This document shows positions 1-36,330 of a stretch of DNA of 36,330 nucleotides, piece by piece. Position numbers and translations under genes: made by a program. The notes under the pieces are model-generated. The model made no database searches, was not told the DNA's origin, and worked only from the letters and a program-made list of their open reading frames with translations. The DNA comes from Actinomycetes bacterium (GTDB lineage: Bacteria > Actinomycetota > Acidimicrobiia > Acidimicrobiales > Acidimicrobiaceae). The first letter of the stretch is position 1. Each line of letters begins with the position of its first letter. The stretch is from contig JAKAZZ010000022.1 in assembly GCA_021826315.1 (NCBI GenBank), positions 1-36,330 of the forward strand. Reading direction: 5' to 3'.

Positions 1-2
1 TT

Positions 3-446
3 TCAAGTCCGATTGGAAACTTGAAAGATATGGTTATGCCAGTCGTGGTGCTCGGTTCTGGCGTCGCTGCGATTTTGATGCGACAGATGCGGTCGGGAAT
101 GCTCGAGACGTTGAGGTCGGATTACGTTCGTACGGCTCGCGCTAAGGGTCTCCCCGAGAGAGCCGTTATTGGAAAGCACGCACTTCGTAACAGCGTCACT
201 GCAGTTGTAACTATCATTGGCCTTCAATTCGGAGTACTCCTATCTGGAGTGGCAGTTACCGAGCAGGTATTTTTACTTCCCGGTATCGGCCAACTCACTA
301 TTGATTCGGTATTTCAACGGGACTATCCAACGCTGCAGGCGTTAGCGCTATTGATCGCGGTCTCTTACATAGTCATCAACTTTCTGGTAGACGTGGCGTA
401 CAGCTACTTGAATCCGCGCGTTCGTTTAGTGGGGGCATCAAAGTGA
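3..446 (+). CDS. Peptide ABC transporter permease, DppB/GsiC type (5' partial)
   Basis: C-terminal ~148 residues of an inner-membrane permease of a dipeptide/oligopeptide/glutathione-type ABC importer; the reading frame is open to the window edge, so the N-terminal half is missing. The EAA-loop region that docks the ATPase is visible (RTARAKGLPERAVIGKHALR), followed by hydrophobic segments and the typical family ending (DVAYSYLNPRVRL). The stop overlaps the GTG start of the next permease (GTGA), so the genes are translationally coupled. Family assignment is firm. The substrate (dipeptide, oligopeptide, glutathione, nickel) cannot be read from this fragment, because the binding protein that would define it lies outside the window. 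Confidence 0.9.
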   Translation, partial: SSPIGNLKDMVMPVVVLGSGVAAILMRQMRSGMLETLRSDYVRTARAKGLPERAVIGKHALRNSVTAVVTIIGLQFGVLLSGVAVTEQVFLLPGIGQLTIDSVFQRDYPTLQALALLIAVSYIVINFLVDVAYSYLNPRVRLVGASK

Positions 447-1312
447 CACACATATCAGTTGTATCGCCCAAAGCGCGCCCTCAAAGGAGGCGCCTCAGGG
501 TTTTTACGAAGCGGAAAGCGGCGGTAGTTGGAGGGTCCGGAATCGTCTTGATCCTTTTCATGGCGATATTTGCGCCCGTTTTAACTGCGTATTCCCCAAC
601 TGCTACCGACTTCACACACCTTCTGGTCGCACCGTTTTCGTCCGGCCACTTTCTTGGTACCGATCAGCTTGGAAGGGATACCTTTTCGAGGCTCATATAT
701 GGAACGCAATCCACCCTTGAAGTTGGCGTAGTTGCGACCCTTCTAGGAACTGCCGTTGCGGTACCTATCGGAATTATCTCTGGTTATTACCGAGGTTGGG
801 TCGATTCTGTAATAATGAGGATAACAGATGTCATTCTTTCCTTCCCGTTCCTAGTAATTGCTGTAGGGCTAGCGGCAATCCTTGGACCATCGCTCCGTAA
901 CGCTATTTTGGCTCTAGGAATCGCACAAATTCCAGGGGTTATTCGCATTGCACGTGCTGAAGCTCTGGGCCTTAGAGAGCAAGAATTTGTGCAGGCTGCA
1001 GTCGCGAGTGGGGCATCTGACCCTACGATTTTGGTGAGATATCTCTTTCCAAATATGCTCAGTCCACTCGTGGTACAAGTAAGCGTAGCGATACCAGGAG
1101 CCATCTTAGGATCGGCTTTGCTATCATTTCTCGGAGTGGGAGTCCAACCCCCGACTCCCGCTTGGGGAAGTATGTTAGCCACGGCGCAAACTTACCTTTA
1201 CCAGGACTACTGGCTTGCAGTACTTCCGGGTTTAGCGATTCTACTAACAACACTTTGTTTTAACTTTTTTGGCGATGGATTGCGTGATGCGCTCGATCCC
1301 TCAATCGGCTAG
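443..1312 (+). CDS. Peptide ABC transporter permease, DppC/GsiD type
   Basis: Second permease of the importer, 289 aa, normal length for the DppC/OppC family. It has a basic cytosolic N-terminus, a first TM segment near residues 28-50, the family hallmark GTDQLGRDTFSRLIYG before the transport core, and the EAA loop (ARAEALGLREQEFVQAAVASGAS) followed by the typical FLGVGVQPPTPAWGSML motif near the C-terminus. It starts at GTG overlapping the stop of the upstream permease and is followed 9 bp later by the first ATPase gene. It is expected to form a heterodimeric channel with the upstream DppB-like permease. Substrate unknown. Confidence 0.93.
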   Translation: MTHISVVSPKARPQRRRLRVFTKRKAAVVGGSGIVLILFMAIFAPVLTAYSPTATDFTHLLVAPFSSGHFLGTDQLGRDTFSRLIYGTQSTLEVGVVATLLGTAVAVPIGIISGYYRGWVDSVIMRITDVILSFPFLVIAVGLAAILGPSLRNAILALGIAQIPGVIRIARAEALGLREQEFVQAAVASGASDPTILVRYLFPNMLSPLVVQVSVAIPGAILGSALLSFLGVGVQPPTPAWGSMLATAQTYLYQDYWLAVLPGLAILLTTLCFNFFGDGLRDALDPSIG

Positions 1313-1321
1313 GAGGCGAGA

Positions 1322-2308
1322 TTGGAAAAGCTCCTCGAAGTTGAGGATCTCAACGTAAGCTTTGGTACTGCGACTGACGCGGTAAGAGCTGTTCGTGGTT
1401 TGAATCTTTCGGTGGCAGCCGGGGAGATCGTAGCTTTAGTAGGTGAGTCTGGTTGTGGGAAATCGCTGTCAGCACTTGCTGTAATGAAGCTGATTCCACC
1501 TACGGCTAAAGCTACTGGAAGCATTCGCTACAACGGTGTAGAGCTTCTGTCGTCGGCAGATTCTGTGGTGAGATCGATTCGCGGCAAAGAGATCGGGATG
1601 GTCTTTCAGGAGCCGATGACATCATTGAATCCAGCCTTCACGGTTGGTGATCAGATAGCAGAGACTCTTCGCTTCCACTTAAAGATCTCGAGAAGCGATG
1701 CCGCGCGACGGGCGATAGATCTTTTGGGAAAGGTGCGCATCGCTGCTCCGGAGCAGCGTGCTAAAGCGTATCCCCACCAGTTATCCGGCGGTATGAGGCA
1801 ACGCGTCATGATTGCTATCGCCCTTAGCTGTAATCCGAAGTTTTTAATTCTCGACGAGCCAACGACGGCTCTAGACGTTACTACGCAGGCCCAAGTGCTT
1901 GAGATCGTAAGAGAGCTCCGTAGCGAAAGTGATACCGGGGTTTTACTTATAACCCACGATCTGGGTGTGGTAGCTGACTTGGCCGACCGCGTGGTAGTTA
2001 TGTATGCAGGTTCACCAGTAGAACGGGCGGAGGTTGGTGACCTATTTGCAAATCCATCACACCCTTATACGAATGGTCTCTTGAATGCAGTGCCACGACG
2101 ATCCGATGGTATCCGTCGGAAGTTGGCTGACATACCTGGAACCGTACCGGTGGTGCGAAGTCAGCCGGATCGTTGTGTTTTTTCTGATCGCTGTACATTT
2201 GCTGAATCCGACTGTTTGGAGGGAGAACCGGCTATGAGTGAATTGTCAAGTCGGCACCAGGTGGCATGTTTACATCCGCTCTACAAAGATGCAGGAGTAC
2301 TAAATTGA
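1322..2308 (+). CDS. Peptide ABC transporter ATPase, DppD type
   Basis: First of two ATPases energising the importer, 328 aa. It has Walker A GESGCGKS (41-48), Q-loop Q96 in MVFQEPMTSLNP, signature LSGGMRQ (154-160) and Walker B FLILDE (174-179). The C-terminal oligopeptide-transporter extension contains a run of cysteines (RCVFSDRCTF...C...C) of the kind that binds an Fe-S cluster in DppD homologues; cluster binding here is inference. The start is TTG, chosen because a strong AGGAGG lies 7 bp upstream (around 1312-1317) and the protein begins directly with the ABC domain. It pairs with the next ATPase. Confidence 0.93.
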   Translation: MEKLLEVEDLNVSFGTATDAVRAVRGLNLSVAAGEIVALVGESGCGKSLSALAVMKLIPPTAKATGSIRYNGVELLSSADSVVRSIRGKEIGMVFQEPMTSLNPAFTVGDQIAETLRFHLKISRSDAARRAIDLLGKVRIAAPEQRAKAYPHQLSGGMRQRVMIAIALSCNPKFLILDEPTTALDVTTQAQVLEIVRELRSESDTGVLLITHDLGVVADLADRVVVMYAGSPVERAEVGDLFANPSHPYTNGLLNAVPRRSDGIRRKLADIPGTVPVVRSQPDRCVFSDRCTFAESDCLEGEPAMSELSSRHQVACLHPLYKDAGVLN

Positions 2309-3318
2309 CCTCTCCACTGCTAGAAATCGATGGATTGAGCGTTAGCTTTTCCGTTCCGGGTGGCACTGTAAATGCCGTGAGGGATGTCAATTTAGAGTTG
2401 GCAAAGGGAGAGATTCTGGGTCTTGTTGGTGAAACCGGTAGCGGAAAGACGACTGTTGGGAAGGCCGTAGTCCGACTACTTGAGCCCACAGCTGGCAGGA
2501 TTTTGATCGATGGCGTTGATATAACGCACCTTTCAAGGCGGGCTATGCGACCGTATCGCCGGCAGATTCAAATGGTCTTTCAAGATCCATACTCTTCTCT
2601 AAATCCCAGAATGAGTGTCGGACAATTGATTGGGCATCCGCTAGCGATTCACGGAATTGCAGGGCGTAGTGAGCGGCGTAAGTTAGTTGAAGAGGTCGTA
2701 GACAAGGTAGGTCTATCTAGGAGTGTCCTCGAGCGGTACCCAGGTGAGATGTCTGGAGGGCAACGCCAAAGAGTTGGATTGGCGAGAGCGCTGGTCCTCT
2801 CGCCGGCTCTTTTGGTTGCTGATGAGCCGGTATCGGCTCTCGATGTCTCAGTCCAAGCGGGCATCCTCAATTTGCTAGTTGATCTCCAACAAGAGTTAGG
2901 ATTTTCCTGCCTCTTTATCACGCACGATTTAGGAGTAGCTGAACATCTATGTGACCGCGTCGCTGTTATGTACCTAGGCGAGATAGTTGAAATTGGCCGT
3001 CGAGATACGGTTCTAGTCGATGGTAGCCATCCCTATACTAAGTCGCTTCTCGAAGCCGTTCCGGTGCCCGATCCGGTCCTCCAGCGTAGCCGCGAAAGGT
3101 CCACGCTCCCTGGCGATCCCCCCGATCCGCTCAGTCCTCCTATTGGATGCGCCTTGAGCCCTCGGTGTCCTCTCGCAGATTCAAGGTGCCTGGAAGAACA
3201 CCCTGCTCTGATGGTAATGCGTTCGGAAGACTCGAGTTCAAACACTTCGTTGGGTCTAGGTGAGCATATGGTGAGGTGTCACCGACTTCAGGAAGCGGGT
3301 CTTCTCGTTAGTAAGTAG
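2305..3318 (+). CDS. Peptide ABC transporter ATPase, DppF type
   Basis: Second ATPase of the importer, ~337 aa. Walker A GETGSGKT (42-49), Q-loop in MVFQDPYSSLNPRMSVG, signature MSGGQRQR (149-156), Walker B LLVADE (169-174) and an oligopeptide-type C-terminal extension. An upstream ATG at 2266 is in frame, but it would add 13 residues lying inside the previous gene. I prefer TTG at 2305, which overlaps the preceding stop (TTGA), has GGAG about 8 bp upstream and places the ABC domain at the N-terminus. Last gene of the importer operon; it converges on the GntR/GGT operon. Confidence 0.92.
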   Translation: MTSPLLEIDGLSVSFSVPGGTVNAVRDVNLELAKGEILGLVGETGSGKTTVGKAVVRLLEPTAGRILIDGVDITHLSRRAMRPYRRQIQMVFQDPYSSLNPRMSVGQLIGHPLAIHGIAGRSERRKLVEEVVDKVGLSRSVLERYPGEMSGGQRQRVGLARALVLSPALLVADEPVSALDVSVQAGILNLLVDLQQELGFSCLFITHDLGVAEHLCDRVAVMYLGEIVEIGRRDTVLVDGSHPYTKSLLEAVPVPDPVLQRSRERSTLPGDPPDPLSPPIGCALSPRCPLADSRCLEEHPALMVMRSEDSSSNTSLGLGEHMVRCHRLQEAGLLVSK

Positions 3319-3435
3319 TAATCGAACGCCGCTTCTCGGGGAACTGGATTTGGCGAGGAGTGCCAGTAAGCCTCTCGTGTTTCTACCCCTATTCTTTCCC
3401 TGGTGAAGCGGTAGCTAACCTTATGTAACATACCG

Positions 3436-4122
3436 CTAATCGGTATTTTCGGTGGCGCTTGGTAGGTCAAGTAGCCCTTTGCGACTTCTTTCGCAGTGGG
3501 CGGACATCAAAGAACGTGCTCGATCTGAATCTCCATGGAGTATCGCCTCTACGACGCCACCGTGTTCCTCCCATGAAGCAGGAGCCCTTTTTACGGCGAT
3601 AGCTGAAAAGTACCATCTCACCCTAGCCTCGATAGCTGCTGTCATCTCGGAGAGGACGTGGTTTCCAGATAGGTTGATGATTGCAGAGTGCAATTGGGCG
3701 TTGTGATCGACGATCTCGGTGTCGACGCCATGGTTAGCTTCTGCCGATCCGACTTGAAGGATCGCCTTCAAGTCTTCTAGCTCTTCTTCGTTGGCTAATT
3801 GATTTTTTACCCGTTCGGCGGCTTGATAGGCAGCCTCTGACTCTAGGGCAGTTCTTACGCTAAAGACTTCATCGATCTCCCTAGCCGATGGCGTGTGGAC
3901 GAATGCGCCGTAGCCGACCTTGAGGTCAACCCAGCCGTCCCGGGACAGATCCTGTAAAGCCTCACGAACGGGCAGTCGACTGACGCCAAGTTGCGCGGCG
4001 AGTTCAGATTCGATGAGATGCTGATTGAACTTATAACCACCTCTGACAATAAGTTCTTTGATAGCACTTGCTATCTCGACTCGTAGTGGCCCCGGCCTTG
4101 AAACTGCCCTTAGTTTTGTCAT
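3436..4122 (-). CDS. GntR-family transcriptional regulator, FadR subfamily
   Basis: DNA-binding repressor/activator of ~228 aa. The N-terminal winged helix (roughly residues 10-75) carries the GntR signature ESELAAQLGVSRLPVREALQDLSRDG, followed by an all-helical FCD ligand domain (about 80-215) with the expected RTALESEAAYQAAER and Asp/His-containing DHNAQLHSAI segments. An in-frame start at 4182 would overlap the end of the enzyme gene; ATG 4122 lies 10 bp after that gene's stop and begins just before the HTH, so I use it. No good Shine-Dalgarno is visible, which suggests translational coupling. As the distal gene of the enzyme operon it probably controls that operon and possibly the convergent transporter; the ligand is unknown. 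Confidence 0.88.
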   Translation of the reverse strand: MTKLRAVSRPGPLRVEIASAIKELIVRGGYKFNQHLIESELAAQLGVSRLPVREALQDLSRDGWVDLKVGYGAFVHTPSAREIDEVFSVRTALESEAAYQAAERVKNQLANEEELEDLKAILQVGSAEANHGVDTEIVDHNAQLHSAIINLSGNHVLSEMTAAIEARVRWYFSAIAVKRAPASWEEHGGVVEAILHGDSDRARSLMSAHCERSRKGLLDLPSATENTD

Positions 4123-4132
4123 CGGTGGAATT

Positions 4133-5902
4133 CTAGTGACCGACCGAATAGGCCTGATCTTGTCGGGGATCAGAAGCGGCAATCAATTCGCTATCTGATT
4201 TGCCAACTGCGCAAATACGACCTAGACCCCATGGTTCAGCAACAGATACCTTGTGCCCCATATCTTTCAGTCGGTCTATTTCAACTTGGCCGAATCGTGA
4301 TTCTACGTCGATGCGACCGATGTGTGCTTCGCGGGGATAGAAGGAGGATGGGAAGTGCGAGGTGTGAAAGGCGGGGGAGTCGATGGCCTGCTGGAGGTTC
4401 ATGTCGAAGTGAACTTTGCGAAGGAAGAAGGTAAGTGTCCATTGATCCTGTTGGTCACCACCTGGGGTTCCAAAGGCTATGTCTCCTGCCTTCCCACCTA
4501 AGGCCATTGTTGGGCTAAGCGTAGTCCGTGGCCTACGCCCGCCTTTGTAGGCAGTCGGGGAATTTTCGTCAAGCCAAAACATCTGTCCTCTAGTGGAAAG
4601 TGAAAATCCTAACCCTGGCACGCACGGTCCACCGTGTAGCCAACCTCCCGATGGGGTCGCTGAGACCATATTGCCCTTGTTGTCTACGACATCGATTTGG
4701 CACGTGTCTTTGCCTATTGGATCCGGAGGTGCGCCGGTACCCGCCTTCAAGCTTCCAACTCCAATTAGGTCTTCGCCAGGATACCAAGGCGTCTTGCCGG
4801 CGATGCTTCCCGGGCGAAGTTCCATGGAAGCCTCATGCGAGATTAGCCCCCGTCTCATCTCTGCGTAACTTTCCGAAAGGAGAACTTCGAGAGGAACGTT
4901 TTCGTATTTTGGGTCGGCGTAGTAGGCATCGCGATCGGCAAAGGCTAGCTTCGCTGCTTCGACCACAAGGTGGACGAAGTCAGCTGAATTTGGGTTCATT
5001 GATGAAATATCGAAGCCCTTGAGAAGATTTAGCTGTTGGAGAAAGACGGGCCCTTGACCCCACGGACCAGTCTTGAATACCTCGTAGCCGTGGTAGTTCA
5101 CGGATAATGGCTTCTCAATGGTAGGTAGCCACCCGGCCATATCTTGTCCACTTAGGAAGCCGGTATGGGCCGAGCCGCTATCATCCATCACTGAGTTATT
5201 GCCAACGTAGGCGTCGATTGCTTCAGCGACAAATCCCGTGTAGAAGACCTCCCTGGCTCGCGCTATCTGGCTCTCTCGGTTGCCACTTGATGACTTTGCC
5301 TCTGAGACGATCCTTTGATAGGTGTTAGCTAGGGTAGGGTTCTTCCAAATTCCTCCACCGGCTGGTGCGGCGCCAGAGGCTAAAAGGTATACCTCGGCTG
5401 AACTCTTCCAATGGTTAGTAAAGAGGTCTCGGTTCGCCTCGATAGTAGATGCTGCTCGATCGAGTAATCGAAATCCACCGGATGCATAGCCGATCGCAGG
5501 TGCCATGATCGTTTCAAGATCTAGCGTTCCGAACTCCTCTAGGAGAAGCATCCATGCTCCGAAGGCTCCCGGGACACATATTGGTAGGAGACCGGTGCCC
5601 GGTACTTGGATTAAGCCAGAGTCAGTGAGAGTCTTTATATTCGCTGCACTCGGTAGTGGCCCCTGGCCGCAGATAACGGAGACGTTACCCTTTGCCGCTT
5701 CATAGATCATTATTGGGACTTCGCCTCCAGGTCCGTTTAGGTGGGGCTCTACTACTTGGAGAACGAGGGCACCGGCAACGGAAGCATCGAATGCATTACC
5801 GCCCTTTTCCAACATTGAAAGTGCGGCGCCTGCCGCCAGCCAATGTGTAGCGGAGACCATTCCGAAGTTTCCCGAAAGCTCTGGTCGTGTTGGTTGTTTC
5901 AC
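4133..5902 (-). CDS. Gamma-glutamyltransferase-family Ntn hydrolase
   Basis: 589-aa member of the gamma-glutamyltranspeptidase family, autoprocessed Ntn hydrolases that cleave gamma-glutamyl or related amide bonds. The N-terminus has the family motif MLEKGGNAFDASVAGALVLQV, and the small subunit would begin at the likely catalytic Thr400 in KDTCQIDVVDNKG, followed by the conserved MVSATPSGGW and FGTPGGD motifs. No signal peptide or TM segment is visible at the N-terminus, unlike classic periplasmic GGT, so a cytosolic enzyme is likely. The family also includes cephalosporin acylases, CapD and oxamate amidohydrolase, so the substrate is open. GTG start. First gene of an operon with the GntR regulator and convergent with a peptide importer, which fits hydrolysis of an imported peptide-like compound. 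Confidence 0.87.
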   Translation of the reverse strand: MKQPTRPELSGNFGMVSATHWLAAGAALSMLEKGGNAFDASVAGALVLQVVEPHLNGPGGEVPIMIYEAAKGNVSVICGQGPLPSAANIKTLTDSGLIQVPGTGLLPICVPGAFGAWMLLLEEFGTLDLETIMAPAIGYASGGFRLLDRAASTIEANRDLFTNHWKSSAEVYLLASGAAPAGGGIWKNPTLANTYQRIVSEAKSSSGNRESQIARAREVFYTGFVAEAIDAYVGNNSVMDDSGSAHTGFLSGQDMAGWLPTIEKPLSVNYHGYEVFKTGPWGQGPVFLQQLNLLKGFDISSMNPNSADFVHLVVEAAKLAFADRDAYYADPKYENVPLEVLLSESYAEMRRGLISHEASMELRPGSIAGKTPWYPGEDLIGVGSLKAGTGAPPDPIGKDTCQIDVVDNKGNMVSATPSGGWLHGGPCVPGLGFSLSTRGQMFWLDENSPTAYKGGRRPRTTLSPTMALGGKAGDIAFGTPGGDQQDQWTLTFFLRKVHFDMNLQQAIDSPAFHTSHFPSSFYPREAHIGRIDVESRFGQVEIDRLKDMGHKVSVAEPWGLGRICAVGKSDSELIAASDPRQDQAYSVGH

Positions 5903-5965
5903 GCGGTTCCAATCTGCATAAAAGTGTTACTGACAGCTAGAGACTTATTTCCCACTAGCTTCATT

Positions 5966-5978
5966 GGTAACTTTTACC
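5966..5978. promoter_or_regulatory. Candidate GntR operator
   Basis: Perfect palindrome GGTAA-CTT-TTACC about 65 bp upstream of the gamma-glutamyltransferase-family start. FadR-type GntR regulators often bind short inverted repeats of the TGGTnnnACCA kind, and such a regulator is encoded in the same operon. Binding is inferred from position and shape only. Confidence 0.35.
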
Positions 5979-6952
5979 TAAAGTGAGTTTTTCAGATAGT
6001 CCCGTGAGCTTCGAATTAGTTACAAATCGACTCATTGATTTGGAGTCTGGCTTTTGTATCGGGCTGCACGGATGGCAATCATTTCGTACTCACACTTCAT
6101 TTTGTCTTTGTCGTTAGACCGGCCACGCTCGATATGAGTGGGCCTTTAAAACTTACTTTGATGCCCTCATGCGAGGTGAGAACGTGTAAACGACCGCATG
6201 GGAGCACTTTTGTATTCTGTATCCACGGTTGATTCTATAGCTGAATTTCGATATCTGTTTCTAACCGGCAAATTTTTTATTCATTCATAGCTGGATATTT
6301 TTTTTGACTCTTCTGTTCGTCGGCAGTACTACAGGTAAATCCCCTTATGTGGATCGACTCGAAGCATGGGTTTTTCCGAAGCAAGTTGGGAAGCAGTTTC
6401 AGCTGAGGCCCTTATATACCTCATTTCGCTGTTTTGTTGTATCGGCCTATACCCCTCGTGCCAACGTAAATTGGATACGGGATGGGCGACACCTCTAAAG
6501 TTGCAAAATGTACTTGGTGGCTTTGAGGTCTTCGTTGAGGTAACTCTCGTTTCGGTTATGCTTCCATGGCAAATGCGTTCCCTGGTAAAGAGGACATTGT
6601 GCTGCACTCTTTAAAGCAAGCTTACGACTTGGGAAACGCCCTCTAGCAAGAGGGTGTCGTGCAGGCTGACGGCCATTTTGCGAAGCTTCTTTGGAATCCC
6701 GCTCCATGAATTGGTGAACTTGGGTTAGTCGCTCGAAGAAGCGAACCATTAAAAGGATGAAGTGGATTCCTAGATATCGCCATTTTAGATTTAGAAACGG
6801 CCGTTGGTTTGAATTTGACTATTGATAGTGGTTTGGAGATGTCGTTAGTTGACGTCGTGCTTGTAACCCATGAATTGACGGCGGATTAGACGTAGCACGA
6901 AAGATCTGACTTTCGCCCTTGGTAATCTCCTGGTCTTATCAATGTTTATTGC
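5979..6952. other. Gene-poor intergenic region
   Basis: About 1 kb between the enzyme operon and the ATPase gene. Only short ORFs of 60-90 codons occur on both strands; they overlap each other, lack good ribosome sites and encode nothing recognisable. No tRNA, riboswitch or transposon end was recognised. It may hold decayed sequence. Confidence 0.5.
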
Positions 6953-7024
6953 TTCGCGTTTTGGTAGTTAACCCCCTTCGCGTTTTGGTAGTTAACCCCC
7001 TTCGCGTTTTGGTAGTTAACCCCC
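6953..7024. repeat. Three perfect 24-bp tandem repeats at a promoter
   Basis: The unit TTCGCGTTTTGGTAGTTAAC plus CCCC occurs three times without a mismatch (6953-6976, 6977-7000, 7001-7024), and a fourth copy begins (TTCGC at 7025) before the sequence diverges into a -10 box. The array lies immediately upstream of the ATPase gene, so iterated operator sites are plausible. There are no spacers between copies, so this is not a CRISPR. Copy-number expansion by slippage is also possible. Confidence 0.9.
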
Positions 7025-7034
7025 TTCGCTGCAC

Positions 7035-7040
7035 TATAAT
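7035..7040 (+). promoter_or_regulatory. -10 promoter element of the ATPase gene
   Basis: Consensus TATAAT ending 6 bp before the GTG start codon at 7047. Transcription should begin at or next to the start codon, giving a leaderless mRNA. The -35 region falls inside the last 24-bp repeat (around TTGGTA/TAGTTA), so proteins binding the repeats would affect transcription. Confidence 0.6.
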
Positions 7041-7046
7041 AATGGT

Positions 7047-8327
7047 GTGAGTGAAAGCTATGGTTCTCTTTTTAATCGTCGAATCTATAAAGTCGCTTTA
7101 GATCGCATGGAAGACGAGCCCGTCATCTTCTTGCATGGACCTCGTTCGGTTGGTAAATCCACATTACTTCTTCAACTTGCAGATAATTTGAGCGTGGCTG
7201 TTATTGACTTAGATGATCCTGTAGTTCGAGATGCGGTAAAGGCAGGTCCGGTAAATGCGATGAATGACTCCACGCCGATCCTTTTGGATGAGTACCAGTA
7301 TGTGCCCGAAGTATTAGATGCAATCAAAGCGCGACTCAACAGGGAGGGATCGCTACCCGGAACCGCGGTAATGACCGGGTCCACACGCTTTGATACTTTG
7401 CCACGTACGGCGCAGGCGCTTACTGGCAGATTGCACCTATTGAATATTTGGCCTCTTTCGCAAGGTGAGATATGGGGTTCGGAAGAGAATTTGATTCCAA
7501 AGTTGTTGAACGATCCGGAAAATACAGTGGCTTCATTGCCAAGATCAGACTCAACCAGACAGGAATATGTTGCCAGGATCATTACGGGTGGTTTTCCAAT
7601 GGCGATCTCGCGGTCGTCAAACGTATCTCGAAATCGGTGGTTCGATGACTATATAATGCAATCGATTGAACGTGATTCGGTGGAACTTGTTCGAATTCGT
7701 CAACGTCAAATATTACAAAGGCTCTTTTCTACGGTGGCCTCCCAAACTGCACAGATCCTAAATGTTACCAAGGTGGGCGCAGGGTTGGAGATTGACAGGA
7801 AGACTTTAGAAAGCTATCTTCGGCTCCTCGAAGACCTCTATCTCATCGTACGTTTACCTGCGTGGGGTAAGACGCTCAGGACAAGAGCAAATTCCAAACC
7901 AAAGATTCATGTAGTAGATTCTGGTTTAGCGGCCCGGGTTTTGAGGTTGTCTTTAGAGCGCGTTTTAAGTTTTGACGCAACGGCAATTACCGTGCTTGGT
8001 AACGTTTTAGAGACTTTTGTCGTCGGAGAGCTGCGTAAGCAGATCTCTTGGCTTGACGAGAAAGTTCTTTGCGGTCATTGGCGCACTTCGGCCGATGATG
8101 AGGTTGATTTTGTTATCGAATTCGATGATGGATCCGTTATCGCTTTTGAGATAAAGGCAGGAGAGCGCATTACGGGAGCCGAATTCAGAGGACTACGTAA
8201 ACTTAGGGTTGCACTAGGGAAGCGTTTTATTGCGGGGGTAGCTTTCACTATGGGATCAAGGTCTTACAATTATGAAGACCGGCTTTACGTGATGCCTCTC
8301 GATCGACTCTGGCGCACAGTCCCGTAA
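7047..8327 (+). CDS. AAA-family ATPase with DUF4143 domain
   Basis: 426-aa protein of the widespread AAA_14/DUF4143 family. Walker A GPRSVGKST (31-39), Walker B PILLDE (77-82) with the family's EYQYVPEVLDAIK following, an arginine-containing TGSTRF sensor segment, and a C-terminal DUF4143 region with a restriction-endonuclease-like core (DEVDFVIEFDDGSVIAFEIKAG, a D...ExK arrangement). The cellular role of this family is not established; members are often encoded alone in accessory DNA and are suspected to act in defence or toxin-antitoxin functions. GTG start, probably leaderless. No partner gene is adjacent on either side. Confidence 0.88.
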   Translation: MSESYGSLFNRRIYKVALDRMEDEPVIFLHGPRSVGKSTLLLQLADNLSVAVIDLDDPVVRDAVKAGPVNAMNDSTPILLDEYQYVPEVLDAIKARLNREGSLPGTAVMTGSTRFDTLPRTAQALTGRLHLLNIWPLSQGEIWGSEENLIPKLLNDPENTVASLPRSDSTRQEYVARIITGGFPMAISRSSNVSRNRWFDDYIMQSIERDSVELVRIRQRQILQRLFSTVASQTAQILNVTKVGAGLEIDRKTLESYLRLLEDLYLIVRLPAWGKTLRTRANSKPKIHVVDSGLAARVLRLSLERVLSFDATAITVLGNVLETFVVGELRKQISWLDEKVLCGHWRTSADDEVDFVIEFDDGSVIAFEIKAGERITGAEFRGLRKLRVALGKRFIAGVAFTMGSRSYNYEDRLYVMPLDRLWRTVP

Positions 8328-8776
8328 AGCGTCCTACCTTGTACTTAGGCCTTTGGAGTTTCGATGCTCGATCCCGATAGGTAATTGAGTTGGTTAGGTT
8401 GACTCAGTTGCGTGAAGATGACGAGCAGTCCCCCTGGAAAATTGTTGCCTCGAGATTTGGTGTCTCGCCATGTCAAGAAGCCCAGTGTCTCTGCAGTTGA
8501 CACTCAAAGAAGTACAGAATCATTGAAGGATCGATCGTTTCTCCTTCACAGCGCGCCATTAAATCAATGGTGCGAAGAGTACCGTTTTCTCCCGCCTCCG
8601 TGTCGATGGAATTGCAAGTGAGATCGAAGCAAGGATGATGGTTTGTCTACGAGAAATTGAACAATTTGATCACAAAGTAGCCAGTTCAACATATGTGGAT
8701 TATAAAAATTTGATGACCAAGCTTAATTAGGGTTGTTTCTCAATTGATCCCAAGTTAGAGCCGTGATCATGGTCAC
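8328..8776. other. Intergenic region without recognised features
   Basis: About 450 bp between the ATPase and the membrane protein gene. A 69-codon ORF at 8412-8621 has no recognisable motif or ribosome site. I see no convincing terminator or RNA. Confidence 0.5.
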
Positions 8777-10282
8777 ATGGCAATCACCCTCAATGAGATC
8801 GTATCTTCCGCACGAAGAAGAAAAATAACCCTAGAGGCAACTCTAGCGGTTGTGCTATTCGCTGTTTTTGCGATATTCGTCCTATTGACAACCCATAAGT
8901 ATCTAGAGCCCGATGATTACTCCTATCGAGCTGCTATCGCTGCGCTTGCCTCTGGTCACATCCGCCTCAGCGGTGCCCAATATACTTCGCTTGTTAATTC
9001 CCTTACTTCATCGGGGGTGCTGCCATCTTCTGGACTACATGGTGCGGTCGGAGCTTTAGGTGGAGGAACTCCTAGCGCAGGCTCGCTTCCCGGTTTATCA
9101 GGGCATGGGTTTGGAGGCGGGGGAAGTTCGTCGATGCTCCAGTGGCACAAGATGGCTACGGGTTACTATATGACCGAAAAGAACTACGGCTATGTCCTTC
9201 TGGCTACGCCCTTCTATATGCTCGGAATTCTCAACTTTGCGCCGTTATTTTACGGGGGATTAGCCGCATTCGCCCTCTACATCGCTGCTAGTAGGTGGCT
9301 AGGCAGGCGTGGTGGCCTCTTTGCCGTAGTCCTTTATCTTTTTTCTGGTCTTGCTATTACCTTTGCCTGGCGCTCTACGATGGAGACCTTTACCGATGCT
9401 TCGTTGATTGCAATCGGTGTGGGACTTTTGATATGGGTCTTTCTTGCCAAGGAAAAGGGGCAGAGCCAGCGACTTATCATTGGCGCATTAGGGTTTTTGG
9501 CGCTCTCGATGGCTACATTTGCTCGATATACTGATCTCGTCGCACTTGGGGTTGCTTTTGTTGCGGCGACGATCTTTGCCAAGAGGTCACAGATTACTAG
9601 ATCAACCCTCTTCTCTTGGTACGCTGTGGCATTTGTTGCGATGGCAGGAATCGCCCTCTTCGACAGGTGGGCTTATGGTGCATTTACCTCTACTGGATAT
9701 ACAACAGGAGTTATAACCTTCTCGCTCTCGTCGATATGGCCTAATCTGACGAAGGTTCTTCCCCAGGTGATCATTGCTCTACCCGCCTCGCTACTAGCAC
9801 TCGCAGCTATCGGATACGTTTTGAGGGTTTTTCTTTTCAGTCGAGCCAACAATGGCGAGGATTCCAAAGTGTCAGTTGGGCAAGATTTAGCCATCGTTTT
9901 ATCGCTTGGCGCTGCCTGGTTTGGATTTTGGCTCGTATACCTAGCTTATAACTGGACGGTAAACCAAGCGGGTGCTCCCCTGCACGTAGTTCGCTTCTAC
10001 GTACCAGGGATCGCCTTCGTTGCACTTCTTGGCGCCTTTACGTTGTCAAAGATGCCTAAGACAGTCTCGCACGTCGTCGCAGTAGTGGTAATGGCTTTGG
10101 CATTCATCTCCTACTATCACCTAACTGGAGGCTCGACTCACGGCTTAGGTGGTGGAGCGCCACAAGGTCCCTTTGGAAGGGGAGCGGGATCCGGAGTGAT
10201 TCCGGATCAAGGTGGACCGTTGTCTGGAGCACTTCCACCTGGTGGAGGACCTGGGGGTGGTAGCGCCGGAGGTCTTGGCTAG
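8777..10282 (+). CDS. Polytopic membrane protein, GT-C glycosyltransferase-like
   Basis: 501-aa integral membrane protein with about ten hydrophobic segments. After the first TM (about 20-38) there is an acidic motif in the first external loop (LEPDDYSYRAAIAALASG), a pattern typical of GT-C fold lipid-linked-sugar transferases such as the ArnT/PMT group. The same loop then carries an inserted Gly/Ser-rich stretch (about residues 85-115). The C-terminus ends in a ~45-residue Gly/Pro-rich tail after the last TM. Enzyme activity is inferred from topology and the acidic motif only; it may instead be an uncharacterised membrane protein family. The gene stands alone, and no clear Shine-Dalgarno precedes the ATG. 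Confidence 0.6.
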   Translation: MAITLNEIVSSARRRKITLEATLAVVLFAVFAIFVLLTTHKYLEPDDYSYRAAIAALASGHIRLSGAQYTSLVNSLTSSGVLPSSGLHGAVGALGGGTPSAGSLPGLSGHGFGGGGSSSMLQWHKMATGYYMTEKNYGYVLLATPFYMLGILNFAPLFYGGLAAFALYIAASRWLGRRGGLFAVVLYLFSGLAITFAWRSTMETFTDASLIAIGVGLLIWVFLAKEKGQSQRLIIGALGFLALSMATFARYTDLVALGVAFVAATIFAKRSQITRSTLFSWYAVAFVAMAGIALFDRWAYGAFTSTGYTTGVITFSLSSIWPNLTKVLPQVIIALPASLLALAAIGYVLRVFLFSRANNGEDSKVSVGQDLAIVLSLGAAWFGFWLVYLAYNWTVNQAGAPLHVVRFYVPGIAFVALLGAFTLSKMPKTVSHVVAVVVMALAFISYYHLTGGSTHGLGGGAPQGPFGRGAGSGVIPDQGGPLSGALPPGGGPGGGSAGGLG

Positions 10283-10708
10283 GTATCTAGCAAGGTCGTC
10301 TCATCGATAATTGGCTTTTGAGAGATACCGTAATGACAAGAAAGGTGATCGATGGGAAGAGTGAAATGCTTCTGCAGTTGATCACCCTTATTCTGTCGGA
10401 TCTTTTACCGCGGATAAGAGCTGATGTGTTTTCTCAATTCACTACGACGACCTACCTGTTGGCGCAATTAGGCAAGTAGGTGGAGATGTAGGAGTGTCTT
10501 CCTTGGTGCAGCCTATGACTATTGCTTGGCGCGGAAATCACAAGGAGTGCTGCGTAGTATGCTTTTTGATGAACACTGCTAAAAGGATTATGGCTTGAGA
10601 GGTGATTTGTCACTTAGCGTTTTCATGCACTCTGTAAAATCCCACCGATTTTGATTAGGCAGCATCGAGGATTTTTTAGGGCTTTCTTGTCCGCGCAAAT
10701 TGTAATTG
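10283..10708. other. Intergenic region between convergent genes
   Basis: About 425 bp without a plausible gene. A spaced inverted repeat GGTATCT...AGATACC lies just after the membrane protein stop (about 10283-10328), but it has no T-run, so I do not call it a terminator. Confidence 0.45.
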
Positions 10709-11809
10709 CTAGTTGGCTGAAAACCCAGTTATTGACATCTCAGTTCCACTAAAGGTCCCGGTAACAGTGAAGGTATGCGAGTTTTCGCTGCCGGTGAGGG
10801 TGATCGAGTTGGGCGCCGACCCCGTTATATCTTCGCTTATCTCAAGCGGTGAGGTACTTTTGAGCGTTTGTCCTGCGAATGCTTGGGGAAACGGAAGGTT
10901 TGGAGCGAAACTCTTCCACCAAGACGGCTGATTCTCTTCAATGGTGTGCAAAATAGCAAACCATCCCTCCAGACCCGTCCCTTCAACTTGGAGTGGGTTA
11001 TTCGATTGCTGAAATGCAGCACTAGGAGTACCGCTGAATGAAAGTTGGCCCATCTCTTGGGAATTGTTAGCTAGCTGTAGCTCTTGTGTAGGAATGGCTC
11101 CTGGAGCAGCAAATGTGTAATTAGTTGCCGTAACGGGAGGATTCTGCAAGGAATTTGTATTTTGCGAGCTTTGGGGTTGCGTGGCGACGTATGAAGCAGT
11201 AACGATATATCTATCTGGGGTGTACCAAAGGGCATTTGGTGGGTAGCAGGTGTCGAGGACTAGTGCACCTTGATTGGGAACAGAGATTGGTGCTCCAGGC
11301 GATGTAATCTGAGCCCCCTCTACTTTAAATGTATAGGTAGCGCAGGGGACGGTGTACGTGATGATGTCGCCCGGTGATAGTTGGTTTAAGTGAGAAAAGA
11401 AGCTCACATCGTGCGCAGCAAATAGCGCTGCCGAGCTCGGACCGGGCCAAGAGGTTGCGGGATCATGACCAATCGCTATATTCAACACCGCATCTTGAAG
11501 GCCCTGTTCGACTGGGGCCGTGAGCGAAAGTGACGGGATGCTAAGCACTCCAGGTCCTGGTTGAGCGGTACATGGCGTGCCCCCTATCGAAGTCTGTGTA
11601 GCGCTTTTTTGGAGTCGCGTCAGGTCGTGTTGGAGGATGCGGTTAGCCCCTTGAGTAGATCGATTATTCCACCAAAGGGGGTATGCGATACCGATAGTGG
11701 CCGTCGCGAGGAGAAAGATGCCGAGGAAAATCTTGGGGATGTTACGTCCGGGCTTCGCGCTATGGATCCTCTTCGATCGCATTGAATGTTTTTTGGCGGT
11801 GGGTGTCAT
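10709..11809 (-). CDS. Sortase with long C-terminal extension
   Basis: Membrane-anchored transpeptidase, 366 aa. A basic N-terminus and a TM segment (about 26-45) precede a sortase domain (about 85-210) with the full catalytic set: His133 in FAAHDVSFFSHL, Cys188 in LVLDTCYP and Arg200 in TPDRYIV. The arrangement resembles actinobacterial class E/F housekeeping sortases. About 155 residues follow the catalytic arginine, rich in Ser/Thr/Asn and with no recognised domain; such sortases normally end soon after the Arg strand. The gene is divergent from a surface protein that carries a sorting-signal-like C-terminus, which is a plausible substrate. ATG start without a clear ribosome site. Confidence 0.88.
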   Translation of the reverse strand: MTPTAKKHSMRSKRIHSAKPGRNIPKIFLGIFLLATATIGIAYPLWWNNRSTQGANRILQHDLTRLQKSATQTSIGGTPCTAQPGPGVLSIPSLSLTAPVEQGLQDAVLNIAIGHDPATSWPGPSSAALFAAHDVSFFSHLNQLSPGDIITYTVPCATYTFKVEGAQITSPGAPISVPNQGALVLDTCYPPNALWYTPDRYIVTASYVATQPQSSQNTNSLQNPPVTATNYTFAAPGAIPTQELQLANNSQEMGQLSFSGTPSAAFQQSNNPLQVEGTGLEGWFAILHTIEENQPSWWKSFAPNLPFPQAFAGQTLKSTSPLEISEDITGSAPNSITLTGSENSHTFTVTGTFSGTEMSITGFSAN

Positions 11810-12611
11810 CGCTGAGTGGCTGCACTTTCTCGATCAATTAACCACCTTAGCCTCGATTTCACGCCATTAATTTGTATTGCCTTTGAACTTCGATAGCGAT
11901 GCATCTGAATCTCAAGTTGCATGAAGGGTGAAGTAATTTGTTGGAGCGAAGCTGTCATCGTCGAGACATTATAAAGGTGGCATGACTTCTGATAATTTGG
12001 TGCTGATTTGAATGTATTGTTCCCTTTCGCGTGAATCGCGCTTTAAGGATCTTACCAATTGTTCGGTGGGTTCCTGGTCGGTAAGAAATTCGAAGTATAA
12101 GCCAGATAATGGCTGATCAAGGAGTGACAGGGTCTGCCCCAGAGGGATCTGTTACCTTGTTAGAACTGTGAGTTATGAAGTGCTCATTCATCCAGGGTGA
12201 GAGATCGATATCCGGTTGGGAATTTTGCATTGATCGCAATGTGCCCCGGTACTCAGAGCGACTCTTCCTTGGAAGTTTTGTTGTGATATAAGACTCAGAG
12301 AACACTTCGTTGAGGTTGAATACCTCGCTAGGGTGCGATGGGAGAGCGCCAAGCTGGAAACTGCCTATGCTCCTAGAGTGATATTCAATATTTTGCCGCT
12401 CTAAATCAGCGTGCGACTTTAGATATTTTGTGCTCCGTATGATATCAGATAATTAAGCTTCACGGTTCCTGAGTGCAATTTTGATTTCTTTGAAATAACC
12501 AATTCGCGCTCTTTTAGTATTTTTCAAATTTTATGAATCGGTTTTGCTATTTACATTGCGCTCGAATGTTACTGTTGTAAGTAAATAAATTTCGAAAGTT
12601 CAGGGTCGCAC
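11810..12611. other. Divergent intergenic region between sortase and surface protein
   Basis: About 800 bp, becoming AT-rich towards 12480-12600, where promoters for the surface protein must lie. AGGG, 6 bp before the ATG at 12612, can serve as ribosome site. One 62-codon minus ORF (12117-12305) is not convincing. No RNA family recognised. Confidence 0.5.
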
Positions 12612-15335
12612 ATGAAATTCGACTACTCACGGCTAAGGCGCCCTGCGCGTCTTTTCTCGGGCGTCGCACTATTGGCTGGAATCGCAGCACCTATCTTCTC
12701 CGGCACAACGGCAGTATCGGCAGCGTCTTCTCTTCCAGCGTATGGAACACTCTACGTTGTGAACCAAAGTTCGGACAGTATTACAGTCATATCGCCAAGT
12801 GGCTCTACTGTTGCTAACATTCCTCTACCAGCCGGGTCGAGTCCAACGTCGATCTCGGTGAGCCAAGATGATACCACGGCATGGGTTACGGATTCTGGCA
12901 TCGGTAAAATCAGTGAAATCGACTTGACGACAAATACACTCGCCAACAGTTTCCCCCTCCCAAGCGGCGAGAAGCCAACTTCTGCATCTATAAGCGGGAA
13001 TGGCTACCTCGACGTGGTCGAGACCGGTACTACTAACCAAGTCGTCGGCTACAGCCTCCCTGACTTTAATCTCAAAGGTACGTATACGCCGGCTGCTGGC
13101 TCGACCGATACCGCTCTTGCACAAGCCCAGGATGGGAGCGGCTTTTCGCTCGTTGAGATTGGTACTTCCAACAACAATGTGCAATTTCTCGATCCGAGCA
13201 GCTTTATTACGGCAAGTGGAAGCGCGGCGCTGGACACGTATAAGAATTACTACATCTCTCATGGCCCAGCGGGATATAGCTACTTTGTCGCAGAGGCTGG
13301 AAGCACCTCGGGCAAGCTTGTATGTGTTTTTGAACCTGGCCAAGGGTGCCCCGCCTCTTTGAGTGGCGGTATCTCATTGCCATTTACACCTACGGCTATC
13401 GCGTCTTCGCCTGACGGAAATTCGATCGTTGTCGTTGGGGTCAAGGGCCTTGGAGGGCCAAGCCCTTCGAATCAATTCGACTATATAACTGACGTGAATG
13501 CGACTTTGGTTCAGACTATGGGCACACCAAGCGGAGCTAGTGCGGATTCAGTTTCCTTCTCGAACGACGGATCGAAGTTTTACGTTGGTGATAGCCAATC
13601 AAATAGCGTCTCTGAGTGGTCTATTAGTGGATCAAGCGCGACCCTGAGGTCAACATTTAGCGGCGGCATCTCCGATCCAGTCGGCTTTGCGACGTCCTAC
13701 GACGTCGTGACCACGCCTACCTTCACGACTACATTGGCTGCTCCAGGAGATGCAACTTCGTTTGATGCCTCTGCGACCGCACAGCCCACCTCTCCGATTA
13801 CTCAGTACTCCTGGGACTTTGGCGACGGTACTAACGCCACAACTTCAACCCCAACTACTACTCATATTTTCAAAACACCAGGGCAACATCAAGTAACACT
13901 CACCATCACGGATGCCGCGGGAAACACAAGTTCTTCCGTTCCCCGGTACGTCGGGTTCCTCGACCCCTCACGCCATGCACTTGCGTACGTTACGAACACC
14001 GCTACAAATCCGGGCACGGTAAGTGTGGTTGATACTCAGTCAAACCCAGCTGCAGCAATCGGAGCTATTGCTCTAGTACCGGATACCACCTTTTGCCCGC
14101 CTGCTTATGGCGGCGACTGCAGTTCCCCGACAGCCACTGGAATTGCTGCTAGCCGTGACTTTTCTACGGTCTACGTTGCAGCGGTAGAGGGTGAGGGAGG
14201 TCAAGGGGTTGTGGATGTAATTTCCACCGCCACGAACGAGGTGACAGCTGCAATTGCGATCCCAGCTACGCCACTACAGATCGCGGTATCTGCCGACGAT
14301 ACGCACCTCTTTGTTCTTACACAGGGTTCCGCCGGCATCGCTGCCGTGGATTTGACGCAAAACCCCCCGTCGGTGTCGATGACGCAACTCCCCTCTGGTT
14401 CTGTTCCCGCTGACATTGCAATCTCGCCAGATGGTACTCATCTGGGTGTTGTGGTTGACACAAATAACTCCTATCCTGGGCAGTCGGGCACAGGTTCGGG
14501 TTCGCTACTTGATTACTCGATTTCAAATGATGCGATCTTGAATCCGTCGGCGCCACAAGTTACCAGTATCGCAACGGCGGCTCCTAACTCACTGGTGATG
14601 AGCAATAGCTCAGCGTTTGTAGCTCCGAGCGCGTACGATACGACATCAAATTTCTACTCTTTTTCGAGTTTTGACATAGCGAGTGGAAGTGCAAATTACA
14701 CCCACCCACTCACGGCGGCTGGCGACTTACCTGATTGGATCTCATTGAGTCCAGATGGCACTACACTGCAGATGACCGTAAACGGTCAAAGCTCCAGTTA
14801 TGTAGCAGTTAGAGACGCTGCGACTGGAAAAACCATTCAAGATGTGGGAACGACAGGCTACGCAAATTTAGTGGGTATTGCCTATACTCCGGATGGCAAG
14901 GCCACCTTCTCGGTTGATAATGGAAACGACCAAGTCATTGACGTCGATCCCTACAATCTCATAAGTAAAACATCGCTCAACAACGTAGGTCCTGGGGTAA
15001 CAACCTCTATCGATCCTTTCTATGACGTCGTGGGTCAAGCTCCCGCTCCCGTGGTAGTTACAACAACTACAACTTCGCCAACCACTACGCAGGCGTCCAC
15101 AACGACAACCCTAGTAACGACGGTTTCGCAACCTTCGTCACCGCCCACTACGTCGGTTTCGCAACCTTCGTCTACCACGCAATCGACCGTTATCGTTCCC
15201 TCGGTAAATACTGGTAGACCGTGGAGTTCGAATCTATGGTGGATGCTTGTTGCCTCGATTGGGTTTGTGGGAGTTATAGTTCTGCGTTCGGGTAGTCGAC
15301 GAAGAGTCGCCGGTAGTGACGAGAGCAAGGACTAA
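12612..15335 (+). CDS. Secreted beta-propeller/PKD surface protein with sorting signal
   Basis: 907-aa exported protein. A Sec signal peptide (about 1-37, ending TTAVSA|A) leads into YVTN/NHL-like propeller repeats (GTLYVVNQSSDSITVISPSG and AWVTDSGIGKISEIDLTTNT style), then a PKD domain with YSWDFGDG at 399-406 and HIFKTPGQHQVTLTITD. A second propeller follows (about 450-810) with repeated 'ISPDGT' blades, then a Thr/Ser/Pro linker (about 815-860) with a duplicated VSQPSS. The C-terminus reads as a cell-wall sorting signal: SVNTG (864-868, a degenerate LPxTG-type motif), a hydrophobic helix and a basic tail RSGSRRR. It is probably anchored to the envelope by the divergent sortase; the binding partner or function is unknown. 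Confidence 0.82.
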   Translation: MKFDYSRLRRPARLFSGVALLAGIAAPIFSGTTAVSAASSLPAYGTLYVVNQSSDSITVISPSGSTVANIPLPAGSSPTSISVSQDDTTAWVTDSGIGKISEIDLTTNTLANSFPLPSGEKPTSASISGNGYLDVVETGTTNQVVGYSLPDFNLKGTYTPAAGSTDTALAQAQDGSGFSLVEIGTSNNNVQFLDPSSFITASGSAALDTYKNYYISHGPAGYSYFVAEAGSTSGKLVCVFEPGQGCPASLSGGISLPFTPTAIASSPDGNSIVVVGVKGLGGPSPSNQFDYITDVNATLVQTMGTPSGASADSVSFSNDGSKFYVGDSQSNSVSEWSISGSSATLRSTFSGGISDPVGFATSYDVVTTPTFTTTLAAPGDATSFDASATAQPTSPITQYSWDFGDGTNATTSTPTTTHIFKTPGQHQVTLTITDAAGNTSSSVPRYVGFLDPSRHALAYVTNTATNPGTVSVVDTQSNPAAAIGAIALVPDTTFCPPAYGGDCSSPTATGIAASRDFSTVYVAAVEGEGGQGVVDVISTATNEVTAAIAIPATPLQIAVSADDTHLFVLTQGSAGIAAVDLTQNPPSVSMTQLPSGSVPADIAISPDGTHLGVVVDTNNSYPGQSGTGSGSLLDYSISNDAILNPSAPQVTSIATAAPNSLVMSNSSAFVAPSAYDTTSNFYSFSSFDIASGSANYTHPLTAAGDLPDWISLSPDGTTLQMTVNGQSSSYVAVRDAATGKTIQDVGTTGYANLVGIAYTPDGKATFSVDNGNDQVIDVDPYNLISKTSLNNVGPGVTTSIDPFYDVVGQAPAPVVVTTTTTSPTTTQASTTTTLVTTVSQPSSPPTTSVSQPSSTTQSTVIVPSVNTGRPWSSNLWWMLVASIGFVGVIVLRSGSRRRVAGSDESKD

Positions 15336-15370
15336 GTCTTCGAATACGCACCGCGAAATGAGCTGACTAC

Positions 15371-15410
15371 TAGGTCGCAGGAGGTGATAACTGTCCCCTC
15401 CGGCGACCTA
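15371..15410 (+). terminator. Probable terminator after the surface protein gene
   Basis: Stem TAGGTCGC-A-GGAGG pairs with CCTCC-GGCGACCTA with one internal mismatch and a ~12-nt loop, 35 bp after the stop codon, followed a few bases later by CCTTTTCCCCC. The T-run is short, but the hairpin is strong. Confidence 0.6.
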
Positions 15411-15677
15411 TAGGCCTTTTCCCCCTTAATAACTTGAATTTTCAAAAGCTTCGTAACTTCGGTCCGTCCCGATGTTGTTATCCCTGAGACGCCAGGTATC
15501 TAAAGGAGGTATCTCACTTTGATGATCGTTCGTTGAAGATTAGGAAAGTGCTCAACGATGAAGTCGAAGGATCCTTTATAGATTTCCAGAACCCCAATTT
15601 GTTTGGATTAGGAAGGGGAGCGAATCGCATTTTTCGCAATTAGTTGAGTTTGTGGTACAGGTTCCGAGACGGATTTA

Positions 15678-16814
15678 TTAGAGGGCAGTCAACGAAGTCT
15701 TAGTGGCCTTTTGCGACGAGAAGCCCTTTAACTCTGGTTCTAGGGCGAGATTTCCATCGATTTCTTTGGATCCAACAGAAAGTGAGATAGCCATAAGGAT
15801 GATCGGTAACCCGGCATTGAAATCCGTACCAGTGGGGGAAAATACCCCAAAATCCTGAATGAAGATCCACATCAATGCCGATATAGAGGCGACGGCGACA
15901 CCTGTTGCTCTCCTCCCTGGTATCAGGTAAAGCATCATTGCAACCGTGGCGCCACTTACTACAAGAAAAACGTTGACATATGGACCATTATTCTTCACCA
16001 GACTTGCGCCTGCGTTCAAAAGTCCTGTGATAATTAAAGGTTGTTTAGTTCTGGCCATCCCGACAATCATTTGGTAGTAGGCGTTGCTGGTCCAAAATCC
16101 TTCAGTTGGCAGAGCGCTAAGAAGCGTTCCTAATAAGAAGTATGTTCCCAGAAAGCGACCGATCCTCTTGGTGCTCGCCGTTAATTTGTAGCAGTTGCCG
16201 AGCTTTAGAAGTTCGATCGAGGCGAATAGATAGATCAAAATTGCAGATGGGGCGCCCGTAGCTAAGTTGGCTCCCGTATAGAAGATACCGAAGCCGTTAC
16301 CAAGTGCAAAGATCGTAAGCGACCAGGCGATTGAGAGCCATACGATGATCCTCCAAGGTTGACCCTGCTTCAAAAGTAAAAGTCCTACGCCGATTGTGAG
16401 TTGAACGTAGGACGTTCCAATATCAGCTTTGACGGGGTCGAGCCTCCAAAGAGTTTCTGCTACGTGGCTAATGCTACCTAGAAGTGGTGGAGCTAATGCA
16501 AATGCCGGTCTTATAATCGAGGCCACAAATTGTGAAGGCATTGCGTCGCGAAGCTGGAGGACTCCATCGATAATCCAAAGTATTCCGAAGGTCTTCGAGA
16601 TAAATCGGATGCGAGATTGAATTTCTAGCGGGACCTCAACCAATTTTTTTGGGTGCGAAGTTCCGCTGCTATCCTTGCTGCTTGGTTCGGCTGTTACATA
16701 GACCAATATCATCAATGTTATGGCGACGATTATGAAGAGGCCAGCCGTGAGGTAGATGTGCATTCCGACGTTACCGAATGGGTGGCGACTTAATGTAAAT
16801 GTCATTCCCGGCAT
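15678..16814 (-). CDS. Polytopic membrane protein of unknown function
   Basis: 378-aa protein with about nine hydrophobic segments. The stretch ILWIIDGVLQLRDAMPSQFVASIIRPA followed by WSLTIFALGNGFGIFYTGANLATGAPSAILIYLFASIELL is familiar from an actinobacterial family of membrane proteins with no established function. The C-terminal segment IFIQDFGVFSPTGTDFNAGLPIILM also belongs to that pattern. A Ser/Lys-rich cytosolic stretch follows the first TM. It lies 145 bp downstream of the chemoreceptor gene on the same strand, so co-transcription is possible. An ATG three codons further in (MTFTLS) is an equally possible start. Confidence 0.7.
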   Translation of the reverse strand: MPGMTFTLSRHPFGNVGMHIYLTAGLFIIVAITLMILVYVTAEPSSKDSSGTSHPKKLVEVPLEIQSRIRFISKTFGILWIIDGVLQLRDAMPSQFVASIIRPAFALAPPLLGSISHVAETLWRLDPVKADIGTSYVQLTIGVGLLLLKQGQPWRIIVWLSIAWSLTIFALGNGFGIFYTGANLATGAPSAILIYLFASIELLKLGNCYKLTASTKRIGRFLGTYFLLGTLLSALPTEGFWTSNAYYQMIVGMARTKQPLIITGLLNAGASLVKNNGPYVNVFLVVSGATVAMMLYLIPGRRATGVAVASISALMWIFIQDFGVFSPTGTDFNAGLPIILMAISLSVGSKEIDGNLALEPELKGFSSQKATKTSLTAL

Positions 16815-16959
16815 AGTTGGCCTCTTCCTTTATGGAGCGATGTTACGCCACGCATATGTCGCCCTCATAATCAGGAACTAGCGTGCGACTCCGAACTTTA
16901 TTGATGAAACCAATTATCCAAATGCGTTCATCTCAATGGCCGGAGATTTAGCTTTGGTT

Positions 16960-18267
16960 TCAATGCTTAACTAGGTCACTAGAGTCTTGGAGCATGGCGA
17001 TCCTTGAGTTCATCTCTACCGTCGTTCCGACGACGTCATCGATTGTCTGAGCTATCTCATTCGTAGATGCAACTTGGGCCTCTACCGACAGTGCAATCGA
17101 CTCTTGTAGGTTACCTATTTCCACGACGGTACTTGAGACTTCTTGGAATGCAGCACCAGCTGCGGTGGTGTCAGAGGTTATTGATACTGCCATTGCGCCA
17201 ATATCAGCCGTTGCTAGAGCGGTAGCAGAGGCGAGCGACTTGACCTCGTTTGCCACTACAGCAAACCCCTTACCTGCGTCGCCGGCCCTGGCCGCTTCGA
17301 TTGCAGCATTTAGCGCCAAGAGATTGGTTTGCTCAGCAATCGTCGTAATTGTTGCTACGATCTCGGTAATTTTGGCCGAGTTTACATCTAGGCGAGCCAG
17401 TGTAGATGAGGTCTTTTCTACTACCGATACTGCACCTTGGGCTACTTCGGCGGCGCGGTTAGCGCCGTGTGCGATGGTGGTAATCGTTCGTTCCATCTCT
17501 CTGATGGCACTCGCGACGCCGTCGATATTTGCCCGAATTTGATCAGAACCTGCAAGAAGTCCACTTGCTTGACTGGCAATTTCTAGTTGTGCTCTTCGCG
17601 CCTTCTCCATTTCAATGGTGCGTCGCTCCAGCTCCTCGCGCTCTGACCTCTCCTTTTCTAGCTGCAAAGCGAGCCTCTGCTCTTGCTCTAGTCGAGCTTG
17701 ATCCAGAAGTTCTGCGCTTTGCTTTCGCAGGGAGTCAGAGAAACTCCAAAATACAACTTGGACGATGACGGCTCCCACTATGAAGCCAGCGTGTACAAGA
17801 GCCCACGCGATTGGATTCGCACGTTCGTAAGAGGTGTAGAAGACGGAGTTTGGCCAGAAGAGTCCGAGGACAATGTGGTGGACTAACACGAAACCTATTG
17901 AGATGAGATAAGGAACCCACTCTTCGTAGAGGGCAACGATGCCGAGTAAGACGAAGAAGTAGAAGTGCATATCGGGGATTCCGTGCCAGATGTTAATTAG
18001 TGCTGCATCTGACCACAGGAGGCCAATGCTCGTTAGAACCGTTGCAGGGCGACGTGACTTGACAAAAGTTGCGGCAAGCGCAAACAAGAATTCGATTCCG
18101 ATATCAACAACGAGAACTTTAGCGGGAGAGTGCTCGGGTATGGATGCTACGAGCAGAAATGGTACTTGAAAGTAGAGTGCATAGACGATGAAACGATGTC
18201 GCTTAGCCCAGGCGCCATCGTCTAGGTTGGCCCCCTTGGGGATTTTCGAAACCAGATTCTTAATCAA
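16960..18267 (-). CDS. Methyl-accepting chemotaxis-type receptor with six-TM sensor
   Basis: 435-aa receptor. Residues about 25-185 form roughly six TM helices with several His residues ([18 protein letters not shown]). A charged coiled coil (about 190-245, rich in Glu/Arg) follows, then a cytosolic signalling domain with the highly conserved hairpin tip [20 protein letters not shown] and [15 protein letters not shown]. No HAMP domain and no large extracytoplasmic sensor are present, so the input is probably sensed within or next to the membrane. TTG start. No che genes are in the window, so whether it controls motility or another output cannot be judged here. Confidence 0.85.
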
Positions 18268-18441
18268 GGTTCCAGCCTTTCGGATAAGTCAAGTCGAATT
18301 GTACAACTAGGAGAATTAGTACATCTTTGCTATCGGCGCCTATCGGTGAACCTTTAAGGGTGGAGTTAGGATCGAAAAGAATTGACTTTTGGGCGCGAGT
18401 AGGGTGCTACCGCGATTCAAGGCCATTGTGCAGCACGCTGT

Positions 18442-19137
18442 TTGGTCGGTTGTAGATCAACCTCGTATCTTCATGGATCGACAAAGGTGCCTTCATTCGT
18501 TATGCGCGTCGGTTTACCGTTCACCTACGCCTTGGATCTGATCGCTCAGATCGCTTTGGCGGAGAAGAGAGACCTCTTTATTCGTAAGAGTTGGCTATCG
18601 ATCGCAGTCGTCATCCTTCCGACTCTTCGAGTTGTTGCTAGCGTTAGGGTCTATCGTCGAGTATTTCGCCGCAGACAACTTCACTATTTGATCTACCTAT
18701 CCGTTGCGATTCTTTTCAATCTAGCGGTAGCCGCTTTTCTTTTTGAACGAGGTGCACCCGGTGCAAAGATACGAAGCCTTGGCGATGCAATATGGTGGGT
18801 TGTGGTTATCGCGACCACCGTTGGTTATGGTGATTTCATAACCGTCACTACTGGTGGCAAGGGGGCGGCAGAAGCAGTTATGGTCGTCGGAATCGTGACC
18901 GTAGCTGTGATAACTGCAAAAGTAGCTGCAAATTTCTTAGCCTCGTCGTACGGACAACCTACGAGGGTGTGCAGCGTGAACGACGATATTGCAGTCGGTG
19001 AAGGCGGAGATGAAGGTCTGGCCTCAAGCGCAGCAATCGACTTGGTCAAGGTAGTGCGTCGCCTCGATCACCTTCAACCGTCCATTGATGCACTCACGCG
19101 AAGACTCGATGTCGAGGGCAGCAAGGTGGTTGAATAG
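18442..19137 (+). CDS. Potassium channel-type ion channel, apparently lacking S1-S2
   Basis: Up to 231 aa. The pore is clear: an S5-like helix (about 82-101), pore helix and selectivity filter TTVGYGDF (125-132), then an S6 helix (about 142-168). Before the pore, an amphipathic segment (WLSIAVVILPTLRVVASVRVYRRVFRRR, 51-78) looks like S3/S4 of a voltage-sensor domain with several arginines. Only a short helix precedes it, and I find no S1-S2 in the upstream DNA in any frame. The C-terminus is a short acidic, then helical, tail (LVKVVRRLDHLQPSIDALTRRLD). Starts at 18442 or Met21 (18502) are both possible. It could be a natural short form or a 5'-truncated gene. Confidence 0.75.
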   Translation: MVGCRSTSYLHGSTKVPSFVMRVGLPFTYALDLIAQIALAEKRDLFIRKSWLSIAVVILPTLRVVASVRVYRRVFRRRQLHYLIYLSVAILFNLAVAAFLFERGAPGAKIRSLGDAIWWVVVIATTVGYGDFITVTTGGKGAAEAVMVVGIVTVAVITAKVAANFLASSYGQPTRVCSVNDDIAVGEGGDEGLASSAAIDLVKVVRRLDHLQPSIDALTRRLDVEGSKVVE

Positions 19138-19459
19138 GGACTTTACCTAGAGCGTGGCGTATCGCTTGGTGCGGCTAATTGTCTCACGGTGAGGCTAAGG
19201 TGCATCAGCTATCCAAGTGTCACAGCTACGTTTCTTCGCAACTCAAATGATCCGCGGGGCATTTTCTGCGGTTGGCACTTTATTGGTTGTGCCTTTGTCG
19301 TATCGTTTCTGAATGTTTGATGGAGATGGTTTGGGCCCTTTGCTTGGGATATATTCGACACACTCAACTCGTCCCACCGATTGCCAATTGGCGATATCGT
19401 TTGAAATTTAGTTATGGCGACTTGTGTTAGCCTCGGTGTTGGTTCAGAAGGGGTCTAAA

Positions 19460-21091
19460 TTGGCAGAGGTTCTCGGCGAAGATGTTAGTCCAGCTTTTGG
19501 GGCGGTCCCAGATGGTTACGCACCTAAATGGTCGATGATGCCATTCATTGCACTTGGAGTTGCGATGATTATCGTTGATGCGACGATTGTCAACGTTGCA
19601 CTTCCGACGATGATCTCTACCTTGCACCTGAATAGCTCGGATGCCGAATGGCTTAACTCTATCTACTCACTTGTTTTCGCCTCATTACTGATTACATTGG
19701 GGCGCCTAGGAGACCGCGTCGGTAGACGTAAGCTCTTTGCCATCGGAGTAGTGATCTTCGTAGTAGCTTCGCTATTTACTGCTTTATCATCCGCTGCCTC
19801 GACGATAATCTTCGGCCGCTTCCTTCAGGGCATAGGTGGAGCAATGGTTCTGCCCAACACGTTGTCGCTGGTGAACGCGAACTTCTATGGAAAAGATAGG
19901 CAGATTGCATTTGCTATTTGGGGTTCGACTATCGGTGGCGTTGCTGCATTAGGGCCGCTCCTTGGAGGATGGCTGACTCAGTCATTTTCGTGGCGTTATG
20001 CATTCTTGGTAAATGTGCCCGTTGGGATCGTTATTCTTGTTGGAACTATCTTTGTGGTACGTGAATCCAAGGACGATAAAATCGCCAAGGGTAGCGATCT
20101 CTTTGGCAACTTTACGATTATCGTGTCGCTAACCTTCCTAGTCTTTGGCCTTATCGAGGCGCAGCGATATGGTTGGTTCAAGCCGACCGCAAAACTCGAG
20201 CTTCTCGGTGTGACTTGGTCCTCAACTAAGGTTTCAGCGATTCCTTTTGCCATACTGATATCGATAATAGCATTTGCAATATTCATCATCTATGAACTTC
20301 GAAGAGGACGGACCGGGAAAGCGACTCTGATCGATACAAAGCTGTTTCGAATTTCGTCGTTTACATTTGGAAACATAGCAGCACTCATTATCTCCCTCGG
20401 TGAGTTCGGAATTTTATTTGCACTGCCTCTATTTCTTCAAGGAGCAAGAGGTTATGGCGCATTGGGTACTGGTGTAATTCTCCTCGGACTTGCCGTTGGC
20501 GCATTTTTGGCTGGTGGAGCTGTCGCGCCTCTATCTAAAAGGATTTCAGCTATTTCAGTTGTGCGAATCGGTCTACTCCTTGAGACCGTTGGCGTGGTGG
20601 CGCTAGCGCTTCTAATATCATCGACTGGTGCCGTCACGCTTCTAGTGATTCCGCTCTTCGTCTATGGTTTTGGTGTTGGGTTCGCAACTGCTCAACTTAC
20701 TGGGGTTGTACTATCTGATGTGCCCGTTGCTAAAAGTGGTATCGGCTCAGGTATTTCGTCGACAGCTCGTCAAGTCGGCTCGGCTCTAGGAATTGCCATC
20801 CTTGGAACCGTTCTTTTGAGTAGATTGTCATCTACTTTAACGTCGGCACTTTCACAGGTGCATGCAATACCAAACAGTCTTGCCGCCCAGGCTGTTGCCA
20901 CTGTTCGCGAAAGTGCAGGGGCTGCGATCCCATCCTTGCTTAAGTTACCAAATGGCGCAGCAATCCATAACGCTGCAGTGAACTCAATGGTTAGCGCGAC
21001 CCGCTTTGCAGCATTGACGGCTGCCGCATTCATAGTCATCGGCCTTCTAGCCACATTGTCCTTGCGGGGTAGGGGTGTCGAAAGAAAGTAA
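19460..21091 (+). CDS. MFS drug-efflux type transporter, DHA2 (EmrB/QacA) family
   Basis: ~543-aa proton-coupled exporter with about 14 TM helices. Motif D1 DATIVNVALPTM lies in the first helix, motif A GRLGDRVGRRKLFAIG follows the second, FGRFLQGIGGAMVLPNTLSLV marks helix 4, and motif C-like GSTIGGVAALGPLLGGWLTQ marks helix 5. Substrate unknown; members export drugs, dyes or metabolites. The frame opens at GTG 19424, but TTG 19460 has AGAAGGGG at a suitable distance, so I prefer it. The gene ends in a strong terminator. No dedicated regulator gene is adjacent. Confidence 0.88.
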   Translation: MAEVLGEDVSPAFGAVPDGYAPKWSMMPFIALGVAMIIVDATIVNVALPTMISTLHLNSSDAEWLNSIYSLVFASLLITLGRLGDRVGRRKLFAIGVVIFVVASLFTALSSAASTIIFGRFLQGIGGAMVLPNTLSLVNANFYGKDRQIAFAIWGSTIGGVAALGPLLGGWLTQSFSWRYAFLVNVPVGIVILVGTIFVVRESKDDKIAKGSDLFGNFTIIVSLTFLVFGLIEAQRYGWFKPTAKLELLGVTWSSTKVSAIPFAILISIIAFAIFIIYELRRGRTGKATLIDTKLFRISSFTFGNIAALIISLGEFGILFALPLFLQGARGYGALGTGVILLGLAVGAFLAGGAVAPLSKRISAISVVRIGLLLETVGVVALALLISSTGAVTLLVIPLFVYGFGVGFATAQLTGVVLSDVPVAKSGIGSGISSTARQVGSALGIAILGTVLLSRLSSTLTSALSQVHAIPNSLAAQAVATVRESAGAAIPSLLKLPNGAAIHNAAVNSMVSATRFAALTAAAFIVIGLLATLSLRGRGVERK

Positions 21092-21138
21092 CTCAGCAAA
21101 ACTGTGGTGCGTTACAGATCCACACTCTGAGTGGGTAT

Positions 21139-21175
21139 AAAAAAAGGACCCCCTACTGGAGAGGGCCCTTTTTTA
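21139..21175. terminator. Intrinsic terminator after the MFS gene (symmetric)
   Basis: A-run AAAAAAGG, then CCC paired with GGG, and CCTTTTTT: a hairpin flanked by an A-run and a T-run, about 50 bp after the MFS stop codon. The symmetry would allow termination from both directions. Confidence 0.88.
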
Positions 21176-22117
21176 TTTGGGTCGCGAGTGTAAACATAAC
21201 TTTTGGGTCGCAAGTAAAAGGTATATTTAACTACTCAACGATAATAGCAAGAAAGAGGCGCTTATTATTCCATAAATTGGTACCTTGACTTATTTATGGC
21301 AATAATGTGCCAAATGTCTCTTTGAAATTGAATTTTCTAATCAATTATTAACCTAATTCTAAGGTTTATCGAGGCTGCGGGGCTGTGACAGCGCTTCCAT
21401 CCTGCTTATTGCCGATTCATCGGTCGAGCTATAAAATTGATAAACATTAATTTGTATTCATATGTTTTTCAGAGATTCCATTAATTCATTTTGTAAATAA
21501 ATAAACCGCCACGTTCCTTTTGGCGATAATTGACGTCTATGACACATATGTAGTGGTATTTCAACTGGTTTCCGACTTTGATAAGCCGAAGATTAGTGGT
21601 CATGATTGGCGCCTCACGCAGTCTTTTCGACTGGAGCAATTAGCTACCACGTAATTGTTTGCGTTTTTGTTGTGTTGTTTTTCTGCATAACTCCACATCG
21701 TGCGTTTGACGTTTGAAGGTGACACGCCATCGCCCTGAGAGAGATCGACTGTGGAAGTCCCTTTGGTCTCTTGCGCTATCTGGCTACTAGGTGAGCGGGG
21801 CATAGGCGTAGCAATCTGAGTTGATTACAAAGTAAAGGCAATCAATATTGTGAACTGCGAGGCGATGGAAGCTTCTCTTTCGTTGCGATGATTCGAGCTC
21901 TGAGCCGAAGGATCAACCAGAACGTCTTTGGTACTTAGCTTCCTGGAGACCGTGAGCGGCGAAATTGCAGAGGAAGTTTCGATTGGCTCTTTCTAATAGG
22001 TACTGCTGTTAGAGCCAATCGATGGACTGCGTTAATATCCGCCGAGCTAAATAGCTAAGGTCGTAATTTCTACTAGACCACGCTTCTAACTATAAGTTTT
22101 CTTTCTCGAGTACTCCC
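21176..22117. other. AT-rich intergenic region
   Basis: About 940 bp with no convincing gene. It holds two direct copies of TTTGGGTCGCrAGT 26 bp apart (21176-21189 and 21202-21215) and a long hairpin at 21979-22022. A 67-codon minus ORF (21600-21803) shows no known motif. It may contain undetected decayed sequence. Confidence 0.5.
21979..22022. repeat. Long perfect inverted repeat (hairpin)
   Basis: Arms TCGATTGGCTCT and AGAGCCAATCGA match over 12 bp around a 20-nt loop whose ends can pair further (AATAG with CTGTT). It lies about 95 bp beyond the stop of the minus-strand DIC pump gene. Neither side has a T-run, so it may be an mRNA 3'-end structure rather than a classical terminator. Confidence 0.6.
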
Positions 22118-25100
22118 TTATGCCGTTGGCTCGAACGATGGGTTAGTTGTGACTTGATCGTCGCCGAAATCTCCTAGAGAGTTGGCGATCAAATTATGGA
22201 CATCGTAGAAGCGGCCATCTGAGCTATCCAAGACCAGAAGGTGCATCCAGCGATTCATGATCGTATCTTTCAAGAGGCGGTTTTTCGAAATGATCGAGGC
22301 CACCGTCTCCTTGTTTGCGTAGATCACCCCAGTCAAGCGCAGCGGAAGGTGGGCGATTCGACCCTGTGGAGAGGTATAGGCTTGTCGCGCTAATCCTCCA
22401 ATGAGGTCTCCGCTTGTACCGGAGATTGCCCCTAAATTTGATATTGGATTCAGGATGGTCTTGTTTGAGGTGATCACACTCTCGTCGAGAGCTGCAAAGA
22501 AGTAACTCTTAGAGATCATCTCGCCCACGATCATAGGCGCTGACATGATTGATTCCAAGGTAGCTCCGTCGGGATCAAACCTAAGGTCGTAGGATTGAAG
22601 GAAGGATCGTCCCCCTAGATCTAGGCCGCGGGTCATCTCGCGTGGAGCGATGATGAAGCTAGCGGCATTCGCAAGGCCCATTTCGGGCCATCCTTCAAAC
22701 CACCAGTTACTTCTTACGTCGCCTTGGCGAGAAAGACCATTTAGATTTGAGAAGTTTGAAGTCTTGGTCGTAGCCTGATTTATCTCAGAGACCAACTTTA
22801 TAAGTCCCAAGGTGACCGTGGTGGTGTCATCGATTTCAGAGACAATGTCGATATTGGCCCGAGTGGTATCGTGGACTGCCGAGATGAATTTAGTTGTGGT
22901 GGGGATCTGAACTCCATACGTTGCTAAACGCTCACGAATTTCGCGATGGTTTAGAAGTTTCGAAACAAGGGTCGCATTTTCTGCTCCAGAGTTGCCGCCA
23001 CATGCGCCGCATTGATATGCCATTCGATGGAGTTGATTGGTGTTAGTCGAGTGGTGACCAACTAGGACGACGGTGTCGGCGAAGTCCTTTACCAAGCCGA
23101 TTGACTTTAGTGTTGTTGCCATAAGGTAGGTTATCTCCTCTAGCTCTTCATCTTCCATCTCCTCCAATTCAATGCTTCGAAGTGCCTCGATGTCAGCCTT
23201 TTGAGTGGCTTTTCCATTTCGAATTTTGGCGAAGAAGTTAGGGAGGTTCGTCTTTAGGAACGACGCGATACCCATATAGCCACCGATTACCTCAGCACTA
23301 ATAAGAGATAGGGATGGCACGTTGTCGAGGAGTTCATAGCTAGCAGCTATGTCGTTTAGGAGCTCCTCTGAATCGGAGACGACTCTTTTCGAGCTAGCCC
23401 ATCGAATTGGGTCAAGGAGGATTGGTGCTCGAAGTGTTGAAGGCTTGGCTTGACGTACCCGAAAGGGTAGGCCGAAGAAGCCCGCGAGTCCAAATGTGCG
23501 TACGTCTGAGAAGTCCTCTTCAATCATTCGTCGCATTGGTTCGCTCCTGACGTCGATACAAAAGAGCATGTCGATGCTGTTGGTACGATCCAGGGGACCG
23601 CTAACTGCATTATTTGATATCTTGCTTACCAGGCCGACTTGGTAGGTTAGCTCGAGAGCTCGCTGTGCAACTATTCGCACCGCATCTTCTTTGGGTGCCA
23701 ATTCGCCAACGATATCATCGGTTGCCATATGGCGATCATTTTTGGTGGCGTTAGCAAGAGCGTCCGTTGATTCCGACGTTGGTTTACTTTCGTCTTTACA
23801 GACATCGCGATAGTTGATGCCAACAACGAGTTCGGTGAAGAGGAGGGCGAAGGTAATGGCTGCTACTGCAAGGTCTCGTCGCCCCTCCCCAATCCCTCCT
23901 TCGTTGGAGCGATTCATGAGGGTTAGCCATCCTGGGATGATTGTATTAGTTGCTTCGACCAACTGTGAGACTTGGTTGTTACTAGAGGCTCCAAGGAGAT
24001 TAGCTATATGGGCGATTTTGTGAGTCATCAGCTCTAGTAGTTCATCGTTATTGGTGCATTTGCCCTTGACTAATGTGGCAAAGTCGTGACCGAGGGTGAG
24101 CTCTAAGATTCGAAGTGCTATTGCGTTATCTTCGTCAACGACCCTTCCACCTTCCAATAGTGCATCCATGAGGAGGATAGACACTTCTTCTGTGAGTTCA
24201 TCGAAGCTCGCTCCGGTTCTGCTGCTGCGAGCGCTACCAACGTGTTCCCATTTGACTGTTGAGGAAGTTGTGGCAAGGAGGCTCTTTGTTGCACTCTCTA
24301 GCGCACTCTTAGTTTGAAGCTGCTGGGGGACGAGTTCGGGATATAGGGCCAAGGTGTCCTCGACTGCCGCAGGGATCTGCTCGGAGGATATCTCACCTTT
24401 GGAGTACAGGTCGGCAAGGGTTGCTAGTGACGGTAGTGGGAGGTCTCTATTTGGGGTAGTGATATCGAGGAAGTTCTTTTCAATCTGCGATTGAAATGGG
24501 TTCACAGCGACGAAGTTCACCGTTGGAAGTGATAGGGCAATAGTGGAAGTTACCCTTTCGATCCCTAGGTTCACCGAAGAAAGATTGGCTTGATCGATAT
24601 TGTCCTTCGAGATAGCCAGCGATCGTGCCCTGCTCAACTTGCCATGGTATACAAGCGCATTCATTGAAGCGGCGTAACTTCGGTGAAGGATATGGCCGAG
24701 AGCAAGTTTGTCGATCTTTACTGATCGCTTTATTGCAACCGGTGCAATGAGTGATAGTAGAGTTGGAATCCAGATGCCTAGGTGAACGCTCTCTAGGTTT
24801 GTGTAGTGGTTAGCCGCTACCTTGCTGATGGCGATGAAGATCAACCAAGGAGCGACGATAATCGATGCTGCTAGAGTTCGCGCCAGAGTCGATGCGCCAA
24901 CCCGATCCTTGTGGCCAAAGCTAACACTTATTGCAACGTAAAGGGCGATTCCGAAGCCAACAGACTCTGGAATAAGCGAGCTTAGGTTGACTGGGGTGAT
25001 CTTTCCGGTTGCAATGGTTGCAACCGTCATAACGGCTATGGCCACTACTCCCGAGGCTACGGCCCTTAGAGGGTTTCGGGATTTGAAGATCTTTGAACTA

Positions 25101-26038
25101 GCCGATTTGCGATTGCTAGTTGCCTTGTCACTTATAAGTTCAGACTTGTTGAAGGGGTCGCTTGGGGCATCGTACAAGAGATAGCTCTTGAATAGACCGT
25201 GGCCGACTGCGTGGAAGAGACCTAGTACAGGTAGTCCTGAGAGGATTTCGAGGACCATAAATGACATCTGACCGCAAGTAGATACCGCCAATCGTCCCTT
25301 TACGTCTTTAGCGTATGACTTTGCGAGTGAGCTCCAGATGATGGTAGCGATGGCAAGGATGACTATGGCGACGAGAATTCTCTTGTCGAGGGACTGGTAG
25401 TTGCCAAAGTAGATTAGCGCAATTGCTGGTGCGTTTACATATCCTCCATGGAGCATGACGCTCGCAGCAGTTGGTGCGTTCACACTAGCTACTACCCACT
25501 TACTAAATGGCAGCAGACCCGCACGACTGAAGGTCCATATGATCAAGGTGATCTGGGTCAATTTTTGATTCGGGTGGCCATTGGTGGCGGCGCTTACCGC
25601 TACCAAAAGGAGATCACCGATATGGAGGTGCCACGGGTAACGGGGACGCTTCGATCGATCTTGGAAGGGGATTAGGAACGTCGCATAACCCAAGGCGAGG
25701 GTCGAGATTGTTGTGGCGATTGAGAATTGGATTAGCGATGGTGAAAATACCATGGCGAAGGTAGAGAGAAAGAAGATCGACGATGAGTACAGAAACTTCT
25801 TGACATTAGGTTCGCTTCGCATTGTGCCATCGGCGTATGCAAAGACGGTATTTGCGATAATCGTAACTAGGACGACAAAGAGTGCCCTAGATAGATTGAA
25901 GGAGATTCCGAGTATCGGCTGCCCCGACGAAAGTTGAAGGGCGAGGGTCCGAGTTCTGCTTCCTAAGGCAGATAGGACAGCTGTAGTTGCTATGTAGGCA
26001 AAGCCAATTACAAATGGAGTGTACTTCAGTGATCGCAT
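22118..26038 (-). CDS. Fused DabB-DabA-like inorganic carbon uptake pump
   Basis: A single polypeptide of ~1306 aa. The first ~500 residues are a polytopic NuoL/MrpA-like proton-channel domain (FSRAGLLPFSKWVVASVNAP then TAASVMLHGGYVNAPAIALI), as in DabB. The rest is DUF2309/DabA: it opens with LSLPTVNFVAVNPF and carries the zinc-site pattern of DabA (CIDVRSE, GHHS, and CGACGG 15 residues after the first His), i.e. Cys827, Asp829, His995, Cys1010. In characterised systems DabA and DabB are separate subunits that couple proton flow to CO2 hydration and bicarbonate accumulation. The frame extends to ATG 26110, but I prefer ATG 26038 because TTGACA/TATATC promoter boxes end just before it and it starts directly with a TM helix. 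Confidence 0.85.
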   Translation of the reverse strand: MRSLKYTPFVIGFAYIATTAVLSALGSRTRTLALQLSSGQPILGISFNLSRALFVVLVTIIANTVFAYADGTMRSEPNVKKFLYSSSIFFLSTFAMVFSPSLIQFSIATTISTLALGYATFLIPFQDRSKRPRYPWHLHIGDLLLVAVSAATNGHPNQKLTQITLIIWTFSRAGLLPFSKWVVASVNAPTAASVMLHGGYVNAPAIALIYFGNYQSLDKRILVAIVILAIATIIWSSLAKSYAKDVKGRLAVSTCGQMSFMVLEILSGLPVLGLFHAVGHGLFKSYLLYDAPSDPFNKSELISDKATSNRKSASSKIFKSRNPLRAVASGVVAIAVMTVATIATGKITPVNLSSLIPESVGFGIALYVAISVSFGHKDRVGASTLARTLAASIIVAPWLIFIAISKVAANHYTNLESVHLGIWIPTLLSLIAPVAIKRSVKIDKLALGHILHRSYAASMNALVYHGKLSRARSLAISKDNIDQANLSSVNLGIERVTSTIALSLPTVNFVAVNPFQSQIEKNFLDITTPNRDLPLPSLATLADLYSKGEISSEQIPAAVEDTLALYPELVPQQLQTKSALESATKSLLATTSSTVKWEHVGSARSSRTGASFDELTEEVSILLMDALLEGGRVVDEDNAIALRILELTLGHDFATLVKGKCTNNDELLELMTHKIAHIANLLGASSNNQVSQLVEATNTIIPGWLTLMNRSNEGGIGEGRRDLAVAAITFALLFTELVVGINYRDVCKDESKPTSESTDALANATKNDRHMATDDIVGELAPKEDAVRIVAQRALELTYQVGLVSKISNNAVSGPLDRTNSIDMLFCIDVRSEPMRRMIEEDFSDVRTFGLAGFFGLPFRVRQAKPSTLRAPILLDPIRWASSKRVVSDSEELLNDIAASYELLDNVPSLSLISAEVIGGYMGIASFLKTNLPNFFAKIRNGKATQKADIEALRSIELEEMEDEELEEITYLMATTLKSIGLVKDFADTVVLVGHHSTNTNQLHRMAYQCGACGGNSGAENATLVSKLLNHREIRERLATYGVQIPTTTKFISAVHDTTRANIDIVSEIDDTTTVTLGLIKLVSEINQATTKTSNFSNLNGLSRQGDVRSNWWFEGWPEMGLANAASFIIAPREMTRGLDLGGRSFLQSYDLRFDPDGATLESIMSAPMIVGEMISKSYFFAALDESVITSNKTILNPISNLGAISGTSGDLIGGLARQAYTSPQGRIAHLPLRLTGVIYANKETVASIISKNRLLKDTIMNRWMHLLVLDSSDGRFYDVHNLIANSLGDFGDDQVTTNPSFEPTA

Positions 26039-26046
26039 GGATACAT

Positions 26047-26077
26047 GATATAAGAAATACTTTTCATATGTTGTCAA
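26047..26077 (-). promoter_or_regulatory. Predicted promoter of the dabBA-like gene
   Basis: Minus strand: consensus -35 TTGACA (26077-26072) and -10 TATATC (26052-26047) with an 18-19 bp spacer. The -10 box ends 8 bp before the preferred ATG, consistent with a leaderless or nearly leaderless transcript. Confidence 0.5.
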
Positions 26078-26339
26078 TATACGCAAAGTTTTTCGTATGA
26101 AATTTGTCACGACCTACTGAGTCGTTGTGTGCATCCTGAACTACGTACAGATGCCCATTGGATCTCTCCGGTGGCAATTTCTTCATGGACTGCGATCGAA
26201 TGTGTATCAACCGACCGAAGGGCCCCCGGATTCGACCACGTCGCCGCCGAATTGTACGCCGCATTTAGCCTTTCACCGCTTCGGTAACTTTCGCCGGCGT
26301 TTGCAAGAAGTCATCGTTGTAGTGGGTAATCTCGTAACT

Positions 26340-27068
26340 ATGGATCATCACGGTAGAACCGCTCGATTAGAGCTAGAAGATGCAAATGTTAGAAGGTTTG
26401 CGGCGAAGGTATTAGATGTTTCAAGCGAAGGCATAGTCTTGGATCGGTCCGCTTTCTACCCAGGAGGGGGAGGGCAGCCCCCGGATTTTGGTGCCCTCAG
26501 CTTCGATGGCATCTTCTGTCGGATTTTAGGGGTACGAAAGGGCGACGATCTCTACCTCATTCCCAATGAAGAAGATCCACTACCCGCTGTTGGGACGTCC
26601 GTTGAAGGTATCATCGACGATGTTCGCAGATTTCAATTGATGCGTACCCACAGCGCACTTCATCTCCTTTCGGGCGTTGTATTTAGAGATTTTGGCGCCT
26701 TGGTTACTGGCGGTAATATGGAGCCGCTTTCGGCGCGACTTGACTTCAACTTGTCAGAAGTACCACCTGGCTTCAAGGAGACGATCGACGAGATGTGCAA
26801 CTTAGAGGTCAGTGCCAATAGAGCCATCACGACGTATAGCCTTCCGCGTGATGAAGCCTTTGCGATCCCAGACATAATTAGAACCGCGACAAACCTCTTG
26901 CCGGATGATCTTGAGATCGTCAGGATCGTTGACATCAACGGCCTCGACGTGCAGGCAGATGGAGGTACTCATGTGTCGTCTACCGCTCAAATCAAACGAA
27001 TGAGAGTTGCCAAAGTAGAAAACAAGGGTAAGGGTTTTAGAAGAGTCAAGATCGAACTCGAGGAGTAA
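26340..27068 (+). CDS. Alanyl-tRNA editing protein, AlaX type
   Basis: ~242-aa free-standing trans-editing hydrolase that removes Ser (or Gly) from mischarged tRNA-Ala in the cytosol. It has the N-terminal Gly-rich FYPGGGGQPPDFG motif of the AlaRS-related fold, the first metal motif THSALHLLS (HxxxH) and the second, DVQADGGTHVSSTAQI. In the last motif the usual Cys of CGGTH is replaced by Asp, as I recall for some AlaX proteins. The frame is open from 26127, but those 71 extra residues are unlike AlaX. ATG 26340 gives the family's normal length. Divergent from the DIC pump gene. Confidence 0.88.
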   Translation: MDHHGRTARLELEDANVRRFAAKVLDVSSEGIVLDRSAFYPGGGGQPPDFGALSFDGIFCRILGVRKGDDLYLIPNEEDPLPAVGTSVEGIIDDVRRFQLMRTHSALHLLSGVVFRDFGALVTGGNMEPLSARLDFNLSEVPPGFKETIDEMCNLEVSANRAITTYSLPRDEAFAIPDIIRTATNLLPDDLEIVRIVDINGLDVQADGGTHVSSTAQIKRMRVAKVENKGKGFRRVKIELEE

Positions 27069-27069
27069 T

Positions 27070-27118
27070 TGCTTTTGTTTTGCTATTTTTCGATCTTGGC
27101 AAAAGCACTGGCCCTTTT
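27070..27118 (+). terminator. Possible terminator after alaX
   Basis: TGCTTTTG (27070-27077) pairs with CAAAAGCA (27100-27107) around a 22-nt loop, and a C-rich step leads to TTTTTT. The large loop makes this weaker than the other terminators. Confidence 0.35.
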
Positions 27119-27534
27119 TTGACTTATCGACCTCAAAGAGAGCTGCAACTGCGTTTTTCTTTAGATCCTCTGGGTACCTTTCGATCGGTCTCTGTCTTCC
27201 CCCTCACGGAAGCAAAAATCAAGGTAGGTGACAAGGCTCTTGGCAGAGAGGGGTTGCTAAGGCACCCCGATCTGCAGTTATGCGGCTTTGAGGTACACGC
27301 TCAGTGGGGCTGGGTAGTTCTGTTATTCCTGCATAGGCGATAACGGCCTGTCTTTTCTTTGGCCTACCCAATTGTTAGTTGGATCGAGTTGTTATTTTTC
27401 GTTCTATGCATGGTGAATTAGGGCCGACCTAACCTTCAAGGGGCCGTGAGTAGATCGTTTATAGTTCAAGTAATTTCCCTTCAGTTTGGTAACTTCTTCT
27501 GCCGACAAAAGATCCGTAGGGTAAGGACGGAATC
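27119..27534. other. Intergenic region without recognised features
   Basis: About 415 bp between alaX and the lipoprotein gene. An 87-codon ORF (27080-27343) lacks a ribosome site and known motifs. AAGGACGGA just before 27535 is the likely ribosome site of the next gene. Confidence 0.45.
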
Positions 27535-28290
27535 TTGGGTCAAGAAAATAGTCAAAGTAGGTATGTGCGTCGCCGCATTTTCTTTCCGAGCATCGCTATG
27601 GGTTTGCTGCTTGCATCGTGTGGCTTGACGTCGAGCGTCGCGCCAGTGGCAAAGGGCGATCTTTCGACTACAACGACACTTCCGGTTATTGTTCTTCCAT
27701 CTGCTATAAACCCACCCCAACAGGGGACTCCAGTTAGCTCTTCGAATCAGATAGCGCCTCCAAGTCATACAACATTGGCCCCTTCCGCGCCTCCAGTAAT
27801 TGCGGCTCAGAGCGACGCTAATACTGTCTCTGCGGCTTCGTTGGGGCAACCCACCACCACCTCTCCTGCTATTACTTCATCGATAACAACTTCGTCTACT
27901 ACCACCCAGCCAATTTCATCTTCTACCACCCAGGTCACCCAAGCTTCGTCGCTACCTACTCTTGGCCTTTCGAGCGCGTACGTTGGAGGAGTGGGCTTTG
28001 GTTCTATTGAGCCCGCGACAATTTCCCTTGGCGGTGATCCGACAGGTGTTATCTCAGCAGTGGCGTGGAGTTCGTGGGGCGATTCAACGGCGACCGGTAG
28101 CGGTATTGCTGCCTACGTAGCGCCAGGCCAAGCGACGGCGACTGCTATAAGGCAGAGTGCTACTATCGTTGCATTCAATTTAGGCGATTGCAATGGAGAG
28201 ATGGTCTATAGGGACATCTTGTGGTACTTCCCTCAATATGGGCAGTCCGAAACTGCTGCGCGTGCAATTCCAACTTGCCCCATTAATTGA
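27535..28290 (+). CDS. Predicted lipoprotein with Thr/Ser-rich linker
   Basis: 251 aa. A basic start (YVRRR) and a hydrophobic segment lead to a lipobox LLLASC with the acylated Cys at position 29. A ~110-residue Thr/Ser/Pro-rich low-complexity region (repeated TTTT, SSTTQ) follows, then a globular C-terminal domain of ~105 residues (GLSSAYVGGVGFGSIEPATISLGGDPTGVISAV onward) containing a pair of Cys (GDCNGEM and IPTCPIN) that could form a disulfide. Family and function not recognised. The start is TTG with AAGGACGGA upstream. Composition and linker style resemble the large surface protein, so it is probably displayed on the cell envelope. Confidence 0.7.
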   Translation: MGQENSQSRYVRRRIFFPSIAMGLLLASCGLTSSVAPVAKGDLSTTTTLPVIVLPSAINPPQQGTPVSSSNQIAPPSHTTLAPSAPPVIAAQSDANTVSAASLGQPTTTSPAITSSITTSSTTTQPISSSTTQVTQASSLPTLGLSSAYVGGVGFGSIEPATISLGGDPTGVISAVAWSSWGDSTATGSGIAAYVAPGQATATAIRQSATIVAFNLGDCNGEMVYRDILWYFPQYGQSETAARAIPTCPIN

Positions 28291-29168
28291 AGAAAGCGTG
28301 ATACTCGTTTATTGAATTTGAGCTTCGGTCCTTTAGATGACGATATTTCAGTGGCGATCAACCCCTTCGAAGTTTGACGAATCCTTTGAGAGTACCAATG
28401 CTTTCAGGGCTTAATAAGGTCGCCGAAAATACCCGAACACATTCGGTAGGCTCAACTACGGGTGAGATCGTGATGTAGCGACTTGGAGGTTACTCTTTCT
28501 CCTTTCGATGGTTCAAACCGCCGCACAAGTCGCAGCGCTTTATGTCCGCCGGCTTAGATTCAATTTTGTTGATGCTTCGAGCTTCCTTTTCAAATTCAAT
28601 CACCGCTTTGCAAAGTGCAGGTGGGCCCTATTACCTTGAGTGGCGGTGGTTTAACAATTGTAGAAACAAGGTAGCAAGGCGTAAGAGCCGAGCGCCGAAG
28701 ATAAATCGTCCTTGGTTCGTCTCAGTAACGTCCATGTTGGACAGTCCCTTGGTACGCGTTGGTCTCGTTACCGCATCGACTCCACTGTCACGACTTCAAC
28801 GGCAATCTCCGTATCTTCAAACGCCTAATCTCTCGTCGCTGGAGTTAGCGTGAGTGGATACCTGTCACACCTAATCGGCTAATCGCCAGGCGCTCTGTCC
28901 CCAATTCGTTACCCCTCGATTTGCAGGTAAACAGGGCATTATCCGGGTTCGAATCGGAGATTAGGACGAACTTTTGTACCATTAGCCGGATTATTGACGG
29001 ACAATATATTTGTCAAACTTTGTGCTTCTGGAAATGCTGAAATCTGCAGGATCCGGCAGTACGTAGGTAGTCAGGTAAAAGATAGATTCAATGGGCGGCT
29101 ACAGTGTGGCAAAGATATCGGGTCGTCTTCTATGTCAAGATCATCGACATGCCTGCGATGGGTCGTCA
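28291..29168. other. Gene-poor region before the toxin-antitoxin operon
   Basis: About 880 bp. Several ORFs of 80-120 codons overlap one another without ribosome sites or recognisable motifs, and some lie antisense to the toxin gene. A GGTTCGAATC block at about 28950 resembles a tRNA T-loop, but no tRNA can be folded around it. Confidence 0.5.
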
Positions 29169-29603
29169 TTATTGGCCGTAAGGGGGAGCAATACGTCGTG
29201 GATTGGTCGCGAGATATTCGTTTCCCAACCTCCTAACGTACGCGTAATCGTCAGGGCTGAACTTTGTCATCCAAGGCTTTCGCATGCCAGTGATGACTAC
29301 GATAGCGGGTCCAGGAAGCCCTCGCTGTGTGAGCGCCTCAAGGCTCGCATTTTCAAGAATGCAGAAAAGACGAAACTGTTCGCGATTTGGGCCTTGCGAT
29401 CGAATCTCGTAGTATCCGCCCATTTCTCCGTGCATCGCTTCCCACCGCCCGCCACCTGAGAACTGTGGCGGTGGGGCTTCGGAAACAGCGTCGAGTATAG
29501 CGAATAGCCGCGCACGAACATTAACCGGGCACTCATCAAGGAAATCATCAACAGGGACTATGCCAGAAGGATCTAAGTAGAAGATGACGTCCCATGGAAC
29601 CAT
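29169..29603 (-). CDS. RelE/HigB-type toxin (Gp49-like, DUF891)
   Basis: 144-aa protein of the phage Gp49-like/HigB family, ribosome-dependent mRNA interferases of the RelE superfamily. Visible family features are an N-terminal VIFYLDPSGIVPVDDFLDECP, the central GGGRWEAMHGEMGGYYEIR strand, and FRLFCILENASLEALTQRG, which resembles the F-R-x-Y/F core with basic residues, ending in a helical tail. It is encoded 34 bp downstream of an XRE antitoxin gene (the antitoxin-first order is inverted relative to classical higBA, but common for Gp49-like pairs). The toxic activity is predicted, not shown. Confidence 0.82.
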   Translation of the reverse strand: MVPWDVIFYLDPSGIVPVDDFLDECPVNVRARLFAILDAVSEAPPPQFSGGGRWEAMHGEMGGYYEIRSQGPNREQFRLFCILENASLEALTQRGLPGPAIVVITGMRKPWMTKFSPDDYAYVRRLGNEYLATNPRRIAPPYGQ

Positions 29604-29637
29604 GTCGACTAATCGTTCGCCTTTCTAGTTAGGTGGT

Positions 29638-30003
29638 CTAGGGTATCGGTTTTGAAGAATTGTCGGTGTTCGTAACGGTGGATTGGTTCATACTGATTTC
29701 CAAATGAGCACCGAGTACGCTTGCGATTGCCGCTATCGTTTTCAATTCTGGGTTGACTTCGGCGGTGAATAGCCGTCGTACCGCGGCTGGGTTCTTGCCG
29801 ATCATACGAGCGAGCGCGGCCTTTGATATGCCGGCGTCCGCTCGAAGAGAATCGAGTTGACGAATGATGCTGTCTATCTGAGATATTTCTGTTCGGGCCC
29901 GAAGATATTGTTTTTCAAATTCAGAATCGCGCAATTCTCGAGTGCGGCGTTTTTGATAGTGGGAGGTATCAAGTACCGGTATCTCGCTGTTAGTTGCTGC
30001 CAC
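29638..30003 (-). CDS. XRE-family antitoxin/repressor
   Basis: 121-aa DNA-binding antitoxin. After a charged helical N-terminus it carries a helix-turn-helix (about 55-105): LRADAGISKAALARMIGKNPAAVRRLFTAEVNPELKTIAAIASVLGAHLEI, typical of antitoxins partnered with Gp49-like toxins. GTG start with GGAG about 8 bp upstream. It probably neutralises the toxin encoded directly downstream and represses the operon by binding the palindrome upstream of its own start. Confidence 0.85.
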   Translation of the reverse strand: MAATNSEIPVLDTSHYQKRRTRELRDSEFEKQYLRARTEISQIDSIIRQLDSLRADAGISKAALARMIGKNPAAVRRLFTAEVNPELKTIAAIASVLGAHLEISMNQSTVTNTDNSSKPIP

Positions 30004-30034
30004 TGAAACTCCGTATCACTCTAAAATTAGTTTA

Positions 30035-30058
30035 AAGTGTATCATCTACGTTACACTT
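30035..30058. promoter_or_regulatory. Probable antitoxin operator
   Basis: Inverted repeat AAGTGTA-N10-TACACTT, 32 bp upstream of the antitoxin start and overlapping its promoter region. Position and symmetry match autoregulation by an XRE antitoxin dimer. A further TTACACTT copy occurs around 30258. Confidence 0.55.
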
Positions 30059-30450
30059 CTAGACCAACTTTACTTTTGATCTGTGATTATTAACTACTTG
30101 TGCGTTTTCCCGCTTGTGATTACTGGTTTTTGGAAAAAGGGGGATGGTCAAGATTCGGAGACCAGCATGTGTCGCGCTAAAGTTGGACAGCCTTTGTATG
30201 GGCAAATCGTGTTTACGGTTACCTTCTAGATGCGTACGGCGACTGCGCCCTAAAAGTTACACTTAGGGGAACGAGAGTACTTTTCATCCTCTCGAATTAT
30301 GAGTAACTAAATCTGCCGAAAAAGACGGGATATCTTCAGGTATCAATCGTGATTTGAACCTTTAGGTGACTTTCCTCAATCTTCGTAAGTATCCGGATGT
30401 GCACTTAGCAATCGCAAGGTCCCAGCAAGTGCTCGTTCTTTTGAGTCGGT
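30059..30450. other. Intergenic region upstream of the interrupted gene
   Basis: About 390 bp. A 36-codon plus-strand ORF from GTG 30365 overlaps the start of the next gene (stop at 30474) and could be the tail of a partner gene, but I do not recognise it. Nothing else is evident. Confidence 0.4.
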
Positions 30451-30582
30451 ATGACGAAAGTAGAGGCTCTTGATCGAGAACGAATACGGGACCTGCTATC
30501 CGAATTGGGCAAAATGTTAGGAGACGATGGTATCTCCGGTCAGGTGCATCTAGTGGGCGGGGGAGTAGTTGCTCTTGCCTGA
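30451..30582 (+). pseudogene. Truncated DUF6036-like nucleotidyltransferase gene
   Basis: 43 codons: ALDRERIRDLLSELGKMLGD then DGISGQVHLVGGGVVALA. This matches the N-terminus of small nucleotidyltransferase-fold proteins (LVGGGAMALA-type motif) found in toxin-antitoxin-like operons. The frame ends exactly where the IS21-family end sequence begins (TGACTTTTCC), so the insertion seems to have cut the gene. The remainder is not found to the right in the window. Assignment rests on a short but characteristic segment. Confidence 0.55.
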
Positions 30583-30591
30583 CTTTTCCAT

Positions 30592-30670
30592 AATCTTTGG
30601 ACCAGCACGCCGAAATCTTTGGACCATGATTCCACAATCTTTGGACCAGCACGCCGAAATCATTGGACCA
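30592..30670. repeat. Four 13-bp direct repeats with 22-bp period
   Basis: AATCTTTGGACCA at 30592, 30614 and 30636, and AATCATTGGACCA at 30658. Copies 1-2 and 3-4 are each joined by GCACGCCGA, so the unit is really a 44-bp duplication. The 22-bp step equals two helical turns and places all sites on one DNA face, as expected for transposase binding. Confidence 0.9.
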
Positions 30671-30741
30671 CCTAAATATCGATCTGATTAGCTTGCCTTG
30701 ACGTTTGAATTAAGTCGCAAATGTCAGGGAGGTAGTCATAG

Positions 30742-31008
30742 ATGAGTTCAAAGAAATGGAAGGTGGATATGAGAGATATCCGTAATATGTTGGCACTTGT
30801 AGCCAAAGACCAATACAGCGCTAGAGAGATAGCAGAATCGCTTGGTATCTCCCATCAAAGCGTCCTTCGACATCTAGCCAAGTTAGAAGATGCTGGCATA
30901 TCTGCATCGCAAGCGCTCGAATATGTAAGCACCGTCTTCCATAAAGCCAACTTGATGATAGGTCGAAGTTTGCGCTCCTGGAAATACTGGATGGATGGAA
31001 ACTCTTGA
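30742..31008 (+). pseudogene. istA-like transposase N-terminus (degenerate)
   Basis: 88 codons with a good ribosome site (AGGGAGG, 9 bp upstream). Residues about 10-55 (MRDIRNMLALVAKDQYSARE then IAESLGISHQSVLRHLAKLEDAGIS) form the N-terminal HTH of IS21 IstA transposases. The integrase catalytic domain (IstA is ~400-500 aa) is absent. Around 30950 similarity seems to pass to another frame (DRSKFALLE, open to 31169), suggesting a frameshift followed by decay. It could alternatively be an unrelated small HTH protein, but the adjacent terminal repeats favour IS21. Confidence 0.6.
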
Positions 31009-31169
31009 CTGAAATAATCCCAGTTAACACGACCAAATGGGTGACATCACTCCTCGAAACAATATTTCTTATCATCGAGCCTTCGAAAAGTAACAAAAGG
31101 GACGGAAAAAGGATGGCGAGGTATCCGACAAACCTGCTCTACGCCATCAATTTTCACCGAATGAACTAA

Positions 31170-31491
31170 TCATTTTCGTAAAAGGCCCAAAATGTAAGTA
31201 AGGTTACGTTGAAATTGGTCTTAATTCGGTCTGTGTGTTTAGAATCCGCGAAGAATTGATTCGGCTCTTCGACTGGAATATCATCTAATTTACTTCGTGG
31301 ATAGTTTTATTTTGCAACTGATCCATGACTAGGTTAATTTACCGAAGAATGCACCCGTTCGCGGTAATAGAGCGCGTTGCGTATGGCGGGTATCATTTTT
31401 AATTAAATGATTGTGTGCTTTAAATCTCGAGTTAGTGTGCAATGCGGCACTTTTTTTTGCATCATCAAACTGAAATGCCCCATATTGTAGC
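31170..31491. other. AT-rich region upstream of the CRISPR-Cas locus
   Basis: About 320 bp between the insertion-sequence remnant and the tracrRNA promoter. No gene, repeat or RNA recognised; it may hold decayed transposon sequence. Confidence 0.45.
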
Positions 31492-31497
31492 TATACT
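31492..31497 (+). promoter_or_regulatory. -10 element of the tracrRNA promoter
   Basis: TATACT, 7-8 bp before the predicted 5' end of the anti-repeat. The -35 region (about 31469-31474) is a poor match, so the promoter is suggested mainly by position. Confidence 0.45.
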
Positions 31498-31503
31498 TTC
31501 AAA

Positions 31504-31598
31504 TGGGTCTTGAGGAGACTTCCCAGTAAGAGATACGGCTTCGGCTGTATTCTTGAATTCTTCGCCCCCTTCTCTTCTGAGAGGGGGGCTCGTTATTT
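31504..31598 (+). ncRNA. tracrRNA of the type II-C system
   Basis: The 5' anti-repeat TTGAGGAGACTTCCCAG (31510-31526) equals the plus-strand sequence of the CRISPR repeat at 36290-36306; pairing with minus-strand crRNA extends to 22 bp with one mismatch. A hairpin follows (GATACGGC-TTCG-GCTGTATTC, about 31531-31552) with the extra-stable C(UUCG)G tetraloop, then a linker and an 11-bp terminal hairpin. It guides processing and loading of crRNA on Cas9. Its place directly upstream of cas9 on the same strand is usual for type II-C. 5' and 3' ends are predicted. Confidence 0.85.
31564..31589 (+). terminator. Terminal hairpin of the tracrRNA
   Basis: GCCCCCTTCTC pairs with GAGAGGGGGGC (one G-U pair) around a TTCT loop, followed by TCGTTATTT. 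It probably both ends the tracrRNA and forms its 3' hairpin bound by Cas9. The imperfect T-run may allow read-through into cas9. Confidence 0.65.
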
Positions 31599-31663
31599 AA
31601 ACTCGGTAGTAAAAACTTCGTTATATTTAATAAACTGCTACACCACTTCGCTATTGTAAGTTT

Positions 31664-34600
31664 ATGACGACAAATGTATCTCTAAATTGGCGTTTAGGCG
31701 TCGACGCAGGTAACCGATCGATTGGCCTATCGGCGGTCGAATATGACGATACTGGTAATCCATTGAGAATCTTGTCTGCCGTTTCTTATATTCATGACGG
31801 TGGAATCGATGAGGAAAAGGTACCCGATTCACGAAAGGCCAAGGCGGGGGTTGCGCGAAGGGTTCGGAGAATGCGTAAGTACCGGAAGGGTAGATTGAAC
31901 GGCCTTAGGCGATTTCTATCCGAGAGTGGTATCGGAATTGAGACGGAGATAGCTCCTCAAACTTATCAAGCCTGGATCGCTCGGTCACGCCTTTCTCGCG
32001 AGTATGTGGTTGATCCTCAAGAACGTGCCGAGCTGCTAGCTAGGGCAATCCTTCATATTGCACACTTTCGCGGTTGGAGAAATCCATGGAAGGGTATAAA
32101 TTCGCTTCGTGAATTACCAATTCCGTCACAGTCGCTATCGGAGATGCTGGAGTTCGCAAATCGTAAGTTCGAATTTGCCGAAGGAGATGCACCTAGAACG
32201 ATTGGGGATCTCGGAGCACTGGCGGCGCGTTCGACAGAGGTGAGGGTCCGCCCCAGAGTTACCGTGGAATCTTCATCTAAGAAGACGAAGGTGGAGGATA
32301 TACCACTTACTTCTTCCCTTCTTTTTAATCAGATAAAACAAGAAGACGTTCTTGCTGAATTAGAAGCGATCTTAGAGATGCAAGGCGTTGATGATAAATT
32401 GCGATCCGAAATAGTTGATCGCGTCTTTCACCAAAAGAAACCTTATGTAAAGGCAGAAGCTGTTGGTAGGGACCATTTTGATGGATCGCCACGTGCGCTT
32501 CGCGCCTCGCTTGAGTTTCAGGAATTTAGGATTCGTGATAAAGTCGCGAATTTACGTCAACTCGTTGCAGGAAACAAGGTTCCATTACCGTTAGAGGTTT
32601 CGAATGCCATGGTTGACTATCTCATGAGCTATCGAGACCCTAGTCCGGTTTATTGGAATGTACTTGGTGAGTTGTTCTCGATTCCGGAGGAGCAGTTATC
32701 GGTAGAGAAGTCTCCAGATGGTTCTTCTTTGCGGGCTCCGCTAAATGATACCCTAAGGATTATGACATCGAAGACGATACCAAAGGCCGTCACTTCTTGG
32801 TGGGCCGAGGCGCCATACGATCTTCAGTCCGAACTCATTAGCTATATTGCGGATCCAGTTGAGTCCGAGTTGTCGCCAGAGATTGAGGACCTCTTTATAC
32901 GACTTAGTGACGACGAGGTCAGTAAGTTGATCGGGCTTAAATTTGCAAGCGGTCGCTCTTCTTACGGACGTGAAACACTTCGCAAGCTGAATGCTGCCAT
33001 GAGAGATCACGGTTACGATCTCTACACCGCAAGAAGCGTTGTCTTTGATGCTCCTCCTGACTGGCGCCCGCCGCTTCCGTTGTTTGATTCACAAACAGGA
33101 CAGCCCGCCGTCGATCGGAACCTAGCTATTGTGCGTAGATTTTTGATGGCAGCAACGGAAAAGTGGGGAACCCCTTCGAGGGTAGTAATTGAGCACCAGC
33201 GTGACGGATTTATATCGCCAGAAGAGGCTAGAAAGATCGAATACGAGCAATCGCGAACTCGAAAGCAAAATGACGATATTCGCGAAGAGTTGATTGCGTC
33301 AGGTATATCCCATCCGCGAAAGTACGATATTCGCAAAAAGCGACTTCTTCAGCTGCAAAATACAACTTGCCTTTACTGCGGTGATCCAATAACGTGGGAA
33401 ACGACTGAGCTCGACCACATCGTTCCAAGGGCCGATGGGGGTTCGAATCGGGTATCAAACTTAGCTGCCGTGTGCCGACGATGTAACGCTGCGAAGGGTC
33501 GAATGACTTTTTACACATTCGCTAACAGCGGCAGAGTTACCGCGGTATCTCTCGATGATGCAATCAAGAGAGTTCGCGGTTGGCTGAAGCCTGACATGCG
33601 ATTCGATCAAAAGCAGTTCAAGGCATATCAAGATGAAGTAGTCAATCGACTCAAGCGCAAAACCTTCGACGAACCAATCGATGACCGTTCTTTCGCATCC
33701 ACTGCATACGCGGCTGTGGAAATCCGTGAGCGCGTTGAAGACTTTCTAGTGAGGCGATGTGCGCTAGAACCAAAAGAAGCTCACCATCGCGTAGTTGTGT
33801 TTAACGGCAGAGTCACCTCTCTAGCTCGCAAGGCAGCTCAATTTGACCGTCATGTGAACTTGCGTGGCGCGGGATTCAAGACGAGATTAGATCGCCGCCA
33901 TCACGCACTGGACGCTACAATCGTTACTTCGTTGTCGGCGATGGTTGCCCAAGGGCTTGTTACTATCGACGAAAAGCGACAGGGCCTCAAGTCTGAAGGT
34001 CTACCAGGGTGGCAGAGTGAAGATATTGCATCATTCCTAACTTCTGAACTCGCAAGCGTCTACTTTCGTTGGTTGCGACAGGCAACAGGTTTGGCTGGAC
34101 TTCTCGGTGCGCACCTTGATAACGATAAAGTGCCCGTGATAAATCCTCATCGTCTCACTGTTAGGTTCGGAAGCCTGCATCAAGAATCAATAGATCCATT
34201 GTTGAAAATTGAGCTTGGGTCTTCGTTTGATTCATCAACAATAAGGAGAGTTGTCGATCCAAATATCTATCTCACATTAAGGGAACTTGAGGTAATAGCG
34301 GGATTGAAGGGAGGAGGGATCGAATTCGATGCGGGACGCGATGTTGTGCTTCCGAACCGGAAAGTACTCCATTCCGAAGATTTGATTGATGTTTTCCCAT
34401 TCAATGAGGGTGGCCTCAAAGTTGCAAATGGCTGCGTCAAGCTCGGCTCGTTTCATCATGCGCGGGTCTATGCGTGGAAAGATAAAAAAGGTTCAATCAA
34501 ATTTGGAATTCTTCGAGTATTTGCAGGTGAAATGGCAAAGATAGGGCTTACGGATGACGTTGACGTTTTAACGGCGCCTATACCTATCTGGTCGGAGTCT

Positions 34601-35026
34601 TATCGCTTGGCTGATCCAGGAGCAATTAATGCCCTTGAGACGATGAACGCAATCCAAATTGGTTGGCTCACGGTGGGTGACGAGTTCGACTTCGGTGACC
34701 CGTCTGATGTGCCGGGTAGCGGTGTCATTCGCACATTTTTAGCGGAGTTTCCGGAGCGGCGATGGTCGTTGGACGGGATTCCTAGCACTTCTAGGCTTCG
34801 CCTCCGACCACTGTACCTGGCCAAAGAAGGTTTCGACGAAGGTTTCTCTTCGGAAAGTCGGGCCATGGTTGACCGACCTGGTTGGCTGCCAGCTGTGGGA
34901 GTAGTTTTTAGTTCGCCAAAACTTACAGTCATCCGCAGAACAACGTTAGGTCAACCTCGATGGAATGGCGACCATATGCCGAGATCTTGGAGCCCGTATA
35001 AGAAAGCGCTGGAAGTACTAGGGTGA
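31664..35026 (+). CDS. cas9: CRISPR-associated endonuclease Cas9, type II-C
   Basis: 1120-aa RNA-guided DNA endonuclease. RuvC-I: Asp14 in LGVDAGNRSIGLSAVEYD. An arginine-rich bridge helix (about 57-86: RKAKAGVARRVRRMRKYRKG) follows, then a helical recognition lobe (about 90-490). RuvC-II: Glu510 in VVIEHQRDG. HNH: His585 in ELDHIVPRADGG with Asn608, plus a zinc pair CLYC (569/572) and CRRC (604/607). RuvC-III: His747 and Asp750 in HHALDATIV. The ~300-residue C-terminus should hold wedge and PAM-interacting domains. All nuclease residues are intact. Length and HNH zinc motifs resemble the compact actinobacterial Cas9 of Acidothermus. No Shine-Dalgarno precedes the ATG. It overlaps cas1 by 4 bp. 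Confidence 0.97.
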   Translation: MTTNVSLNWRLGVDAGNRSIGLSAVEYDDTGNPLRILSAVSYIHDGGIDEEKVPDSRKAKAGVARRVRRMRKYRKGRLNGLRRFLSESGIGIETEIAPQTYQAWIARSRLSREYVVDPQERAELLARAILHIAHFRGWRNPWKGINSLRELPIPSQSLSEMLEFANRKFEFAEGDAPRTIGDLGALAARSTEVRVRPRVTVESSSKKTKVEDIPLTSSLLFNQIKQEDVLAELEAILEMQGVDDKLRSEIVDRVFHQKKPYVKAEAVGRDHFDGSPRALRASLEFQEFRIRDKVANLRQLVAGNKVPLPLEVSNAMVDYLMSYRDPSPVYWNVLGELFSIPEEQLSVEKSPDGSSLRAPLNDTLRIMTSKTIPKAVTSWWAEAPYDLQSELISYIADPVESELSPEIEDLFIRLSDDEVSKLIGLKFASGRSSYGRETLRKLNAAMRDHGYDLYTARSVVFDAPPDWRPPLPLFDSQTGQPAVDRNLAIVRRFLMAATEKWGTPSRVVIEHQRDGFISPEEARKIEYEQSRTRKQNDDIREELIASGISHPRKYDIRKKRLLQLQNTTCLYCGDPITWETTELDHIVPRADGGSNRVSNLAAVCRRCNAAKGRMTFYTFANSGRVTAVSLDDAIKRVRGWLKPDMRFDQKQFKAYQDEVVNRLKRKTFDEPIDDRSFASTAYAAVEIRERVEDFLVRRCALEPKEAHHRVVVFNGRVTSLARKAAQFDRHVNLRGAGFKTRLDRRHHALDATIVTSLSAMVAQGLVTIDEKRQGLKSEGLPGWQSEDIASFLTSELASVYFRWLRQATGLAGLLGAHLDNDKVPVINPHRLTVRFGSLHQESIDPLLKIELGSSFDSSTIRRVVDPNIYLTLRELEVIAGLKGGGIEFDAGRDVVLPNRKVLHSEDLIDVFPFNEGGLKVANGCVKLGSFHHARVYAWKDKKGSIKFGILRVFAGEMAKIGLTDDVDVLTAPIPIWSESYRLADPGAINALETMNAIQIGWLTVGDEFDFGDPSDVPGSGVIRTFLAEFPERRWSLDGIPSTSRLRLRPLYLAKEGFDEGFSSESRAMVDRPGWLPAVGVVFSSPKLTVIRRTTLGQPRWNGDHMPRSWSPYKKALEVLG

Positions 35027-35910
35027 GCGCCCCATGGCGAATAATCGACCTTACTGAGTACGAAGGTGAGATATTTGCATCGAAGGGTCATCTGAACGCT
35101 GGAACTAAAAGTGCAGCACTCGCGGATATTGTTGCAATTCTTTTTGGTACGAAGAACTTGATCCATTCGTCGGTCTTCGATCGAGCAGCTGCTTTCGACA
35201 TTGTTTTGCTCCACTGCAATTGGGCAAATGTTCCGATATCTTCGACTATTCCTTGGTCTGAGAATACTCGTGTCGCAGCACGTCATATTGCCCAGGCGAA
35301 CCTTGAAATCCCAAGACAAAAGAATGCGTGGATGAGAATAGTAAAAGCCAAGGTTAAAGGACAAGCAAATAACTTGAAAGTAGCTGGAGACATTGATGGT
35401 CATAAGTTCTTAGTTGAACTTGCTGATGGCGTAAGGTCGGGGGACCCAGCAAATATTGAAGGGCAAGCTGCGAAATACTACTGGCGTCGGTTTTTTGACG
35501 ATCGATCGTTTCGTCGGGTGGCCGGCGGAACGCTTTCCTTCAATACTCATTTGAACTACGGATATTCAATATTGAGAGGACGTGTCCTACGTGCCGTTCT
35601 AGAGGCAGGCCTTTGGCCTTCGCTAGGAATTTGGCATTCGAATCGAAGTAATACCTTCGCGTTAGCCGATGATCTTATTGAGCCATTTAGACCAGCGGTT
35701 GATCTGGTGGCCCGGTCTATTGGAGGCGGTGAACTCGATAGAGATGCCAAGAAGGCTCTTGCCGCGGTTTTGGATATGCCGGTTTTGCGCTCGGACTTTA
35801 CGCTTTCAAGCGAAATTTCGAGATTTTCGCAAAGATTTGCAAACTATGTAGAAGGAAAGGAAAAGTTCTTATCAGTTCCGATTTTTGGCGGTGAATATGA
35901 AGAAGCGTGA
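35023..35910 (+). CDS. cas1: CRISPR integrase Cas1
   Basis: 295-aa integrase that, with Cas2, inserts new spacers. Predicted metal ligands are Glu146 (NIEGQAAKYYW), His205 (GIWHSNRSN) and Asp216/217 with Glu220 (ADDLIEPFRP). The segment SFNTHLNYGYSILRGRVLRAVLEAGLWPSLG is the hallmark of type II Cas1. The GTG start overlaps the cas9 stop (GTGA) and the 3' end overlaps cas2, so the three genes form one translationally coupled operon. No csn2 or cas4 is present, which defines subtype II-C. Confidence 0.96.
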   Translation: MSAPWRIIDLTEYEGEIFASKGHLNAGTKSAALADIVAILFGTKNLIHSSVFDRAAAFDIVLLHCNWANVPISSTIPWSENTRVAARHIAQANLEIPRQKNAWMRIVKAKVKGQANNLKVAGDIDGHKFLVELADGVRSGDPANIEGQAAKYYWRRFFDDRSFRRVAGGTLSFNTHLNYGYSILRGRVLRAVLEAGLWPSLGIWHSNRSNTFALADDLIEPFRPAVDLVARSIGGGELDRDAKKALAAVLDMPVLRSDFTLSSEISRFSQRFANYVEGKEKFLSVPIFGGEYEEA

Positions 35911-36220
35911 TCCAATGTGGGTTTTAGTTATGTTTGATCTCCCAACCTTGACCTCAGTTGAGAGGCGAGATGCCTCGAAGTATAGGGAGTACCTGAAGCA
36001 CATCGGTTTCGATATGGTTCAGCTCAGTGTATATGCGAGATACCTACCGAATTCCGGATACCTTGCAACACTATATAAGAAGATTGAAATAGTAATTCCT
36101 GATGATGGGGATGTTCGAGCGTTGGCTGTTACGGATATTGAATGGTCGCGAACTATGCACTTCCAAGGTAAAAAACGAGTTCAGGTTGAAGAAGTTCCCG
36201 AACAATTACTCATTTTTTAG
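35897..36220 (+). CDS. cas2: CRISPR-associated protein Cas2
   Basis: 107-aa ferredoxin-fold partner of Cas1 in spacer integration. Asp14 in WVLVMFDLP is the conserved position of the family, and FDMVQLSVYARYLPN follows as usual, with a C-terminal strand ending EVPEQLLIF. The frame is open from TTG 35885, but ATG 35897 is the best start and overlaps the end of cas1 by 14 bp. Last gene of the operon; followed by a hairpin and the array. Confidence 0.95.
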   Translation: MKKRDPMWVLVMFDLPTLTSVERRDASKYREYLKHIGFDMVQLSVYARYLPNSGYLATLYKKIEIVIPDDGDVRALAVTDIEWSRTMHFQGKKRVQVEEVPEQLLIF

Positions 36221-36230
36221 AACGTTAAAA

Positions 36231-36264
36231 AGCAAAAGTGCGGGCTTTCACCTGCACTTTTGCT
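36231..36264 (-). terminator. Terminator of the minus-strand CRISPR array
   Basis: AGCAAAAGTGC and GCACTTTTGCT form a perfect 11-bp stem, extended by GGG/CCT around a 6-nt loop. On the minus strand the stem is followed by TTTTTAA; on the plus strand no T-run follows. It therefore ends transcripts coming from the array towards cas2. Confidence 0.75.
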
Positions 36265-36271
36265 ATTACCT

Positions 36272-36330
36272 CAAGTCTAGCTGGGGGTTTTGAGGAGACT
36301 TCCCAGCAGGTAGGCTCAAAGTAGTTTCAG
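36272..36330 (-). CRISPR. CRISPR array end: one repeat plus a partial spacer
   Basis: Minus-strand repeat 36307-36272, proposed 36 nt: GCTGGGAAGTCTCCTC, AAAACCCCCAGC, TAGACTTG. The next 23 bp to the window edge (36330-36308) would be the first part of a spacer. Identified because positions 36290-36306 match the tracrRNA anti-repeat exactly, and the 5' GCTGGG start agrees with actinobacterial type II-C repeats. With only one copy visible, the exact repeat length is uncertain. The rest of the array lies to the right. Confidence 0.8.

Follow-up and report, generated by a model that had tools for sequence, protein, structure and literature searches.

A divergent natural DabB–DabA fusion in an Acidimicrobiaceae genome, a likely single-chain inorganic carbon pump

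Results

The window, a stretch of 36,330 nucleotides from an Actinomycetes bacterium of the family Acidimicrobiaceae, comprises the entire contig C11 of the host genome (G000). It carries an open reading frame of DabB and DabA in one polypeptide with zero internal stops, and its features are compiled in Table 1.

Table 1. Positions of the fused DabB–DabA frame and its features in the window
Feature	Position	Strand	Basis
Whole open frame, fused DabB–DabA	22118..26110	-	GTG start, 1330 aa
Likely CDS of the fused protein, ATG = codon 25 of the GTG ORF, 1306 aa	22118..26038	-	dS and DNA conservation
Leader, 72 nt, DNA-level conservation across three fusions, inverted TTTCATA...TATGAAA	26039..26110	-	Alignment
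DabB half, NuoL/MrpA-like proton-channel domain, residues 25-480	24671..26038	-	PF00361; AF2 model resembling NuoL/ND5 chains
Linker region, residues 481-520, in frame	24551..24670	-	25-32% identity among three fusions (variable)
DabA half, PF10070, residues 517-1289	22244..24562	-	Pfam
Zn ligand Cys851 and Asp853-Arg855 dyad (DabA2 C351, D353, R355)	23546..23560	-	Alignment
Zn ligands His1019, Cys1034 (DabA2 H524, C539)	23009..23056	-	Alignment
Probable finger (helix-loop-helix) near residues 913-955, carrying Glu940 (DabA2 E444)	23246..23374	-	Alignment
Replaced T2 tunnel-gate residues Trp1141 (DabA2 R653), Met1144 (DabA2 W656)	22679..22690	-	Alignment
Replaced T1b gate residue Gln1172 (DabA2 H684)	22595..22597	-	Alignment

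Domain composition of the fused protein

Pfam searches matched the DabA domain PF10070 over its complete model (1-747 of 747; 412.7 bits, cut-off 25, E 4.4e-123) and Proton_antipo_M (PF00361) at residues 167-314 (47.3 bits, cut-off 21.5, E 2.1e-12), while the score of Proton_antipo_N stayed under its cut-off. The top PDB chain for the protein was DabA2 (9rd0_A, E 3.4e-61); for the N-terminal half, the complex I chain 6hum_F (4.5e-10) ranked slightly ahead of DabB2 (9rd0_B, 2.5e-09). These sequence matches confirm the domain assignment and the order DabB then DabA proposed in the first-pass annotation. An N-terminus from another transporter family, which that annotation had considered as a pitfall, is ruled out, as the Pfam, PDB sequence and AF2-model matches all fall among NuoL/ND5/Mrp/DabB proteins.

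The same fusion is encoded at full length, each time as one uninterrupted ORF, in two further genomes of the genus (G204 and G205; 73-74% and 67% identity), and each of the three genomes yielded one PF10070 match. Both additional carriers are public Actinomycetes MAGs, which agrees with the actinobacterial host named earlier. In the two sister proteins, the DabB half gave no PF00361 match at E 0.001. By codon comparison, both halves of the fusion are under purifying selection: where dS was unsaturated, dN/dS ranged from 0.07 to 0.19 across the DabB half and the N-domain, core and tail of DabA.

Translational start and leader

Between the GTG and the ATG at 26038, dS was 0.15-0.26, compared with 1.6-2.4 or saturation in the other segments. 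Because the low synonymous divergence occurs only upstream of this ATG, as does the block of DNA conservation, the ATG is the likelier start and the first 24 codons of the GTG frame are probably untranslated. The leader is a probable promoter/operator, and a leaderless transcript starting from the ATG is suggested; TTATAT is positioned 9 nt before it. The leader site was absent from the output of a consensus promoter scan, and searches of the window with Rfam (gathering threshold) and for tRNAs found nothing.

Catalytic and coupling residues

The conserved C, D, H, C metal pattern noticed earlier corresponds to C851, D853, H1019 and C1034, to which R855 can be added. This Cys2-His Zn site and Asp-Arg dyad are identical in all three window-type fusions, as are Leu658 (L1146), which stands in place of the transition-state Gln/His of beta-carbonic anhydrases, and the finger residue Glu444, aligned with Glu940 by MAFFT, whereas phmmer alone puts the two one place apart. 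In the low-confidence, near-full-length model described below, the finger region forms two helices. In the DabB half, S256, H260, K310, S316, H339, H343 and K347 are kept in three of three fusions (Ser217, His221, Lys271, Ser277, His300, His304 and Lys308 in window numbering). The Zn ligands, the Asp-Arg dyad, the finger Glu and the DabB proton-path residues have been mutation-tested in DAB2 (Lo 2026).

At the DabB ion-pair positions, the window-type fusions keep D185 and show K235 replaced by Arg, R182 by His and I151 by Thr. Neither Lys235 to Arg nor the loss of the TM5 Glu is a special feature: Arg is the majority residue at position 235 (48 of 60 DabB rows), and DabB2 itself has Ile151, Glu being present in just 3 of 60 rows.

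DAB2 (DabA2/DabB2) of Halothiobacillus neapolitanus (PDB 9rd0) shares with the window protein the Zn site, the Asp-Arg dyad, Leu658, Glu444 and the DabB His/Lys path, and its engineered fusion has the same domain set and order. The window protein differs in being a natural fusion, in R653W, W656M, H684Q and F375L in DabA and K235R and R182H in DabB, and in having apparently one N-terminal helix fewer. Hydropathy analysis gave one hydrophobic segment, not two, ahead of the TM3 equivalent (DabB2 has 15 transmembrane helices), and the AF2 model likewise contains one N-terminal segment, with pLDDT mostly 41-66 from about residue 315 on; one helix seems to have been lost relative to DabB2. A near-full-length model of 1200 aa was poor (pLDDT 63.7, pTM 0.53), and among the best 50 of its 361 PDB matches all were complex I or Mrp chains and none was DabA, 9rd0 possibly lying outside the library.

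Replaced tunnel-gate residues

Four positions described as gates in DAB2, and not taken here as defining DAB/DAC, are replaced jointly in all three window-type fusions: H684 by Gln, W656 by Met, R653 by Trp and F375 by Leu or Ile (Leu in the window protein). A376, F378, I700, A703 and P704 are retained in the clade. The H684 position is occupied by His in all 51 other rows with a letter. Three split DABs (L134, L141 and L145) likewise carry Met in place of W656 and have Val for F375, and R653 is not conserved as Arg in 20 of those 51 rows, so these three gates tolerate replacement.

Origin of the fusion

In the DabA and DabB trees alike, the fused rows occupy three distinct places, with three changes of state on each tree, and a single clade of all six fused rows was rejected (p-AU 0.002, DabA quick tree). 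One place is taken by the window clade, which sits on a very long branch: its stem measures 3.1 (DabA) and 3.9 (DabB) changes per site, and of the columns with at least 93% conservation among the remaining rows it keeps only 73 of 95 in DabA and 16 of 21 in DabB. The DabA tree puts this clade beside the split L134/L141/L145 group with a support of 87, where long branches meet; in the DabB tree it does not stand beside that group.

The second place is that of the Acidimicrobium ferrooxidans fusion (L059:5685-9884, 1400 aa, in genome G080, which we infer to be this species). It belongs to the same taxonomic family as the window host and resembles the window protein in having DabB then DabA in one ORF with the same kept catalytic residues. 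In each tree, however, it branches from within the split DABs and separately from the window clade; it also matches PF10070 with 889 bits versus 415, has two N-terminal hydrophobic segments rather than one, and retains F375, H684, R653 and W656. BMC shell and RuBisCO genes are located in its vicinity (three BMC matches and RuBisCO, within about 12 kb). This fusion has reportedly been subjected to a functional test. In the third place, sister to split DABs, are the fusions of G344 (L149, 1400 aa) and G389 (L150, 1372 aa), genomes from two further families of the order; they share the single DabB–DabA ORF with both Pfam domains and keep F375, R653, W656 and H684. Because the fused rows are separated in this way, the window fusion looks independent in origin of that in A. 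ferrooxidans, with the caveat that the window clade forms a long branch.

An in-place fusion of the usual DAB locus of the genus was not supported by neighbourhood comparison. In five genomes of the genus, the AlaX-like gene adjoins a different MFS gene with no DAB in between, and queries with 15 other genes of the window had no match in the short flanking sequences of the five split-DAB loci examined.

Carbon metabolism of the host

The first-pass annotation had found no RuBisCO or carbonic anhydrase gene near the fusion. This holds within the window, and so for the whole contig, but not genome-wide: the only matches to PF00016 and to PF00484, the beta class for which carbonic anhydrases were searched, lie on contigs C66 and C98. 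A RuBisCO-free host is thereby rejected. The CBB cluster on C66 comprises the large and small subunits of RuBisCO, an AAA protein in the CbbX position, an epimerase, a transketolase, a GlpX FBPase and a PRK-family kinase. No BMC shell genes were found in G000, G204 or G205, and the host is probably an autotroph without carboxysomes. Because all three carriers have a beta-carbonic anhydrase match, the pump may be unneeded for basic bicarbonate supply. The host is presumably acidophilic, judging from its family; outside an acidophile, CO2 is the main form of inorganic carbon.

Discussion

The protein is likely a single-chain DAB/DAC, that is, a vectorial carbonic anhydrase driven by the proton motive force which would supply inorganic carbon to an autotroph. 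By analogy with Halothiobacillus DAB2, from which its chemistry, coupling and direction are deduced, CO2 would enter the Zn site buried in the DabA half, where its hydration would occur only while protons flow through the NuoL-like DabB half. The finger of DabA, with Glu940, would complete the outer half-channel and communicate the proton step to both the Zn site and the tunnels, so that bicarbonate would be trapped in the cytoplasm. From there it might feed HCO3- carboxylases and, via the beta-carbonic anhydrase, a non-carboxysomal RuBisCO.

Divergence of the clade, the replaced gates of both tunnels and the apparently missing helix count against the assignment as a proton-driven pump, as do the missing PF00361 match in the sister proteins, the poor near-full-length model and the beta-carbonic anhydrase match in all three carriers. 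The joint gate replacement in particular would fit a pump which keeps the coupling of protons to the Zn site but has changed in direction, gating or purpose, for example one providing CO2 from bicarbonate to a non-carboxysomal RuBisCO or serving pH homeostasis. The missing BMC shell matches, compared with three in G080, point the same way, as does the beta-carbonic anhydrase match in three of three window-type carriers versus 2 of the family's 19 other DAB carriers. We nevertheless regard such a change as unlikely. The substitutions at F375 and W656 have counterparts in split DABs and R653 is variable. No change is seen in the Zn site, Leu658 or the proton path. Absence of BMC is not peculiar to the fusion, since 7 of 12 searched genomes lack a BMC match, and four of these belong to the genus but carry split DABs. 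The link with beta-carbonic anhydrase may represent one event because the three carriers are close kin, and their MAGs are 86-90% complete. A more far-reaching proposal, which we consider quite unlikely, would make the clade a distinct DAB subfamily: independently fused, one helix shorter, with the R653/W656 bicarbonate exit and the F375/H684 T1b gates rebuilt in the course of prolonged sequence change, so that protons would be coupled to CO2/HCO3- interconversion with a different gating or direction, in a carboxysome-less autotroph that keeps its beta-carbonic anhydrase.

Staphylococcus aureus MpsAB is a pair homologous to DabB and DabA according to Fan 2019, though encoded by two genes, and this DAB homologue has been argued to be sodium-coupled (Lo 2026). 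A Na+/HCO3- symporter of the MpsAB type instead of a proton-driven CO2 hydratase is distinctly improbable for the window protein, as it retains the proton path that was mapped in DAB2 and an acidophile should meet little bicarbonate outside the cell. The long branch might also suggest a decaying or non-functional gene; with low dN/dS while synonymous sites are near saturation, and with catalytic residues intact, this is very improbable. Finally, two genes joined in error could be imagined in a draft genome of 110 contigs (89.9% complete), yet the chance of this, or of a sequencing error hiding a stop as feared earlier, is negligible, since two other MAGs of the genus have the same architecture in uninterrupted ORFs with the same MFS and AlaX-like neighbours.

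The fusion itself, at first taken as a novelty, is not new, because Fan 2019 already describes a fused DabB–DabA gene in A. ferrooxidans. Nor does the suggested use of a fixed 1:1 fusion for structural work lie ahead: the DAB2 cryo-EM construct (Lo 2026) is an engineered DabB2–DabA2 fusion in the same order, mirroring that of A. ferrooxidans, and growth yield was not significantly affected by the engineered fusion. What seems new, on the strength of the alignments and trees, is a separate and very divergent fusion lineage; among the open-licence papers searched, no paper on the window-type fusion was found.

That DabB and DabA appear to have been fused repeatedly, with DabB first each time, in three lineages of one taxonomic order fits the idea of an obligate 1:1 unit. 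No new kind of system is opened by it; its relevance lies in how proton flow couples to CO2 hydration. Here the diverged natural fusion may be read as a built-in mutagenesis experiment over about 3-4 changes per site, in which the Zn site, Leu658, the finger Glu and the His/Lys path survived and the tunnel gates did not.

Reality and distribution of the fused gene

The first-pass annotation had placed DabB and DabA in one uninterrupted ORF. This was confirmed by a frame of 1330 codons free of stops and by the same full-length fusion in two related genomes. A Pfam search of the full protein likewise assigned the whole DabA model to the C-terminal part (residues 517-1289, E = 4.4e-123) and Proton_antipo_M to the N-terminal part (residues 167-314, E = 2.1e-12). 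The 11 NCBIfam matches, to models of NuoL, NuoM, antiporters and hydrogenase-4 subunit D, all scored well under their cut-offs. The top PDB chain for the fused protein was DabA2 of Halothiobacillus (9rd0_A, 3.4e-61). For the N-terminal half, NuoL-type chains were found, 6hum_F (4.5e-10) being closely followed by DabB2 (9rd0_B, 2.5e-09).

Among 11 other genomes of the genus, only G205 (74% identity) and G204 (67%) contained the full-length fusion. PF10070 matched once in each of the three fused genomes; in six of the remaining nine the DAB was split or cut by a contig end, and three had no PF10070 match. One genome_contigs scan, built on two peptide patterns and possibly omitting the window's own genome, returned only these two fusions, on the public MAG contigs JAJZFV010000048.1 (LL3.bin54) and JAKCDL010000013.1 (ZJ1.bin61). 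An order-wide survey with the fusion alignment matched 46 of 298 genomes at 1e-30 or better, the host included; G204 and G205 were absent from the matches listed, and besides the window none of those listed extended into the DabB half. Where dS was unsaturated, dN/dS among the window-type fusions lay at 0.07-0.19 for four segments (DabB half, DabA N-domain, DabA core, tail); the linker gave 0.46-0.58, and a variable loop at 761-805 gave 0.80.

Origin of the fusions

Schmid and co-workers (2021) reportedly tested one-, two- and three-subunit DACs, as DABs are also called, in carbonic anhydrase-deficient E. coli. The pump can no longer be said to be known solely as a two-gene system: a fused gene in Acidimicrobium ferrooxidans is described in Fan 2019 (PMC6689103). 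Lo 2026 (PMC13144422) presents the DAB2 structure, puts forward vectorial CO2 hydration driven by the PMF, and works with an engineered DabB2-DabA2 fusion that is described as mirroring that of A. ferrooxidans.

Both halves were matched in 61 of 62 loci examined and lay in one ORF at six: the window, L060 and L061 (the two related MAGs), L059 (G080, probably A. ferrooxidans), L149 (G344) and L150 (G389). Pfam detected both domains in L059, L149 and L150, and DabA alone in L060 and L061. Fused rows occupied three separate places on the DabA and DabB trees (60 rows each), requiring at least three changes of the split/fused state on either; three were again needed on a DabA tree from which 17 long-branched, partial, overlong or near-duplicate rows had been removed. 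Forcing the six fused rows into one clade on the quick DabA tree cost 399 log units (p-AU 0.002). The window-type fusion thus apparently arose independently and diverged strongly. These were quick trees with SH-aLRT as sole support measure. For the window clade the program issued warnings that long branches meet there (DabA trees) and that its letter composition is unusual (DabA and DabB trees). Because its stem measures 3.1 (DabA) and 3.9 (DabB) changes per site, its exact sister is unsure; split-gene loci L134, L141 and L145 (genus g151) are possible nearest kin, on the DabA tree only. A third lineage of fusions is formed by L149 and L150, which come from two other families of the order and keep the usual residues at the gates.

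Conserved and replaced residues

Residues were mapped by DabA2/DabB2 numbering on MAFFT alignments (56 rows for DabA, 60 for DabB); four overlong DabA rows (L180-L183) and DabB row L180 were left out of the counts. All three window-type fusions keep the DabA Zn ligands, Asp-Arg dyad, Ala376, Phe378, Leu658 and Glu444, as well as DabB Ser256, His260, Lys310, Ser316, His339, His343, Lys347 and Asp185. Of the DabA columns in which the other 53 rows show conservation of 93% or more, the clade retains 73 of 95; of such DabB columns it retains 16 of 21. In its DabB, K235 is replaced by Arg, R182 by His and I151 by Thr. In this phylum, 48 of the 60 DabB rows have Arg at the Lys235 position (NuoL Lys229), and the DAB2-type ion pair is therefore mostly Arg-Asp in them.

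Gate residues of two tunnels are named in Lo 2026 (PMC13144422); our comparison covered H684, W656, R653 and F375. The window clade has Gln at H684 (His in 51/51 other rows with a letter), Met at W656 (Trp in 48/51, Met in three), Trp at R653 (Arg in 31/51) and Leu or Ile at F375 (Phe in 47/53). What is new is a fusion that apparently arose on its own, has diverged strongly and carries altered tunnel gates.

L134, L141 and L145 represent a second divergent DAB type, in which the W656 gate is Met and F375 is Val. The finger Glu, otherwise kept, is Gly in L176 and L179 and Asp in L171, and one otherwise kept Zn-ligand Cys is Arg in L129; these may be real variants, misalignments or sequence errors.

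Predicted structure and start site

Residues 25-520 were modelled with AF2 from 32 rows, with a pLDDT of 72.7; the model is good as far as residue 315 or so, beyond which values lie mostly at 41-66. Of its 525 Foldseek matches, the 50 listed comprised one Mrp model and otherwise NuoL/ND5-type chains, with a best E of 7.7e-09 and query TM-scores of about 0.5. Helix order and hydropathy both indicated one helix before the TM3 equivalent, whereas A. ferrooxidans has two hydrophobic segments there. The model of residues 25-1224 was poor (pLDDT 63.7, pTM 0.53). It had 361 PDB matches, and those listed, 50 in number, were complex I or Mrp chains, with no DabA among them.

Among the window-type fusions, dS was 0.15-0.26 across the first 24 codons and 1.6-2.4 or saturated in other segments. 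Their DNA alignment contains a conserved block with an inverted TTTCATA...TATGAAA and TTATAT 9 nt 5' of an ATG at codon 25, a site absent from the listing of a promoter consensus scan. This pattern suggests a promoter, with a leaderless start site at 26038 that would yield a 1306-aa protein.

Host and carbon metabolism

The host draft genome (2.82 Mb, 110 contigs, 89.9% complete) includes the window as contig C11. Contig C66 carries both RuBisCO subunits, ribulose-phosphate epimerase, transketolase, GlpX FBPase, a PRK-family kinase and an AAA protein at the position of a presumed CbbX; C98 encodes a 166-aa beta-carbonic anhydrase. In 36 family genomes, this enzyme (PF00484) occurred in 5 of 22 DAB carriers (window-type 3/3, others 2/19, no match in A. 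ferrooxidans) and 8 of the 14 that lacked a DAB match, and RuBisCO in 19/22 and 8/14, respectively, counts whose meaning is limited by close kinship and incomplete genomes. BMC shell genes were present in 5 of 12 genomes searched (G080, G212, G214, G201, G208); G198, G199, G206 and G207, four congeneric genomes with a split DAB, gave no match. Three BMC matches lie no more than about 6 kb from the A. ferrooxidans fusion, whereas the three window-type carriers had none. Acidimicrobiaceae are often met at acidic, metal-contaminated sites, according to PMC4714123, and from its family we infer an acidophilic host.

Neighbouring features

The window copy of the lipoprotein-like ORF had no Pfam match. 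The two small ORFs resemble a toxin-antitoxin pair, and the near-repeat may comprise an anti-repeat and the first CRISPR repeat.

Features of the window and of the two related loci
Feature	Location	Strand	Remarks
Fused DabB-DabA ORF	window 22118-26110	-	
Thr/Ser-rich lipoprotein-like ORF	window 27535-28290	+	conserved C-terminal domain
Thr/Ser-rich lipoprotein-like ORFs, tandem pair	L060:11784-13288; L061:10914-12527		adjoin fused DAB in both related MAGs
Two small adjacent ORFs	window 29169-30003	-	HTH_3 in one; 144-aa partner without Pfam match
22-nt near-repeat	window 31505 and 36285		near CRISPR-Cas locus
Type II CRISPR-Cas locus	window 31664-36220	+	Cas9 (1120 aa), Cas1, Cas2-sized ORF at contig end
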